From positions 1-64,000 of the forward strand of contig PBHE01000003.1 of NCBI GenBank assembly GCA_002719335.1: a stretch of DNA of 64,000 bases, in the 5' to 3' direction. Made by a program: the position numbers and the translations under genes. Source of the DNA: Acidimicrobiaceae bacterium (lineage in GTDB: Bacteria; Actinomycetota; Acidimicrobiia; Acidimicrobiales; Poriferisodalaceae). The notes beneath the pieces were generated by a model that saw only the letters and a list, made by a program, of their open reading frames with translations, made no database searches and was not told the origin of the DNA. This document shows, piece by piece, positions 1 through 64,000 of the stretch (within the stretch, counting starts at the first letter, position 1; each line of letters begins with the position of its first letter).

Positions 1-47
1 GGACTCCGAACCGGAACGGATGCATTTGCGCACCCTAACGTGGTTCG

Positions 48-863
48 ATGCCCACCCCCGCCCCAGATGAATACCCGCCAGCGCTTTTCTTGACCTCGCA
101 AGGAGGAGTGGAGGCGACGGAACTGACACGAGGCCCTTGGAGTCACGGGGTCATGCATGGAGGACCCATTTGCGGGTTGATGAGTTGGGGAATAGAACGC
201 GAACTTGCTCGAGCAGATCTGATGTGCTCGCGCTATACCGTGGAAATCCTCTCGGGCGTCCCGGTCGACAGTTTGGCGATCTCCGCCAACGTTGTAAAAA
301 ATGGGAAACGAACCGCCGTGGTGGAAGCCTCAATTTCTCACCAAGGCAGGGTTGTCGCCCGCGCTACTTCGCAATGGCTTTCGCGACCGAAAGAACTTTC
401 TGGAAACCAGATACCAGTTCCGGCTATTCCCGTCGAACGAGCGGACCCCGGTGCACATCCCGATATGGAATACCCCAGGCCCGGATTCAATGCAGATGCG
501 GTCGAACTTCGGGTCGTTAGCGGGTCTACGGAGGAGTCCGGTCCTGGACTCATATGGGCGCGCCTCGACCACGCACTAATAGCTGGCGAAGCAGCCTCAA
601 AGTTTCAGCAGGTCGCGACTTTGTGTGACCTAGGAGCGGCTGTTGGCTGGGAACATGATGACAATGATCAGCCGTTCATCAACCCCGACGTAACCCTTCA
701 GCTTTTACGTCTGCCGCAAACTGAATGGATCCTGTTTGATTCGGCGGTTGAGCGTTCATCACCAAATTTGGGCTGCTGTCGGACAACGCTCGCCGATGAA
801 GCAGGCGTCATCGGATGGGTCCTACAAAGTCAGATGGTCGCGCCTGAAGAGATTCGACTCTGA
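48..863 (+). CDS. Acyl-CoA thioesterase-like (TesB / hot-dog fold) family protein
   Basis: 271 aa ORF; HGGPICGLM and paired hot-dog-like halves resemble actinobacterial thioesterase family proteins. Confidence 0.7.
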   Translation: MPTPAPDEYPPALFLTSQGGVEATELTRGPWSHGVMHGGPICGLMSWGIERELARADLMCSRYTVEILSGVPVDSLAISANVVKNGKRTAVVEASISHQGRVVARATSQWLSRPKELSGNQIPVPAIPVERADPGAHPDMEYPRPGFNADAVELRVVSGSTEESGPGLIWARLDHALIAGEAASKFQQVATLCDLGAAVGWEHDDNDQPFINPDVTLQLLRLPQTEWILFDSAVERSSPNLGCCRTTLADEAGVIGWVLQSQMVAPEEIRL

Positions 864-911
864 CCCGAAGGTTTCTTCCTCAACCGAGGCGATGCACCTA
901 AGTTGCTTGGA

Positions 912-1781
912 TCAACTGCCGGTGACGTCCGCGTCCATCCGCCCGGTCGTCGGGTACCCGCGCTGTTCGATCGCCCGATGTCGGGCCGCGACCGATTCGA
1001 CGATATTGGGGTCGGTGTAGATGTAGAACTCGTCGTTAATCACCGCGTCGTGGACAATCTCGGCCACCTCATGGGGTGGACGTCCGGACGCAATGACATC
1101 CCACATAGCGGCGGTGACGGCTTCGGAGCGGTCCGTCGCTACAGGGGCGGGCACTGTCTGGAAGCGCTCGGGCCGGCGGGCCTCGTCGTGCATAATGTTC
1201 GTGGCGACCGGGCCGGGACATAGTACGGAGACGTTGACGCCGGGGGCTCGTGCCGCGAAGTCGTGAAACTGACACTCGGAGAGTGCGACCACTGCATGTT
1301 TCGCCGCGTAGTAGGCAGCGCTGATGACGGATCCCGAGGTGAGTCCTGCCTGTGACGCGGTGTTGACGATGTGGCCATCGCCATGTTCGAGGAGGTGGGG
1401 GACGAACGTGCGGACCCCGTGAATGACTCCCCAGAGGTCGACGTCGAGCACCCATTGCCAATCCTCAACGGTCAGTTCGTGTGGCGCGTGACCCGGGGGT
1501 CCCGCGACGCCAGCGTTGTTGCAGACAAGGTGGGCGCGGTCGAAATGATCGACGGTGAATGCCAGCAAGGCTTCAACTTCCGACGCCACCGTGACATCGA
1601 TGGGCAATCCCGCCGCCGGTCCCACTTCGGAAACCTCAGCGATGGCAACATCGAGCGCCACCTGATCGATGTCGGCCAGGACGACGCTCATCCCGGCTGC
1701 TGCCCACCGGTCCGCCATGGCTCGACCGATGCCGCTCGCAGCGCCCGTCACAACAGCAGTCTTTCCGGCCAACTCCTTCAC
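912..1781 (-). CDS. SDR family oxidoreductase
   Basis: KTAVVTGAASGIGRAMADRW (TGxxxGxG), NNAG, YYAAKHAV (YxxxK). GTG start at 1781 preferred over the 1931 ORF start because the N-terminal extension is not SDR-like. Confidence 0.9.
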   Translation of the reverse strand: MKELAGKTAVVTGAASGIGRAMADRWAAAGMSVVLADIDQVALDVAIAEVSEVGPAAGLPIDVTVASEVEALLAFTVDHFDRAHLVCNNAGVAGPPGHAPHELTVEDWQWVLDVDLWGVIHGVRTFVPHLLEHGDGHIVNTASQAGLTSGSVISAAYYAAKHAVVALSECQFHDFAARAPGVNVSVLCPGPVATNIMHDEARRPERFQTVPAPVATDRSEAVTAAMWDVIASGRPPHEVAEIVHDAVINDEFYIYTDPNIVESVAARHRAIEQRGYPTTGRMDADVTGS

Positions 1782-1967
1782 GGCACCCCTTCTGGTCACG
1801 CTAATGGATTTGGAAATGGAGTGGAGAAAAGAACCCATCGACTGACTTGACCCAGGGAGGGGCTCGAAAACGCTTAAAACTGGCCGTCTTCTTACTCTGC
1901 ATCGCGGGAGACGGAAATGTACCGTTTCCACAAGAGCTAAAGATTTCTGGCTGATAGACCCAGAGAT

Positions 1968-3188
1968 TCAGGTCGATTCGCCGATTGCGCCTTGCTCAAC
2001 TAGAGCTTCTATCTCTTCTGCCCTATGGCCAGCTTCGGAAAGAATTTCCCTGGTGTGTTGCCCGAGCTTCGGCGCGGGCCCCTTCGGTCCGACTTGAACG
2101 TCAGCGAATCGCATAGGAGCAGCGACCGTGCGGTACGGGCCGATATCAGGACTGTGAATCGTTGGAAACACACCGAGTGCATCAGCTTGGGGATCTGAAG
2201 CGACCTCGTGTAGCCCGAGTACCGGTCCCCAGATAATGCTGTTGGCATCAAATATTTCTCCCCACTGGTCGCGAGTTCGATGAGATAGTGCTTCGTCGAT
2301 CGCCGCGACCAACTCAGGCATATGTTGGAAACGTCCTCGAATGTCTTGGAGTCTCTCGTCGGCGAGCAGATCTTCTCTTTCAATCACACGACATAGTTTC
2401 GGCCAAGCGCTTTCTTCTGGCATATTGAAGACAACCCACTTCCCGTCACCGCAGGGGTATCTGTTCGCGGTGGGGATGATCATGTTTTCTCTAGCGCGCG
2501 GTCGGAGCGGTGCCAGGTCGACAGCCGTGATGGCATAATCGCTCGCTTGTGTCCAAATAGCGGTTTCATAGAGAGATGTTTCCACTACTTGCGCTTCTCC
2601 GGTTCTTTCTGCAAGTCGAAGTGCGGCCAAGATCGCGGCGACAAATGCAAGTCCGGTGGTGTGATCGCCCTGGGCAGGGCGTGCCATCGGAACAGGTCCG
2701 GTCTCGCCTTCTCGCATCGCGTCATAGAGTCCAGATCGGCCAAAAAAAGCGGTGACGTCATATCCAGGTCGGTGTGCTTCGGGCCCGTTAGTTCCGTAAC
2801 CAGTCAGCGTCGCATGAACGATTCTTGAATTGGCCTGCTTGATGTTGTCGGGATCCAAGCCGAATTTGTCTTGGCGATGTCTCAATAGATTGCACATGAA
2901 GACATCGGCACGAGCGATCAGCAAAAACACGACCTCCATTCCAGCTTCGGATTCGAGGTCTATAGCGATGGATCTCTTACCTCGGTTTGAGACGTCGAAT
3001 TGATAATCGAATTTCTTTTTGTCTTCGGAAACTTTTGCCGGTCGACCCATGTCCCGCATCGGATCGCCGCTAAGAGGTTCAACCTTGATGACATCGGCAC
3101 CAAGATCGGCGAGTATGGCTCCGGCACTCGGTGAGGCCATCCAGTTGTCGATTTCGACGACAGTCACGTTGTCCAGCGGAGCAGTCAT
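1968..3188 (-). CDS. CaiB/BaiF family CoA-transferase
   Basis: 406 aa; VVEIDNWMASPSAGAILADLGADVIKVEPLSGDPMR and NRGKRSIAIDLES typical of family III CoA transferases. Confidence 0.92.
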   Translation of the reverse strand: MTAPLDNVTVVEIDNWMASPSAGAILADLGADVIKVEPLSGDPMRDMGRPAKVSEDKKKFDYQFDVSNRGKRSIAIDLESEAGMEVVFLLIARADVFMCNLLRHRQDKFGLDPDNIKQANSRIVHATLTGYGTNGPEAHRPGYDVTAFFGRSGLYDAMREGETGPVPMARPAQGDHTTGLAFVAAILAALRLAERTGEAQVVETSLYETAIWTQASDYAITAVDLAPLRPRARENMIIPTANRYPCGDGKWVVFNMPEESAWPKLCRVIEREDLLADERLQDIRGRFQHMPELVAAIDEALSHRTRDQWGEIFDANSIIWGPVLGLHEVASDPQADALGVFPTIHSPDIGPYRTVAAPMRFADVQVGPKGPAPKLGQHTREILSEAGHRAEEIEALVEQGAIGEST

Positions 3189-3329
3189 TTAGTTGCCTCC
3201 TTGGGGAGAGTGCTCGGACAGTCCAAGCAGCATTGCAGGGGGAACCCTGCTTCGCGTGAGAGTTTCAGCTTTGTAACCGGCGACACCGCGCGTCAAGCGG
3301 TGTTCTCTACTGCTCGTTACGCTGCTCTT

Positions 3330-4157
3330 ATGGAAATAAAAGACAAAGTCGCCGTCGTCACAGGTGGTGGCAGCGGAATCGGGGAAGCGCTGGTCGAAAG
3401 GTTTCGCGCTGAAGGCGCCCGAGGCTTGGTTGTAGTGGATCGCGACGGGGCAAACGCGGAACGCGTCGCTCAGCACGTGGGCGGCAAAGCAGTCGAGCTG
3501 GATGTCACTAACGAAACCGCCATCGCAGATGTCGTTGCCGAAACGGTTGACGACCACGGAAGGCTCGACATTTTCGCGTCAAATGCCGGATACGTGACCC
3601 AAGGAGGCCTTGAGACGGACAACGCCGAAATTCAACGGATGTGGGAAGTGCATGTGATGTCCCACATTTACGCGGCGAGAGCAGCGGTGCCCGTGATGGT
3701 CGCCAATGGCGGTGGCTATTTGTTGAACACAGCGTCTGCTGCTGGTCTCCTCACACAGCTCGGCTCAATGCAGTATGCGGTTACCAAAGCCGCCGCGGTT
3801 TCATTAGGTGAGTTCCTTTCCATTACCTATGGAGAACGTGGTATTCGAGTCTCAATGCTCTGCCCGCAGGCTGTTGAAACCAACATCCTTTCGAACAGTC
3901 CCGATCGGCTAGATCAAGGAACGGGCACACCAGGAAGTGCCGCTGGTGACGGTGTCCTGACTGCCGCACAACTGGCGGACACAGTCATCGAGTGCATGGC
4001 TGAGGAAAGATTTCTGGTATTGCCGCACCCAGAAGTTCAGACATACAGAGAACGCAAAGCCAGCGATGTTGACCGTTGGATTAACGGTATGCAGCGGTTC
4101 CAAAGCCGCCTTTATGCCGACAGTGACTTAGCCCCAGCGGATTGGCTTTTGAGTTAA
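3330..4157 (+). CDS. SDR family oxidoreductase
   Basis: MEIKDKVAVVTGGGSGIGEALVERF, SNAG, YAVTKAAAV motifs; ATG at 3330 chosen. Confidence 0.9.
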   Translation: MEIKDKVAVVTGGGSGIGEALVERFRAEGARGLVVVDRDGANAERVAQHVGGKAVELDVTNETAIADVVAETVDDHGRLDIFASNAGYVTQGGLETDNAEIQRMWEVHVMSHIYAARAAVPVMVANGGGYLLNTASAAGLLTQLGSMQYAVTKAAAVSLGEFLSITYGERGIRVSMLCPQAVETNILSNSPDRLDQGTGTPGSAAGDGVLTAAQLADTVIECMAEERFLVLPHPEVQTYRERKASDVDRWINGMQRFQSRLYADSDLAPADWLLS

Positions 4158-4166
4158 ACGTGAACA

Positions 4167-4406
4167 ATGACCGAGCCACCACTTGGAGTGGACCCTAACC
4201 CTCAAGAAATTCGAGCTCATATGGCATACAACCTCGACACATGCCATGTGTGGTCTGATTCGGGGCCCATGTTCGGTGCAATAGATCAAGGTGAAGAACT
4301 TGTGCCGCCGATTTGGGCAGTGAAACGCGCAGAAGAGTTAGGTCAATCCGGCATCTCTTGGCGAGAGCGGATGTCGGGCCGCTCATCCACTAACTCTTCT
4401 AGTTGA
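4167..4406 (+). CDS. Hypothetical short ORF, possibly a truncated gene
   Basis: 79 aa ORF directly after the SDR; overlaps the 3' end of the convergent livM-like gene by 64 nt. Confidence 0.35.
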   Translation: MTEPPLGVDPNPQEIRAHMAYNLDTCHVWSDSGPMFGAIDQGEELVPPIWAVKRAEELGQSGISWRERMSGRSSTNSSS

Positions 4407-5482
4407 TTTAACCGGTCCTCAATAGCAACGAGTTTGTCCGCGACCGCTGAAGCCTGCCTATTGACAGGCACAGATGTTTCTGATTTGCGACGCTCGGACA
4501 AGTGCATGAAGCCCTTGCCCCGAGTCAGATAAGCGGTAGCAAGAAGCAGTGCCGCGTAAATGAAACCTTCGGACTTAAATAGCCCAACCCATCCGTATTC
4601 AACGACCCAATTTCGATCAATCAACCAGACCGGAAGAAAGATCAGGACCAACCCTGCGGGAACTGACGAAATTAAACGGGATCCACCGAAAGCCATTGCC
4701 AGCGCGAACATTTTGATCGACAACTCTTCGGGGTAATGGGTGTAGTCGTTGAAGTTGGTTGGAATCATAAGGAGGCCGCCAGCTAATCCGGCCATGCCCC
4801 CGCTTAACGCGACGCCATAGAGCCTCAGCCGATAGACCGGAACCCCAAAGGCCCGCGCAGCTTCAGGTTCGTCACGGCTAGCTATAAAGGCCCGTCCTAT
4901 TGGTCCTCTTAGTAGACCTTGAACCAAGAAAAGTGTTACGAACGCATAACCCGCGACTATAAAAAATTCCCATATGTGTTCGTCTTTTTCGGCGATCCCT
5001 GTCCAGGACGGCGCCACAAACGCACCGTGGAGGGTGACTGGCAAGTTGCCGTCAACCTGTTTAAGAATAATTGGGTAGGCAACGGCCAGAGAAAGGGTGA
5101 GGAGAGCAAGATACGCCTTGGGTAAACGCAGAGAAGGAATGGCCACTACGGCCCCCACGAGCGTTCCTGCCAACAGTCCCGCCAGAGGCATCCAGACGAC
5201 TGGTGCACCGAAATCGTTCACCGCGTGGAGTGCAGCGTAAGCCCCGACGCCGACAAGCGCTCCTTGGCCGAGGGATAAAAGGCCGAGGTAGTGCGTCAGC
5301 AGCACCAGACCGCCAAACGCGAGGGACAAGGCTATTGAGTTTGAAAAGTCAGTGACTATCTTCGGAGTCGCTCCAAAAGCGACTCGTAGAGACAGAACAG
5401 CGAAAGCTACCGAGATAACCGCCCACACAATTCGTGTAGGAGTCGAAGTCGTCGAATCTTTGGCGTTCATCGTTGTTGCCAC
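4343..5482 (-). CDS. Branched-chain amino acid-type ABC transporter permease (LivM family)
   Basis: Multi-TM; GLLSLGQGALVGVGAYAA and GLAGGLLMIPTNFNDY resemble LivM; C-terminal hydrophilic, coiled-coil-like tail. Confidence 0.88.
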   Translation of the reverse strand: MATTMNAKDSTTSTPTRIVWAVISVAFAVLSLRVAFGATPKIVTDFSNSIALSLAFGGLVLLTHYLGLLSLGQGALVGVGAYAALHAVNDFGAPVVWMPLAGLLAGTLVGAVVAIPSLRLPKAYLALLTLSLAVAYPIILKQVDGNLPVTLHGAFVAPSWTGIAEKDEHIWEFFIVAGYAFVTLFLVQGLLRGPIGRAFIASRDEPEAARAFGVPVYRLRLYGVALSGGMAGLAGGLLMIPTNFNDYTHYPEELSIKMFALAMAFGGSRLISSVPAGLVLIFLPVWLIDRNWVVEYGWVGLFKSEGFIYAALLLATAYLTRGKGFMHLSERRKSETSVPVNRQASAVADKLVAIEDRLNQLEELVDERPDIRSRQEMPD

Positions 5483-6423
5483 GCTTCACCTCGCGGTAAT
5501 AGTCCCGATGGGCGCACAAATAAGATGATGATGAGTACTAGTAAGGCCCATACCAACGTGACTTGACTATCGATGAAGCTCACGTAACCGCCCAGCATGG
5601 TCTCAAGAAATGCGAATAAGTAACCTCCGATAAACGCGAGAGCCGGGCTTCTCAGGCCGCCCAAGGTCGCCGCTGCAAGACCGAAAATCAGGAGCCGACC
5701 CATCATGTCGGGTCGGACATTGATCTCTCCGGCTATTAGGCCCCCGGCTAAAGCTCCGATCCCAGCTGCTAAGGCCCAGCCGAGCATAAGCACCCGACTA
5801 ACTCTGATTCCCACCATTACTGATCCCGTGCGATTCGATGTCACTGCTCGAAAAGCGAGCCCAACTTTTGTTCGGCGTTGCAGCACGGCAAGAAGACCTA
5901 ATACTCCGATCATTGTGAGGGTGATCCCCAAGGTGTCGTGCCAAAGGCGAGCGCCGCCGATATCCCAGCGATCGTCGACAGTCTGAGGAAAGGGAGAGCC
6001 CAAAAACATCGTTCGCCCGCCCCATTGCTTTCGAACGAAAGCGCCGAGGAGTAGATACAGACCTAACGTGGCCCCAACAGCCGCAACCGGGTCAGCGCTA
6101 ATAGGACGAATAATGACCCGTTCAGTGAAAGCTCCGATCACCATTGAGATCACTATCGCGCCGAGAATGGCTGCCCAGATCGGCCAAGCCGCCCCGAGTA
6201 CATCCGTGTTCGATGAGAACTTCAGATAAGGACTTGGCCCGGTGGCGAAGACCAGGGCGATATAGGTGGAAAACATGGCTAGCTGACCCTGCGCGAGATT
6301 CAGAACCCCGGTCGAGCGGAATACCATCGAAATAGCGACCGCCAAAGCGGCGTACGCCGAGCCGTTGGCAAGGGAGTCAAAGGTTCGTTGTAAGAACAGC
6401 GACATGCCCCCGGAGTCTGTCAT
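5467..6423 (-). CDS. Branched-chain amino acid-type ABC transporter permease (LivH family)
   Basis: Multi-TM; GVLNLAQGQLAMFSTYIA, AALGGLRSPALAFIGGYLFAFLE typical of LivH. Confidence 0.9.
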   Translation of the reverse strand: MTDSGGMSLFLQRTFDSLANGSAYAALAVAISMVFRSTGVLNLAQGQLAMFSTYIALVFATGPSPYLKFSSNTDVLGAAWPIWAAILGAIVISMVIGAFTERVIIRPISADPVAAVGATLGLYLLLGAFVRKQWGGRTMFLGSPFPQTVDDRWDIGGARLWHDTLGITLTMIGVLGLLAVLQRRTKVGLAFRAVTSNRTGSVMVGIRVSRVLMLGWALAAGIGALAGGLIAGEINVRPDMMGRLLIFGLAAATLGGLRSPALAFIGGYLFAFLETMLGGYVSFIDSQVTLVWALLVLIIILFVRPSGLLPRGEAWQQR

Positions 6424-6483
6424 CCCCGCGGCCGTTCAGCACCCACTTAGCGGTCATACCTACTTCCAAAACCGCGTGTCAGG

Positions 6484-7815
6484 ATGTTGCACGTGACTAC
6501 CAATCGCTATCTTGCTGACATCGCGGTCACTTGCGATCAAGACTTTTCTGTTGTCTCGAACGCTGCAATTGACGTAACTCAGGGTCGGATTTCATTCATC
6601 GGACCCCGATCGGAAGCACCGCCGTGTGATGGCCCGGTTCATCACGTTGGTGGCCTAATCATGCCGGGCCTCGTTAATAGTCATGCCCACACCCCTATGA
6701 CGCTGGTGCGTGGCGCCGGTGATGGGCTCCCTCTCCTGGACTGGTTAACGCAAGTGATGTGGCCGCGGGAAGGTGAAATGACTCCTGAGGATGTGCTTTG
6801 GGGAATGCGTCTCGGCGCATCGGAGATGTTACGAGCAGGCGTGACAAGTACCTGTGAGATGTACCTCTTCGAAGAGTCGGTAGTCGAAGCCGCTACCGAT
6901 GCAGGGATCCGGCTAGTTATGACACCTGGCATCATCTCGGCGCTCCATGCTGATGATTTTGGTTTGACCGAAAGCCGGATCGCCACGATCGTTGACTTCC
7001 ATCAGCACTACCACGATCCGGAACATCGGGTCACTGTTGGCTTTGGGCCGCATTCGGCGTACGACCTGCCGCTCGAACTCTGCGGAGAAATAGCTGCAGC
7101 AGCTCGCGATCTAGATGCGCTTCTGCACATTCACGTCTGCGAAACTCAGGACGAAGGAATCGAACTTGAATCCGCGCACGAGGGCCGCTCGACGGTTCAG
7201 TTACTAGCTGAACACGGCATTCTTGATGGACGAGTTCTGGCCGCGCACAGCGTTTGGCTCAATGACGCCGATATCGAAACGTACGCCCAGCACGACGTCT
7301 CTGTCGCTCACTGCCCCGTCAGCAACATGAAGCTTGGATCCGGTGTCGCTAGGGTCCCTGTAATGCGTTCGCGAGGAATCGAAGTCGGATTGGCAACCGA
7401 CGGGCCGGCCTCAAACGATGATCTGGACCTGTGGCAAGAAATCAAATTCGCACCATTACTGGCAAGAGTTTCAGCGCTGGATGCTTCAGCCATGAGTCCA
7501 CAAGATGCGCTTCGCATGGCCACCGTTGAAGGTTCTCGAGCTATCGGCAATTTCGACGTAGGGAGCCTCGAAAGAGGTCAGAGAGCCGATTTTATTCGCA
7601 TTAGCTTAGATGATCCGACCTTTGTTCCTGTCACCTGCAGCGATGAGTTAATCGCGCACCTGGCATGGTCGGGTAGCGGACGACATGTCACCGACGTTTG
7701 GGTGGGAGGGGAACAAGTTGTGGCTGACCGGCAATGCCTCAACGTCGATGTGAAACAAGCTATGGCTGAAGTTCAATCTCGCGGTTTGCGTCTAGCACAA
7801 AAGTCTGGAACTTAA
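6484..7815 (+). CDS. mtaD: Amidohydrolase, 5-methylthioadenosine/S-adenosylhomocysteine deaminase-like
   Basis: PGLVNSHAHTPMTLVRGAGDGLPLLDWL, HVCETQDE, AHSVWL, AHCPVSNMKLGSG, LATDGPASND typical of the MtaD/SAH deaminase family. Confidence 0.85.
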   Translation: MLHVTTNRYLADIAVTCDQDFSVVSNAAIDVTQGRISFIGPRSEAPPCDGPVHHVGGLIMPGLVNSHAHTPMTLVRGAGDGLPLLDWLTQVMWPREGEMTPEDVLWGMRLGASEMLRAGVTSTCEMYLFEESVVEAATDAGIRLVMTPGIISALHADDFGLTESRIATIVDFHQHYHDPEHRVTVGFGPHSAYDLPLELCGEIAAAARDLDALLHIHVCETQDEGIELESAHEGRSTVQLLAEHGILDGRVLAAHSVWLNDADIETYAQHDVSVAHCPVSNMKLGSGVARVPVMRSRGIEVGLATDGPASNDDLDLWQEIKFAPLLARVSALDASAMSPQDALRMATVEGSRAIGNFDVGSLERGQRADFIRISLDDPTFVPVTCSDELIAHLAWSGSGRHVTDVWVGGEQVVADRQCLNVDVKQAMAEVQSRGLRLAQKSGT

Positions 7816-7880
7816 CGACGAAGCGATAGACCAGCCGTCAGTTGACACATGGGCTGTGAGTCGCGTGTCACGATGGCGTC

Positions 7881-8621
7881 ATGATCGGGATCATCGCAGG
7901 TAGTGGTTACTACGAACTTCCAGGGTTACTTCAACGAAGAGACGAGACGTTCGTTACTGACTACGGAAATGCATCGGTTTCTACAGGACTATGGCACAAC
8001 GTCCCCATCGCTTTCGTCGCCCGCCATGGCGGTGATCATTCGATACCCCCTAATGCCATCAACTATCGGGCCAATATCCGCGCTCTCGTCGACTTAGGAG
8101 TCGACTCGGTTTTTGCCGTCAACGTCGTCGGATCAATGGTTCCCGAACGCGGATCAGGATCACTGCTTTTGGTTGACGATTTCATTGAGTTCACCCAAGG
8201 ACGCGATTGCACCTTTTTTGACCAACCAGGCGAAGTCACACATACGGATATGACGTCGGTGTATCACCCCGAACTTCGATCCGTTCTACTCAGGGCCGCT
8301 GAGATCGAGGGTATTGATATCGCCGAAAAAGCTACCTATGTGTGCACCAACGGCCCGAGATTTGAGAGCCCATCGGAGATTCAGATGTATAAAAAACTCG
8401 GCGCACATGTAGTCGGAATGACTGGCTACCCGGAGGTGGCGCTAGCCCGCGAGGCAAATCTTCCCTACGCGTCAGTCGCTGTTGTGTCCAATCCGGCAGC
8501 TGGTATGAGTGATGAAGCCGTAGAAGTGGAAACGATTTGGGCCACTCTAGAAGCGACAAAAGAACCAGTTTTTCGACTTCTCAGTCGCTCTGTTCAGCTG
8601 CAGTCATCTGGTGAATGTTGA
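7881..8621 (+). CDS. S-methyl-5'-thioinosine phosphorylase-like (MTAP/PNP family)
   Basis: ARHGGDHSIPPNAINYRANI, CTNGPRFESPSEIQMYKKLGAHVVGMTGYPEVALARE, then VVSNPAAG instead of the DYD segment of MTA phosphorylases, which suggests the MTI-type enzyme. Confidence 0.8.
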   Translation: MIGIIAGSGYYELPGLLQRRDETFVTDYGNASVSTGLWHNVPIAFVARHGGDHSIPPNAINYRANIRALVDLGVDSVFAVNVVGSMVPERGSGSLLLVDDFIEFTQGRDCTFFDQPGEVTHTDMTSVYHPELRSVLLRAAEIEGIDIAEKATYVCTNGPRFESPSEIQMYKKLGAHVVGMTGYPEVALAREANLPYASVAVVSNPAAGMSDEAVEVETIWATLEATKEPVFRLLSRSVQLQSSGEC

Positions 8622-9505
8622 AAACACCGCCTTTGAAAGCAGTGGACCTTGTTGCGGTCGATCCTGAACCGTTCAAATGGCGCATGGGGGTCAGACCTCT
8701 AAATCTTGACCAGTGGTTATTAGTCGACGAGGACCGCGTCGCCGACCTCAATGAAATCGGCGCACTTATTGACAATTGCCGCGACGAAATCATTTACTGC
8801 GAGCCAAGCGCGGTAGCGGCCTGCCAAGAACTAGCGGCCGAGGTAGTTGAACACCTCAGACGCGTGTCTGGACTGAGCAGCATTGAACTGGACCAACAAC
8901 CAGGCGTCCCTGTAATCGAATCGACTCGTCGACTGGTGCAAGAAGATATTTGTCTGCTCCAACGACGATCGGAAGGGTGGGTCATGACGGCATGTGCCGT
9001 CGCGATCCCAACGCAATGGGACGTTCCTTCGAAGTTCGGCACGAATCTTGATTCCATTCACGAACCGGTACCTAGATACGACACGGACCTCTCCCAACTG
9101 ATGGGAACCTTCTTCGACCGCCTTCGCGTAGATCGACCGGTATGGAGAGCGAACCGCACCTTGACTGACGACCCGGGCTTGCGATTAGCGCCCCATCAAC
9201 GACATGAACCTCTGCGACAAGACATCACCGTGACGAATGTTGCTGAACGGGTCTGGCTAAGGGTGGAATACCAGACACTTCGGCGCCTTCCACAAACTGA
9301 CGCCATCGTCTTCACCATCCGAATTCTCCGACAACAAATAGCGTCGGTCGCCGAACACCCCACGGCTCTCGGCGAACTGGTCCAATCGCTTTCCAAACTG
9401 CCTAAAGATGTCCGAGGCTACAAAAACAGCACCGCCGCCTACGGGTCACTCGTGCAGCAATGGGCAATCGCAAACGGTTACCTCGATCCCAAAAGACATG
9501 AATAA
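8615..9505 (+). CDS. DUF3445 / haem-dependent oxidative N-demethylase-like protein
   Basis: 296 aa; FKWRMGVRPL, WLLVDED, TQWDVPSKFGTNLDSIHEPVP, NRTL resembles the DUF3445 family; ATG overlaps the preceding stop. Confidence 0.75.
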   Translation: MLKTPPLKAVDLVAVDPEPFKWRMGVRPLNLDQWLLVDEDRVADLNEIGALIDNCRDEIIYCEPSAVAACQELAAEVVEHLRRVSGLSSIELDQQPGVPVIESTRRLVQEDICLLQRRSEGWVMTACAVAIPTQWDVPSKFGTNLDSIHEPVPRYDTDLSQLMGTFFDRLRVDRPVWRANRTLTDDPGLRLAPHQRHEPLRQDITVTNVAERVWLRVEYQTLRRLPQTDAIVFTIRILRQQIASVAEHPTALGELVQSLSKLPKDVRGYKNSTAAYGSLVQQWAIANGYLDPKRHE

Positions 9506-9506
9506 C

Positions 9507-9526
9507 ACAAACGAACGTTCGTTTGT
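9507..9526. promoter_or_regulatory. Perfect 20-bp palindrome, candidate TetR-family operator, adjoining a TATAAT -10-like box (9526-9531)
   Basis: ACAAACGAAC|GTTCGTTTGT read directly; lies immediately upstream of paaA in an operon encoding a TetR regulator. Confidence 0.75.
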
Positions 9527-10458
9527 ATAATAATGATGTGCGTAACTGGCGAAACATGGACGAATTCGAAGAGTTCCTCGATGAAGGCGGCATAGTCGAG
9601 CCCAACGATGACATGCCCGAGGCCTACCGCAGCGCTATTTTTAGCTTTATCGAAATGCACGCCAACAGCGAGTACATGGGCGGGCTTACCGAAAGAGACT
9701 GGATTCCGAGGGCTCCGGGGTTACGCCGGAAAATGACCGCGCTAGCAAAAACCCAAGACGAAATCGGTCACGCTCACCTGCTCTACATGGTCGCCGCTGA
9801 CCTCGGGGTAAAGACCCGAGAAGAAATGGTCACCGACCTGCTGGAGGGACGCACCCATTTCCACAATGTTTTTCACTACCGAGTTCATAGCTGGACCGAT
9901 CAAATCGCCGTGGCATACCTCGTCGATGCGGCCGCGCTGGCAAGTCAACAAGCAGTCTTCAAAAACTGTTCCTACGGTCCCTACAAACGAATCCTGCGTC
10001 GTGTGATCGCCGAAGAGGGATTCCACATGCGTAATGGTGAAGAGATGCTGCTTTTGATGGCGCGTGGTACTGACGTTCAACACCAGATGATGCAAGAGTC
10101 CATCGACCGCTGGTGGTTGCCCTCGATTCAACTTTTCGGCCCCGACTCCAAACCCGATGACGAGTTACTTCGGTGGCATATCAAGTCCGAGCGGAATGAG
10201 GACTTAAGAGATCGTTACATACAAAAACTCGTGCCCCAGTTGCTTGGTGGGGGGTTCAGCATCCCGGACCCAGCTCTTCGACAAGACAGCGAAGACGGCA
10301 AGTGGAAAATCGGTGAGATCGACTGGCGACCTCTAGAAGAAATCATGAGGAATGGCGGTCCAGATAGCTCCCGAAGAATTTCAGACGCTAGACGCGCCTG
10401 GTACGACGCGGAATGGGTCCGCGCCGCACTCGACGAGGCAGCAAAGGCTGATGCGTGA
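9523..10458 (+). CDS. paaA: 1,2-phenylacetyl-CoA epoxidase subunit A
   Basis: KTQDEIGHAHLLYMVAADLGVKTREEM, AEEGFHMRNGEEM diiron motifs. ORF-track start given; GTG 9538 or ATG 9556 are more plausible starts. Confidence 0.92.
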   Translation: MYNNDVRNWRNMDEFEEFLDEGGIVEPNDDMPEAYRSAIFSFIEMHANSEYMGGLTERDWIPRAPGLRRKMTALAKTQDEIGHAHLLYMVAADLGVKTREEMVTDLLEGRTHFHNVFHYRVHSWTDQIAVAYLVDAAALASQQAVFKNCSYGPYKRILRRVIAEEGFHMRNGEEMLLLMARGTDVQHQMMQESIDRWWLPSIQLFGPDSKPDDELLRWHIKSERNEDLRDRYIQKLVPQLLGGGFSIPDPALRQDSEDGKWKIGEIDWRPLEEIMRNGGPDSSRRISDARRAWYDAEWVRAALDEAAKADA

Positions 10459-10934
10459 TGATCACCGACACTGCTATTGACGCGGTTCGAGCCGCTGTCG
10501 CGTCTGTTGCGGACCCAGAGTATCCAGATCTCAATATCCAACAATTGGGAATCCTTGAAGACGTAGTCGCCGATTGTTCATCCATTCGCGTGGACCTAGT
10601 CCCCACCATCATCGGATGTCCAGCTTTGGATACCATCGAAAAAGACGTGGTGGCTGCCGCTCGGGCATCAGGATATGAAGTGACTGTTCGATTCTGCTTG
10701 GCTCCGCTATGGACTCCTGACCGGATCAGCAACGATGCGCGCGAAATACTCGCGCGGGAGTACACCGTCGCCATCCGACCCCGAAACGGACTAACGAAGT
10801 GCCCTCTGTGTGGGCACAAGGCACTGCAACACCGGAGTGACGTAGGCGCCACAGCCTGCCGATCCGTTGAATGGTGCCCGAACTGTCGCAACCCCATCGA
10901 AGTGGTTCGATCCCGTCAAATGGGGGAGCGATGA
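10455..10934 (+). CDS. paaD: Phenylacetyl-CoA epoxidase maturation/assembly protein PaaD
   Basis: N-terminal DUF59/MIP18-like domain and C-terminal CPLCGHKAL...CPNCRNPIE zinc-ribbon-like motif; 4-nt overlap with paaA. Confidence 0.88.
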   Translation: MMITDTAIDAVRAAVASVADPEYPDLNIQQLGILEDVVADCSSIRVDLVPTIIGCPALDTIEKDVVAAARASGYEVTVRFCLAPLWTPDRISNDAREILAREYTVAIRPRNGLTKCPLCGHKALQHRSDVGATACRSVEWCPNCRNPIEVVRSRQMGER

Positions 10935-11524
10935 GCCGTAAGAATCGAACCGATGTGGTAGCTGCAGCCAGCGTCATGTTCGCCGAACAAGGGTTCCACG
11001 GGACGTCAATGCGTGACTTAGCCAAAAAATTGGGTCTGATGGGTTCATCTTTATACAGCCACGTTGTTTCGAAAGACGAACTATTGGTCGACGTCGTACG
11101 CGAAGCATCTTCCCGCTTTCAAACACTCGCTGACGAAGTCGCGACTATGCCGGGAACTGCTATCCAACGACTGTCCCGACTCGTCCACGGCCACCTTCAG
11201 ATTCTTGTCAAAGATCCCCACCAAGCCCGGACTTTTCTCAACGAAACCCGATTCCTCCCGGAGCCAGAACGAGATACTGCAGTCGCTATGTTCGACCGTT
11301 ACCAACGGGCGTATCGCGATGTTCTTAGTAGTGGCTGCAACAGTGGTGAATTTCGATCGGATCTCGATGTTCACCTCGCGGCGAATCTGGTTCTCTCACT
11401 CTTAAATGGCACCCAACGGTGGTTTAACGCTGATGGCGCTCTAAGTGTCGAGTCTCTTGCTTCGGAGGTCCACCGCTTGTTGACACTCGGCCTGAATCCC
11501 GACCCGGAGGCAAACGCTGCGTGA
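10931..11524 (+). CDS. TetR/AcrR family transcriptional regulator
   Basis: AAASVMFAEQGFHGTSMRDLAKKLGLMGSSLYSHVVSKDELL (HTH); ATGA overlap with paaD and GTGA overlap with paaB. Confidence 0.92.
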   Translation: MSRKNRTDVVAAASVMFAEQGFHGTSMRDLAKKLGLMGSSLYSHVVSKDELLVDVVREASSRFQTLADEVATMPGTAIQRLSRLVHGHLQILVKDPHQARTFLNETRFLPEPERDTAVAMFDRYQRAYRDVLSSGCNSGEFRSDLDVHLAANLVLSLLNGTQRWFNADGALSVESLASEVHRLLTLGLNPDPEANAA

Positions 11525-11781
11525 ACACCTACGAAGTGTTTCTCAAAAAAGCTGGGAAAGAACCGTTTAGCCATGCAGGCTCACTAGACGCACCCGACGA
11601 TGAGTTAGCTGTCGCCTACGCGCGAGAAACCTATGGCCGACGCAGCGAAGGTGAACAGATGTGGGTTGTGGACAGAACGGCGCTTCTAGTTGGAGACGAA
11701 ATCAATCTCGCAATGGCTGACCGCGACCATAAACACAACGACGGCCGCTTAGTCGCAGAACTTCGCCAATTTGACCGATGA
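11521..11781 (+). CDS. paaB: 1,2-phenylacetyl-CoA epoxidase subunit B
   Basis: 86 aa; YEVFLKKAGKEPFSHAGSLDAPDDELAVAYARETYGRRSEGEQMWVV typical of PaaB. Confidence 0.92.
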   Translation: MNTYEVFLKKAGKEPFSHAGSLDAPDDELAVAYARETYGRRSEGEQMWVVDRTALLVGDEINLAMADRDHKHNDGRLVAELRQFDR

Positions 11782-12533
11782 CAAGCGAGATAAATGACAT
11801 GATTCCCGACGCCACCGCGAAAGAACTGATTCTCGCCTTTGCCGATGACGAATTGTGCGTAGGCCAAAACCATTCTTGGTGGATCGCGGTCGGCCCCTTC
11901 CTAGAGGAAGATCTGGCATTTACCTCCATCGCTCAAGATGAACTAGGTCACGCAAGAGCCCTCTACTCGCTCCTATCCGATGACATAGATCTCGTGGCCT
12001 ATGGTCGGCCGCACTCGCAGTACCGGTCGGCACATATAGCGGAGCTCCTCTGTCATGACTGGCCCAGCGCGCTTGTTCGCCATGTCCTTCATGACCTGGC
12101 GGAAGAAATTCGTTGGACAGCCATGCTTGATTCGACCTGGCTGGAACTTAGAACTGTCGCCACTCGGGCCCTCGCCGAGGAGCAATTCCATGTTCATCAC
12201 GCTGTATCGCTTGTAAAGCGGTTGCTCTCCACTTCAGAGGGTCACATGCGTCTTGCCTCAGTTCTGAACGAACTAGCTCCACTGGGCAGAGAGTACTTCG
12301 CAGGTTCTGATGTTGGACTCCTCGCTTCGGGAGTCCTCGATGCCTCACTCGCTGAGCAGGAGCGCACCTGGATGAAACGAGTAGAAGACCTTCTCGACGA
12401 ATTCGAGTTGGACATCGATTGGGGCGTCGCCATTCCTTCACAGGGACGCGAGGGCACTCGTTCGAAGGATTTTTCGGCGCTACATGACGAGATGGTTGCA
12501 GTGTTGCGGATCGATCCACTAGCTAGTTGGTAG
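11778..12533 (+). CDS. paaC: 1,2-phenylacetyl-CoA epoxidase subunit C
   Basis: [43 protein letters not shown] typical of PaaC. Confidence 0.92.
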
Positions 12534-14810
12534 CGGCGCCCCTGCTGCTTGGATCGAGCGCCACACCTTTTCTGGTGTGAATGGCATGTCCAGATGTCGA
12601 ATTCCCAAATGGCTTAACGCATCAACTACCGCATTTTGAATTGCCGGCGTAGCACCAACAGTTCCAGATTCACCGATGCCTTTGGCGCCCAAAGGGTTGA
12701 TGTGAGTTGGTGTTTCAAGAACGACACGCTCAAACATCGGTAATTCTGGGGCCGAAATAACCGGGTAGTCAGCGAAGTTGCCAGTCAGAGGGTTCCCGTC
12801 TTCGTCGTAGCGAAACTCTTCGAGCAGCGCTTGCGCTGCCCCCTGAGCGAGACCACCATGCACTTGCCCGTCAGCGAGAAGAGGATTGAGAATCACCCCA
12901 GCGTCATCGCAAGCAACCAACCGCTCCAAATCAACCTTGCCCGTCTCGCTATCCACCTCCACCACCGCCAGGTGAGTCCCGAACGGAAAAGTCGGTCCCT
13001 CAGACTCGAATACCTCTTCAGCGTGTAACAGCCGCGGCCCAATTCTTTGCCCCTCCAAATGATCTGCCACTTGTTCCCAAGAAACTCCGATTGAGGGAGT
13101 CCCGATCACATGAAAGTTTCCTCCTTCGGTATCGAGCGAAAGATCAGCTTCGGAAGCCTCCAGCAGTTCCGCAGCAATCTTCTTTGCCTGCTCGACAAGT
13201 ACTGCGGACGCCTCCCACAATGCAGCCCCTGCTAACTGAACGGAACGCGACCCACCGGTAATTCCGCCTTGGGGAACCTCATCAGTATCGCCGTGCACTA
13301 CTTCTATCTGGTCGAACTCCACTCCGGTGGCATCGGAGATGAGCATCGCCCAAGCTGTGTGGTGGCCTTGGCCGTAAGGAGATGAGCCAGTTCGAGCCAG
13401 AATTCTTCCACCGCGCAAGAGTTCGACACCGCCGTATTCGGAACGGCCAACTCCCGCGGTTCGCTCAACATAGGTCGATAACCCAATACCGAGGAGACGC
13501 TTATCGCCCACGGAACGCCGGCGCGCCTGCTCAGCCCGAAGATCGTTGTAGTCGCCGGCATCGAGCGCTGCGTCCAAGCTGGCCTCGTATTCGCCACTGT
13601 CATAGTTGGAACCGGTCTTAGTTGTCAGAGGAAAAACCTCAGGTCGGAGAAAGTTACGTCGCCGAACTTCGGTCGGGTCCATACCGATTTCTGCCGCGAA
13701 AACATCAACAGCACGCTCAATAGCCGCGGCAGCTTCAGGGCGGCCCGCGCCCCGATAGGCACCTGTCGGAGTGGTGTTTGTGACCACAGAAACTGAGCTG
13801 AATCCGACACTGGCGATGTCGTAACAGCCGGTAAGCATTGCTCGCGCGTTGGCCGGCAAGCCTGCCCCACCCGCGGGATACGCGCCTGCCTCCTGGACTA
13901 CGTGGAGGTGATAGGCAGTGATATCGCCCTCTGAACTGCCCCCGATTCGGCAGTACTGGATCTGACCTCGACCATGTCCGAGGCCCACCATGTCATCGCT
14001 GCGCGATGGAACCCAAGCGACAGGACGGTCCACTCGTTTCGCTAGCCAACCCAGTAACGCCTCTTCAGGCGACGGTCGTGCTTTGGCACCAAAACTTCCA
14101 CCGACATCGCGAGAAATCACTCGCACTTGGTCTTTCTCAAGCCCCAATATCGAAGCGATGGCGGCTCTGACAGGGTGAGGACCTTGGCCTGCGTTGTAAC
14201 AGTGGAGACGACCATCTGCACCCCATTCGGCTGCAGCAACGCGTGTTTCGATCGGCGCTGGTGCTAGTCGGTTGTTCACTGTTCTTACATCGGTGACGAC
14301 ATCGCATGACTCGAAATCTGCGTGAAGGCCTTCGGCTTCCATGCGGCAGACCACATTCCCCTCCGCGGTGCCGTCAAACAAAATGATGGTGGAATCTAAA
14401 GCAGCCTCCGCGTTGACGATCGCGTCACGAGGTTCATATGTGATGTCGACCAGTTCCGCGGCATCTTGGGCAAGTGCCAATGACTCAGCAACTATCGCAA
14501 CAACGGGTTCTCCCACGAATCTGACGCGATCATTTGCCAGCAATGGTCGCACCATCGCTTCGTCAAAGATCGGATTCGCGGAGGGATATGGTCCGATGTC
14601 AAGTTCAGCGTGTGTGACGACATCAATCACTCCAGGAGCTCGCAGCGCATCCTCTACATTGATGGAACGAATGTCCGCGTGAGCGATGGTGGAAGTTAGG
14701 TAGTGAACCTGGGCCGTGTTTAGCAGCGAAATGTCTGCGACGAAGTTTGAAGCGCCTCGGAGCAGCGATTCGTCCTCGCGCCTTCTCACTGGCGTTCCGC
14801 GTAGAGCCAT
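12519..14810 (-). CDS. Xanthine dehydrogenase/CoxL family molybdopterin-binding large subunit
   Basis: 763 aa; [71 protein letters not shown] loop argues against form I CO dehydrogenase. Confidence 0.92.
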
Positions 14811-14884
14811 AGCCGTGCATGCCTTTCCTGAAGAGGAGCGTTCCCCTCGACCGACTTTGATTGTGCCAGCCCAGGTATGATGTG

Positions 14885-15061
14885 TGACGTACGGTGCAGA
14901 GATTCAGCGAAGTCCGGTGAAAATCCGGCCCTGTCCCGCAACGGTGATGTCCTTTCGGGGAACGAGTCCGGTCGCCTGAATCAATGCTTCGCACGACGAT
15001 TCTCGAGGAAGAACGTTGTGTGGCAGCTCTCCTGCCGCTCGGCCCTTGAAGACTAGGAGAG
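14885..15061 (+). ncRNA. Cobalamin (B12) riboswitch
   Basis: GATTCAGCGAAGTCCGGTGAAAATCCGGCCCTGTCCCGCAACGGTGA...GAGTCCGGTCGCCTGAATC contains the conserved B12-box core; upstream of btuFCD. Boundaries approximate; includes the expression platform. Confidence 0.93.
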
Positions 15062-15066
15062 ACGGT

Positions 15067-16017
15067 ATGAGATCCATGAAGAGTTTGGTTCTGACAGTTC
15101 CGTTTATTCTTGCTTCATGCGGAGCCGGGACAGAGGTTGATTCAGGTATTACCTACATGCCAAACGATTCTGGAGGAGCAACTGAATCACCGCTAGAAGT
15201 CGAAGCTTCTGAAGTTTTTGGGGCCTGTGTAAATCGTGATTTCCCGGTGGCGATTGTGTCGATGTCTCCGACAGCTACCGAAGTGCTGTTTGCCATCGGC
15301 GCCGGCGAACAAGTAATCGCTGTCGATAATTACAGCGATTGGCCGCCCGAAGCACCAGTAGTTAAAGATCTTGCTGGTTGGAATCCAAACGTAGAGGCGA
15401 TAGCGGCGCTTGAGCCGGATCTAGTCATCTTGAGTGACAGTGGAATCCGTGAGGAACTGGGGTTACTTGGAATCGATGTCTACGTGGCTGACGCGGCCGT
15501 CGAATTTGAAGACGTATACGACCAGATGATCGAGATTGGCGAAATTACTTGCCAACGGGTTGGTGCGATGGCAGCCGTCGCCGATATGCGGGAACGGATC
15601 GCTGTGCTTCTCGATGGGATAAAACGGCCTGAGAAACCGCTCACCTATTACCACGAGCTAGATGAAACACTTTATTCAGTAACCAGCGCTACCTTTATCG
15701 GCCATGTTTACTCGCTGACTGGACTGGTAAATATTGCTGATCCCGTGGACGAAGGGGGATCCTCGTGGGGGTACCCGCAGCTAGATCAGGAATTTGTTCT
15801 TGAAGCAGATCCAGACATCATCTTCTTTGCTGACGCTAAATGTTGTGGTCAGTCAGTTGAAACCATTGCTTCGCGGCCCGGTTGGTCGGAACTCAAGGCC
15901 GTCCAAAATGGGAACGTGATCGAAATCGACGATGATGTGAGTAGTCGATGGGGTCCACGTCTCGTTGATTTTCTTTCCCGCGTTTCTGCTGCGGTTTCTG
16001 CAGTGAAAGTCGAATAG
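15067..16017 (+). CDS. btuF: Cobalamin-type ABC transporter substrate-binding protein (BtuF-like)
   Basis: Signal peptide/lipobox; RDFPVAIVSMSPTATEVLFAIGAGEQVIAVDNYSDWPPEA; ATG 15067 preceded by AGGAGAG. Confidence 0.9.
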   Translation: MRSMKSLVLTVPFILASCGAGTEVDSGITYMPNDSGGATESPLEVEASEVFGACVNRDFPVAIVSMSPTATEVLFAIGAGEQVIAVDNYSDWPPEAPVVKDLAGWNPNVEAIAALEPDLVILSDSGIREELGLLGIDVYVADAAVEFEDVYDQMIEIGEITCQRVGAMAAVADMRERIAVLLDGIKRPEKPLTYYHELDETLYSVTSATFIGHVYSLTGLVNIADPVDEGGSSWGYPQLDQEFVLEADPDIIFFADAKCCGQSVETIASRPGWSELKAVQNGNVIEIDDDVSSRWGPRLVDFLSRVSAAVSAVKVE

Positions 16018-16023
16018 AGCGGC

Positions 16024-17094
16024 GTGGTGCCAGGTGCTGGCTCCGACAGCGGCGCGGTGGTATCGGAGAGGCTTCGCGCGTCTTGGGTTTTATTAGGACT
16101 GCTCGCGATTGTGTCTGCGATAGCAGCTGGATTACTCATTGGTCCTGCAGACTTAGAAAGTTCTGGGGTCATACTGGAATTGATCGACCGTCTACCGCTG
16201 GTCACCGTCGATAGCGGATTGTCGTCAATCCATGCGAACATCATCTGGGAGGTGCGACTTCCGCGTGTCGTCCTCGGTGCCTTGGTGGGGGCAACCCTGG
16301 CCGTCAGCGGTGCCAGCTATCAGGCGGTATTCCGCAACCCGCTCGCCGACCCGTACCTATTGGGTTCCGCAGCTGGAGCAGGCCTTGGCGCGACCGTCGC
16401 CATTGTTACCGGATCGGGTGACGGGATGGGAACCTTTGACACCGTTCCACTTCTCGCATTTCTCGGTTCTCTCGCTGCCGTGGCGCTCACCTATTTCCTC
16501 GGGTACAGCTCTGGGGTACGGCGTTCGCCCGCCGCTTTACTCCTGGCCGGCGTCGCCGTCGCCAGTTTCCTTACAGCGATTCAAACTTTCATTCAGCAGC
16601 GCAACGTAGAAACAATTCGCCAGGTCTACAGCTGGATTCTTGGACGTCTGAACACCGCTTCATGGGACGAAGTATCTCTCTTGACGCCGTACGCACTGCT
16701 GGCGAGTCTGGTGATCTTGCTGCACCGCCGCACCCTCGACGTTATGCGTTTAGGGGACGCGGAGGCGTCGTCGGTGGGTATACGGCCTCAACTTGTTCGC
16801 CTTATCGTGATCAGCGCAGCTTCTTTAGGCACTGCCGCGGCAGTCTCGGTTAGTGGACTCATAGCATTTGTTGGCATCATCGTCCCTCACACCGTTCGGC
16901 TTTTAGCGGGTTCGAGTAATCGAATTGTCCTGCCCCTATCAATGATGTTCGGAGCGTCATTCCTCATGTTCGTCGATCTACTCGGTCGCACGATTGCCTC
17001 CCCGGCCGAGATCCCGATTGGAGTTATCACCGCGTTTTGCGGCGCCCCCTTCTTTGTTGTTGTCCTGAGGGCAAGCAGGAGGTCACTGGGATGA
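16024..17094 (+). CDS. btuC: Cobalamin/iron-siderophore-type ABC transporter permease (BtuC/FecCD family)
   Basis: IIWEVRLPRVVLGALVGATLAVSGASYQAVFRNPLADPYLLGSAAGAGLGA typical of FecCD family. Confidence 0.92.
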   Translation: MVPGAGSDSGAVVSERLRASWVLLGLLAIVSAIAAGLLIGPADLESSGVILELIDRLPLVTVDSGLSSIHANIIWEVRLPRVVLGALVGATLAVSGASYQAVFRNPLADPYLLGSAAGAGLGATVAIVTGSGDGMGTFDTVPLLAFLGSLAAVALTYFLGYSSGVRRSPAALLLAGVAVASFLTAIQTFIQQRNVETIRQVYSWILGRLNTASWDEVSLLTPYALLASLVILLHRRTLDVMRLGDAEASSVGIRPQLVRLIVISAASLGTAAAVSVSGLIAFVGIIVPHTVRLLAGSSNRIVLPLSMMFGASFLMFVDLLGRTIASPAEIPIGVITAFCGAPFFVVVLRASRRSLG

Positions 17095-17861
17095 GTATTT
17101 GTGTTGCAGCAAATATCGATGTCCGCTTGGGTCAAACGACCATTCTTGATGACGTCTCTATCGCTGTCTCAGCGGGGGAGTGGGTGACCATCGTGGGCCC
17201 AAATGGTGCAGGCAAGTCCACTCTTCTTTCCGTAATGGCTGGATTGTCAAGAAGTTCGGGAACTGTGTCGGTAGACGGTCACGATCTTGTCGATCTCAGT
17301 CCTCGGCGCCGAGCTCGCCTTCTAGCCTACGTCCCTCAACAGCCCGAAGTCCCGCCCGGAATGTCGGTAAATAGCTACATATTGCTCGGCCGCACCCCTC
17401 ACTTGTCACTGTTGGGGGTCGAGGGACCGCGTGACTTTGAAATTGTCCAGGAGGTGATAGATCAACTGGACCTCACAGGTTTCGGACATCGAACCCTCGA
17501 GTCACTCAGCGGTGGCGAACTCCAGCGTTGCCACCTCGCTCGGGCAATCTCACAAGCCACTCCCATAGTGTTCCTTGATGAGCCGACTACAGCTCTCGAT
17601 CTTGGCCACCAACAACAGGCCCTAGACCTGATCAAACAACTTCGACAAGAACACCAAATCACCGTGGTGATGACGATGCACGACTTAACTCTCGCGAGTC
17701 AGTACAGCGACCGGATGGTCCTTTTATCGGATGGTCGAGTAGTTGCCGAAGGAACACCGGCTCAGGTCCTTGATCCGAATCATCTATCGACTCTGTACGG
17801 GGCGCGAGTAAGGGTTCTCGAAATCGAAGGTGACATTGTCGTTGTGCCGATTAGTGAGTAG
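17091..17861 (+). CDS. btuD: Cobalamin-type ABC transporter ATP-binding protein
   Basis: Walker A GPNGAGKSTLL, LSGGELQRCHLARAI, VFLDEPTTALDLGHQ; ATGA overlap with btuC. Confidence 0.92.
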   Translation: MSICVAANIDVRLGQTTILDDVSIAVSAGEWVTIVGPNGAGKSTLLSVMAGLSRSSGTVSVDGHDLVDLSPRRRARLLAYVPQQPEVPPGMSVNSYILLGRTPHLSLLGVEGPRDFEIVQEVIDQLDLTGFGHRTLESLSGGELQRCHLARAISQATPIVFLDEPTTALDLGHQQQALDLIKQLRQEHQITVVMTMHDLTLASQYSDRMVLLSDGRVVAEGTPAQVLDPNHLSTLYGARVRVLEIEGDIVVVPISE

Positions 17862-17866
17862 GAGAA

Positions 17867-18046
17867 GTGCTAACGAGTGAAACTCCTCCGATTGCCGCAC
17901 CGAACCAATCGAAAACCGACCATTTGGCCTCCCTGGTGTTAGGCGACACCGCACACGGCGAAGGCAAGTTCTCATCGGCGTCCGGTGTTGTAGCTCAGTT
18001 TTTCAATCCGGTAAATGGCACACCGGTCAAGTTTCAGGAGCGGTAG
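17867..18046 (+). CDS. Small ORF, 59 aa, hypothetical (not in the supplied ORF track)
   Basis: GTG after AGGAGAA, in-frame to TAG 18046: (M)LTSETPPIAAPNQSKTDHLASLVLGDTAHGEGKFSSASGVVAQFFNPVNGTPVKFQER; sits between btuD and cobS. Confidence 0.45.
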   Translation: MLTSETPPIAAPNQSKTDHLASLVLGDTAHGEGKFSSASGVVAQFFNPVNGTPVKFQER

Positions 18047-18124
18047 CTCGCCTGCTGCTGATAGTGATGTGTGTGCGGTTTTGAATGAAGTTCCGACCTC
18101 CGATGAATTTTGTGGACACACCCA

Positions 18125-18880
18125 ATGACTTCTCTGAGAGCAGCCATCTTTTTCTTAACAAGAATTCCAATTGGACTGGGTAGACAAAGCCCGTCGCTTT
18201 CCCAACGCGCGGTCTCGTGGTTCCCAACAGTCGGGGCTCTCATTGGGTCAGTTATTGGGTTGATTTATGTGGGCTTGTTCCAGTTCCTTCCATCTGCCGT
18301 CGCAGCCGCACTCGCCGTCGGATTCGGAGTAGGTCTCACTGGCACATTCCACCTCGACGGTCATGCCGATAGTGATGGTGCCATCGGCGACCGAGCGACC
18401 ATAGAACGGGGCCTCGAAAAACCTGGAAATTCGAGGTTGCGCACCTACGGAACTAGCACCTTCGTTCTAGTGCTTCTGATTGAGATGGCTGCGCTCGCGA
18501 CACTCGGCCCCTGGGTGGGATTCACTTCACTTGTGGCAGCTCATTCGGCCGGAAGATCGGCAACGGTCTGTGTCATGACTCTCACGAGAAAGGCCGCTAG
18601 GGAGTCCCTAGGCATCGATGGCGTGAGCGAACTCAAACGGCTCCAAAGTTTCGTTGGGATTTGTGCGGGAAGCACCATCGTGATCTGGGTAACTGGGCCC
18701 ATCGGCTTTTTGTTACTGGTCTTAGCTATTCCAGCAACTGCTCTTACATGGGCATGGTCGCATCGCGTGCTCGGTAGAACCGCCGCCGGCAGCCTCGGAG
18801 CGATCGCTCAGCTATCGCAGACCAGCGTCCTAGTCGGGGCGGTCGTCCTGAATGATGGGGCGTGTGCCTGTTCTTGGTGA
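18125..18880 (+). CDS. cobS: Adenosylcobinamide-GDP ribazoletransferase (CobS)
   Basis: FFLTRIPIG, FPTVGALIGSVIG, GTFHLDGHADSDGAIGDRATIERGLEKPGNSRLRTYG resembles CobS; ATG 18125 preferred. Confidence 0.88.
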   Translation: MTSLRAAIFFLTRIPIGLGRQSPSLSQRAVSWFPTVGALIGSVIGLIYVGLFQFLPSAVAAALAVGFGVGLTGTFHLDGHADSDGAIGDRATIERGLEKPGNSRLRTYGTSTFVLVLLIEMAALATLGPWVGFTSLVAAHSAGRSATVCVMTLTRKAARESLGIDGVSELKRLQSFVGICAGSTIVIWVTGPIGFLLLVLAIPATALTWAWSHRVLGRTAAGSLGAIAQLSQTSVLVGAVVLNDGACACSW

Positions 18881-19376
18881 CCTGTTGGCAAGTACCGTGA
18901 TCGCTGTGCCAGCACAAACCAACGAACTCCCAAACGAAGAACGCGAACGGCTTGACGCGCTCTTTCGAACCGACCCACTGCTGGATCAACTCGACGCGGA
19001 GTTATTAGAGTGGCATCCAGGCGGGGCAACTGTGCGAGCGACGATACAAGTGCTGCACACCAACTTTCTCGGCGGTGCCCATGGAGGCATCCTTTTCAGT
19101 CTCGGTGACATTGCAATGTCGTTCGCCTCGAACGGTTACGGCCGTCAGGCCGTCGCGACACAGATCGATATCTCCTACCACCGACCGGTACAGCCCGGTG
19201 ACCTTGTCACGGCAACCGCAACAGAGATCAGTCGAACTCGACGGTTTGCACATCATCGAGTTGAATTAGTGGTGCGCGATCGACTCATCGCGAGCGCCAC
19301 CGGGACTACGTATCGCACCGATGACTGGCACTTCGGCGCCGACCTGTGGTCTGAAGAGTGGCGAGCAAAACATTGA
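18852..19376 (+). CDS. PaaI family hot-dog thioesterase
   Basis: TNFLGGAHGGILFSLGDIAMSFASNGYGRQAVATQIDISYHRPVQPGDLVTATA typical of PaaI. True start may be GTG 18897. Confidence 0.88.
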   Translation: MMGRVPVLGDLLASTVIAVPAQTNELPNEERERLDALFRTDPLLDQLDAELLEWHPGGATVRATIQVLHTNFLGGAHGGILFSLGDIAMSFASNGYGRQAVATQIDISYHRPVQPGDLVTATATEISRTRRFAHHRVELVVRDRLIASATGTTYRTDDWHFGADLWSEEWRAKH

Positions 19377-21157
19377 GCAGTTGGTCTAGAACCCTTTGGT
19401 GGCCGCTAGCTATGGCAGTTGTGGTTGCCGCGTGTGGTTCCGACGGTCCTTTAGTTGTTCGGGATCCCAATCCATCGTTGGTTCAACCGACGTCTCCCCC
19501 CGCGACTGACGGCCCGAAGGTTCGGCCGCCCGATGAGAGCACCGATGAGAATGCGGGTCGATCGGATGGGGGTATCCGTTCGCGGAGCGGGGGATCAGCA
19601 ACTGTACTTTTGGCCCAAGATTCACACCCGATTACTGGCTGGACACCTTGGGACCATGTGTGTGCCTGGTCGTGCCGCAACGTTCTCGACCAGGTGTTGG
19701 AAACACTCACCGTCGTTCTTCCGGATGGGACCACGTCACCTTGGTTAGCCGAACGTGTCGAATCCAACCCCACGATGCTCAACTGGACCGTCACCATACG
19801 AGAAGGCCTGAGATTCACTGACGGGAAACCAGTCACGGCTCACGTGATCAAAGAAGGATATGAAGAATTCTTAAAAAAAGGTGAAGTGACACGTGGTTTG
19901 CTTCGCGACGCGCGAATCAACGCCGTAAAGGTGCTTGATAAATACAGCCTGATGATCGATTTGGCAGAACCGAATCCTGGGTTGGATGTCGTGCTTTCGG
20001 GGCCAATTGGTCGAGTATTTTCTGTCGAGTCCGCTATGGCCGACCCAGCGGGTTTTCTTCGCAGCCCAGTGGGCACCGGCCCGTACATTATTGACGCTTG
20101 GGAGGTCGGCGAACCGCTGCTACTTGTAGCAAACCGTGACTATTGGAGAAAAGATGCTGACGGCGTACCGCTTCCCTACCTAGATCGATTGGTTTTTCGT
20201 CAAGTAGTAGACGAGAACGAACGCATTGAGTCCGTTCGTAGCCGCGATGCCGACTTCGCTTACACCCGCTCTGCACTTGCCATCGAACGGGCGCGGGACC
20301 TTGAACTCACCGTCGTGTCGCGCAACGAAAACAACGTGGGCGCAGTGCTATTCAACACTCTAAAAGCTCCTGCCGATGATGTTCGGGTGCGGAGAGCTCT
20401 TCAACTATCAACGAACCAAGAACTATTAATCAAATCATCAATGGGAGCAGGAGCTGGAGAACGCGCCACTCAATGGTTTGCACCGGAAAGCCGATGGTGG
20501 TCTGGGCTCGCCGCTGAGCGATGGCCCAAAACAAATACCGCTCAAGCGAAGGAGCTTCTGGCTGCCTACGTCGACGACGTGGATCGTTCTGATAGACGAG
20601 CGGAGGGATCGAAGGTTGTTGTCAGGCTGCAATGCACCGATGACATTCATCTTTCTTCGATGACCCGAGAATTAGCTCGACAGTGGGAAGCTACTGGATT
20701 TGTGGAAGTCGAACTCGAAACGGTCACACGTAACGGGTTAATCCAAAGAGTCTTAGGTTCGGTCACGGATAGGCCGGGCTTTAGCGGAGACTTTCTTGCT
20801 ACATGCTGGCGTTTCGGAGGCGAATCGGACCCCGCGATGATGTTCGCCCCGTTATTTGGTCCCGTTCGAACCTCACCGTTGAACGTCACTAACCTTCATG
20901 ACGAATCTCTAACTTTGTTGGTAGATCTGCTGCACTCAAGTCGAATTGAGACAGTTCGCCAAGCAGCGGTCGAACAACTGATGCTGGCGTTCGTTGAGCG
21001 AATGCCGATGATCTACCTTTCTCATGCTCAGTCAGCTCTGGTTGGTCATTCCGATACTGCAGGTTTGGGGTCGTGGGTTCTCCCAGATGGCACGGGGGTA
21101 CTTGGTCAGGTGGCCGGAGTAGGCCGTTGGGCAGAGGTCTGGCTTCCCCATGAATAG
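19358..21157 (+). CDS. ABC transporter substrate-binding protein, peptide/SBP_bac_5 family lipoprotein
   Basis: Lipobox VVVAACGSDG; LRFTDGKPVTAHVIKEGYEEF, GTGPYIIDAWEVGEPLLLVANRDYW typical of SBP_bac_5. Confidence 0.9.
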   Translation: MASKTLSSWSRTLWWPLAMAVVVAACGSDGPLVVRDPNPSLVQPTSPPATDGPKVRPPDESTDENAGRSDGGIRSRSGGSATVLLAQDSHPITGWTPWDHVCAWSCRNVLDQVLETLTVVLPDGTTSPWLAERVESNPTMLNWTVTIREGLRFTDGKPVTAHVIKEGYEEFLKKGEVTRGLLRDARINAVKVLDKYSLMIDLAEPNPGLDVVLSGPIGRVFSVESAMADPAGFLRSPVGTGPYIIDAWEVGEPLLLVANRDYWRKDADGVPLPYLDRLVFRQVVDENERIESVRSRDADFAYTRSALAIERARDLELTVVSRNENNVGAVLFNTLKAPADDVRVRRALQLSTNQELLIKSSMGAGAGERATQWFAPESRWWSGLAAERWPKTNTAQAKELLAAYVDDVDRSDRRAEGSKVVVRLQCTDDIHLSSMTRELARQWEATGFVEVELETVTRNGLIQRVLGSVTDRPGFSGDFLATCWRFGGESDPAMMFAPLFGPVRTSPLNVTNLHDESLTLLVDLLHSSRIETVRQAAVEQLMLAFVERMPMIYLSHAQSALVGHSDTAGLGSWVLPDGTGVLGQVAGVGRWAEVWLPHE

Positions 21158-22184
21158 CAGCGCTGTATCCCTCGATTTGCTTGGATGGCAAAGACGCAAC
21201 AGCGGAGACCTTCAGCTACCCGCCGGGCAGGTAATCAGTCGAGTCGTCGTGGAACATCGAGGAGCGTATGAACTTTTAGGACCTCACGGGTGGTGTGAAG
21301 CTGTGCTCGATAGCGTGGCGCGGGAGCGAGCTGATGAACCAACGGACTACCCCGCCGTAGGCGACTGGGTTGTACACACTGTTGAACCCATCGACAATCG
21401 ACGCGTCGCAATTGTCGAAGTCCTCCCGAGACACTCGATGGTTACGCGTCGGGCGTCTGGTGCGGCACCACTTCCACAGGTCGTCGGTGCCAACATTGAC
21501 ACACTGGCCATTGTCACCTCTCCGGATCAAGATCTAGATGAACATTTGATTGAGCGTTACCTTGTCACTGCGATCGGTGGTGGCGCATCGGCGGTTCTAG
21601 TCATCAACAAGACGGATCTGGGCGACGGGGATGCGATCCGGGGTCGACTGACCAGTCGCGGAGTGGAACAACAAATTTTGATGGTTAGCGCAAAAACTGG
21701 TGATGGTATGAGTGCGTTGGCAAACCTTTTAGCTGGCGGCGCGACGGTTGCATTTACAGGAGCTTCGGGTGTCGGTAAGTCGACTCTCGTGAACCGCTTG
21801 GTGGGAGATTCAGTTCTTGCTACCGGCGCTGTCGACGACGAAGGAGCCGGTCGCCACACCACGGTGCGACGAGAACTACTTGTCGCTGGGGGAGGCGTGT
21901 TGATTGATACGCCGGGCCTGAGAGAGCTTCAACTATGGAACGGTAAGGGGTTAGATCAAGTGTTCTCTGATGTTGTCCGATTCGCGGTCCGATGTAAGTT
22001 CGCCGATTGCAGTCACCGTGATGAACCGGATTGCGGCGTGGTTGGCGCCCGCGTAAGAGGTGACCTGGATCCTGATCGCTTAGCTTCATACCTTGAGTTG
22101 TGTCACGAACTGTCTGAGCTCGAAGAGGAAATCGACGAATACCAAAGGACCCGCCGGCGCCGGCGAGACGCTCGTCGCAGTTAG
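21150..22184 (+). CDS. rsgA: Ribosome small subunit-dependent GTPase A
   Basis: Circularly permuted GTPase: NKTD, GASGVGKSTLVNRL, DTPGLREL, C-terminal CKFADCSHRDEPDCGV zinc site. Confidence 0.94.
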   Translation: MNSSAVSLDLLGWQRRNSGDLQLPAGQVISRVVVEHRGAYELLGPHGWCEAVLDSVARERADEPTDYPAVGDWVVHTVEPIDNRRVAIVEVLPRHSMVTRRASGAAPLPQVVGANIDTLAIVTSPDQDLDEHLIERYLVTAIGGGASAVLVINKTDLGDGDAIRGRLTSRGVEQQILMVSAKTGDGMSALANLLAGGATVAFTGASGVGKSTLVNRLVGDSVLATGAVDDEGAGRHTTVRRELLVAGGGVLIDTPGLRELQLWNGKGLDQVFSDVVRFAVRCKFADCSHRDEPDCGVVGARVRGDLDPDRLASYLELCHELSELEEEIDEYQRTRRRRRDARRS

Positions 22185-22966
22185 CTACCGGAAAAACGAG
22201 GCGTTCGTTTTGCCATGAACGCCTCGACCCCCTCTCGATAATCTGCGCTGTCAAAACACGCGTTGACTAGGTCATTAATCTCGCGAAAATCGCGAAGTGA
22301 TTCAGGCTTCGCCCATTCATCGGTAGCAGCCTTAGCCGCCCTGATGGTCAGTGGTGCGTTTTGGCAGATGATGTCCATCCATTCGCTGGTCGCCGCTTCT
22401 AGCTCGGCTTTCGGCACTACTCGATTCACGAGCCCCATGTTTAAAGCTTCGTCAGCTCCGAAACGATCCGCAAGAAACATGATTCTTTTTGTCGCGGAGG
22501 GTCCAATCAACTGAACAAGTTTTCCTAATCCCTCAGAGCGATAACCCAGCCCGAGTCGCGCTGCAGGAATCGTGAACTTCGCGTCATCGGCAACAATCCG
22601 AAGATCTGCGGTGAGCGCCACAGCGAGCCCCCCACCTATGCAGTACCCGTGAATCATCGCGACTAGTGGTTTTGGCATTGTTACGAGAGCTGCGTAAGCG
22701 CGGTCCGAAACGTTGTCGTAATCGCGATTCGCGGAACTGTCTGTTCGTTTATCACTGAACTCACTAATGTCTGCTCCCGCAGCGAACGCCTTATCTCCTT
22801 CTCCCCTGATCAACACCGCTCGGATCTCTTGATCGCGGGCCAACTCCGTAGCCGAGTCAAGCAACCCTTGCCACATCTCAGAGCTAATAGCGTTATGTCG
22901 TTCTGAGTGGTCAAGCACGATGACCCCGATGTGGTCTTCGCGTCGAATATGCACTAGTCCTGTCAC
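22181..22966 (-). CDS. Enoyl-CoA hydratase/isomerase family protein
   Basis: GEGDKAFAAGADISEF, HGYCIGGGLAVALTADLRIVADDAKFTIPAARLGLGY; GTG 22966 preferred start. Confidence 0.93.
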   Translation of the reverse strand: MTGLVHIRREDHIGVIVLDHSERHNAISSEMWQGLLDSATELARDQEIRAVLIRGEGDKAFAAGADISEFSDKRTDSSANRDYDNVSDRAYAALVTMPKPLVAMIHGYCIGGGLAVALTADLRIVADDAKFTIPAARLGLGYRSEGLGKLVQLIGPSATKRIMFLADRFGADEALNMGLVNRVVPKAELEAATSEWMDIICQNAPLTIRAAKAATDEWAKPESLRDFREINDLVNACFDSADYREGVEAFMAKRTPRFSGS

Positions 22967-23021
22967 CAACTGAACGCTACACGGCATCGACAACGCCTGA
23001 TAGGTGGCTAGTCTCGGCTCG

Positions 23022-24131
23022 ATGTCGAGACACAGATGGCGAGTCGTGCTGTGCATCGTGGTCGCTGTAGCCGCAGCGAGTTGCGCTGGCACTCCTCCCA
23101 GTGCGCGACTTTCTCCAACCTCGACCACGCCACAAGGCATAAACGCCCCGGATGAAACTGCAGGAGGTACCACCCTCATAAGTTCTCAGGACCTACAACA
23201 ACCGGTTGCCGATGTTGCTGCGACAACACTGCCTCCTGAACAGCGCAATATTTGGCCGCTCACTGGAATCCAAGGTGAAGATGTAGGTGACTGGCCCGCC
23301 CTCCTCGTCAAAATTGACAACCATGATCGCGCTCGACCTCAATTTGGGATCAACTCAGCGGATGTCGTTTTTGAGGAGATCGTGGAGGGTGGCCTCACCC
23401 GGTTTGCCGCGGTGTTTCACTCCAAAGAGACCAACATTGTGGGACCGGTCCGATCTGTGCGCACGAGCGACTTTGATCTTCTTTCCAATTTCAATCGCCC
23501 ATTATTTGCGAATTCGGGTGGTAACGAAGCTGTTCTTGAGCTGTTACGCGACGTTGATTTCGTAGACGTGAGTTCCAATGCAGATCTCGACTCGTACCGA
23601 CGTCTGCCTGAACGCCAGTCTCCGCACAACCTTGTAACGAGCACTAGGCCGCTTCGAGTCGTAGGTGATGACCGAGGCGGTGGTGGAAACCCGCCAATTC
23701 TTTTTGCCCGCCGAGGCTTAGATGAACCACTACCAGCCGCTGCTGTTGAGGTGAAGGGCGTGGATATTAATTACGGCGTCACCAACGTCAGGTATCGGTG
23801 GGATCAAAATCGAAATGGATGGATTCGTAGCCAAGACGGTTCTCTCCATGTCGATGCTGCCGGTGTCGTTGTTGCCCCGGAAATTGTGATTGTTCAAGTC
23901 ATTTCTTACAGGCGCAGCGCAGCCGATGGAAGGTCGCCTGAAGCCGTCTTGCTCGGTGAAGGACCGGCGTTGGTCTTGTATAGCGGACACTTACTTGAGG
24001 GTTTGTGGGAACGTCGAGAAGCAACTGACCTCACCTATTACTCGGATCGCGCCGGGCAGGCGATTACTGTTCCATCGGGAAGCACGTGGGTTGCGCTCCC
24101 GCGCGTGGGGCAAGTTCAAATTGTCGAATAG
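23022..24131 (+). CDS. DUF3048 (YerB-like) domain lipoprotein
   Basis: Lipobox AAASCAGT; WPLTG, DWPALLVKIDNHDRARPQFGINSADVVFEEIVEGGLTRFAAVFHSKETNIVGPVRSVRTSD typical of DUF3048. Confidence 0.88.
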   Translation: MSRHRWRVVLCIVVAVAAASCAGTPPSARLSPTSTTPQGINAPDETAGGTTLISSQDLQQPVADVAATTLPPEQRNIWPLTGIQGEDVGDWPALLVKIDNHDRARPQFGINSADVVFEEIVEGGLTRFAAVFHSKETNIVGPVRSVRTSDFDLLSNFNRPLFANSGGNEAVLELLRDVDFVDVSSNADLDSYRRLPERQSPHNLVTSTRPLRVVGDDRGGGGNPPILFARRGLDEPLPAAAVEVKGVDINYGVTNVRYRWDQNRNGWIRSQDGSLHVDAAGVVVAPEIVIVQVISYRRSAADGRSPEAVLLGEGPALVLYSGHLLEGLWERREATDLTYYSDRAGQAITVPSGSTWVALPRVGQVQIVE

Positions 24132-24151
24132 TGACCGCTTCGATCGCGTCG

Positions 24152-24937
24152 CTAGCTGCCGTCCCTCGGCACCCAAGACGCATCGCGTCGTTCCCGAAAC
24201 GCGCCGATGCCTTCTTGCGCCTCCGCACTTTGAAAAAGTGACTGGCTTAACTCGGTGGTCCATGTCCAGGCGTCGTCTCGGGTCATCTGTGGAACCTTCG
24301 AAACCAATTGTTTGGATGCCGCAAGAGCATTAGGTCCCCCTCGGACCACCTTGTCGAGTGTTTCGCTTATCTCGGCGTCCAACTGCTCCCTCGGCACAGC
24401 GCGATTTATCAGCCCCACTTCTGCTGCACGAGTGGCGGGGATGCGTTCGCCGTTAAGAAATAATTCGCTGGCGTCGGCGCGTCGCAACTTTGGTAAGCAC
24501 ACCACTGAAATCACGGCAGGGGCTACTCCTATCCGAACCTCAGTGAAGCCCATGACAATGTCATCGGCGGCAATAGATATGTCGAACGCTGCCGCGAAAC
24601 CAACTCCGCCTCCAGTGCAGTGTCCAGCTATTCGACCTAAGACCGGTTTGGGCGATTCCATGATGTCATCGAGAATTCGAACAAAACTGTGACGAGCCAT
24701 GGGTTGTGGCACCCCTGGTTGGTTTGCCTTTAAATCTGCACCCGCACAGAACGTGTTGCCGTTGTTGGTGAAAAGGATGACCCTGACGTCCTCATCGCCT
24801 TGAGCTGTCTGAAAGTGGTCGCCGATGGAATTAACCATTTCGACGCTAAGGGCGTTTCTGTTGTCGGGCCGATTCAAAGTGATGGTCGCCACACCTTGCG
24901 ATACATCGTAAAGAGCTGCTTTGTCTGTATCGGTCAC
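24152..24937 (-). CDS. Enoyl-CoA hydratase/isomerase family protein
   Basis: ATITLNRPDNRNALSVEMV, NTFCAGADLKA, GHCTGGGVGFAAAFDISIAADD; GTG 24937 preferred over the 25546 ORF start. Confidence 0.93.
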   Translation of the reverse strand: MTDTDKAALYDVSQGVATITLNRPDNRNALSVEMVNSIGDHFQTAQGDEDVRVILFTNNGNTFCAGADLKANQPGVPQPMARHSFVRILDDIMESPKPVLGRIAGHCTGGGVGFAAAFDISIAADDIVMGFTEVRIGVAPAVISVVCLPKLRRADASELFLNGERIPATRAAEVGLINRAVPREQLDAEISETLDKVVRGGPNALAASKQLVSKVPQMTRDDAWTWTTELSQSLFQSAEAQEGIGAFRERRDASWVPRDGS

Positions 24938-24962
24938 AAACGTGAGCCTAGTGAGCGCGCGG

Positions 24963-26114
24963 GTGACGCAGGTGGGTGCACATAAGCTGGTGCTCGTGAC
25001 CCAAATCATTCCTTCCATCGCAGCAACACTGAATGAAGCGTGCGGGACAGATCCAGACTGGCTGTGTCGAAAAGTGTTCGAATGGACCGACAACTCAGAC
25101 GTTGCCGGCATCGCGACGTGGCTAGTTGATCGTCCAGTCAAGGTGCTTGTTATTGTTCTCCTCGCGTTGTTGACGCGCCGCATCGTCCACAAGGCCATCG
25201 ATGGGTTAATTGATCGCCTCATGTCCGAGAGGTCCTCAGAGGAGAAAGACGCCGTTCGAGCTGCCGAAGCCTCAAGCAGCATGCTGCGTCGTGAGGTGCT
25301 CTCCGGGAAATTGGCATCGCTCCGTAACCGAACAGACCGAGCGCGCCAAAGAGCAAAAACCCTCGGGATGCTTTTCAAGAGCATTGCGTCAGCAGCAGTT
25401 GGAACAGTGACTCTGATGATGCTTCTGGGGGAGTTCGACATCAACCTCGGCCCTCTACTTGCCGGTGCAGGCATCTTGGGCCTAGGAATTGGCTTTGGCT
25501 CACAATCTCTAGTTCGAGATTTACTGAGCGGAATATTTATGCTCATCGAAAACCAATATGGGGTCGGCGATTATATCGACGTAGGTGAAGCTAATGGCAC
25601 GGTCGAATCGCTCGGACTGCGTACCACAAGGCTTCGCGACAAATATGGGACGCTGTGGCACATTCCTAATGGCGAAATCCGTCGTGTTGGAAACATGACC
25701 CAGAGCTTTTCAAAAATACCCATGGAAATTGACGTCGCGTATGACACTGATCTGGACTTGGCGATGGAGACAATGAAAACCGTTGCAGACGGTGTGTGGA
25801 ACGAACAACTGGAAGAAGCCACCATCGTGGAGGAACCAGTCATCTCCGGCATCCAAAACTTTGGTGCCGACGCAATCACGATCCGACTTTCGGTCAAAAC
25901 TGAACCAGGAGAACAATGGAGCACTGCTCGTGTACTGAGAAAACGCCTCAAGGAAGCATTCGATGAGGCAGGCATCGAAATTCCGTTCCCACAACGAACC
26001 GTTTGGTTTCGGAGCGAGGCCGATCAGAAACCCGCGGTCAAGAAAACCGGTCCTGGGTTCCAAACCGGTCCCCGATCAGGTGGCGGAGGTGGCGGAGACG
26101 ACGATGGGGAGTAG
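24963..26114 (+). CDS. MscS family mechanosensitive ion channel
   Basis: LAGAGILGLGIGFGSQSLVRDLLSGIFMLIENQYGVGDYIDVGEANGTVESLGLRTTRLRDKYGTLWHIPNGEI is the MscS core; start codon uncertain (24963 or 24996). Confidence 0.92.
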   Translation: MTQVGAHKLVLVTQIIPSIAATLNEACGTDPDWLCRKVFEWTDNSDVAGIATWLVDRPVKVLVIVLLALLTRRIVHKAIDGLIDRLMSERSSEEKDAVRAAEASSSMLRREVLSGKLASLRNRTDRARQRAKTLGMLFKSIASAAVGTVTLMMLLGEFDINLGPLLAGAGILGLGIGFGSQSLVRDLLSGIFMLIENQYGVGDYIDVGEANGTVESLGLRTTRLRDKYGTLWHIPNGEIRRVGNMTQSFSKIPMEIDVAYDTDLDLAMETMKTVADGVWNEQLEEATIVEEPVISGIQNFGADAITIRLSVKTEPGEQWSTARVLRKRLKEAFDEAGIEIPFPQRTVWFRSEADQKPAVKKTGPGFQTGPRSGGGGGGDDDGE

Positions 26115-26126
26115 TGCGCGGCGACC

Positions 26127-27434
26127 TCAATCAATGACTACGACTTGAGTGCCGACTCTCGCCCAGGCATAAAGCTGTGCCGCTTGGTCATCTCGTAGAC
26201 GAATACACCCATCCGATCGGTAGCTCCCCAACTGAGATTCCATCTGCATAGCTTCCCCGAAGCCATCAATAGGGATGTTGTGAAAACCGATCGCCTGCTC
26301 AACCCCCCACGTAAACCGCACCATATATTCCATGCGGATATCATCGTGTCCTGCGATGGTGTGACGAGATTTCGAAAACACCTGGTAGATACCAGGCTGT
26401 GGTTTATCTGCCCGAGCGCTGACGAAAAAGTTGGCAGCTACTTTGCCGTCGTTTTCGACGAGCCAAACCCTGTGACGTTGATTTGAAAAGATCGCACGTC
26501 GGCCCGACCCGGAATCTGGAGGAACGGCAGGTGGCGACGAAGTCGCCATCCAGTAACCATCGCCGGTGCCGCCAATTGCGAAGGCCCCGATCGGTGCCAG
26601 TTCGTGAGCGTTCATTTGACCGAGATGAGCCGCCGAACCGAAAGTGAAAACTTTCCCGCGTTGGCTCACCATCCAATATCCGCGACCGTCGGGAGTTCGC
26701 TCAGCCGCGACAATCCGACTGCTGGAGACGTCGTTGTTTGCGAGAGAACCTCGAAAACGCGCAGATCCATAGGCATGAACTGATCCGTCCGCGCCGATGA
26801 GTAAGTAGCCGTTTCCGTCAGTTGCTGATAACAAATCGATGACTGGCCGATACAGGCTGCGATTCCCAAGTCCACCCAAGTACCGAGCTTCCCCGAACGC
26901 GAAAACGCCGCCGTCAGCAGCAGTCAGCCAATAGCCAGTTCCGACTGGAACTGGTTCGAGATCGACAATGGGTGCTTGAAGCGCAATGTGTCCAACCGAA
27001 CCTCGCCAAAGAGCCGTTCCAAACGCGTAAACGACTCCTCGGCTTGTGACGAGCCAGTAACCGTTGCCGTCGCTCGTTACTGCTAAATCCACTACTGGAG
27101 AATCGAGAGAAATCGACCGCAGGTCCCCACGATGGATAGCGTCGCCGAAATGAAAAACTCTGCCGTCTTTGCTGACAATCCAATATCCGTCGCCGCTTCT
27201 GGTGGAAGTTAAGGCCGCTAAGTCGAAGTCGATTTCTGCTGTGAGATTTCCCAGATCTGAAGCGCCGCCGAATGGATGAACTTCGCCACTTACGTTCGAA
27301 TCTGCGGACTGGTACACGCCTGGTTCGAGCCAATCGGCGGCGTTCGCCATTGACGCTGGCCCACTGCACAGCAGCACTGTGAGGCACAGAGCAGTTGCAA
27401 AGCGAAATAGCGGTGAGCCTTTTAGATGAGTCAT
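26127..27434 (-). CDS. L,D-transpeptidase (YkuD) fused to N-terminal GYW/FG repeats, predicted secreted
   Basis: Signal peptide; repeated GYWhVxxxGxVFxFGxAxxxG units; C-terminal FHNIPI...LGSYRSDGCIRLRDDQAAQLYAWARVGTQVVV catalytic motif. Confidence 0.88.
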   Translation of the reverse strand: MTHLKGSPLFRFATALCLTVLLCSGPASMANAADWLEPGVYQSADSNVSGEVHPFGGASDLGNLTAEIDFDLAALTSTRSGDGYWIVSKDGRVFHFGDAIHRGDLRSISLDSPVVDLAVTSDGNGYWLVTSRGVVYAFGTALWRGSVGHIALQAPIVDLEPVPVGTGYWLTAADGGVFAFGEARYLGGLGNRSLYRPVIDLLSATDGNGYLLIGADGSVHAYGSARFRGSLANNDVSSSRIVAAERTPDGRGYWMVSQRGKVFTFGSAAHLGQMNAHELAPIGAFAIGGTGDGYWMATSSPPAVPPDSGSGRRAIFSNQRHRVWLVENDGKVAANFFVSARADKPQPGIYQVFSKSRHTIAGHDDIRMEYMVRFTWGVEQAIGFHNIPIDGFGEAMQMESQLGSYRSDGCIRLRDDQAAQLYAWARVGTQVVVID

Positions 27435-27458
27435 GAGCTATACGGTCGACGATACGAG

Positions 27459-30041
27459 TTATTCGTCGGGTGCGAGGGTTACCTGAACTTGAGTATCGAC
27501 ATTATCTTGTTCCACAAATTCTAAGGCCGAGATGTGACCTGCTTCCATTAGGTCACTTCTAACTAACTCGATTAGTTCAAGACGCTCACGAGTGGCGGTT
27601 ACCACCACCTTTTCCGCCATCACCCTCAGACTTCGTTTGGCTTCAGTTTTAGCTTTACGAACTTCAGAAAGGGTCTGGGCTGCTGCAACCAAAACAGCAG
27701 CTTTGTTTGTCGGGTCGAGTTGAGAACTCAAACTTTGGTGATCAGGCCACTGCGATCGATGAATCGATTCGCGGTGTGCCCATGACCAAACCTCAGCTGT
27801 GACAAAGGGGAGGAAAGGAGCGAAAAGTTGCAGCAACGTGTCTAACGCGGTTGTAAGGGACGCGTGAGCGGAAGCAGCTGCCTCCGCTCCCCGACTGCCG
27901 TAGGCCCTCGCTTTTACCAATTCGACATAGTCATCGGTGAAGCTCCAGAAAAATTGCTCGGTGCGTTCCAGAGCACGTGCGTAATCGAAATCTTCGAAGG
28001 CCGCCGTAGCTGTTTCGACAAGCGCGGCTAGCCGACTTAACAGCGCCTGATCTAGGGGTTCGGTCACAAGACCCAGGTTGGGTTTCGAGTCGCCAGCAAG
28101 AGTTAGCGCAAACTTCGACACATTGAGAATTTTGATTGCCAATCTGCGACCTATCTTCATTTGCCCTTCGTCGAAAGCCGTGTCTGTACCTGGGCGACCG
28201 TTTGCAGCCCAATATCGAACGGCGTCTGACCCATACTGATCGAGCAGACCTTTTGGTGTGACTACGTTTCCCTTTGACTTCGACATCTTTTTTCGATCCG
28301 GATCGAGAATCCATCCAGAAAGAGCACAGTTTCGCCAGGGAGCAACGTCTTCCTCGAGATGAGAACGGACTGCTGTCGAGAACAGCCACGTCCTGATGAT
28401 GTCGTGGGCTTGTGGACGCATATCCATCGGGTACGTGCGCGAGAACAAGTCATCGTCTTCACCCCATCCACACGCGATTTGAGGACTCAACGACGATGTG
28501 GCCCAGGTATCCATGATGTCGACTTCCCCAATGAAGCCTCCGGCGACCCCCCTATCTGATTCTTGAAACCCGGAAGGAACATCAGATGACGGATCTACTG
28601 GGAGGTCGCTTTCATCTGGAGTGAGGAGATGATCCCACAAGGGATTGCCGCTGTCGTCAAGCTGGTACCACAGTGGAATAGGCACCCCAAAAAATCGCTG
28701 ACGGCTGATGAGCCAGTCGCCGTTCAGTCCCTCAATCCAATTTGTGTACCGGCTTTGCATGTAGGGCGGATGCCATCTCATCTCATCCCCACGAGCGATG
28801 AGCGCCTGATTGAGGTCCTGATCTCGGCCGCCATTTCGAATGTACCACTGGCGGCTCGTCACGATTTCAAGTGGTCGGTCGCCCTTCTCGAAGAATTTCA
28901 CAGCATGAGTGATGGGACGAGGTTCGCCGATCATGTCGCCAGAGGTCTGGAGCATCTCAACGATTTCTTTCTTCGCTGAGAAAACTGTTTTCCCGGCCAT
29001 TCGAGCAAACGCCGCTTTACCCTCAGGCGAGACGATGGCTTCCGGAGCGTCACTCACCATACGGCCGGATTTGTTGAGGACCGCGCGAACCGGAAGCTCT
29101 AATTCGCGCCACCAGGTCACATCAGTAGTGTCTCCGAAGGTACACACCATCGCGATGCCAGTTCCCTTTTCGGGGTCCGCCAATTCATGCCCAAGGACGG
29201 GAACTTCAACTCCAAAGATTGGTGTCGTCGCCGTTGTTCCCAGCAGATGCTGATAACGCTCATCTTCTGGGTGGGTAACCAAAGCCACACATGCCGGCAG
29301 AAGTTCAGGCCGGGTCGTGTCTACAACGATGTCCTGCTGGTTCGACGTTCCGCGAAACCGTAGTTGATGATAGGCACTTGGTTGGTCGCGGTCTTCCAGC
29401 TCCGCTTGGGCGACAGCGGTCCGAAAAGTGACGTCCCACAAGGAAGGGGCTTCAGTCTGGTATGCCTCGCCTCGCCTGAGGTTTCTCAGGAAGGCTCGCT
29501 GGGCCACTCGTTGACAACGTTCGTCAATCGTCGCGTAGGTCATGGACCAGTCGACGCTCAGTCCGAGCTGCTTCCACAACTCTTCGAATGCCTTCTCGTC
29601 TTCGATAGTGAGTACGTGGCATAACTCGATGAAGTTTCGCCTCGAGATGTTGATTTCGTCCCGCTTCTTGATGGCCTTTTCGTCGCCGGCGTCGCTGGGA
29701 ACTTCAAAGTCACTGAGATACGGGAGCGTGGGGTCGCATCGGACACCGAAGTAGTTCTGAACTCGGCGTTCCGTAGGCAGGCCGTTGTCATCCCATCCCA
29801 TTGGGTAGAACACCTCGGACCCGGCCATGCGTTGATATCGGGCAATGGTGTCGGTGTGGGTGTAACTAAAAACGTGACCTACGTGCAGTGACCCACTGAC
29901 AGTCGGTGGTGGTGTATCGATGCTGAATATCTCGTCGCGGTGCTTGGTTCTATCAAACTGATAAGTGCCCTGAGACTCCCAGGCTTGAGCCCACTTGGCC
30001 TCAAGATCCTCGATGGTGGGTTTGTCAGGAACCTGCGCCAT
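27459..30041 (-). CDS. valS: Valyl-tRNA synthetase
   Basis: TPPPTVSGSLHVGHVFSYTHTD (HIGH), WDDNGLPTERRVQNYFGVRCDP, KKMSKSKGN (KMSKS). Confidence 0.95.
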   Translation of the reverse strand: MAQVPDKPTIEDLEAKWAQAWESQGTYQFDRTKHRDEIFSIDTPPPTVSGSLHVGHVFSYTHTDTIARYQRMAGSEVFYPMGWDDNGLPTERRVQNYFGVRCDPTLPYLSDFEVPSDAGDEKAIKKRDEINISRRNFIELCHVLTIEDEKAFEELWKQLGLSVDWSMTYATIDERCQRVAQRAFLRNLRRGEAYQTEAPSLWDVTFRTAVAQAELEDRDQPSAYHQLRFRGTSNQQDIVVDTTRPELLPACVALVTHPEDERYQHLLGTTATTPIFGVEVPVLGHELADPEKGTGIAMVCTFGDTTDVTWWRELELPVRAVLNKSGRMVSDAPEAIVSPEGKAAFARMAGKTVFSAKKEIVEMLQTSGDMIGEPRPITHAVKFFEKGDRPLEIVTSRQWYIRNGGRDQDLNQALIARGDEMRWHPPYMQSRYTNWIEGLNGDWLISRQRFFGVPIPLWYQLDDSGNPLWDHLLTPDESDLPVDPSSDVPSGFQESDRGVAGGFIGEVDIMDTWATSSLSPQIACGWGEDDDLFSRTYPMDMRPQAHDIIRTWLFSTAVRSHLEEDVAPWRNCALSGWILDPDRKKMSKSKGNVVTPKGLLDQYGSDAVRYWAANGRPGTDTAFDEGQMKIGRRLAIKILNVSKFALTLAGDSKPNLGLVTEPLDQALLSRLAALVETATAAFEDFDYARALERTEQFFWSFTDDYVELVKARAYGSRGAEAAASAHASLTTALDTLLQLFAPFLPFVTAEVWSWAHRESIHRSQWPDHQSLSSQLDPTNKAAVLVAAAQTLSEVRKAKTEAKRSLRVMAEKVVVTATRERLELIELVRSDLMEAGHISALEFVEQDNVDTQVQVTLAPDE

Positions 30042-30237
30042 GACCTGAACGGTATCTGGACGGCCGCCACCCTCCCAAGACACATCGCCTTTATGTCCTC
30101 AGGTACCACATGAGTTCCCAAGGCACATACGGAAAAAAGCTTTCTGAAATGCCGCGCTAACGGACTTAAGTTCCGTACTCTGGCTCCACATCAGCATTCT
30201 GACCTCCCTTCCCAATCTTGGCGACGCACCCGAAGAG

Positions 30238-31293
30238 TTGTTGGATGACGTTGTGAACGATCCGCCGCGGATTGTGACTAGTGAAATGCGACGAAGCGCC
30301 GCGGCGGCTCGAAGGGTTCGAGGATTTTTTGCAGTCGTAATGGTCTTAATGCTCTGGGCCCAGGCCGTTGATGCGATTCCCGGTGCCAGTCTTCCGCCGC
30401 TTCCTCTTGGTGTCATCCTTGCCGGACTTTTGATGTTCGTTAACTTTGTCGATCCAACGCGCGATCCAGGCGTAGCTGAAAAAGTCGCGCAACGAAGGCT
30501 ATTCATCGAGCTCTCACTTGACACGGCGGCCGTTTTTTCTGCGATTTGGCTGGTTGGATTGAATCCTGCAAGCGGTCTTTGGGTGATGTTGACGTTCCCG
30601 ATAATTCAAGCTGTTCTGCGTCTCAACGCCAAACAAATAGGCGGCTTTTTGGTCGCCATCACAGCTGCCTATGCGATAGGCGAGTGGTGGGCAGCGAGTC
30701 GCTACGAAGATTTAACCCTTGAAGTTGGCACCCTCGCTCAACAGATGGGTGTTCTTCTTGTCGTGGGTGTTGCCGCGGCGAACTACCGACATCTTTCTTC
30801 GATCGCATCGACCATCTTCAAGAACAACCTAGTGACGGAACGCCAGCGAGAGCGGCGACGTTCCCCAGGCGATGGTTTCGCTGTGGTCTACGTCGATGTA
30901 GCTGTGGAAGGTGATCTTCCCTCGGGAGTCGCTTCAGAGGTACTCCGGGAAGTCATTGGTAAAAGAATCAACGCTTGCATACGAGTCGAAGATCAAGTCT
31001 TGACCAGTGATGCCGATGCCTTCGCAGTTCTGCTGGAAGGTCTGCACGAGTTGATGGACGCAACTGTGGTCGCGGAGCGAATTCTGAAACGTTTGGATGG
31101 ACCGGTGGCTGTTTCGGGAGCGTCGGTCGATATCGACACGCGGGTCGGCGTCGCCTTCAGCCCAAACCATGTCGGTGACCCAGATGACCTGATTGAAGCT
31201 GCTGGTAGGGAAGTTCATGTCGCACGACGCCGAGGGGACGACCGGCTCGTGATACATGACCCTGTCGAGCAAGTGCAGTCAGCGGCCGGATAG
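30238..31293 (+). CDS. Multi-TM protein with C-terminal degenerate GGDEF-like domain
   Basis: Five or six hydrophobic segments, then VVYVDVAVEGDLP...REVIGKRINACIRVEDQVLTSDADAFAVLLEGLHE...VDIDTRVGVAFSP resembling GGDEF with SDADAF in place of GGDEF. Confidence 0.65.
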   Translation: MLDDVVNDPPRIVTSEMRRSAAAARRVRGFFAVVMVLMLWAQAVDAIPGASLPPLPLGVILAGLLMFVNFVDPTRDPGVAEKVAQRRLFIELSLDTAAVFSAIWLVGLNPASGLWVMLTFPIIQAVLRLNAKQIGGFLVAITAAYAIGEWWAASRYEDLTLEVGTLAQQMGVLLVVGVAAANYRHLSSIASTIFKNNLVTERQRERRRSPGDGFAVVYVDVAVEGDLPSGVASEVLREVIGKRINACIRVEDQVLTSDADAFAVLLEGLHELMDATVVAERILKRLDGPVAVSGASVDIDTRVGVAFSPNHVGDPDDLIEAAGREVHVARRRGDDRLVIHDPVEQVQSAAG

Positions 31294-31349
31294 TCGTCCC
31301 GGTACCTCTCTTCTGTTTGCGGCAAAATCTTGCTGTAATTGCTGTCTTG

Positions 31350-31365
31350 GTTACCCATGAGTAAC
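31350..31365. promoter_or_regulatory. Near-perfect 16-bp palindrome upstream of the acyl-CoA dehydrogenase gene, possible operator
   Basis: GTTACCCATGAGTAAC, 7/8 symmetric positions, 9 bp before ATG 31374. Confidence 0.45.
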
Positions 31366-31373
31366 TTTGTTGT

Positions 31374-32585
31374 ATGGACTTCAACCCAGAATTGAACGAA
31401 GACCAACTGCAAATTCAGCAGTGGGTGCACGATTTCGCCACTGAAGTGGTGCGACCTGTTGCCGCCGACTGGGACGAGCGTGAAGAGACGCCATGGCCCG
31501 TCATCGAAGCGGCGGCTGAGATCGGTTTGTACAGTTGGGAATTCATGGCGGAAGCCATGATGAACGACCCGACTGGCCTCACGATGCCTGTCGCACTGGA
31601 AGAGCTTTTTTGGGGCGATGCCGGAATTGGCTTGTCGATAATGGGTAGTGGTTTAGCCGCAGCAGGAATTGCAGCTTCTGGTACCCCCGAACAGGTGATG
31701 GAGTGGGTACCCCAATGCTATGGAACCCCCGAGAACCTGATGCTTGGAGCCTTCGCATCTTCAGAACCCGACGCCGGTTCCGATGTCGCGGCAATCCGAA
31801 CCCGTGCGGTATATGAAGAATCCACCGATGAGTGGGTGATCAACGGGACAAAAACCTGGATCACTAATGGCGGAATTGCTGATGTTCATGTGGTGGTAGC
31901 CACCGTCGATCCCGAATTGCGCAGCCGGGGTCATGGCAGTTTTGTCATTCCGCCGGGCAACCCGGGACTTTCCCAGGGCCAAAAGTTCCAGAAGCATGGC
32001 ATTCGGGCCAGTCATACAGCGGAGGTTGTTCTCACCGATTGCCGGATACCTGGAAACTGTTTACTCGGAGGGAAAGACAAGCTTGATGAGCGTCTTTCGC
32101 GCGTTCGAGAAGGAAAACCAGGCAACGCACAAGCCGCCATGCAGACCTTTGAGTCCACCCGCCCCGCCGTGGGCGCCCAAGCCGTTGGGATAGCCCGCGC
32201 CGCATATGAATACGCACTTGCGTATGCGAAGGAGCGACACCAATTCGGCCGCCCCATCATCCAGAATCAATCAATAGCGTTCATGCTGGCGGACATGGCG
32301 ATGGAGATAGACGCCGCTCGCGCCCTCGTGTGGAGAGGAGCATGGTTAGGTAAACACCAAAAATATCGGAACGCTGAAGGCTCTATGGCCAAACTCAAAG
32401 CGGGTCGCGTCGCAGTATGGGCGACTGAACGTGCCATCCAAATACTTGGGGGTTACGGCTATGTGCGGGATTACCCCGTGGAGCGTTGGCATCGTGACGC
32501 CAAGATTTACGACATCTTCGAAGGCACCGAACAAATACAGCAACTAGTCATCAGCCGGGCGATCTCGGGCATGCGAATCGAATGA
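31374..32585 (+). CDS. Acyl-CoA dehydrogenase
   Basis: GAFASSEPDAGSDVAAIRTRA, KTWITNGG, YAKERHQFGRPIIQNQSIAFMLADM, ILGGYGYVRDYPVERWHRDAKIYDIFEGTEQIQ. Confidence 0.95.
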   Translation: MDFNPELNEDQLQIQQWVHDFATEVVRPVAADWDEREETPWPVIEAAAEIGLYSWEFMAEAMMNDPTGLTMPVALEELFWGDAGIGLSIMGSGLAAAGIAASGTPEQVMEWVPQCYGTPENLMLGAFASSEPDAGSDVAAIRTRAVYEESTDEWVINGTKTWITNGGIADVHVVVATVDPELRSRGHGSFVIPPGNPGLSQGQKFQKHGIRASHTAEVVLTDCRIPGNCLLGGKDKLDERLSRVREGKPGNAQAAMQTFESTRPAVGAQAVGIARAAYEYALAYAKERHQFGRPIIQNQSIAFMLADMAMEIDAARALVWRGAWLGKHQKYRNAEGSMAKLKAGRVAVWATERAIQILGGYGYVRDYPVERWHRDAKIYDIFEGTEQIQQLVISRAISGMRIE

Positions 32586-32721
32586 GATGAAATTCTGATT
32601 ACGGGTTCGGTTTCCAATTCCAGCAGCCTGATCTAGCGTGTCGCCAAGTATGCGTTACTAGCGAGGGCTAGAGGGGTGCAGCACTGTGCCGGATCCTCCG
32701 CATCTCAAATGAGCCTGGTAG

Positions 32722-32919
32722 CTACCTGTCTCTTCCGCCCGTTCGTTTTGGACTGCCTCCGGAGAATCCGGTGTTCTTCTGTCCTGAGCCTCTACCGCTT
32801 TCCCAACCAGACTCCTGGGATTGTTTCGCCTCTATCGCCTGTCGGACGTTGTCCGGAAGCTTGGACATCTTCGAATTTTTTGGTTTCGCCGGCTTTTTGA
32901 GTTTCTTTATTCGTGCCAC
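32722..32919 (-). CDS. Small basic hypothetical protein
   Basis: 65 aa: MARIKKLKKPAKPKNSKMSKLPDNVRQAIEAKQSQESGWESGRGSGQKNTGFSGG...; Lys-rich N-terminus, Gly-rich tail; no clear ribosome-binding site. Confidence 0.35.
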   Translation of the reverse strand: MARIKKLKKPAKPKNSKMSKLPDNVRQAIEAKQSQESGWESGRGSGQKNTGFSGGSPKRTGGRDR

Positions 32920-33406
32920 AAACGAAGCTTAGGTCGTGTCCCTGTTTTAAAATTTCATTCCGCGAAAACTGGGCCTTTGAAACTGCACTACTAAAGCAAA
33001 CGGATTCTCTGTCTGAGCATTCATTTCTGGAGTTCTTTACCGAAGCTGTCCCTTGGGAGAACTCGTTTACTTGGCTGCTCGGCCACCGGTACTTAAAAGG
33101 TCGTGGTTCGACACCTGCTTTGGAGCCAACACCCCACCCACAGAAGAGTTGGCGCAACGCGGGCGTATCTGTTTGATCGACGAGTAACCCCGCCGGAAGT
33201 TCGTTTAGGTAAGTAATTGCAGCGACTGAACGGTGAATTGCGCCATTACTACCAAAACGCAACAAAAGAAAGGCCAAAAAAGTAAAAACCCGGATATGCA
33301 CTATTGCTATCCGTGAGTCAAGTAGCGTGTCCTCAGTGTTCCAACGCGCCCTAGGTCGGTGTTGGGGCACGGCCAGTTCTGCAGACCAAAGGGGGTCCTG
33401 GCAAAT

Positions 33407-33742
33407 ATGATGTCGACAATTTTGACCATAATCATCATGGGCATGTTGCTACAAGGTGTGATGGCAGTCATCGACAGCGTTCTCGACACCGTGAACGTGA
33501 ACTCAATGTTGAAGTCGATTCCAGTAGTTGGATCGAATCTCAACCTAATCTGGGCTTATCTCTTCGTAGTGATTAGCAACGTCAACGATGCTGGCGGTGT
33601 TTTTGGGTACGGAGCAAGCACAGAAATCTTGCAAATGGGTAGGTTCGGAGCTGATGCTGCTACCGCTATCGCCGTTCTCGCATTCATTCCTATTAGGGAT
33701 GCAGCGATCTCGGCGCTTGGCAAAGGCATCGGTGGCCGTTAA
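33407..33742 (+). CDS. Small hypothetical membrane protein
   Basis: ATG 33407 downstream of GGGGG; hydrophobic segments MMSTILTIIIMGMLLQGVMAVI and NLIWAYLFVVISNV; strong terminator follows. Confidence 0.6.
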   Translation: MMSTILTIIIMGMLLQGVMAVIDSVLDTVNVNSMLKSIPVVGSNLNLIWAYLFVVISNVNDAGGVFGYGASTEILQMGRFGADAATAIAVLAFIPIRDAAISALGKGIGGR

Positions 33743-33788
33743 CTAACCAATGAGATACTAAATAGGGCGCATTAAGCGTCTTAGTGTT

Positions 33789-33824
33789 GGGGACCGCCTA
33801 ATCGGCGGTCCCCAGACATTTTTG
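33789..33824 (+). terminator. Intrinsic terminator
   Basis: GGGGACCGCC-TAATC-GGCGGTCCCC (10-bp perfect stem) followed by AGACATTTTTG. Confidence 0.85.
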
Positions 33825-33946
33825 TTCAGATATCTGAGGCTTGAATGATTCAGGTTCACTGAGTACCAAGAGAAACCGACGCGACTCGTGAAAGAATCTT
33901 GCTCGAAGTAGTCGTACCTACTTTTGGCTGAACAGGGGAACGTTAG

Positions 33947-34981
33947 ATGCGCGCAGGGTTGATCACTGGTAAAGGCCAATTCGAACTCGTCGAGAAGGAA
34001 GATCCCACCCCCGAAGCGGATGAGGTGGTGGTGGCCGTGCAACGGTGTGGGATCTGCGGCAGCGACGTTCATGCCTACGTTGAGGGATGGAAGTACGCGC
34101 CGGGCATATGCGGTCATGAATGGGTTGGAGTCGTCGCGGCAATTGGTCGCGAGGTCATCAATGTCACCGAAGGAGAGCGCGTCACAGGTGCCCTTGCCCC
34201 CGGTTGCGGCAAATGCTTGGAGTGCAGAAATGATCTCAGCCAATACTGTCGCACTGCGTGGTCTGACTACTCCGGGCCCACAGGTCCAACCTCGGGAGGA
34301 TTCGCGCCGTTTATACGGTTGAAGGCTGAGCGAGTTATTTCAATCCCCGAGGGAATTAGCACCGACGACGCCGCTTTGATCGAACCCGCATCGGTGGCAT
34401 TGCACGCGGTTCGTCGTAGTCGGCTCAGAGTGGGTGATGTGGTGTGTGTAGTCGGGTGCGGCCCTATCGGACTCCTGACAGCTCAGGTGGCGAAGGCCGC
34501 AGGTGCTGGAGTAGTCATCGCTGTTGAACCAGACGAAAATCGAAGGAAACTCGCCGTAACGACTGGTATCGACGTAGCTGTCTCGCCCGGCGAAGAGCTT
34601 CGAGGCACCCTGGACGAATTAACGCAAGGCCTTCGAGCCGATATCGGCTTCGACTGTGCTGGGATTCCACAAACAATGCAGCAGTCGGTGGACATGGTGC
34701 GACGAGGTGGATCTGTATGCCTCGTCGGAGTCACCAGTCAGGACGCTCTGATCAGCCCTTTACGTTGGATCGGCAAAGAAGTCAGTCTTGATACATCGAT
34801 AGTTTTTACTTTGGAGGAAATGAAAGCTACGGCAAACATGATCCTTGATGGACGACTTTCCGTTGCTCCATTGCACAACAACGACATAGTCGACCTTGAT
34901 GGTCTCGGCAGGACAATTGACGACCTGGCAGAACGTCGTATCGACGCGGTCAAAATCCTTGTAGATCCGAGCGCTGGCTGA
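33947..34981 (+). CDS. Zinc-dependent alcohol dehydrogenase family (MDR) protein
   Basis: RCGICGSDVHAY, CGHEWVGVVAAIG, CGKCLECRNDLSQYC structural zinc loop, VVGCGPIGLL. Confidence 0.92.
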   Translation: MRAGLITGKGQFELVEKEDPTPEADEVVVAVQRCGICGSDVHAYVEGWKYAPGICGHEWVGVVAAIGREVINVTEGERVTGALAPGCGKCLECRNDLSQYCRTAWSDYSGPTGPTSGGFAPFIRLKAERVISIPEGISTDDAALIEPASVALHAVRRSRLRVGDVVCVVGCGPIGLLTAQVAKAAGAGVVIAVEPDENRRKLAVTTGIDVAVSPGEELRGTLDELTQGLRADIGFDCAGIPQTMQQSVDMVRRGGSVCLVGVTSQDALISPLRWIGKEVSLDTSIVFTLEEMKATANMILDGRLSVAPLHNNDIVDLDGLGRTIDDLAERRIDAVKILVDPSAG

Positions 34982-34991
34982 CCCGGCGCGG

Positions 34992-36191
34992 CTATGAGGC
35001 AACGGTAACCACACCGTCCGCAACTAGTGCCGAGATTTTTTCAGTGTCGTATCCGAGTTCTCCCAATAATTCAGCGCTGTGTTCCCCGAGTCTGGGCGCA
35101 TGCCGACGAAGCTCAGTCGGGCTGTCGGAGTAAATAACTGGGTCCCTGATGTACCTGTAGTCACCCTCCGAGGGGTGATGCGCTATTTGCACGAGTTCCA
35201 CTTCCGCCAGATGTGGATCATCCGCGAAGTCTGACAATTCCATGACCTTTGCCGCGGGAATAGAGACCTTGTCGCAGAATTCAATCCAGACCTCGATTGT
35301 TTTGGTCTGCGCGGCATCAGCTATTAGGTCGTACAGCTCAGAGGTATGAGCGACGCGTGCATTATGGGTTGAGAATCGTTCGTCGTCCGCCAAATCAGAA
35401 CGCCCTATGAAGTCAAAAAAGTCTCGGTAATTGTCGTCGGTGTAGGGCAATAAACAAATGAATCCGTCTGCTGTTGAGTACGGTCGACGAGCCGGAGACA
35501 AGAGTCGTTCATATCCGAAGGGACCCTCCGGTGGCTCAAATGCAGCACCTCGGAGATGCTCAACCAAATTAAAACTCACCATAGTTTCGAACATTGGCAC
35601 TTCGATGTTTTGGCCGCTGCCAGTCCTATAACGATGTATTAGTGCTGCCATGACAGCTTGCACGACGTGGAGTCCGGTGATTTTGTCGGCAATGACCGAG
35701 GGAACATAGGTGGGACGACCGTTGGTAGCGGTAAATAGTCCGGCAAGCCCTGAAGCAGCCTGGATGGCATCGTCATAAGCGGCTTTGTTCCCGTAAGGCC
35801 CATTGCTCGCAAAGCCATTCGCTCTGCAATAGATCAACGCAGGATTTACCGCGTTTACAGAAGCTTCGTCCAAACCAAGACGTGTCAGTGCGCCTGTTCG
35901 CATGTTGGTCACCAGCACATCTGCTGTAGCAACCAAGTCGAGCATCACTTGGCGTCCAGCTTCACGCTTCAAGTCAATGCTTAACGATCTCTTGTTGCGC
36001 TGAAGATTCAAACTGAACCCCGACATACCGAAATGGCGACTCGGAATGCCGTTTCTGGTCGAATCTCCTGTTGTGGTTTCCACGCGGATGACATCGGCAC
36101 CGTGATCGCCCAGCATTCGCGTAGCCATTGGGCCCATCAGGACTGTAGTTAAATCAATGACTCGAATACCCGCTAAGGCGCCCTGTTCCAT
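34992..36191 (-). CDS. CaiB/BaiF family CoA-transferase
   Basis: GIRVIDLTTVLMGPMATRMLGDHGADVIRVE, NLQRNKRSLSIDLKREAGRQ. Confidence 0.93.
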   Translation of the reverse strand: MEQGALAGIRVIDLTTVLMGPMATRMLGDHGADVIRVETTTGDSTRNGIPSRHFGMSGFSLNLQRNKRSLSIDLKREAGRQVMLDLVATADVLVTNMRTGALTRLGLDEASVNAVNPALIYCRANGFASNGPYGNKAAYDDAIQAASGLAGLFTATNGRPTYVPSVIADKITGLHVVQAVMAALIHRYRTGSGQNIEVPMFETMVSFNLVEHLRGAAFEPPEGPFGYERLLSPARRPYSTADGFICLLPYTDDNYRDFFDFIGRSDLADDERFSTHNARVAHTSELYDLIADAAQTKTIEVWIEFCDKVSIPAAKVMELSDFADDPHLAEVELVQIAHHPSEGDYRYIRDPVIYSDSPTELRRHAPRLGEHSAELLGELGYDTEKISALVADGVVTVAS

Positions 36192-36231
36192 ATGTCGATG
36201 ATGGCAGGAGTGAGCGCCGCGTAACTTACTT

Positions 36232-36837
36232 CTACCTATTTTTGGTTTCGGCTGCGACTTCGATAAGACCCTGCAATCCGGTCAAAATTAACCCAGCTAG
36301 TTGCTCGGCTAACTCCTCAGCTGAGGGTCGATCAGCTTGAGTCAGCCAGTGCCGACACACACCTTCGGACATCGCGACGATCGCCCTGCCGTAAATCTCG
36401 ACCTCGTCCACGTCCAGCCAACGACGAAGTATCTCAGCGATAGTCGCAGACATCCTGCTTTCGACCATTTGGCTGCCATTAACGGTGTCGTCAGCTCTTG
36501 ATGCCGCGCGCCCGAACAACAATTGAAACTCGCGCTGGTTTTCTTCGACAAAACGGAAATATGCGCTTAAGGCATTCACGGTTCTTTCAACCGCAGTATC
36601 GGCCGCGTCGGCAGCACCAACGACGTTGTTCGCTAAACGATTAGCCACATCATCGACTAATTCAATGTACAGGTCTCTCTTGGAAGCGAAATGTTGGTAG
36701 AGGACTGGTTTAGTTACGCCCGCCGCACGCGCTACATCATTCATCGATGTGCCGTGATACCCCGCCGCCGAGAATGCCGTCATCGCAACGTCAAGCAGTT
36801 GCTCTCGGCGCTTTGCGGCAGGAAGACGGTTTGACAT
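36232..36837 (-). CDS. TetR/AcrR family transcriptional regulator
   Basis: RREQLLDVAMTAFSAAGYHGTSMNDVARAAGVTKPVLYQHFASKRDLY HTH. Confidence 0.93.
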   Translation of the reverse strand: MSNRLPAAKRREQLLDVAMTAFSAAGYHGTSMNDVARAAGVTKPVLYQHFASKRDLYIELVDDVANRLANNVVGAADAADTAVERTVNALSAYFRFVEENQREFQLLFGRAASRADDTVNGSQMVESRMSATIAEILRRWLDVDEVEIYGRAIVAMSEGVCRHWLTQADRPSAEELAEQLAGLILTGLQGLIEVAAETKNR

Positions 36838-36923
36838 AATTTCTGGTTCTCCGAAATTACCGACGACTCATGAACGGATGAATGATTTCAGAATTCACAG
36901 TTGCTCTACCAATCCACATCTCG

Positions 36924-37196
36924 CTAGTGCCCATGCGGGAGCCCCCGCTCTTCCCGGTCGGCGGCGTTCGCCGCGTAACCAAGAATGATCGCTGGCGCCA
37001 GAACTATTGATCCAATCACAAGTAAAGCGACTATAAGGGAACTCCAAAATGAGGATGATGCCAGGTAGTAGTTGACGACAAACATGAGCAGAGCCGCCAC
37101 AAAACAGCCATACCCAACGCGTCTGCCTGCGCCAGCGAGCATGCGTATGCGCTCGCGGGAGCGAATTACAGGATCGTGGACCTTACCGTCCGTCAC
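36924..37196 (-). CDS. Small membrane protein, hypothetical
   Basis: 90 aa with two to three TM segments; 4-nt overlap with the upstream DUF5317-like gene. Confidence 0.6.
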   Translation of the reverse strand: MTDGKVHDPVIRSRERIRMLAGAGRRVGYGCFVAALLMFVVNYYLASSSFWSSLIVALLVIGSIVLAPAIILGYAANAADREERGLPHGH

Positions 37197-37939
37197 TTTT
37201 CCTCGGCATGAGGATCGAATGCTGCGGACCCTTCAAGAATATCGAGTCCGGGTTGAGGTTTGGGTGGCGCAATCGTTTGAGCAGTCGAACCCGTGTCGTT
37301 TGCTGGGGGTTGCGTCCAGGGTGTCTCAGTTGGTTTGTAATCGTCGAATGGATCAGGCTGGTTTGGATCACGGTATTGGTCATAATCTAAGGCTTCGTCG
37401 TAATACGTCGCTGTTTCGCGAAGTGGGAAAAAGAGCCGAAATCCTAGGTTGACCAAACCACATGCGATGACCAGGTCTCCGAACGAAAACACTTCATTGA
37501 GCCATCGGATGGGCACGATTGCACCCAAAAAAATTAGTGTTTCGCCGCCACTTTCAAACGCCCTTGTAGCTCCTAACTGCACCAGATCAATTGATGCATA
37601 ATCCGCAATTCCGGCTTTCACCACGGCCTCAATAGTCACGGGCATGTATCCGTTGAGTACCAACGGGAGCAAATTAAGCAAGGTGCCGAAAAGGATTACC
37701 GATGCGCCAGTGAGATGCAGGTTCATCGCGCATGTCACTGCGATCAAAACCATCGAGATTACAGTTAGCAGAGTCGGGTAAGGCACCCCGAGACCGGAAC
37801 CCACAAGACCCTGAAGGGCTACGCCAACGACGGGAATTGGCCAGAACACAACCCTGGTAGCCAGCAAATAGTCGAATGAGCCGCGGACAAAAAGTCCGAC
37901 AGCGGCACCCATAAATAAGGCCAGCGGGATCAAGTACAT
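37193..37939 (-). CDS. DUF5317-like multi-TM protein
   Basis: MYLIPLALFMGAAVGLFVRG, LNLLPLVLNGYMPVTIEAVVKAG resembles the DUF5317 family. Confidence 0.7.
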   Translation of the reverse strand: MYLIPLALFMGAAVGLFVRGSFDYLLATRVVFWPIPVVGVALQGLVGSGLGVPYPTLLTVISMVLIAVTCAMNLHLTGASVILFGTLLNLLPLVLNGYMPVTIEAVVKAGIADYASIDLVQLGATRAFESGGETLIFLGAIVPIRWLNEVFSFGDLVIACGLVNLGFRLFFPLRETATYYDEALDYDQYRDPNQPDPFDDYKPTETPWTQPPANDTGSTAQTIAPPKPQPGLDILEGSAAFDPHAEEK

Positions 37940-38074
37940 CGCTGACGATGGTACTGGGCTCCCTGAGTTTCCGAGCGTTGCTTTGCTTTGGTTGAGTCAC
38001 CTATTAAGCACGAGATGAATAAGACAGCTAGTTTGACCGGCGCTGAACTGGGATGCCACGGAAGGAGCAGCTGT

Positions 38075-38290
38075 ATGGAGGTCCGAGCAGAATTGACCGC
38101 CACGGTGTGGAAGGTCGTTGCCGAAGTAGGTGCAACGGTCGCTGAAGGCGATGAACTGGTCATTCTTGAGTCAATGAAAATGGAGATACCCGTAGTAGCA
38201 CCTGCCGCTGGGACTGTCTCTGAGATGCGCGTCGCTGAAGAGGATCGAATTAGCGAAGGTGACGTAGTCGCTGTCATAGAGGTGTCCTAA
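38075..38290 (+). CDS. Stand-alone biotin/lipoyl-attachment (BCCP-like) domain protein
   Basis: VVAEVGATVAEGDELVILESMKMEIPVVAPAAGTV with ESMKM biotinylation motif; AAGGAGC before ATG 38075. Confidence 0.85.
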   Translation: MEVRAELTATVWKVVAEVGATVAEGDELVILESMKMEIPVVAPAAGTVSEMRVAEEDRISEGDVVAVIEVS

Positions 38291-38381
38291 ACAGTGATGA
38301 CCACCGCGTTAGGCAGGTCCGAGGCTCCTCCCAATATAGAAGAGGTGGCCTCTTGGCGGCCTCGTCGTAACATCAGGGGAG

Positions 38382-39035
38382 ATGTCCTCAGTAGTTGACT
38401 TTCACAATGTGGTCGCCGTGGCAGGCGGCTTTCCCGTGTTGGCTGGGCTCGACATTGAAATCACCAAGGGCGAAATCGTGCAGCTTCGGGGATCGAACGG
38501 TGCCGGTAAGACCAGTTTCCTGCGTGTCTGTGCAGGTCTAATCCCAATCAGCGACGGAGATGCCAACGTCTTGGGTTTCGACTTGCGAGATGACCGTAGG
38601 TCTCCGCGACGCTATATCGGGCTGCTCGGCCACGACAATCACCTCTATACGGATCTGTGGGTCCGAGAACATATGGAATTCCGAGCAGCTGCCACCGGAG
38701 CTGAGGCAGGCGATGCAGACGCTGCTTTGCGAAGACTTGGTGTAACCGATCGACTTTGGTCCGTTCCAATCGAACGTCTCTCTGCAGGGCAACGCCGAAG
38801 AGTCTCGATCGCCTCGATGCTCGTTGGTCGCCCTCAGCTTTGGTTACTTGACGAGCCACATGCGGCTCTGGATCACGAAGGCCGAGAACTTCTGGACGAA
38901 ATTCTGCTTGACGCCGCGTCATCCGGCGCAACGGTCGTGTTCGCAAGCCACGAGCGCGATCTCTCGACATCCATTGCCTCGCGGGTAGTCACCTTGCGAG
39001 GGGGCCGTCTTTCGGAGGATTCAGGTGTTGCGTGA
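38382..39035 (+). CDS. ccmA: Haem exporter ATP-binding protein CcmA
   Basis: GSNGAGKTSFLRVCAGL, LSAGQRRRVSIASML, LWLLDEPHAALD; followed by ccmB and ccmC. Confidence 0.92.
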   Translation: MSSVVDFHNVVAVAGGFPVLAGLDIEITKGEIVQLRGSNGAGKTSFLRVCAGLIPISDGDANVLGFDLRDDRRSPRRYIGLLGHDNHLYTDLWVREHMEFRAAATGAEAGDADAALRRLGVTDRLWSVPIERLSAGQRRRVSIASMLVGRPQLWLLDEPHAALDHEGRELLDEILLDAASSGATVVFASHERDLSTSIASRVVTLRGGRLSEDSGVA

Positions 39036-39693
39036 GGCTCTGCTCGTAGCTCGAAAAGACCTACGAGTCGAATGGCGGTCCAAAGTAACCATTGGTCACG
39101 TCGCACCCTTGGCGTTACTTGTACTTGTTGTTTTCGCCTTCGCGTTCGATGCGAACGCCGGGCTCCTGGAGTTTGGGGCTGGCGGCCTCTATTGGGTGGC
39201 AGTTCTCTTCGGTGGAACATTGTTAATTCAAAGAGCCTTTGATGTTGAAACCGAAGACGGGAATTTCGATGCTTTCCGAATGTCGGCGATCGGAGCTCCA
39301 TCGCTTTTCCTCGGCAAGTCTCTGGGAGTCTTTATCCAGGTTGTGTTCCTTGAGCTGATACTGGGACCAGGAGTAGTTCTGCTCTACAACGTTCGAATCG
39401 ATGACTGGGTCTTGCTCCTGGCATCGGCGTTGGGAGGAACATTGGCGTTTTCGGTTTGCGGCGTTCTTTGCGGTGTAATGGCGGCTGGACTTCGTGTCCG
39501 AGCTACCCTGCTTCCGCTGCTTCTCGTACCCGTTTTGGCCCCTGTCCTGCTCGCAGGATCTCGCGCATTCGAGACGGCCTTCGGGTTGCGCGCTGAAGCA
39601 GGCTGGACCTGGGCCAGCCTGATGTTCGTCATCGCTGCGGTGCACACCGCCGTAGGTGTAAGAGCCTTTGGATTCTTGCTGGAGGAGGGTTGA
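39025..39693 (+). CDS. ccmB: Haem exporter permease CcmB
   Basis: ALLVARKDLRVEWRSK, QRAFDVETEDGNFDAFRMS typical of CcmB; context. Confidence 0.9.
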   Translation: MLREALLVARKDLRVEWRSKVTIGHVAPLALLVLVVFAFAFDANAGLLEFGAGGLYWVAVLFGGTLLIQRAFDVETEDGNFDAFRMSAIGAPSLFLGKSLGVFIQVVFLELILGPGVVLLYNVRIDDWVLLLASALGGTLAFSVCGVLCGVMAAGLRVRATLLPLLLVPVLAPVLLAGSRAFETAFGLRAEAGWTWASLMFVIAAVHTAVGVRAFGFLLEEG

Positions 39694-40457
39694 ACGTGAC
39701 ACAGGTCCCTGATAGCAGGCATATGACTGCAACGACCGCCACTCGGGTGTTGGGCACGGTGGCCCTCGTCGCAGTTGTACTCATGGGATTACTAGGCCTT
39801 GTCGTGTCTCCCGCGGATGTGGTGCAAGGACAAGCAGTGCGCATGCTTTATCTGCACGTGCCGTCGATATGGATTGCTTACGGAGCTTTCGTCCTGACCT
39901 CTTTCTCGAGTGCCCTATTTCTGTTTCGAAGCCGCCACAGGCACGATGGCGGCCGTCATCATGACCGGCTGGCTGGTTCCGCAGCTGAAGTTGGTGTCGT
40001 GTTCGCCGGAGTCACATTGGTGACCGGGATGTTGTGGGGACGAGTTACATGGGGGACCTATTGGCAGTGGGATGCACGCCTAACCACGACGGTGCTCCTC
40101 TTTGTTACCTACCTCGGGTATCTCGCCCTTCGGCGACTTCCAGCTGACCCTGTGATTCGTGGGCGTCGGGCCGCCGTTATGGCGCTGATTTCCTTTGTCA
40201 ACGTGCCTATCGTTCATTTCTCGGTCGACTGGTGGCGCACGCTTCACCAAAAAGCAAGCCTAAGCGTTGGTCGCCGACCAGAGATCACGGGCGAAATGTA
40301 TTGGACTTTGCTCTATTCGACTTTGGCGGTGACCATCGTCGCCAGTTGGTTGATCGTCCATCGCTACCGAGTCATTCGACTGGAAGAGTTGAGAGATGAG
40401 GAAGCTTTGGAAGCGCTTATAGCTTCTCGCCTTAGAGAAGACGAGGCACAAGCCTGA
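39690..40457 (+). CDS. ccmC: Haem lyase/exporter protein CcmC
   Basis: RMLYLHVPSIWIAYGAF, WGRVTWGTYWQWDARLTTTVLLFVTYLGYLALR (WWD-type). Confidence 0.93.
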   Translation: MNVTQVPDSRHMTATTATRVLGTVALVAVVLMGLLGLVVSPADVVQGQAVRMLYLHVPSIWIAYGAFVLTSFSSALFLFRSRHRHDGGRHHDRLAGSAAEVGVVFAGVTLVTGMLWGRVTWGTYWQWDARLTTTVLLFVTYLGYLALRRLPADPVIRGRRAAVMALISFVNVPIVHFSVDWWRTLHQKASLSVGRRPEITGEMYWTLLYSTLAVTIVASWLIVHRYRVIRLEELRDEEALEALIASRLREDEAQA

Positions 40458-40472
40458 TGGTCGGGGGGGAAT

Positions 40473-40643
40473 GTGAGTGAAGTAACAACCGTCGCTACAG
40501 GCTGGGGTCTCAGTTTCGTCGTGGTGGCAACATACGCTCTCTGGGTCGTTGGACGCGGTAAAACAATTGGTCGCGAGCTCGGGATAGGCGGGCGGGAAAA
40601 ACTTGAGCCTGAAAGCGATAGCAGCAAGCCTGCGGATTCTTAG
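40473..40643 (+). CDS. ccmD: CcmD-like single-TM protein (not in the supplied ORF track)
   Basis: GTG start, 56 aa: (M)SEVTTVATGWGLSFVVVATYALWVVGRGKTIGRELGIGGREKLEPESDSSKPADS; located between ccmC and ccmE. Confidence 0.65.
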   Translation: MSEVTTVATGWGLSFVVVATYALWVVGRGKTIGRELGIGGREKLEPESDSSKPADS

Positions 40644-40645
40644 TC

Positions 40646-41197
40646 ATGGATCTCAGCCCCCGGCATGAAGTTGAAAAACCCGGTGAACTTAGACAAAAAG
40701 TTCATCGCAATCGACGAAGGGCCGTTCTCGCCGCGACCGTCGTGCTAATTGCCGCGGCCGCCTTCGTCACAGCGCAAGGCCTCAGAAACGCAACGCTGTT
40801 TTTTCGAAATGTAGATGAAGCCGTCGAACAACGACCAGAACTAGGCGATCGTCGTTTCCGTTTGCAAGGCCGGGTAGTTCCCGCGAGTGTCGACAGTGAG
40901 AGCGGTGTAACAACCTTTCAGATCGTTCATGGCTGCGTTGTCGCCTCCGTCCGACACACTGCGGATCCGCCGGCGTTGTTCGCATCCCCGTGGATTCCTG
41001 TAGTGCTCGAAGGCGAGTGGGTCCTTAGCAAAGTTCAAACTTTCGCTGGCATCGACACCCACTACTTTCTCAGTGACCGAATGCTGGTCAAGCACACTAA
41101 TGAGTACGCGTCGGTAAATGAGCAACGCGTCAGCGAGAAGCTCCCACAGGGATTTTTCAATGATTGCCCCTTCGAGGTTCCGGCAGCAGATTCGTGA
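40646..41197 (+). CDS. ccmE: Cytochrome c maturation haem chaperone CcmE
   Basis: RFRLQGRVVPASV, VVLEGEW, FLSDRMLVKHTNEY containing HxxxY haem-binding motif. Confidence 0.88.
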   Translation: MDLSPRHEVEKPGELRQKVHRNRRRAVLAATVVLIAAAAFVTAQGLRNATLFFRNVDEAVEQRPELGDRRFRLQGRVVPASVDSESGVTTFQIVHGCVVASVRHTADPPALFASPWIPVVLEGEWVLSKVQTFAGIDTHYFLSDRMLVKHTNEYASVNEQRVSEKLPQGFFNDCPFEVPAADS

Positions 41198-43140
41198 CAG
41201 CTCTGTTGGGAACCTTGGGCGTCGGGATTGCCTTAGTCGGGGCGATAGGCGCATTGGCGAGCCTAATTCTGGCTCTCGGGTCCGGGCGAAATGAGAGGCA
41301 CAGCCGCGCCTTTTTTTGGATTGCCATCATGGTCAGCGGATGCGTCGTCGCGGTGGTGGCAATGGAGGTTGCGCTGCTAACCGATGATTTTTCGCTCGAT
41401 TACGTCACTTCGAACTCAACGAAATCGACGCCCATCCTCTACAAATTCGCCACCTTGTGGGGCGCCCTTGAAGGGTCACTTTTGCTATGGGCTTTAGTTC
41501 TTTGCGTGTATGTCAGCGCTGTGTCGCTCAGTTTCCGCGATCAGATTAGTGATCGACTAGTCGCATGGGCGCTGTTGACCATGCTCGCAATCTGTGTGTT
41601 CTTTTTTGGATTGTTGGCTGGTCCGGCAGATCCTTTCGGCACGCTATCTACTCCCCCTGTTGACGGTGATGGACTCAATCCGTTGCTACGAAATCACCCG
41701 CTCATGGCGATACATCCGGTCATGCTCTATTTCGGCTATGTAGGTTTCACTGTTCCCTTTAGCTTCGCGATAGCAGCGTTAGTCACAGGTCGGCTCGGAG
41801 AAGGGTGGTTGATGTCTACCCGTGTCTGGACCTTGATCGCTTGGGGAAGTCTTAGCCTCGGAGTTCTCCTCGGTGCATGGTGGTCCTATGAGGTTCTGGG
41901 CTGGGGCGGATATTGGGCCTGGGATCCCGTAGAGAACGCATCTTTCTTGCCATGGCTTACCGGAACGGCTTTCATCCACTCAGTAATCGTTCAAGAACGA
42001 AGAGGGATGTTGCGAGTATGGAATCTGTCACTTCTATTGGCCACCTTCGCCTTAACGATTTTTGGCACGTTTTTGACGCGGTCGGGAGTGATCGAATCTG
42101 TACATGAGTTCAGTGCGTCAAGTTTGGGGCCGCTTTTGTTGGGGTTCTTTGCTGTTATTTTGGTGGTATCGGTTGCTCTCGTCGGGTGGCGTGGAGATCA
42201 ATTGCGCTCGCCTGGATCGATCGATTCACCTCTATCGCGCGAAGGCTCTTTTCTCGCAAACAACCTCCTTTTCGCGTTATTTGCGTTCATTGTGCTGCTT
42301 GGCACCGTTTTCCCGCTGATCGTTGAGGCCATTAATGGGGACCAAATAGCGGTGGGGCGACCATATTTCGATCGGATGCTTTTACCCATTGGAATAACGT
42401 TGCTTTTAGTAATGGGCCTTGCTCCGCTGCTTACGTGGCGTTCTACCTCTAGACAGGTGCTTGCTACACGAGCGCTAGGACCCGCAGCATGTGGAGCTGT
42501 GGTGATGGGCGCCGCAGTGGTGATGGGCGCCGAGGGGCTCGGCCCGGTTTTAGGTATAGGGCTGGGTGGATTTGTAATTGGTGCCGCGCTTCGACATTTG
42601 ATGCTTGCCTGTCGCCGAAACGGGTGGCGAGGACTCACCGGCCGATCAGGAGGGGGCATGGTTGCTCATGTGGGTGTGAGTCTTCTCGCCTTCGGATTTA
42701 TCGCTAGCACTGCCTTTAGCGAACAAGGAGAGTTTCAACTTCGACCCGGAGAAATGGCCTCGGTCGCGGGTCATCAAATAACTTTCGTCGAATTGACCGA
42801 CGCGATGGATGGACCAAATCGGGTGGTGCGAGCTGTGATCGACGTCGAAGGTCGCGGTCGCTACTCGCCAGCTATTACTCAGTACCCCACCTTCGGTCGA
42901 CCGATATCCACGCCGTCCGTCGCTACTAGTTTCGTTGACGATGTCTACCTGAGTCTCATTGCGATTCCCGAAAAAGGCAGTGATTCGGTGGTGATAAGGG
43001 TGCTGATAGAACCGCTAGTTGCGTGGATATGGGTGGGTGGCCTCGTGGTTGGTCTTGGCACTCTGCTTGCTGTCGTTCCGTTCAGAGGCTCTCGCGGTCG
43101 TAGACGCGAAGAACAAGCCGTGACGGAGCAGGCGTCGTGA
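41194..43140 (+). CDS. ccmF: Haem lyase CcmF
   Basis: TLWGALEGSLLLWALVL, NPLLRNHPLMAIHPVMLYFGYVG, WGGYWAWDPVENASFLPWLTGTAFIHS, FGTFLTRSGVIESVHEFS. Confidence 0.95.
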   Translation: MTALLGTLGVGIALVGAIGALASLILALGSGRNERHSRAFFWIAIMVSGCVVAVVAMEVALLTDDFSLDYVTSNSTKSTPILYKFATLWGALEGSLLLWALVLCVYVSAVSLSFRDQISDRLVAWALLTMLAICVFFFGLLAGPADPFGTLSTPPVDGDGLNPLLRNHPLMAIHPVMLYFGYVGFTVPFSFAIAALVTGRLGEGWLMSTRVWTLIAWGSLSLGVLLGAWWSYEVLGWGGYWAWDPVENASFLPWLTGTAFIHSVIVQERRGMLRVWNLSLLLATFALTIFGTFLTRSGVIESVHEFSASSLGPLLLGFFAVILVVSVALVGWRGDQLRSPGSIDSPLSREGSFLANNLLFALFAFIVLLGTVFPLIVEAINGDQIAVGRPYFDRMLLPIGITLLLVMGLAPLLTWRSTSRQVLATRALGPAACGAVVMGAAVVMGAEGLGPVLGIGLGGFVIGAALRHLMLACRRNGWRGLTGRSGGGMVAHVGVSLLAFGFIASTAFSEQGEFQLRPGEMASVAGHQITFVELTDAMDGPNRVVRAVIDVEGRGRYSPAITQYPTFGRPISTPSVATSFVDDVYLSLIAIPEKGSDSVVIRVLIEPLVAWIWVGGLVVGLGTLLAVVPFRGSRGRRREEQAVTEQAS

Positions 43141-43688
43141 CCCGTTGGAGGCTCCGCTCGGTGCGTCTTGTTAGCGGAGCCGCGGGGATCATTCTGTTGA
43201 GTTTCGTGCTGTTACTCGCGACTCGTGACGGAGGGACCGGACCACAATCGAAGAGCCCGTTAATTGGAGAGCTTGTGCCCCACGTTGAAGGCGTCAGCTT
43301 CGACGGTAAATCGTTCGATATTGATGATGTCACTTCCAGGTGGGTGTTAATCAATTTTTTTGCTTCGTGGTGCGTTCCCTGCGTACGAGAACACCCTGAG
43401 TTAATGGAGTGGAATCGACGGCGCCGAGTTGACGGAGTTGTTATCAGTGTGCCCTTCGGCGACACAGAAAAAGATGCCAGAGCCTTCTTTGTCGAACACG
43501 GAGGAGACTGGCCAGTTCTGATCGACCGTGAATCTGCGTGGGCGGTTGCTTTCGGCGTCCTGCGTCCACCCGAATCCTTCCTGGTCGCTCCCGGGGGTAT
43601 CGTTGTCGCAAAATGGCAGGGGCAAATCACGGCTGACGAGATCGACCGTGTGGTGACCGACCTTCAAGAAAGAAACGCCGTGTCATGA
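43137..43688 (+). CDS. ccmG: Thioredoxin-like CcmG/DsbE/ResA family protein
   Basis: WVLINFFASWCVPCVREHPELMEW (WCxxC). Confidence 0.92.
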   Translation: MTRWRLRSVRLVSGAAGIILLSFVLLLATRDGGTGPQSKSPLIGELVPHVEGVSFDGKSFDIDDVTSRWVLINFFASWCVPCVREHPELMEWNRRRRVDGVVISVPFGDTEKDARAFFVEHGGDWPVLIDRESAWAVAFGVLRPPESFLVAPGGIVVAKWQGQITADEIDRVVTDLQERNAVS

Positions 43689-44143
43689 AGCGCTATCACC
43701 GAATCTCCTGGCTCCTCATTCTCGTAATCGTGGCTGGTGCACTTGTTGGTTCAGTTCTCGCTGACGACCCGCCCGCTACTGAAGCAGAACGGGCTTACGA
43801 AATCAAAGCGACCATCTTGTGTCCTGTATGTGATGGTCAAAACGTACTGGAGTCGAACGCTCCAGTTGCCGCTGCTATCCGCGCACAGGTCGACGATCTC
43901 GTTGCCGAAGGACGCACCGACGAAGAGATTCGGACGTGGATGGCTCGCCAATATGGCAGCGACGTCAATGCCAACCCTCCTCGGTCGGGAGTGGGAGCGC
44001 TCGTCTGGATGCTTCCTGTACTTGTGGGTGTCGTGGCTTCAGGGCTTCTTGCTTTTGCTTTTGCTAAGTGGCGATCAGGGAGAGAAATTGAACCTTCCGA
44101 GGAAGATATACGAATAGTCCAGGCTCTTCGGGAGAAAAATTGA
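43685..44143 (+). CDS. ccmH: Cytochrome c maturation protein CcmH
   Basis: ATILCPVCDGQNVLESNAPVAAAIRAQVDDLVAEGRTDEEIRTWMARQYG with CxxC motif. Confidence 0.93.
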   Translation: MKRYHRISWLLILVIVAGALVGSVLADDPPATEAERAYEIKATILCPVCDGQNVLESNAPVAAAIRAQVDDLVAEGRTDEEIRTWMARQYGSDVNANPPRSGVGALVWMLPVLVGVVASGLLAFAFAKWRSGREIEPSEEDIRIVQALREKN

Positions 44144-44976
44144 GCGACTCTCAGCTACCGCTTTCGAAGGTTTCCAAATTAGAGGAGGAACGAGATTTTC
44201 TCCTACGATCTCTCGACGACCTTGACCGAGAATACGCAAGTGGTGAGTTGACCGATCGAGAGTTCGGAACTCTTCGGGGTGACTACACCCGTCGAGTAGC
44301 TGCTGTCGTGCGATCTCTCGCCGAAACCGAACCAGGTGAGGTCCCTGTCGCAATCTCGGGAAGGTTTTGGCGATGGTTTGCGGTCCTAGTGTCGGTCGGC
44401 GTTCTGTCGGGTTTCGCCTTAGCGCAGTTTTCGGGGTTGCGCGCACCGGGAGAAACCATTTCCGGTGAGGTCGATCGGTCTCCCCGAAGTCGCTTGTCGA
44501 ACGCTGAGCAGCTTTTCTTTGCCGAAGAGTTGGAAGCTGCTCGCGCCGCTATCGAAGAAATTCTTCGGGACTCGCCAGACTTTTCGGGTGCCTTGGTTTT
44601 GTCCGCTCAGATGCATGAACGGGCAGGTGATCCGTTGCCCGCAATTCGGCAACTCGATCAAGTTCTCCAACAAAGCCCAGAACACGTGGACGCGCTGACG
44701 CTACGCGGCTGGATCCTCGTCCGCATTAACGACCAGGATCTTCAAGAAGAAGGAATCCGCAACTTGGACAACGCCGTGTCACAACACCCGGACAGCTTCG
44801 ATCCCTATGTCTTTCGTGGCTTTGTGGCACGTGAATTACAAGGAGACCTAGATCTGGCTATACGAATGTACGAGTTAGCGCTTGATCACAACCCGCCTCC
44901 AGCAATGCGCACACAACTGAAAGCAACTGTCGAAGAAATGAGATCGCACCGTAACTCTGTCGAGAAGAGCCGCTAA
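44140..44976 (+). CDS. CcmI-like tetratricopeptide protein
   Basis: EERDFLLRSLDDLDREYASGELTDREFGTLRGDYTRR N-terminal region, one TM, then TPR-like repeats; TTGA overlap with ccmH. Confidence 0.8.
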   Translation: MSDSQLPLSKVSKLEEERDFLLRSLDDLDREYASGELTDREFGTLRGDYTRRVAAVVRSLAETEPGEVPVAISGRFWRWFAVLVSVGVLSGFALAQFSGLRAPGETISGEVDRSPRSRLSNAEQLFFAEELEAARAAIEEILRDSPDFSGALVLSAQMHERAGDPLPAIRQLDQVLQQSPEHVDALTLRGWILVRINDQDLQEEGIRNLDNAVSQHPDSFDPYVFRGFVARELQGDLDLAIRMYELALDHNPPPAMRTQLKATVEEMRSHRNSVEKSR

Positions 44977-44985
44977 GAAATCAAT

Positions 44986-45723
44986 TTACACAGATGTTGT
45001 GCACACGGAATCACCCATGGCAACTGAACCCTCCAAATGCGGAGTCGTTTCTCCGTGCAGCGCTGCCAGCATTCCTCTGACGAGCCCTCGGTCGATCGCA
45101 CAAAGGACCGGATGGTCGATGGCGGCCTGACCGAACGGGCAGTGTTCAGACACGATCCGCAGCTCTCCACCGGTGTCTTCGCTGCGGGCCGCGAAGCCAT
45201 GAGATGTAAGAGTTTCTGCCACCATTCCGACGGCGGAGTGGAGGGAACGTCGAGCTTCGCCAGGGGCCATTGCCTCCGCTAAATGAAGCCCATACTCATG
45301 CCCTACCTCTTCGGCGAGATGTTCGGCTTCATGCTTTGGAAGCAGCGCTAGGGCCCGACCTAGCAGCGTTCCTAGTAGATCGTCGTGCCGTACCGGAAAC
45401 TCAAGCGTGATATCGGATCTCGCGGCGCGATAACGCTTCGAGGGACGCCCAACTCCGGCAGCTCGACGTATGTCCACAACAACATGACCGGCTGCAGCCA
45501 GTTTGTCTAGGTGATGTCTAGCAACGTTGTTGTGCAGATCTACCGCTTTCGCGATTTCGGCCGCGGTCAAGCCTTCCGCTGACTCTCGGACACGCAGGTA
45601 GATGTCTCGTCGAGTTCGATCCCCGAATGATGCCGTAATGGATTCAACGGTGGCCGAGAAAGCTTCAGGAGTGAGTGAGCGACCGTCCACGGCATTAGAT
45701 TCTACAGGTGCCCAGCTCATCAA
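44986..45723 (-). CDS. SufR-like helix-turn-helix (winged) regulator with putative Fe-S cysteines
   Basis: GDRTRRDIYLRVRESAEGLTAAEIAKAVDLHNNVARHHLDKLAAAGHV HTH; C-terminal EHCPFGQAAIDHPVLC (C-X12-C) and GDSVC. Confidence 0.82.
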   Translation of the reverse strand: MMSWAPVESNAVDGRSLTPEAFSATVESITASFGDRTRRDIYLRVRESAEGLTAAEIAKAVDLHNNVARHHLDKLAAAGHVVVDIRRAAGVGRPSKRYRAARSDITLEFPVRHDDLLGTLLGRALALLPKHEAEHLAEEVGHEYGLHLAEAMAPGEARRSLHSAVGMVAETLTSHGFAARSEDTGGELRIVSEHCPFGQAAIDHPVLCAIDRGLVRGMLAALHGETTPHLEGSVAMGDSVCTTSV

Positions 45724-45738
45724 GTCCCAATTTGTTGT

Positions 45739-46902
45739 TTGGCAGGTAGGAGTCCCGCTATGGCTGTTTCCGACAATGAGTTAACCGAGATAGTTGGGCA
45801 GGTTATTGATCCGGAGTTGCGTCGTGACTTACACACCATGGGAATGCTCCGAGGGGTGTCCCTCGCCGGTGGCACAGTTCACACCGTGGTCTCGTTGCCC
45901 TCCGAAGATTGGCCAGCACGTGAAACGCTGATAAATCTCATCGAAACTTCGCTACTAACCCAAGATGGAGTAGAAGCAGTTTCGGTCGAGTTCTTGGTCA
46001 TGGACGAGGCGGAACAAGCTGCGGTGCGTGAACAACTCATTGGCGACCCCTCGGCCAGCGGCGGTAGTCAACAAGCACACGGCCACGCTGAAGGCAGAGC
46101 TATTCCATTCGCGGAGGCAGGGAACCGTACACGGGTTCTGCTAATCGCGAGTGGAAAAGGTGGAGTGGGAAAGTCCAGCGTCACAGCGAACTTAGCCATT
46201 GCTCTTGCGCAACGAGGGCTCCGAAGCGCGGTGGTGGACGCCGATGTTTGGGGCTTCTCCATTCCCCGAATGCTCGGAGTTGATCGCCCCCCAGTAGTGA
46301 TCGACCAGATGGTGGTGCCTGTTGAGGCCAATGGTGTTCGCTGCATCTCCATGGGGTTCTTCGCCAGAGAAGATCAGCCGGTGATCTGGCGCGGACCAAT
46401 GCTCCACAAGGCCTTAGAGCAGTTCCTCACTGATGTGCACTGGGATGATCCGGATTACCTGTTGATCGATCTTCCTCCAGGTACAGGTGACATCTCGTTG
46501 TCACTCTCACAGTTTTTACCGAAGTCTGAACTCATAGTCGTTACCACGCCGCAACCAGCAGCTCAAAAAGTTGCGCAACGAGCTGCTTATATGGCTGAGA
46601 AGGTCAACCTTTCCGTACGTGCAGTGATCGAAAATATGAGTTGGTTCCGTGGCGATGACGGAAAGCGCTACGACATTTTTGGATCCGGTGGGGGTGAAGC
46701 ACTCGCCGAAGAACTCGACGTTCCCTTGCTTGGACAGATCCCTCTACTGCAAGCACTTCGCGAAGGTGGAGATGTGGGTCGACCGATTATTGTTGCGGAC
46801 CCGGACGGCGAGGCGGCAACTGTGTTCACTGAAATGGCTCGCCTGTTGGCCGAAGAATATTTACCGACTCGTAGATACAACGAAGGTTTGAAGCTCGTTT
46901 GA
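45739..46902 (+). CDS. mrp: Mrp/NBP35 family Fe-S carrier ATPase
   Basis: N-terminal DUF59-like domain; ASGKGGVGKSSVTANLAIALAQ, DADVWGFSIPRMLG, DYLLIDLPPGTGD. Confidence 0.95.
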   Translation: MAGRSPAMAVSDNELTEIVGQVIDPELRRDLHTMGMLRGVSLAGGTVHTVVSLPSEDWPARETLINLIETSLLTQDGVEAVSVEFLVMDEAEQAAVREQLIGDPSASGGSQQAHGHAEGRAIPFAEAGNRTRVLLIASGKGGVGKSSVTANLAIALAQRGLRSAVVDADVWGFSIPRMLGVDRPPVVIDQMVVPVEANGVRCISMGFFAREDQPVIWRGPMLHKALEQFLTDVHWDDPDYLLIDLPPGTGDISLSLSQFLPKSELIVVTTPQPAAQKVAQRAAYMAEKVNLSVRAVIENMSWFRGDDGKRYDIFGSGGGEALAEELDVPLLGQIPLLQALREGGDVGRPIIVADPDGEAATVFTEMARLLAEEYLPTRRYNEGLKLV

Positions 46903-48506
46903 GTCAAAATAGAACAATGGTGATGATCGACGACTTGCGTTTTGACAACCGGTTCACAAAATCGTTGCCCGCGGACTCTGACATTGGGACAGAACGCCGG
47001 CAAGTGGAGCAGGCCTGTTACAGCAGAGTGAAGCCCGCAGTTGTCACCGAGCCCCGACTCATCGCTCACAGTGCTGAAATGTTCGAACTACTGGGTCTTG
47101 AATCTGCGGAAATTGATCGGCCAGGTTTCGTTGAGGTTCTCGCCGGAAATCGACTACTTGCAGGAATGGATCCGCATGCCGCCTGTTATGGCGGGCACCA
47201 GTTTGGAAACTGGGCTGGGCAACTGGGAGATGGAAGGGCGATTGGGCTAGGTGAGGTTGTAGATATCAACGGTCGACATCGGATGCTCCAGTTAAAGGGA
47301 GCTGGCCCGACACCATATTCCCGAACCGCTGACGGCTTAGCGGTGTTGCGCTCGTCGATCAGAGAGTTTCTATGTAGCGAGGCTATGCACCACTTGGGCG
47401 TTCCTACTACGAGGGCTCTGAGTTTGGTCACGACTGGTGAAGAGGTAGTTCGCGACATGCTTTATAACGGCAACCCTCAACTAGAACCTGGTGCCATCGT
47501 TTGCCGAGTCGCTCCATCTTTTATTCGATTTGGAAATTTCGAGATATTTGCCTCACGAGGCGATCACCAAACGCTTCAATGTCTTGCCGATTTTGTGATC
47601 GCAACCGAGTTCCCTCATATTGAAGATCCAAGCCCCAATCGGTACGTGGCTCTTCTAAAGGAAGTAGGTGAGCGTACGGCTGACATGGTCGTCGAATGGC
47701 TACGCGTCGGCTTCGTTCACGGTGTCATGAACACCGACAATATGTCGATCTTGGGTTTGACTATCGATTACGGCCCATACGGCTGGCTTGATGATTACGA
47801 CCCGAATTGGACTCCCAATACTACCGACGCCCAACATCGGCGGTATCGCTACGGACATCAAGCGAACATCGCGCAGTGGAATCTTGTTCAGCTAGCTAAC
47901 GCCCTTTATCCCCTTGTTGAGGAAGTCGAACCTCTCCAAGATGCCATTCACCATTATGCAGATCGATTTCAAGCTAAATGGTCACAAATGATGGCATCGA
48001 AGCTTGGTATTTCGTCGCTCAACGACCCAGGGGACCGCAGCTTGGCCGACGAAGCATTGTCGGTCATGCAAGTTGTCGAGACCGATATGACCAGGTTTTG
48101 GAGAAAACTTGGCGGAGTCGACTGCTCGGCGTCCCTCGGTGCCGCAGAACGAACGGAGCCTTTGCTGGGGTCGATCTATGAACGAGAGTCCGCTACACGG
48201 CCTCAAATTTCTGCGTTTGTTGACTTTGCTCAACGCTGGGCCGCTCGGCATCGCGAACTTGGCACGAATGACCTCGAACGTCAGATGTCGATGGACGCGG
48301 TAAATCCAAAGTATGTGCTTCGAAACTACATGGCTCAGTTAGCGATTGAACGTGCCGAGCAAGACGACGCGTCGATGATCGAAGAATTGTTAGACCTCGT
48401 GCGACGCCCCTACGATGAACAACCGGAACGAAACCAGTTTGCTTCGCTGCGCCCGGAATGGGCCCGAACCAAAGTCGGATGCTCCCAGCTTTCCTGTTCG
48501 TCTTGA
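46899..48506 (+). CDS. selO: SelO/YdiU family protein adenylyltransferase
   Basis: YGGHQFGNWAGQLGDGRAIGLGE, LQLKGAGPTPYSRTADGLAVLRSSIREFL, VHGVMNTDNMSILGLTIDYGPYGW; C-terminus GCSQLSCSS. Confidence 0.95.
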   Translation: MSQNRTMVMIDDLRFDNRFTKSLPADSDIGTERRQVEQACYSRVKPAVVTEPRLIAHSAEMFELLGLESAEIDRPGFVEVLAGNRLLAGMDPHAACYGGHQFGNWAGQLGDGRAIGLGEVVDINGRHRMLQLKGAGPTPYSRTADGLAVLRSSIREFLCSEAMHHLGVPTTRALSLVTTGEEVVRDMLYNGNPQLEPGAIVCRVAPSFIRFGNFEIFASRGDHQTLQCLADFVIATEFPHIEDPSPNRYVALLKEVGERTADMVVEWLRVGFVHGVMNTDNMSILGLTIDYGPYGWLDDYDPNWTPNTTDAQHRRYRYGHQANIAQWNLVQLANALYPLVEEVEPLQDAIHHYADRFQAKWSQMMASKLGISSLNDPGDRSLADEALSVMQVVETDMTRFWRKLGGVDCSASLGAAERTEPLLGSIYERESATRPQISAFVDFAQRWAARHRELGTNDLERQMSMDAVNPKYVLRNYMAQLAIERAEQDDASMIEELLDLVRRPYDEQPERNQFASLRPEWARTKVGCSQLSCSS

Positions 48507-48609
48507 ATGCTCGAACAGCAGTGGTAGACGCCAAACTGCAGCATACGCTGTGTCTTGAGTCGTGTTGACGTTCGTCAGCTGATCGAGGCCGGAAGAAAAG
48601 GCGTTGCCC

Positions 48610-48840
48610 ATGGAGATCCGAATCGGCATCATGAATGTGGCCCGTGAGCTCACTCTCGACGTCGCAGACGACGTCGCCGAGAAGCTCAAGTTGGAGTCGG
48701 AGTCCGCGTTAGATGAAGGCGCCAACATGCTTTGGATCACAGATCGCGACGGCCGAGAGGTAGGCGTATCAGTGGCACAACTCGCGTTCATCGAATTCGG
48801 CGCAACAGGTGACCGACGTATCGGATTTGCAACCGACTGA
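48610..48840 (+). CDS. DUF3107 domain protein
   Basis: MEIRIGIMNVARELTLDVADDVAEKLK...LWITDRDGREVGVSVAQLAFIEFG typical of DUF3107. Confidence 0.88.
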   Translation: MEIRIGIMNVARELTLDVADDVAEKLKLESESALDEGANMLWITDRDGREVGVSVAQLAFIEFGATGDRRIGFATD

Positions 48841-48922
48841 CACTTCGAATCCGTAGCCGAATTTGCCACCGGTGGCGTGCGCCGTTGCCGACAGGTTCTG
48901 AAGGGCGGTAATTTCTAGCTCC

Positions 48923-50398
48923 ATGGCGACTTTGGCAGAATTGACTCGCATAGGCACAGACCTATCGGCAGAAGAGCTAACGCATCTTCAACGCCTCGTC
49001 GCTTGGTGGGGAATTCTGGCTGATCTATCGTTCTCCGATTTGTTGCTGTTCGCCCCCACTGACGACACACGAACAGAGTTCGCCATCGTCGGGCAGATTC
49101 GACCTACTACTAGTCAAACTCTTTATCGAGATGACCATGTAGGGCTGCGAGTAGATGACATTGACCGTCCCCTTGTCGCAAGAGCATTCGCATCAGGTGA
49201 AGTCGTAGAAGGGGAGGTGCCGATCAAACCGACAAATCGCCGAGCGCTGGTCATGTGCATCCCCATAATCCACGAGAGAGTGGTGATCGCGGTCCTGAGT
49301 CGCGAGCTAGTTCCCGACTTTCTCGAACGTCGAGATCCTGGCGAACTTGAACGCACTTACCTTCAGACGTTCCATCAGTTAGCCAAGATGATCGAATCAG
49401 GGGTATTTCCTTTCATCGGACACGATGTCGATATGGATGAGGTGCCCAGAGTTGGCGATGGCCTGTTGGTGGTGGATCCAGAGGCTCGAATCCAATATGC
49501 CTCACCGAACGCCCTCAGTACGCTCCATCGCGTAGGAGTGGTCGGAAACGTTGCCGGTCGCCGACTCGGTGATCTTGGTGTCGAGCAGCCTGTCATTCGT
49601 CAAGCTATAAGAAGCTCTGAGCCCATTACCACTGAGGTTGAGCGAAACGGTACAACGGTTCAATTATTGGCTGTACCTCTTATCGATCGGGAGATTTCTA
49701 GAGGAGCGGCAGTTCTACTGAGAGACATCACCGAGTTGCGTTTAAGAGACCGACTGTTGATATCCAAAGACGCGACGATCCGCGAAATTCACCATCGAGT
49801 CAAGAACAATCTTCAAACCATCTCGTCGCTGTTGCGTGTTCAGGCTCGCCGCCTTGAATCGGCTGAAGCAAAGTCGGCAATTGATGAGACGGTGCGGCGG
49901 ATCCGAGCTATTGCGTTGGTGCATGAGGCGCTGGCGAGTGAGTCTTCCGACGACGTGAAGTTGAGAGATGTAGCGAGTATGTTGGCACGGACCGTCCAGG
50001 ACAGCTTCACTTCGCCGGAGCGTCCTATCCGTTTTGACGTAATTGGAGATGCAGGTCTCGTCCCGTCTGATGTGGTGACGCGGCTCGCTGTGGTGCTACA
50101 CGAATTACTCCAGAACACTGTTGACCATGCCTTCCCCGTGGATCTGCCGCTCGTAGACGGTCGCCTGGCCCTGGTAGAAGTCTTGCTTTTTCGAGATGAC
50201 GAACGCATCAGAATGGTTGTTCGCGACAACGGAGTTGGGGTGCCCGAGGGTTTTGATGGCAGCCCACAGGAGGGCTTAGGAGTTTCGATTATTCGAGCTT
50301 TGGCAACCTCGGAACTTGGCGGTGAGATTGTGATGCGAAGGCGAAGTGATTCGCCAGGATCAGAAGTTGTAGTTGAAGTGCCCGTGTTGGGCTCGTAA
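48923..50398 (+). CDS. Sensor histidine kinase, PdtaS-like (HisKA_2)
   Basis: DATIREIHHRVKNNLQTISSLLRVQARRLES, RIRAIALVHEALA, VLHELLQNTVDHAFP, GVGVPEGFD; N-terminal GAF-like and central PAS-like regions. Confidence 0.92.
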   Translation: MATLAELTRIGTDLSAEELTHLQRLVAWWGILADLSFSDLLLFAPTDDTRTEFAIVGQIRPTTSQTLYRDDHVGLRVDDIDRPLVARAFASGEVVEGEVPIKPTNRRALVMCIPIIHERVVIAVLSRELVPDFLERRDPGELERTYLQTFHQLAKMIESGVFPFIGHDVDMDEVPRVGDGLLVVDPEARIQYASPNALSTLHRVGVVGNVAGRRLGDLGVEQPVIRQAIRSSEPITTEVERNGTTVQLLAVPLIDREISRGAAVLLRDITELRLRDRLLISKDATIREIHHRVKNNLQTISSLLRVQARRLESAEAKSAIDETVRRIRAIALVHEALASESSDDVKLRDVASMLARTVQDSFTSPERPIRFDVIGDAGLVPSDVVTRLAVVLHELLQNTVDHAFPVDLPLVDGRLALVEVLLFRDDERIRMVVRDNGVGVPEGFDGSPQEGLGVSIIRALATSELGGEIVMRRRSDSPGSEVVVEVPVLGS

Positions 50399-50454
50399 AT
50401 CAAGAAACAGAAAACTCAGTACAAATATTGATCTGATACGTGGGCCAGCTCCGC

Positions 50455-50739
50455 TCAGCGCACCTGTCGGCGAGTTCTGTTTCGCTCTCGTCGAATTTTT
50501 CTGCGTTCGTCCTCCGATTCCCCTCCCCATACGCCAGAGTCCTGGTTGGTGTTGAGTGCAAACTCGAGACAGAGATCTTTGACCGAACAATCTGCACAGA
50601 CGACTTTCGCTGCCGCGATCTGGCGTAGGGCGCTTCCTGTCGAACCAATGGGGAAAAAAACAGTTGGATCAATCTCACGGCATTTCGCGGTGTTTCGCCA
50701 GAGGCCGCTTTCCAGCAGCATGGTTCCTCGTGAACTCAC
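50455..50739 (-). CDS. WhiB family transcriptional regulator
   Basis: AKCREIDPTVFF, VVCADCSVKDLCLEFAL (C..CxxC..C), DSGVWGGESEDERRKIRRERNR. Confidence 0.95.
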   Translation of the reverse strand: MSSRGTMLLESGLWRNTAKCREIDPTVFFPIGSTGSALRQIAAAKVVCADCSVKDLCLEFALNTNQDSGVWGGESEDERRKIRRERNRTRRQVR

Positions 50740-50987
50740 GTCTATATTTCCTCCAGGTGCTACTCGCGAGGGGGTTCACGAGCATTTATGCCGCCAAAGC
50801 TTGACCTGTCCGCGGCGAAAAACTGCTAAGCGTCCAATTGGCAGACTCCGAAGAGGTCTGGCTTGTGTAGCGGTGACGCAATCTCAGCGATATGACAGGT
50901 TACGGTTGGAGCGATAGCACGGCAAGAGATTCTTTCTCTTAAAGGTGGGCTCTCGTAAAGAACAGAACAGGTTGGGGGAACGAAACG

Positions 50988-51674
50988 TTGACGCGACCAC
51001 AGGTATATGCCCACCGAGGAGCATCGCGACAGCAAAGAGAAAACAGCATCGAAGCGTTTCTATTAGCGGCTCGATTAGGGGCGGATGGGATAGAACTCGA
51101 TGTGCGAAGAACCCTCAACGGGCAATTAGTGGTTCATCATGATTCGCATACAGAAGGTGTGCTCATAGCCCGCGCCGATAGGCGGGACCTGCCGAGCTAC
51201 ATACCTGACTTAGGTGCTGCTCTCGATGCTTGTACCGGACTTCGCGTGAACATCGAGATAAAAACTGACGGTCCTCACGGGAGCGAATTTTCCGACATGG
51301 CTAAAGAAGTAGCGCGACATTTACGATCACGGGCAGAACCAACCAGTCGTTGGATCGTTTCGTCGTTCGACCACGAGATTGTTAATCAGATACGCGAGCT
51401 TTTCCCGGAGTTGCCGACAGCACTCCTTTTTTGGCAAGGGCCTTGGCTAGACGTAATGCGCCAAGTTGTTAGCAACGGGCATTCGGCAATCCATCCCCAC
51501 GAGTCGGTGGTTGATGACCGTCTTGTGCGGACCGCTCACGCGGCTGGGGTTGAGGTAAATGCCTGGACGGTCAATGACCTCGAGCGCGCAGCGGAACTTG
51601 CTGGACTTGGCATTGATGGTCTCATTACCGACGTACCCGACGAAGTGCTAGGAGTGCTTGGCGATTTTCAATAG
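50988..51674 (+). CDS. Glycerophosphodiester phosphodiesterase
   Basis: VYAHRGASRQQRENSIEAFLLAARLGADGIELDVRRTLNGQLVVHHD, VNAWTVNDLERAAELAGLGIDGLITDVPD. Confidence 0.94.
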   Translation: MTRPQVYAHRGASRQQRENSIEAFLLAARLGADGIELDVRRTLNGQLVVHHDSHTEGVLIARADRRDLPSYIPDLGAALDACTGLRVNIEIKTDGPHGSEFSDMAKEVARHLRSRAEPTSRWIVSSFDHEIVNQIRELFPELPTALLFWQGPWLDVMRQVVSNGHSAIHPHESVVDDRLVRTAHAAGVEVNAWTVNDLERAAELAGLGIDGLITDVPDEVLGVLGDFQ

Positions 51675-51680
51675 ATTCGC

Positions 51681-52652
51681 TTACTTCGAGAGAGGCTTCA
51701 CCAATCTAAGTGCTTGGGGACGCCAATTGAATTTGAGGCTCTTGACAGTCCCCAAATAATCGCCATCTAGCTGATGAGGAAATGGGTCATGCCCAGTTAG
51801 GGCAAGCTCCGTCAGGTTGTGGGCAACATGAATGAGATCGTTGTTCTCCAGCGGTTTGCCCTGAAAGAGATCAATCAACAAGCCGGTCATGGTGCTAAAC
51901 GACAACGTTCGCAAAGCTACGACGCTGAGGCCGCGATCAAGAGTTGCCTCCGGGGCTAGGGACAGCGGGCGGCTCCCTAAATAGGTATAGGGATCTGTGT
52001 TCAACACCACCGTGAAGTAGCTGTCATCGACACCACCGTGTTTGTGTCGGACAGTCATTCTCGGCTTCGTTCGGTCATAGTGACGGAGCCAAGTATCAAC
52101 ACCGGCCCAAATGAACAAAGGGTGCCCTGCGTAGCGTTTCAATGTTGATCTCCGCTCCACCTGCTCTACGACTGCCGCATCGAAACCACTCCCGCAATGG
52201 AAAAGGAAATAACGCCCTTCGACTTCACCGAGACCGACAGATTCAATCGAATTAGCCGCAATCGCTGCGACTAGTTGATTCGTAGCCTCCAACGGCTCGT
52301 CGGCCAATCCGATGGTCCTAGCAAAGACGTTGGTGGACCCGCCAGGCAGGGGAGCCAACGCGCACTGGGTTCCAGCGAGTCCGTTAGCTGCTTCGTTGAG
52401 GGTTCCGTCCCCCCCGAGTACAGCAACGATGTCGGTACCAGTCGCAGCGGCGCCTCGCGCTAATCGAGAAGCATGACCGCGACGGCTGGTCATGGCTAGT
52501 TGTACCGAATGGTGTTCAGCTAGTGCTGTTTGGATTAGCACTCTTGTTCGTGCTGTAACCGATGAAGCCGATCCGTTGACGAGGAGTAAAATCTGCACGC
52601 GGCTAGTGTCGCCGATTTCTGCGGAGATAGTCGAACCGAGCACCATCAACAA
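51681..52652 (-). CDS. Diacylglycerol/lipid kinase family protein
   Basis: GTDIVAVLGGDGTLNEAANGLAGTQCALAPLPGGSTNVFARTIGL typical of DAGK catalytic domain; start codon uncertain. Confidence 0.92.
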   Translation of the reverse strand: MLMVLGSTISAEIGDTSRVQILLLVNGSASSVTARTRVLIQTALAEHHSVQLAMTSRRGHASRLARGAAATGTDIVAVLGGDGTLNEAANGLAGTQCALAPLPGGSTNVFARTIGLADEPLEATNQLVAAIAANSIESVGLGEVEGRYFLFHCGSGFDAAVVEQVERRSTLKRYAGHPLFIWAGVDTWLRHYDRTKPRMTVRHKHGGVDDSYFTVVLNTDPYTYLGSRPLSLAPEATLDRGLSVVALRTLSFSTMTGLLIDLFQGKPLENNDLIHVAHNLTELALTGHDPFPHQLDGDYLGTVKSLKFNWRPQALRLVKPLSK

Positions 52653-52739
52653 CGGTCGCGTGACAGGTCACGAACTCAGTCACAAAACTTTTTTTACTTA
52701 ACATTTGGATATGTACAAACCTCGGGGCAGAATCCACGC

Positions 52740-53519
52740 ATGAAGGTCATTGTCTGTGTCAAACAGATCCCAGATCCGGCGTTGCCGGGTGAGTTGGATC
52801 CCTCTACTAACTACCTCAAACGGGATGACAAGCTGATCCTAGATGAGTCCGATTCCTACGGGGTGGAGATGGCGCTCCAACTTGTCGAAGCTGCCGGTGG
52901 CGGCGACGTCTCGTTGGTTTCGATGGCCCCCAATGGAGAAGTCGGCGGGCTCCGGACGGCGTTAGCGATGGGTGCCGAAGATGCCGTTCTTGTGAGCGAC
53001 AGCGCTCTTGCCGGAACCGATGCGCTCGGGACAGCGAAAGTTCTTTCTGCTGCAATATCGAGAATGTCACCCGATTTAATACTCGCCGGAGTCGAGTCAT
53101 CTGACGGTTACACCGGCACAGTCCCAGAGATGATTGCCGGGGCTCTCAACATGCCATCGATCACTTTTGCCAAACAAATTCGGGTTGAAGGAAGCACTGT
53201 AATGGTGCAGCGCCAGACAGAGGCAGGATATGACGACGTTGAGTGTCCGACCCCGGCGTTGGTCTCGGTTACGGCCGGCGTGGTGGAGCCTCGCTACCCG
53301 TCATTTAAAGGGATTATGGCGGCCAAGAAGAAGCACGTCGAGGAACTTGATCTTGATGCTTTGGGAATCGATTCGAGCGCCGTAGGGAAAGACGGTGCTC
53401 GCCAAGAGACCATCCGGGTTACGGATGCAGAAGCACGACAAGCTGGTGAAGTTGTCGAAGACCAAGGCGACGCTCACGAAAAGATCATTGAGTTCCTCGG
53501 CGAACTCAAGGTCATCTGA
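52740..53519 (+). CDS. etfB: Electron transfer flavoprotein beta subunit
   Basis: MKVIVCVKQIPDPALPGELD, ESDSYGVEMALQLVE, AGVESSDGYTGTVPEMIAGALNMPSITFA. Confidence 0.95.
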   Translation: MKVIVCVKQIPDPALPGELDPSTNYLKRDDKLILDESDSYGVEMALQLVEAAGGGDVSLVSMAPNGEVGGLRTALAMGAEDAVLVSDSALAGTDALGTAKVLSAAISRMSPDLILAGVESSDGYTGTVPEMIAGALNMPSITFAKQIRVEGSTVMVQRQTEAGYDDVECPTPALVSVTAGVVEPRYPSFKGIMAAKKKHVEELDLDALGIDSSAVGKDGARQETIRVTDAEARQAGEVVEDQGDAHEKIIEFLGELKVI

Positions 53520-53530
53520 GGAGGCTGGAC

Positions 53531-54493
53531 ATGTCGATCGACACCATCCTTGTATTCGCAGAAGGCGACGAGAGTGGCCCTAGCGGTCTAACTCTGGAGT
53601 TAATGACTGCGGCGCGGAGCCTCGCCACTAACGTTGAGGCTTTCGTGGCCGGCGACGGAGCTTCCATGGCCGACGAACTCGGTGCTCACGGAGCCTCCAA
53701 GGTATTTAGTACTGGCCCTCTCGAGGGCAGGCTTATAGGAGTTCATGCTGCCGCGGCGCTTCAGGCACAGATTGAAGCAAACACCCCCGATGCGGTTTTC
53801 TTTGGACAAACTCCAGATGGGCGAGACACGGCAGCCCGTCTTGCTGTTCGCATAGATCAGCCAGTCGTTACAAATAATGTTGGCGCTTCATTCGAGGATG
53901 GAGTGCTAGTCGTTGAAGAACCAGTTTTTGGTGGAACTCAGAATGTATTTACTGCCTTTCGAAACGATGGTCCGGCGTTAGCACTATTTCGACCTAAATC
54001 GTTCGAAGCTGAACCAACTGGGGGCGGGTCAGCGGAAGTCGTTGGAGTTGAAGCAGTGGACCCCGGAGTTGCGGGATCGGCTGTCGTGACCGGCCGCCAC
54101 GCAGAAGAGCGCTCTGGTCCGCAGTTGGACGATGCGGCAGTAGTGGTTTCTGGAGGCCGCGGGCTAGGCCAGCCGGAGGCATACGCTATGATCGACGAGT
54201 TGGCGGGCCTGCTGGGAGCGGCATCGGGAGCGTCTCGGGCGATTGTGGACGCCGGGTGGGTTCCATACGCCAAGCAAGTCGGTCAGACCGGCAAGGTTGT
54301 AAAACCGAACCTATATGTGGCGTGCGGAATTTCAGGAGCGACTCAGCACCTTGTCGGGATGAAGGGTTCCAAAAACATCATCGCGATCAATAAGGACCCT
54401 GAAGCACCTATCTTCGGGGTGGCTGATCTCGGCATCGTCGGCGACGTGCACAAGGTTATTCCGGCCTTGATTGAAGCTTTGAGATCCCGGTAG
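53531..54493 (+). CDS. etfA: Electron transfer flavoprotein alpha subunit
   Basis: VSGGRGLGQPE, GAASGASRAIVDAGWVPYAKQVGQTGKVVKPNLYVACGISGATQHLVGMKGSKNIIAINKDPEAPIF. Confidence 0.96.
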   Translation: MSIDTILVFAEGDESGPSGLTLELMTAARSLATNVEAFVAGDGASMADELGAHGASKVFSTGPLEGRLIGVHAAAALQAQIEANTPDAVFFGQTPDGRDTAARLAVRIDQPVVTNNVGASFEDGVLVVEEPVFGGTQNVFTAFRNDGPALALFRPKSFEAEPTGGGSAEVVGVEAVDPGVAGSAVVTGRHAEERSGPQLDDAAVVVSGGRGLGQPEAYAMIDELAGLLGAASGASRAIVDAGWVPYAKQVGQTGKVVKPNLYVACGISGATQHLVGMKGSKNIIAINKDPEAPIFGVADLGIVGDVHKVIPALIEALRSR

Positions 54494-54555
54494 GGCAGTT
54501 CCTTTAGTTTTACCAACTGACGACAGGCTCTGTCCGGCACTTATCGCGTTGCAGA

Positions 54556-55317
54556 TTAGATAAGCGGCCAAGGCCACCTATAGCCATCATCTGCAGGGAA
54601 AATTGGCGATTCGCTCAGCCATCGCGCCCGTTGCATAAGTGCATCAACTTCGTCTTCGTCAAGCCATGGCGCTAACCGTTCGATAGCTCCTGTCGCGACA
54701 TGTTGCACACCTTCGAGTAAATGGTCATCGATTGGTTCGTTGGCAAAGTTCCAGATAACGGTCCGCAACTTGAAGTCGCGCGAGAAGCAGAGACCATGAT
54801 CGATTCCATACACGCGTCCCCATTCTGAAAGGAGGCAGTGACCTGATTTCCTGTCAGTGTTGTTAGCTAACAAATCAAGAACGCAGAGCCTTCGAAGATC
54901 TCGATGATGCAGCGGGTTCTTTACGAGTGTGAAGTAGTGCTGGGTGAAGTCGGCATCAATGAACAATTGGATAGATCCGGGTCCGTGGGGCCCAATGCGT
55001 TCTACCGTGGGAGGCACGACGTTCCATCCCAACTCATCACTTAATTCGTAGGCGGCGATTTCCCTTCGATGCAGCCCTGACGGAAAATCCCAGAGTGGTC
55101 GCTCACCCTTCACAGGTTTGTAGATCCCGTTCACTGCTAAGTCGCCTCGCTCTACACGGACAAGGAAGGTGGCGTTCGAACTGTAGGGCATGCGGGCGAG
55201 TAGCTCTACGTCGCCATGGACTAACACCTCATGGGCAGCTTCAAGGCCCACGAAGTCGGTCGACTGGGAATCGCTGCCTTCAGCGTTTTCGTCACTCACC
55301 AATGGGTTTATGGCCAT
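54556..55317 (-). CDS. SCO1664 family protein (kinase-fold-like, PI3/PI4-kinase-type motifs)
   Basis: NGIYKPVKGERPLWDFPSGLHRREIAAYELSDELGWNVVPPTVER, LRRLCVLDLLANNTDRKSGHCL, VYGIDHGLCF. A GTG further in (GTGAGTGACGAAAAC) overlaps the DUF3090 stop and is an alternative start. Confidence 0.85.
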   Translation of the reverse strand: MAINPLVSDENAEGSDSQSTDFVGLEAAHEVLVHGDVELLARMPYSSNATFLVRVERGDLAVNGIYKPVKGERPLWDFPSGLHRREIAAYELSDELGWNVVPPTVERIGPHGPGSIQLFIDADFTQHYFTLVKNPLHHRDLRRLCVLDLLANNTDRKSGHCLLSEWGRVYGIDHGLCFSRDFKLRTVIWNFANEPIDDHLLEGVQHVATGAIERLAPWLDEDEVDALMQRARWLSESPIFPADDGYRWPWPLI

Positions 55318-55747
55318 TCTGCCGGCCGAAATCCTGGCCGTACTCGATCAAAAATAGTGCGTGATCAACAAATGCTTTGGCCTGACCCAAGGTGATGTGA
55401 ATATGAGCTTGTGAGGGTTCATTCTCTTCCTGATCAGGTAGCTCTTGGGCCACAACAATGAGCTGTTCAGGTTCTTCGCTGAGTCCGATGGCTAACGCAC
55501 CCACGGTCCATACCGCGTCTGGCGGCTCAATCATTTCTGTGACTGAAACTGTTGATACCAGATTTTCGTTGTCTTCAAGAATTTCGGCGAGGTGACTTGC
55601 GAGCGACTGAACTTGACCTTTCTCAACTTTAAGAGTCAGGACGAGACTTTCGGCGTGTGCTTGCAGATAAAAGATGCGGGCTCCGGGCGCTCCGACGGTT
55701 CCGGCAACGAAGTTCTGCGGGTTCGTTATTTCGTAGTTGTCAGTCAT
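55292..55747 (-). CDS. DUF3090 family protein
   Basis: NPQNFVAGTVGAPGARIFYLQAHAESLVLTLKVEKGQVQSLASHLAEIL typical of DUF3090. Confidence 0.9.
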   Translation of the reverse strand: MTDNYEITNPQNFVAGTVGAPGARIFYLQAHAESLVLTLKVEKGQVQSLASHLAEILEDNENLVSTVSVTEMIEPPDAVWTVGALAIGLSEEPEQLIVVAQELPDQEENEPSQAHIHITLGQAKAFVDHALFLIEYGQDFGRQNGHKPIGE

Positions 55748-55771
55748 TGTTCCTGGTGAAAAATTTGGGTT

Positions 55772-56413
55772 TTAGTTTGGTGTCAGCGATTTGAGATCAC
55801 CGGTGTTGTTCACTGCTAATACAACCGGACCGCTTGGTGTGTAAAGGATTGCTGTGACCGAGCATGGTGACACAACTATGCGTTGAAAGAGATCTAAGTG
55901 AGTTCCCATGGCGTGAGCGATCAAGGCGCGAATCGGATCGGCGTGGCTTACTGCGATCACCGTTTTTCCACGATGGTTTGCCACTAAACGGTCTACGGTC
56001 TGAGACACTCTGGTTTGCATCTCGACGAAAGACTCTCCGTTGGGGAACCTAAATCCGGACGGGTATTTTTGTACAGTCGACCATGCCTTCAGCTTGCGCA
56101 ATTGGCTGAGCTTCCGACCGGTCCAATCACCGACATCGAGTTCTATTAGTCCGCGGTTTTGCTTGATGGGAATGCCAACTCTCTTGGAAATGGGAATGGC
56201 CGTCTCTCGCGTACGCTCTAAAGGGCTCGAGTAAATAGCGGCAATACGACGTTGATTCATCTCAGAAATTTGTTCTGCCACCTTCTCTGCTTGACTTAAT
56301 CCCACCTCGGATAGGTGAATCCCTGGTTTTCTGCCGTACAAATCAACACCAGTTGTCGGGGTCTGTCCGTGCCTTACGAGAAGGATCAGTGTAGGTCGTT
56401 CGGAAGAAGCCAC
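55772..56413 (-). CDS. Histidine phosphatase family protein, MSMEG_4193-type putative phosphomutase
   Basis: LILLVRHGQTPTTGVDLYGRKPGIHLSEVGLSQAEKVAEQI, YSSPLERTRETA, VIAVSHADPIRALIAHAMG. Confidence 0.9.
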   Translation of the reverse strand: MASSERPTLILLVRHGQTPTTGVDLYGRKPGIHLSEVGLSQAEKVAEQISEMNQRRIAAIYSSPLERTRETAIPISKRVGIPIKQNRGLIELDVGDWTGRKLSQLRKLKAWSTVQKYPSGFRFPNGESFVEMQTRVSQTVDRLVANHRGKTVIAVSHADPIRALIAHAMGTHLDLFQRIVVSPCSVTAILYTPSGPVVLAVNNTGDLKSLTPN

Positions 56414-56474
56414 GAATTGACCGTAGTCGTTGAAGTCACCTAACTCCGCTTCATAGTCTGCAACACTCGGCAGC

Positions 56475-57164
56475 GTGGACTCCTTGGTTTCACTGGCTGC
56501 TGAGATAGCTGATTGTCGTCGATGTGATCGTCTAGTGGAGTGGCGTGAACAAGTTGCCTCGGAGAAGCGGGCGGCGTTTCGAGACCAAGACTATTGGGGA
56601 CGGGGTGTACCCGGGTTTGGGGATCCCGCCGCGAAAGTCATGATCGTTGGCTTAGCGCCAGCGGCTCATGGCGCCAATCGGACCGGACGTGTCTTTACCG
56701 GGGATCGATCTGGAGATTTTCTTTTCGCCTCGCTACACAGGACGGGGTTTGCCAATCAGTCATTTGCTCGACATGTCGGAGATGGACTCCAACTGGAGGG
56801 TGCCTATGTCACCGCAGCCGTGCGATGCGCGCCCCCTGCGAACAAGCCGACAACGGAAGAACGTGACGAATGCCGACCCTTCATCGAACGTGAATTGGAG
56901 CTGCTTCCTCAAGCTGAGGTTTTTGTGGCGCTGGGACAGTTTGGCTACCAAGCAACGTGTTCAATTCTCGGAGTGCGTCCTCGACCCCGGTTCGGCCATG
57001 GAGTTGTAGTGCCGCTGTCAGAGTACGGTGTTGAGCGCGCGGGAAATATTGTTTGTTCGTTTCATCCGAGTCAACAGAACACCTTTACGGGACGCCTTAC
57101 CGAACCGATGCTCGATCAAGTTTTCTTCACGGCGCGCGAACTTGCGCAACTAAAGCCCGCCTAG
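56475..57164 (+). CDS. Uracil-DNA glycosylase family 5-like (UdgB)
   Basis: CRRCDRLVEWREQVA, VMIVGLAPAAHGANRTGRVFTGDRSGDFLFASLHRTGF, AVRCAPPANKPT, SFHPSQQNTFTGRLT. Confidence 0.9.
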   Translation: MDSLVSLAAEIADCRRCDRLVEWREQVASEKRAAFRDQDYWGRGVPGFGDPAAKVMIVGLAPAAHGANRTGRVFTGDRSGDFLFASLHRTGFANQSFARHVGDGLQLEGAYVTAAVRCAPPANKPTTEERDECRPFIERELELLPQAEVFVALGQFGYQATCSILGVRPRPRFGHGVVVPLSEYGVERAGNIVCSFHPSQQNTFTGRLTEPMLDQVFFTARELAQLKPA

Positions 57165-57173
57165 CCTTCGACT

Positions 57174-57752
57174 GTGGCTGCTTGCATAAACGTCAGAGGC
57201 CTTCTTCGTCGAGCCGTTCTCATGGGTCTCGTGTTAACTAGCGCTTGTTCCCTCGAGGACACGTCAGCCAGTTATCAGGATGAAACCGCAAATTCGTTTG
57301 ATAACCCTGGGACCCTGCTTGTGGATGACCCACTTCTCGTCAGCGACTATTCGCTCGACATCAAAACGACAGTTGCCTTCTTGGATTCATGCATCTCGGA
57401 TTCGGGTTTGGTTGGGCCATGCCATTGCGCGTCCCAGCTATTGGTCTATGACGTCGATGTGGGCGACGTCATACGGCTTGAAGATCAGATGAGTGCGTTC
57501 AACGAATTTCCGCTTGAACTAGCAGGATTATTAGTCCAATGCCGAGGCGTTCAACGACCCGCTGACTGGTCGTCTTCGACAAAAGAGCTGTATCTGTCTG
57601 CCTGCAGTCACGGCTCAGATCGTTTAGACCGACTGTGTCGTTGTTCCATCTCTCGGGCCGCTGACGTGATCCCCGAGGCTCGGTTGTCAGAGTTCTTGAG
57701 TGCAAGCGATCTGCGCCCCGACATGGTGGACCTCATCAATACCTGTCTCTGA
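57174..57752 (+). CDS. Hypothetical lipoprotein with duplicated Cys-rich motif
   Basis: Lipobox VLTSAC; two C-X9/10-C-X-C...C modules. Confidence 0.65.
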   Translation: MAACINVRGLLRRAVLMGLVLTSACSLEDTSASYQDETANSFDNPGTLLVDDPLLVSDYSLDIKTTVAFLDSCISDSGLVGPCHCASQLLVYDVDVGDVIRLEDQMSAFNEFPLELAGLLVQCRGVQRPADWSSSTKELYLSACSHGSDRLDRLCRCSISRAADVIPEARLSEFLSASDLRPDMVDLINTCL

Positions 57753-57777
57753 CCAAGACGAGGCCGTTACGTCAGAG

Positions 57778-58947
57778 CTACTTGCGGATCGGGATGGGCA
57801 ACACGGAGGGTTTGTCCCAAGCGAACTCAGGCCATCTTCCGCGAGACTTTTGACTCAACTTGTGCATCAGATCGATAGCCGCGGGATCATCATCGCCGGG
57901 TCTGCCAATCAAATAACCACCCTCAAGCATTTTCATGATGATTTCCCGACCTATTGGCGTTCGCACGATCGTCAGTGTCCAATCGCTGTACTTACCGATG
58001 CCGCCGGTCGAGATATCTGCGTGCTCCGCGGCGAAATCCGGGCAGTAAATACATCCCTCCCTTGTCCAAGCGTGACATTCCTTGAGGTTGATTTCGTAGT
58101 AGCCGCCGTCGTGCGTCCAGATCTGGAAAACACCTTTGATGTTCGTTTTCTTTATCGTGTGACGATCTAGCCCATATTTCTGTTCGAATAGCTCTTCGAA
58201 GATCGCTTCGTCAAACGACTTTGAGCACAGAAGCCCAATGTTGAGCGCAAACCTGTTTCCGACTTTTCCGACTTTTCGGGACTTTGCAACCGGAACAATT
58301 GAGCTTTGGCAACTCATTCCCACCAGCGCGATTTTCTTCGCCCCCGCTTCGATCGCTTCGGTATACGCAAGGGTGTTCGCAGAATAGGTGTATCGACTGC
58401 CGGCGCCTCTAATGACGTCGTCCCGATTAAAGGCGACCCCTGGAGAAGCTGTCCACTGAGAGCCTTCGCCCTCGCCCACATATGAGGTGAGAGCGGCGTC
58501 AATGTACCCATTGTCTAGCGCCCAGATCAGGATCGCGGATACAAGTCCGCCGTCTTGCCCGACTTCGAGGATGAAGTCGTCGGACGCTCGAGTGAGGATG
58601 ATGTCTTTGTACATCCCCGATGGTTCATCAGGTGTGCGAGTCCGATTGAACAAGAACTCATCTGCTTCGTCCTCCCACGTTCGAAAGCGCGGGCATGCCC
58701 TCGTGCAACTCGTGCAGCCTTTCTCGCCATGCCCACAGTTGTCGGGCCCTAACTCCTCCTCGACATGAAATGGCTTGAAACCGCCTTGCACGTGGTCGTA
58801 GCCAATTACGTCATGTGGGCAACTGATTACGCAGCCTGCGCAACCGGTACAGAGGCCAGAAGTGATTACCTCTTCAAAAAGTTCTTTCCATTGGAATGAC
58901 CAGCGCTCTTTTTTGGGTGCTTCTTGGTTGCTGTCGGTCAGGGCCAT
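57778..58947 (-). CDS. Coenzyme F420 hydrogenase/dehydrogenase beta subunit (FrhB/FpoF-like) family protein
   Basis: CTGCAGCVISCPHDVIGY, CGHGEKGCTSCTRACPRF, GQDGGLVSAILIWALDNGYIDAAL, CIYCPDFAAEHADISTGGIG. Confidence 0.9.
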   Translation of the reverse strand: MALTDSNQEAPKKERWSFQWKELFEEVITSGLCTGCAGCVISCPHDVIGYDHVQGGFKPFHVEEELGPDNCGHGEKGCTSCTRACPRFRTWEDEADEFLFNRTRTPDEPSGMYKDIILTRASDDFILEVGQDGGLVSAILIWALDNGYIDAALTSYVGEGEGSQWTASPGVAFNRDDVIRGAGSRYTYSANTLAYTEAIEAGAKKIALVGMSCQSSIVPVAKSRKVGKVGNRFALNIGLLCSKSFDEAIFEELFEQKYGLDRHTIKKTNIKGVFQIWTHDGGYYEINLKECHAWTREGCIYCPDFAAEHADISTGGIGKYSDWTLTIVRTPIGREIIMKMLEGGYLIGRPGDDDPAAIDLMHKLSQKSRGRWPEFAWDKPSVLPIPIRK

Positions 58948-59097
58948 GCCATGAGACTACGCCGCGTGATGAACCCCTACGTAGCTGAATGGCTTCTTGG
59001 CGGATGCAGTTGGGTGACGAACTGCCGGCGAGTAGTCTGACCCACCGCGTTACCACCGTCGCTGTTTACGACGGGGTAGGCACACCCCCGAGGACTA

Positions 59098-59508
59098 ATG
59101 AACGAAACCGAATTATTAGAGTTACTCGGCCATGCTCGCGTCGCGACCTTGGCCACTATCCGGATAGACGGCCGAGTCGACTTGGTTCCGATCACCTTCG
59201 CTTTTGATGATGAAGTCGTTGTGACAGCGATTGACCACAAGAAAAAGTCGACTACCGAATTAAAGCGGTTGGACAACATCCGACAGTTTCCGGAGGTCAC
59301 GCTCCTAGCTGATCACTACGACGACCAAGATTGGACGCGTCTTTGGTGGGTTCGGATCCGTGGTCGCGCGAAAGTTCATCAGACTGGCGATGAATATGAA
59401 CGCTCTCTGGATCTGTTATCGGATCGCTACACCCAATACGTCGAAACTCGCCCTCAAGGCTCAGTGATCGTTATCGAACGCACGGAACTAACTGGTTGGA
59501 AGGCTTAG
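59098..59508 (+). CDS. PPOX-class F420-dependent oxidoreductase-like protein
   Basis: LLGHARVATLATIRIDGRVDLVPITFAFDDEVVVTAIDHKKKSTTELKRLDNIRQFPEVTLLADHYDDQDWTRLWWVRIRGRA resembles the F420-binding split-barrel family. Confidence 0.88.
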   Translation: MNETELLELLGHARVATLATIRIDGRVDLVPITFAFDDEVVVTAIDHKKKSTTELKRLDNIRQFPEVTLLADHYDDQDWTRLWWVRIRGRAKVHQTGDEYERSLDLLSDRYTQYVETRPQGSVIVIERTELTGWKA

Positions 59509-59513
59509 ATCTG

Positions 59514-60311
59514 CTACCTGGAGGGCCGCGTTGAGAGTCGACCGTCGCCAACAGCAGAAAGAGAGCAACCGAGTACAACGGTGGCGACCGTTACGGTGAT
59601 CGCGCCGAGAACAAGAAACGTCACCACCATCTGGGTCATCACAGCGTTAATGGGGTCGGCTCCAGCCAACAGCATTCCCGTCATCGTGCCGGGTAGAAGG
59701 ACGAGTCCGATCATCCGCATTCGTTCAATCTCGGGGGTTAAGGCTGTCTTGACCGCCCTAGCTACTTGCGGCCGTATAGCTTCTTTAGTTTTGAAACCGA
59801 GAGCAAGCATTGCTTCGATTTGTCCCTGTTCCTCTGTCACCAGCTCAACGAATCGGATGGCGCCAGCGGCGGTCGCTGGAAGAGTGTTTCCGAGAATGAT
59901 TCCTGCCATGGGAACGAGCGTCCAAGGTTTAAGAGGTAGTACCCCAAAGCAAAAAACCACCGCCAGGCCAGCCGCGACGGGACACGTGACGGCAATCGCG
60001 GATAGAGCAATTGAAGGACGATTTGCTCCCAACGGTGTAGTTCTTCTGCGCACAACCCCGGTAGCAAAAACCAGCATCGTTCCGCTCCAAACCCAGGCCC
60101 AGGCCAGATGAGCGTCTGGCCTCAGCGCAGGGACCAAGAGGAGCCCCGTCGCTAGTAGTTGCACTACGGATCGAGTTGAACTTAGGAAAATGACCCTATG
60201 TAACCCGAGATCGAGACGCCATGACACAACCAGAGTCAGTGCGACTAGGGCGGCCGTAGCCGCTACCCCCCATGGAGATACGGTGGCGGCCATCACCACG
60301 TTTCTTATCAC
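59514..60311 (-). CDS. UPF0014 / FetB-type ABC transporter permease
   Basis: PMAGIILGNTLPATAAGAIRFVELV, GLVLLPGTMTGMLLAGADPINAVMTQMVVTFLVLGA typical of FetB/YbbM. Confidence 0.9.
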   Translation of the reverse strand: MIRNVVMAATVSPWGVAATAALVALTLVVSWRLDLGLHRVIFLSSTRSVVQLLATGLLLVPALRPDAHLAWAWVWSGTMLVFATGVVRRRTTPLGANRPSIALSAIAVTCPVAAGLAVVFCFGVLPLKPWTLVPMAGIILGNTLPATAAGAIRFVELVTEEQGQIEAMLALGFKTKEAIRPQVARAVKTALTPEIERMRMIGLVLLPGTMTGMLLAGADPINAVMTQMVVTFLVLGAITVTVATVVLGCSLSAVGDGRLSTRPSR

Positions 60312-60351
60312 GGTGTCACACGGACCTCGAAATCGTTTGTGACCTCTGTTG

Positions 60352-60423
60352 CGCCCTCGGCAGGATTCGAACCTGCGCTCATGGCTCCGGAGGCCACTGC
60401 TCTATCCCCTGAGCTACGAGGGC
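60352..60423 (-). tRNA. tRNA-Arg (anticodon CCG)
   Basis: Reverse complement GCCCTCGTAGCTCAGGGGATAGAGCAGTGGCCTCCGGAGCCATGAGCGCAGGTTCGAATCCTGCCGAGGGCG folds as a 72-nt cloverleaf; anticodon loop CTCCGGA. Confidence 0.96.
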
Positions 60424-60565
60424 GGGTTAGCGAATGTACCGCTTTCAGTAGAACCCTCCACAACGAGACGTTGGTAGAGGTGAGAGCATAAGTCACTTCA
60501 AGCTTGGTTGGTCTCAGCGGTACAGTCGAGTGACGTTCCCATGGCATCAAGGCCGCGGGATTCCG

Positions 60566-62197
60566 ATGCCGACCTGTAGGGAGCTGAAGCCGGTGATCAT
60601 TGAAGTCTTGGCGGCAGCTTTGGCGGACGCCCTCAGCGAACTGGGAATTGATGTTGCCCCATCCGAGATTCACATGGAGCGACCGGCTCACCGAGAACAT
60701 GGTGATTGGTCTTCCAATGTTGCTTTGGTGGTGTCCAAGAAAGCTGGACGTGAGCCCCGTGAACTGGCAGCTGATCTGGTGAAGACTCTCGAGTCCACGT
60801 CAGATGCACAGATTCAAAGACTTGAAGTCGCTGGTCCTGGCTTCGTTAACTTCCATCTCTCCTCTCAGTGGTTGCACGATGTCCTGATCGACGTTGTTTC
60901 TCAAGGAGAGAATGGATACGCGCGATCGGAAATTGGGAATGGGCAATCGATCAATCTGGAGTTTGTTTCAGCGAATCCGACTGGTCCCTTGCATGCGGGC
61001 GGTGGCCGCTGGGGCGCCTACGGAGACAGCCTCGCGCGCATTTTTCGGCGCTGCGGCTACGCGACCTTCACTGAGTACTACATAAATGATCGTGGCCTCC
61101 AGACTGAGCTGTTTGGTGCTTCCCTCCTCGCGCGAAGAGACGGAACTGAGCTTCCCGAAGATGGTTATGCGGGGGAATATGTTGCCGAATGGGCTTCGGA
61201 AATGCCTGCCGACGTCGATCCCGTTGAATGGGGATCTGAGCGAGCTCTGGCCGACGTGCGGCAATCCTTGGCGTCTATGAATGTGACGTTCGACCATTGG
61301 GCCAGCGAGAAAGCTTTGATTGACTCGGGTGCCATGGAAACGGCTCTCGAAGCTTTGAGAGCGGGTGGATGGGTAGACGATAGCGACGGAGCAACGTGGC
61401 TTCGCACATCGGAGTTCGGAGATGAAAAAGACCGCGTATTGGTAAAAAGCGATGGGGCACCTACGTATTTCGCTCCGGACATCGCGTATCACCACCAGAA
61501 ATTCGACCGGGGGAACCTGGTTATAGATGTTCTGGGCGCGGACCACCATGGCTATGTGCCGCGAATGTCAGCCGCTCTCCAAATGCTGGGACATCAGGCG
61601 GCATCCTACGAGGCGATAATTGGCCAAAACGTGACTTTGGTTCGAAGGGGCAAAGAGGTCAAGCTCTCGAAACGAACGGGCACCATGGTTGAAGTCCGCG
61701 AACTGTTAGAAGCCGTAGGCCCTGACGTCGCCCGATTCGCCTACCTCCTTCAGTCGATCGATACTCGCCAGACAATTGACATCGACATGCTCTCGAGCCA
61801 GGCCAACGAGAATCCCGTCTACTACGTTCAATACGCCTATGCGCGTATCGCTTCAGTCGGGCGCGAAGCGGACAACCGAGGCATTACGCGCAGTCCATTG
61901 ATTGAAACTGACCCGACGCTGCTAACACACGAGCGGGAACTTGAACTCTTGCGGGCTTTATCTACTCTGCCTGAGACGATCGAGATGGCGGCACGCGATC
62001 GTGCTCCCCACAAGATTTCCACGTGGATTCGTGAGCTAGCGGCGGCATTCCATGGCTTTTATCATGATTGTCCAGTTCTTCGTTCCGACGTCGAATCTGA
62101 CCTGCAACAGGCACGGCTTTGGTTGGTTGAGTCAGCTCGGGTCGGGTTTTCGATAGGCCTGGAACTGCTTGGCCTGACGGCCCCCGAGGAAATGTGA
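60566..62197 (+). CDS. argS: Arginyl-tRNA synthetase
   Basis: FVSANPTGPLHAGGGRWGAYGDSLARIFRRCGY, KLSKRTGTMVEVRELLEAVGPDVARF; upstream GTG 60530 is an alternative start. Confidence 0.95.
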   Translation: MPTCRELKPVIIEVLAAALADALSELGIDVAPSEIHMERPAHREHGDWSSNVALVVSKKAGREPRELAADLVKTLESTSDAQIQRLEVAGPGFVNFHLSSQWLHDVLIDVVSQGENGYARSEIGNGQSINLEFVSANPTGPLHAGGGRWGAYGDSLARIFRRCGYATFTEYYINDRGLQTELFGASLLARRDGTELPEDGYAGEYVAEWASEMPADVDPVEWGSERALADVRQSLASMNVTFDHWASEKALIDSGAMETALEALRAGGWVDDSDGATWLRTSEFGDEKDRVLVKSDGAPTYFAPDIAYHHQKFDRGNLVIDVLGADHHGYVPRMSAALQMLGHQAASYEAIIGQNVTLVRRGKEVKLSKRTGTMVEVRELLEAVGPDVARFAYLLQSIDTRQTIDIDMLSSQANENPVYYVQYAYARIASVGREADNRGITRSPLIETDPTLLTHERELELLRALSTLPETIEMAARDRAPHKISTWIRELAAAFHGFYHDCPVLRSDVESDLQQARLWLVESARVGFSIGLELLGLTAPEEM

Positions 62198-62207
62198 GGA
62201 GGGGCAC

Positions 62208-63500
62208 ATGAACCAGACAGATCGAAATCGCGGACCAATACCCTTTAATCTTTTGCCTGATTCTGCTGAAGTTGGTTCGCGAGGCGAGTTGCGAATCGGA
62301 GGACTTGCTGTTGACGACCTAGCCGCAGACTTTGGGACACCCCTCTTTATTTACGATGAAACGCACCTTCGGTCGCGTTGTCGAGAAGCGCTAGAAGCAT
62401 TTGGAGAGGGCGCCGCCTATGCGTGTAAAGCATTTCTTTGCCTAGCCATGGCCCGGCTAGTTCATGAAGAGGGGTTGCACCTAGATGTGGCAAGCGAGGG
62501 GGAGCTTCACACGGCTATCGCGGCTGAAGTTCCGGGCGAACGCATCGTATTGCATGGGAATAACAAATCACTTGGTGAGCTTTCCTTAGCTCGAGCTCAC
62601 GGGGTGAGCCGGGTTGTGGTGGATTCATTTGACGAACTCGACCGTCTTCGCCATCTCCATTCGGTTGACGGAGTTGTGGCGTCGGTTCTCTTGCGAGTTA
62701 CCCCTGGAGTTGAAGCTCATACACACGAATTTGTTTCGACCGGACAGAATGATTCCAAGTTCGGTTTTGGGTTGGCATCTGGCGCGGCAACGACAGCAGT
62801 AGATCTGGCTAGATCCAATCCTGGGATCGACCTAGTGGGGATTCACCACCACATCGGAAGCCAAGTGTTTCGCGTTGAAAGTTTTGCTCAAGCGCTTGAA
62901 ATCGTGGTTGGGTTTTCCGAGCCACTTGAGTTGCCTGAACTATCGGTGGGCGGCGGCTTGGGTGTCGCTTACTTGGAATCTGAATCAGCACCGTCGATTG
63001 GTGAGTGGGGAGACATAATTGGCGACGCATGTGAGCGTTTAGGGGTTAAGGCACGAGTTTCTGCCGAACCCGGACGCTCGATCGCGGCCCAAGCAGCAGT
63101 AACGGTTTATTCAGTCGGGACCGTTAAAGAATTGGCGGGTATCAGAACATACGTCGCGGTCGATGGTGGCTTTGGCGACAATCCCCGCCCCATGCTCTAT
63201 GGCAGTGGCTACACCGCCTTTGTGCCGGACAGAGTGACCGAACCTCGGCCAGCTCTCGCTCGTATTGTCGGAAAGCATTGCGAATCGGGTGATGTGCTAG
63301 TTCGAGAAGCCTCTATCCCGGACGAGATACGGGTAGGCGACCTTTTGGCCACCCCGGTTACTGGAGCGTACGGATACTCCATGGGGAGTAGCTACAACCG
63401 CATACCCCGCCCAGCAGTTGTGTTCGTTTCCAATGGCTCAGCGCGACTGGTCGTTCGTCGAGAGACTCTTGAAGACCTAATCAGCCTTGACGTTGAGTAA
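62208..63500 (+). CDS. lysA: Diaminopimelate decarboxylase
   Basis: YACKAFLCLAMARLVHEEGLHLDVASEGEL, GIHHHIGSQV, SVGGGLGVAY, EPGRSIAAQA. Confidence 0.95.
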   Translation: MNQTDRNRGPIPFNLLPDSAEVGSRGELRIGGLAVDDLAADFGTPLFIYDETHLRSRCREALEAFGEGAAYACKAFLCLAMARLVHEEGLHLDVASEGELHTAIAAEVPGERIVLHGNNKSLGELSLARAHGVSRVVVDSFDELDRLRHLHSVDGVVASVLLRVTPGVEAHTHEFVSTGQNDSKFGFGLASGAATTAVDLARSNPGIDLVGIHHHIGSQVFRVESFAQALEIVVGFSEPLELPELSVGGGLGVAYLESESAPSIGEWGDIIGDACERLGVKARVSAEPGRSIAAQAAVTVYSVGTVKELAGIRTYVAVDGGFGDNPRPMLYGSGYTAFVPDRVTEPRPALARIVGKHCESGDVLVREASIPDEIRVGDLLATPVTGAYGYSMGSSYNRIPRPAVVFVSNGSARLVVRRETLEDLISLDVE

Positions 63501-63583
63501 CTCTTGTATGCCGACGAAAACCCGGGGCTTTCGGTCGGAAATCGAAACGAAGAATGGCCGCTCCGCCCGGTACGGTTGGAAGC

Positions 63584-64000
63584 ATGCAGTCGCACTCTTA
63601 TTCAGTCCTTCGTATCGGGGTTCTTGGTTGTGGAACCGTTGGTGGTGCTCTTATCAGACTTATTCAGAGTGATGCTGATCGGATCGCGGCGCGCACCGGT
63701 ATTTTCCTTGAGGTGTCGAGAGTTGCTGTCCGAAATCTGTCCGCAGACCGAGACGTAAACCTGCCTCCCGACAGCTTCACCCGCGACCCCGCATCGTTGG
63801 TTAATTCCCCCGACATTGACCTGGTGGTGGAGACAATTGGCGGAATTGAGCCAGCTCGCCAGTTGGTAATTGATTCCTTGAAGTCCGGTAAACCGGTCGT
63901 TACCGCAAATAAAGAATTAGTGGCCAACGTAGGCCAGGAACTGTTTGAGGCGGCATCAACTGGAGGCGTCGACCTTTTCTTCGAGGCAGCGGTCGCTGGA
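63584..64000 (+). CDS. hom: Homoserine dehydrogenase, N-terminal part (truncated by window end)
   Basis: ATG 63584: MQSHSYSVLRIGVLGCGTVGGALIRLIQSDADRIAARTG...DLVVETIGGIEPARQLVIDSLKSGKPVVTANKELVA...FFEAAVAG open to the window end. Confidence 0.93.
   Translation, partial: MQSHSYSVLRIGVLGCGTVGGALIRLIQSDADRIAARTGIFLEVSRVAVRNLSADRDVNLPPDSFTRDPASLVNSPDIDLVVETIGGIEPARQLVIDSLKSGKPVVTANKELVANVGQELFEAASTGGVDLFFEAAVAG

Follow-up and report, generated by a model that had tools for sequence, protein, structure and literature searches.

What do three genes do that bacteria keep together as a set of conserved hypotheticals, and for which the literature searched holds no published function? A 64,000-nucleotide stretch of Acidimicrobiaceae DNA (the window) raises this question, since its minus strand carries, in this order, a histidine phosphatase (PHO; 55772-56413, 213 aa, GTG start), a DUF3090 protein in a form without the C-terminal zinc knuckle (55292-55747, 151 aa) and an SCO1664/TIGR03843 kinase-like protein (KIN; 54556-55317, 253 aa). 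A previous sequence-only reading had placed three minus-strand ORFs here and quoted motifs from them, all of which are present, and its family assignments proved to be far beyond chance. KIN belongs to TIGR03843, matching positions 1-252 of the 253 in the profile (E=2.9e-74, 249.6 bits, cut-off 172.4), and PHO belongs to TIGR03848, the MSMEG_4193 subfamily of branch 1 (E=1.8e-62, 210.4 bits, cut-off 203.85), and also matches His_Phos_1 (E=1.2e-51). The middle protein is a member of PF11290 (E=5.4e-23, 82.1 bits, cut-off 27), but its 88.9 bits fall below the TIGR03847 cut-off of 117.25. The trio is already catalogued as TIGR03848/TIGR03847/TIGR03843, and we take it to be Rv2135c-Rv2134c-Rv2133c of Mycobacterium tuberculosis, with Rv2133c as the presumed counterpart of KIN, and MSMEG_4193-4191. 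The window has the same families, order, strand and intact catalytic residues as this catalogued trio, but mshC is not adjacent and DUF3090 has neither the zinc knuckle nor a score above the TIGR03847 cut-off. What is new here is the DUF3090 without a knuckle, a two-gene unit that appears to have been transferred, the variants found in Chloroflexota and an association with inositol lipids.

The gap between PHO and DUF3090 is 24 bp, and the end of DUF3090 overlaps the start of KIN by 26 bp (55292-55317, minus strand) with the ATG at 55317, or by 8 bp with an alternative in-frame GTG at 55299. This corrects the overlap suspected earlier, as the GTG that lies directly on the DUF3090 stop (55295) is not in the reading frame of KIN. 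Because the KIN frame opens before the DUF3090 stop in 153 of 188 loci, coupling of the two genes seems to be usual, and the overlap is likely to result in translational coupling. A uracil-DNA-glycosylase-type gene lies upstream and divergent (56475-57164, plus strand) and two genes reading as ETF subunits lie downstream and convergent (52740-54493), which makes the trio an operon on its own; scans for promoters and terminators at the locus gave no signal above chance. Beyond the ETF genes and on the same strand as the trio, the window encodes a DAGK_cat lipid kinase of the diacylglycerol-kinase type (51681-52652), a gene common to about 36 of the compared loci (Acidimicrobiia). In some Acidimicrobiia, the next gene after KIN on the same strand matches DUF6183 weakly (L036, 9825-10838), and this gene is absent from the window. 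Besides the trio itself, the neighbours that recur in this comparison, for which gene calls were crude, are lineage-specific only, namely the ETF and DAGK-type genes (Acidimicrobiia), mshC (Actinomycetes) and AAA/VWA genes (Micrococcaceae), and for this reason the neighbourhood was dropped as a guide to function.

KIN and DUF3090 are found together in 125 of 297 genomes of the phylum, with one further genome holding KIN alone (weak, E=9e-4) and one DUF3090 alone, while PHO is missing from only one of the 126 carriers (present in 125) and also occurs, with lower scores, in 12 genomes outside this set. The order PHO-DUF3090-KIN on one strand was kept in the 60 loci fetched, bar one second copy without DUF3090 that had been picked on purpose, and no gene fusion was seen in the loci compared, where the best ORFs for two trio members never coincided. 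These results agree with the claim that the families co-occur and are co-linear, but not with their restriction to Actinobacteria, since the trio is also found in Chloroflexota. When one genome per species was scanned, KIN was detected in Chloroflexota and also in MAGs that bear the label Rokuibacteriota. Some of the Chloroflexota loci contain DUF3090-KIN without an adjacent phosphatase; one locus has PHO-KIN with DUF3090 undetected, and another has KIN with neither partner in the 4 kb upstream. A phage origin was rejected after no relative had turned up among the viral contigs scanned, and so was spread by plasmids, for which there were two records only, one of 11.85 Mb and one of 33 kb with chromosomal-type genes. 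The single match in a phage collection, MT835969.1 (L204), is filed as 'Bacteriophage sp.', but since the trio is complete in it and comes with CorA, transport genes and the start of mshC, it looks like a piece of actinobacterial chromosome joined to other sequence.

Loss of catalytic residues was looked for in the alignments, and those of both KIN and PHO are intact and invariant. PHO has the full catalytic set (R14, H15, R67 and H157), with the presumed phospho-acceptor H15 in LVRHGQT (R14-H15 codons at 56369-56374, minus strand) and the second catalytic histidine, H157, in SHADP (55943-55945, minus strand). In 66 diverse homologues of KIN, residues K67, E72, E86, D155, R156, K157, H160 and D173 do not vary from phylum to phylum. 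Going by the fold, K67 of IYKP (55117-55119) would be the ATP-binding lysine and D173 of DHG (54799-54801) a metal ligand of the DFG type, and the catalytic loop D155-R-K-S-G-H160 lies between them (54838-54855; all on the minus strand). Five positions (+5) after the catalytic Asp, the invariant H160 takes the place of the usual Asn, so the chemistry of KIN could differ, and this unusual histidine might imply a different metal preference. The idea that KIN is a pseudokinase was rejected, as the motif misses were DQG/DNA/DNS variants or matches split by inserts, and K67, D155 and D173 were kept. To judge by its modelled fold and conserved residues, KIN is very probably an active phosphotransferase.

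The fold of KIN was to be compared with PI3/PI4 kinases and HipA. An AlphaFold2 model made from 66 homologues is a kinase fold (pLDDT 86.9), and a Foldseek search with this model gave FAM20A as the top match (5wrr, 2.3e-7) together with PI4KIIalpha (4hne, 3.1e-7), with further matches to PI4KIIbeta, FAM20C and CtkA of H. pylori. PDB sequences searched with a profile yielded PI4KIIbeta (7.7e-5), FAM20A (5.4e-4) and PI4KIIalpha (0.004), and residues 112-186 of KIN match part of the Pfam domain PF00454 PI3_PI4_kinase above its cut-off (E=1.9e-07, 31.7 bits, cut-off 27.1). The predicted kinship with PI3/PI4 kinases thus stands, but FAM20 is equally close and PI4K or HipA was therefore not the whole choice; by structure and profile, KIN lies between PI4K type II and FAM20, its N-lobe aligning with FAM20A and its C-lobe with PI4K-II. 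It shares with PI4K2A and PI4K2B the fold (4hne, E=3e-7) and the C-lobe motifs GSxQLFV, DxxxxNxDR and IDxGLxF, but the human enzymes are larger than KIN (about 250 aa) and have Asn at +5 (DRGxDN) where KIN has His, which leaves KIN outside the subfamily. With the FAM20 proteins (the pseudokinase FAM20A, the protein kinase FAM20C and the xylosylkinase FAM20B) it shares the fold (5wrr, E=2e-7) and the N-lobe alignment KPxR..E..xDF...E.AA...VPPTV; those proteins are secreted and have Glu at +5, whereas KIN is bacterial, has no signal peptide evident by eye and is not a member. A membrane segment or lipid-binding motif was sought in KIN and none was identified, and its fold and motifs do not separate a lipid from a protein substrate.

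In Arthrobacter, Citricoccus and Kocuria (Micrococcaceae), PHO and KIN occur as a pair that lacks a DUF3090 gene in between, and one genome (G008) contains both such a pair and a complete trio. The Micrococcaceae pairs form one clade in the KIN tree and in the PHO tree (support 99 and 98, respectively), and this clade is placed inside Acidimicrobiia, beside Ilumatobacter-type rows, with support of 97 for PHO and 82 for KIN. Since the pairs nest in Acidimicrobiia in both trees, the two enzymes seem to have been transferred as a unit, with one joint transfer as the simplest reading, and this co-transfer is the best evidence here for a substrate common to both enzymes. Because it took place without DUF3090, it also makes DUF3090 less likely to be that substrate, although a resident DUF3090 could still serve the transferred pair. 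The proposal of DUF3090 as adaptor or target is not supported in the sense of an obligatory role, given the PHO-KIN pairs that lack it and the zinc knuckle that can be dispensed with. In six loci (L050, L119, L128, L140, L147 and L149, at about 3.7-7.8 kb) the pair is divergent from a MoxR-looking AAA ATPase and a VWA-domain protein, the VWA domain being confirmed by Pfam in L050; of the eight Micrococcaceae pairs listed, at least six have one or both of these genes next to them.

DUF3090 homologues end in CxxCGxPxDPxGHxCPxxNGH, in which CxxC...HxC reads as a zinc knuckle motif, and the canonical motif is present in 147 of 186 DUF3090 proteins. The protein of the window lacks this canonical form; D139-F140-G141 (55325-55333, minus strand) replaces the CxxCGxPxDPxGHxCP segment and the RxNGH tail is kept. 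The same replacement is seen in 30 of 30 loci of the window's family, at 43-90% identity, which rules out an assembly error and argues that the knuckle was lost as one unit before the family diversified, with KIN and PHO left intact. Knuckle cysteines were lost independently in a DUF3090 from Anaerolineaceae UBA4775 (L165, 7420-8696), where all of them are gone, the adjacent phosphatase is absent and a PIP-synthase-like gene was not found in the genome; this is apparently a decaying module. The model of a full-length homologue was confident (pLDDT 90.3), and a fold search with it gave no significant match in the PDB or in a viral structure library. In the DUF3090 model (L097:6568-7071), a strand-strand-strand-helix pattern is predicted twice, at residues 8-62 and 76-147, and the two halves align weakly as a beta-alpha repeat (hhalign E=4e-4 local, probability 36%), which is only suggestive of an internal duplication. 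Transposon results on the middle gene are hints, not proof: insertions in MSMEG_4192 were over-represented after dibucaine, a disruptor of the membrane compartment (PMC10127668), and Rv2134c is in a rifampicin-sensitivity list from BCG (PMC11329110).

The fixed-order operon, the intact Lys/Asp/Asp of KIN, the intact catalytic pair of PHO, the near-strict co-occurrence and the co-transfer of PHO and KIN support, at the level of sequence, the view that the trio is one module for reversible phosphorylation, which we consider probable and which fits the opposing kinase/phosphatase pair put forward by the sequence-only reading. KIN would phosphorylate its substrate by the mechanism of PI4K-II and FAM20, with K67 holding ATP, D155 serving as the base and D173, perhaps with H160, holding the metal, possibly Mn2+. 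PHO would then strip the phosphate added by KIN through a phospho-His15 intermediate, and DUF3090, co-translated with KIN, would be an accessory protein that places KIN or regulates it, while the zinc knuckle, which the family of the window has dropped, would be a separable contact. If such a module is granted, the chances that its substrate is an inositol compound are about even, so our best overall reading, in which a module for reversible phosphorylation works on an inositol lipid or a related compound, is put forward tentatively.

Inositol is brought in by the gene content of the carriers. Inositol-phosphate synthase (Ino1, of either type) was detected in 122 of 126 carriers vs 87 of 171 other genomes; PF07994 was rejected as the lone marker for inositol synthesis since neither C. 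glutamicum nor most of the mshC genomes were picked up by it, and TIGR03450 was therefore added. A PIP-synthase-like gene was found in all 32 carrier families vs 18 of 39 others (Fisher p=1.3e-7; one genome per family, E < 1e-25, a threshold set after a gap between about 99 and 75 bits was seen), its matches outside Actinomycetes being mostly below the curated cut-off. It was also found in 15 of the 17 Chloroflexota genomes with KIN, where carriers only were counted, and L165 is one of the two exceptions. By association, the trio is thus nested within a set of probable inositol-lipid makers, and shared ancestry and genome reduction could explain this; the 18 non-carrier families with a PIP-synthase-like gene show that the trio is not needed for making PI. 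The substrate would most likely be phosphatidylinositol, and its conversion to and from PI-phosphate would be a signal of the membrane or of stress rather than a step on which PI synthesis depends. We know of no assigned PI kinase in mycobacteria. According to the title of a 2010 paper by Morita, cited in PMC11237483, mycobacteria make PI 3-phosphate under stress. That the trio is a bacterial phosphoinositide switch, made of a PI kinase, a PI-phosphate phosphatase and a helper, in the Actinobacteria and Chloroflexota that make inositol lipids, is the bolder form of the proposal and a rather unlikely one. Against an inositol substrate are the FAM20-type protein and glycan kinases, as close to KIN as PI4K-II is, the lack of any identified membrane segment or lipid motif and the His in place of Asn, and some Chloroflexota loci that have DUF3090-KIN but no phosphatase beside them are a further point against.

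The main rival keeps the same module and gives it a protein substrate, so that KIN would be a FAM20/HipA/CtkA-like kinase, PHO a phosphoprotein phosphatase and DUF3090 the scaffold or substrate. We regard this as possible, if somewhat doubtful. The ranking of FAM20A first among the Foldseek matches, followed by FAM20C and CtkA, speaks for it, as do the match of the KIN N-lobe to FAM20A over the lysine, E...DF and VPPTV stretches, a catalytic loop with D-x-K spacing as in protein kinases, the almost constant presence of a co-translated DUF3090 and the divergent AAA ATPase and VWA genes beside the Micrococcaceae pairs. However, a protein substrate leaves the near-universal Ino1 and PIP-synthase-like genes of the carriers unexplained, the transferred pair persists without a DUF3090 of its own, and no candidate target besides DUF3090 is linked to the trio across phyla.

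That the substrate is a soluble metabolite, whether inositol phosphate, sugar or repair intermediate, handled by a metabolite kinase and a phosphatase of a minor pathway, appears improbable. Kinases of the fold class of KIN act mostly on lipids, proteins or glycans, which counts against this explanation. In its favour, the nearest solved relatives of PHO act on small molecules, namely a phosphoserine phosphatase (4ij5, 2.4e-18), CobC and glucosyl-3-phosphoglycerate phosphatase. PHO shares RHG, SxPLxRxxET and SHxD with the branch of phosphoserine phosphatase 1 and alpha-ribazole phosphatase, but it is below the cut-offs of these equivalogs and is operon-linked to a kinase. Apart from the hints on the middle gene, the only experimental data found for the trio locus in the literature searched are those on Rv2135c, the histidine phosphatase of the corresponding M. 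tuberculosis locus, a tetramer reported in membrane fractions that is a weak acid phosphatase on pNPP (0.23 umol/min/mg), PEP and glycerol-1-P (PMC3866925). This enzyme does hydrolyse small phosphates, but its activity is weak and its Km is 8-14 mM on all those tried (PMC3866925), and for this reason none of them looks natural. Rv2135c, to which the acid phosphatase assay belongs, has RHA where PHO has RHG.

A role of the trio in mycothiol metabolism is very improbable, despite the linkage that suggested it. mshC adjoins the trio in 20 of the 22 sampled genomes with an over-cut-off mshC (Actinomycetes), all 22 carry the trio, and Chater's review calls SCO1664 invariably closely linked to mshC (PMC4255298). 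The view of mshC as a frequent neighbour is correct for these genomes but not in general, as an MshC or MshC-like gene was found in 65 of 126 carriers vs 4 of 171 non-carriers and, at the threshold used, in none of the other 61 carriers; mycothiol therefore fits the trio much worse than inositol does. In Acidimicrobiia, including the genome of the window, the MshC-like gene is unlinked to the trio. The mycothiol ligase gene is absent within the window, as had been noted, but the genome (G000) has an MshC-like gene on another contig (C24:6678-7793; 424 bits, cut-off 485), whose identity needs care because its product also passes the CysRS cut-off. MshA-like (C10:54613-55785; 370 bits, cut-off 462.5) and MshB-like (C5:163378-164199; 167 bits, cut-off 224) genes and an inositol-phosphate synthase (C24:86613-87335) are present too, which suggests a divergent and possibly complete mycothiol pathway that scores below the NCBI cut-offs and is common in Acidimicrobiia.

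Least probable of all is that PHO is the missing phosphatase of actinobacterial PI synthesis, with KIN reversing the step, since, even though the enzyme for PI-phosphate to PI was still unidentified in 2015 (PMC4634129) and, for mycobacteria, in 2019 (PMC6506517) and PHO co-occurs with PIP-synthase-like genes, the 18 non-carrier families with such a gene have no trio, Bacteroides performs this step with a PgpA-family protein and not a histidine phosphatase (PMC9246714), and some carriers have no PHO beside DUF3090-KIN.

Returning to the reversible phosphorylation module, a kinase and a phosphatase are conserved across the phylum, M. tuberculosis and Streptomyces included, and three natural variants offer handles on them: the minimal two-gene unit of Micrococcaceae, the DUF3090 without a knuckle in the window and those loci of Chloroflexota in which no phosphatase is adjacent. 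Should the inositol reading be true, these bacteria would own a phosphoinositide signalling system whose kinase is a relative of PI4K-II and FAM20 of humans. If the trio is moreover a phosphoinositide switch, KIN would be a candidate source of the PI 3-phosphate that mycobacteria make under stress, independently of the host.
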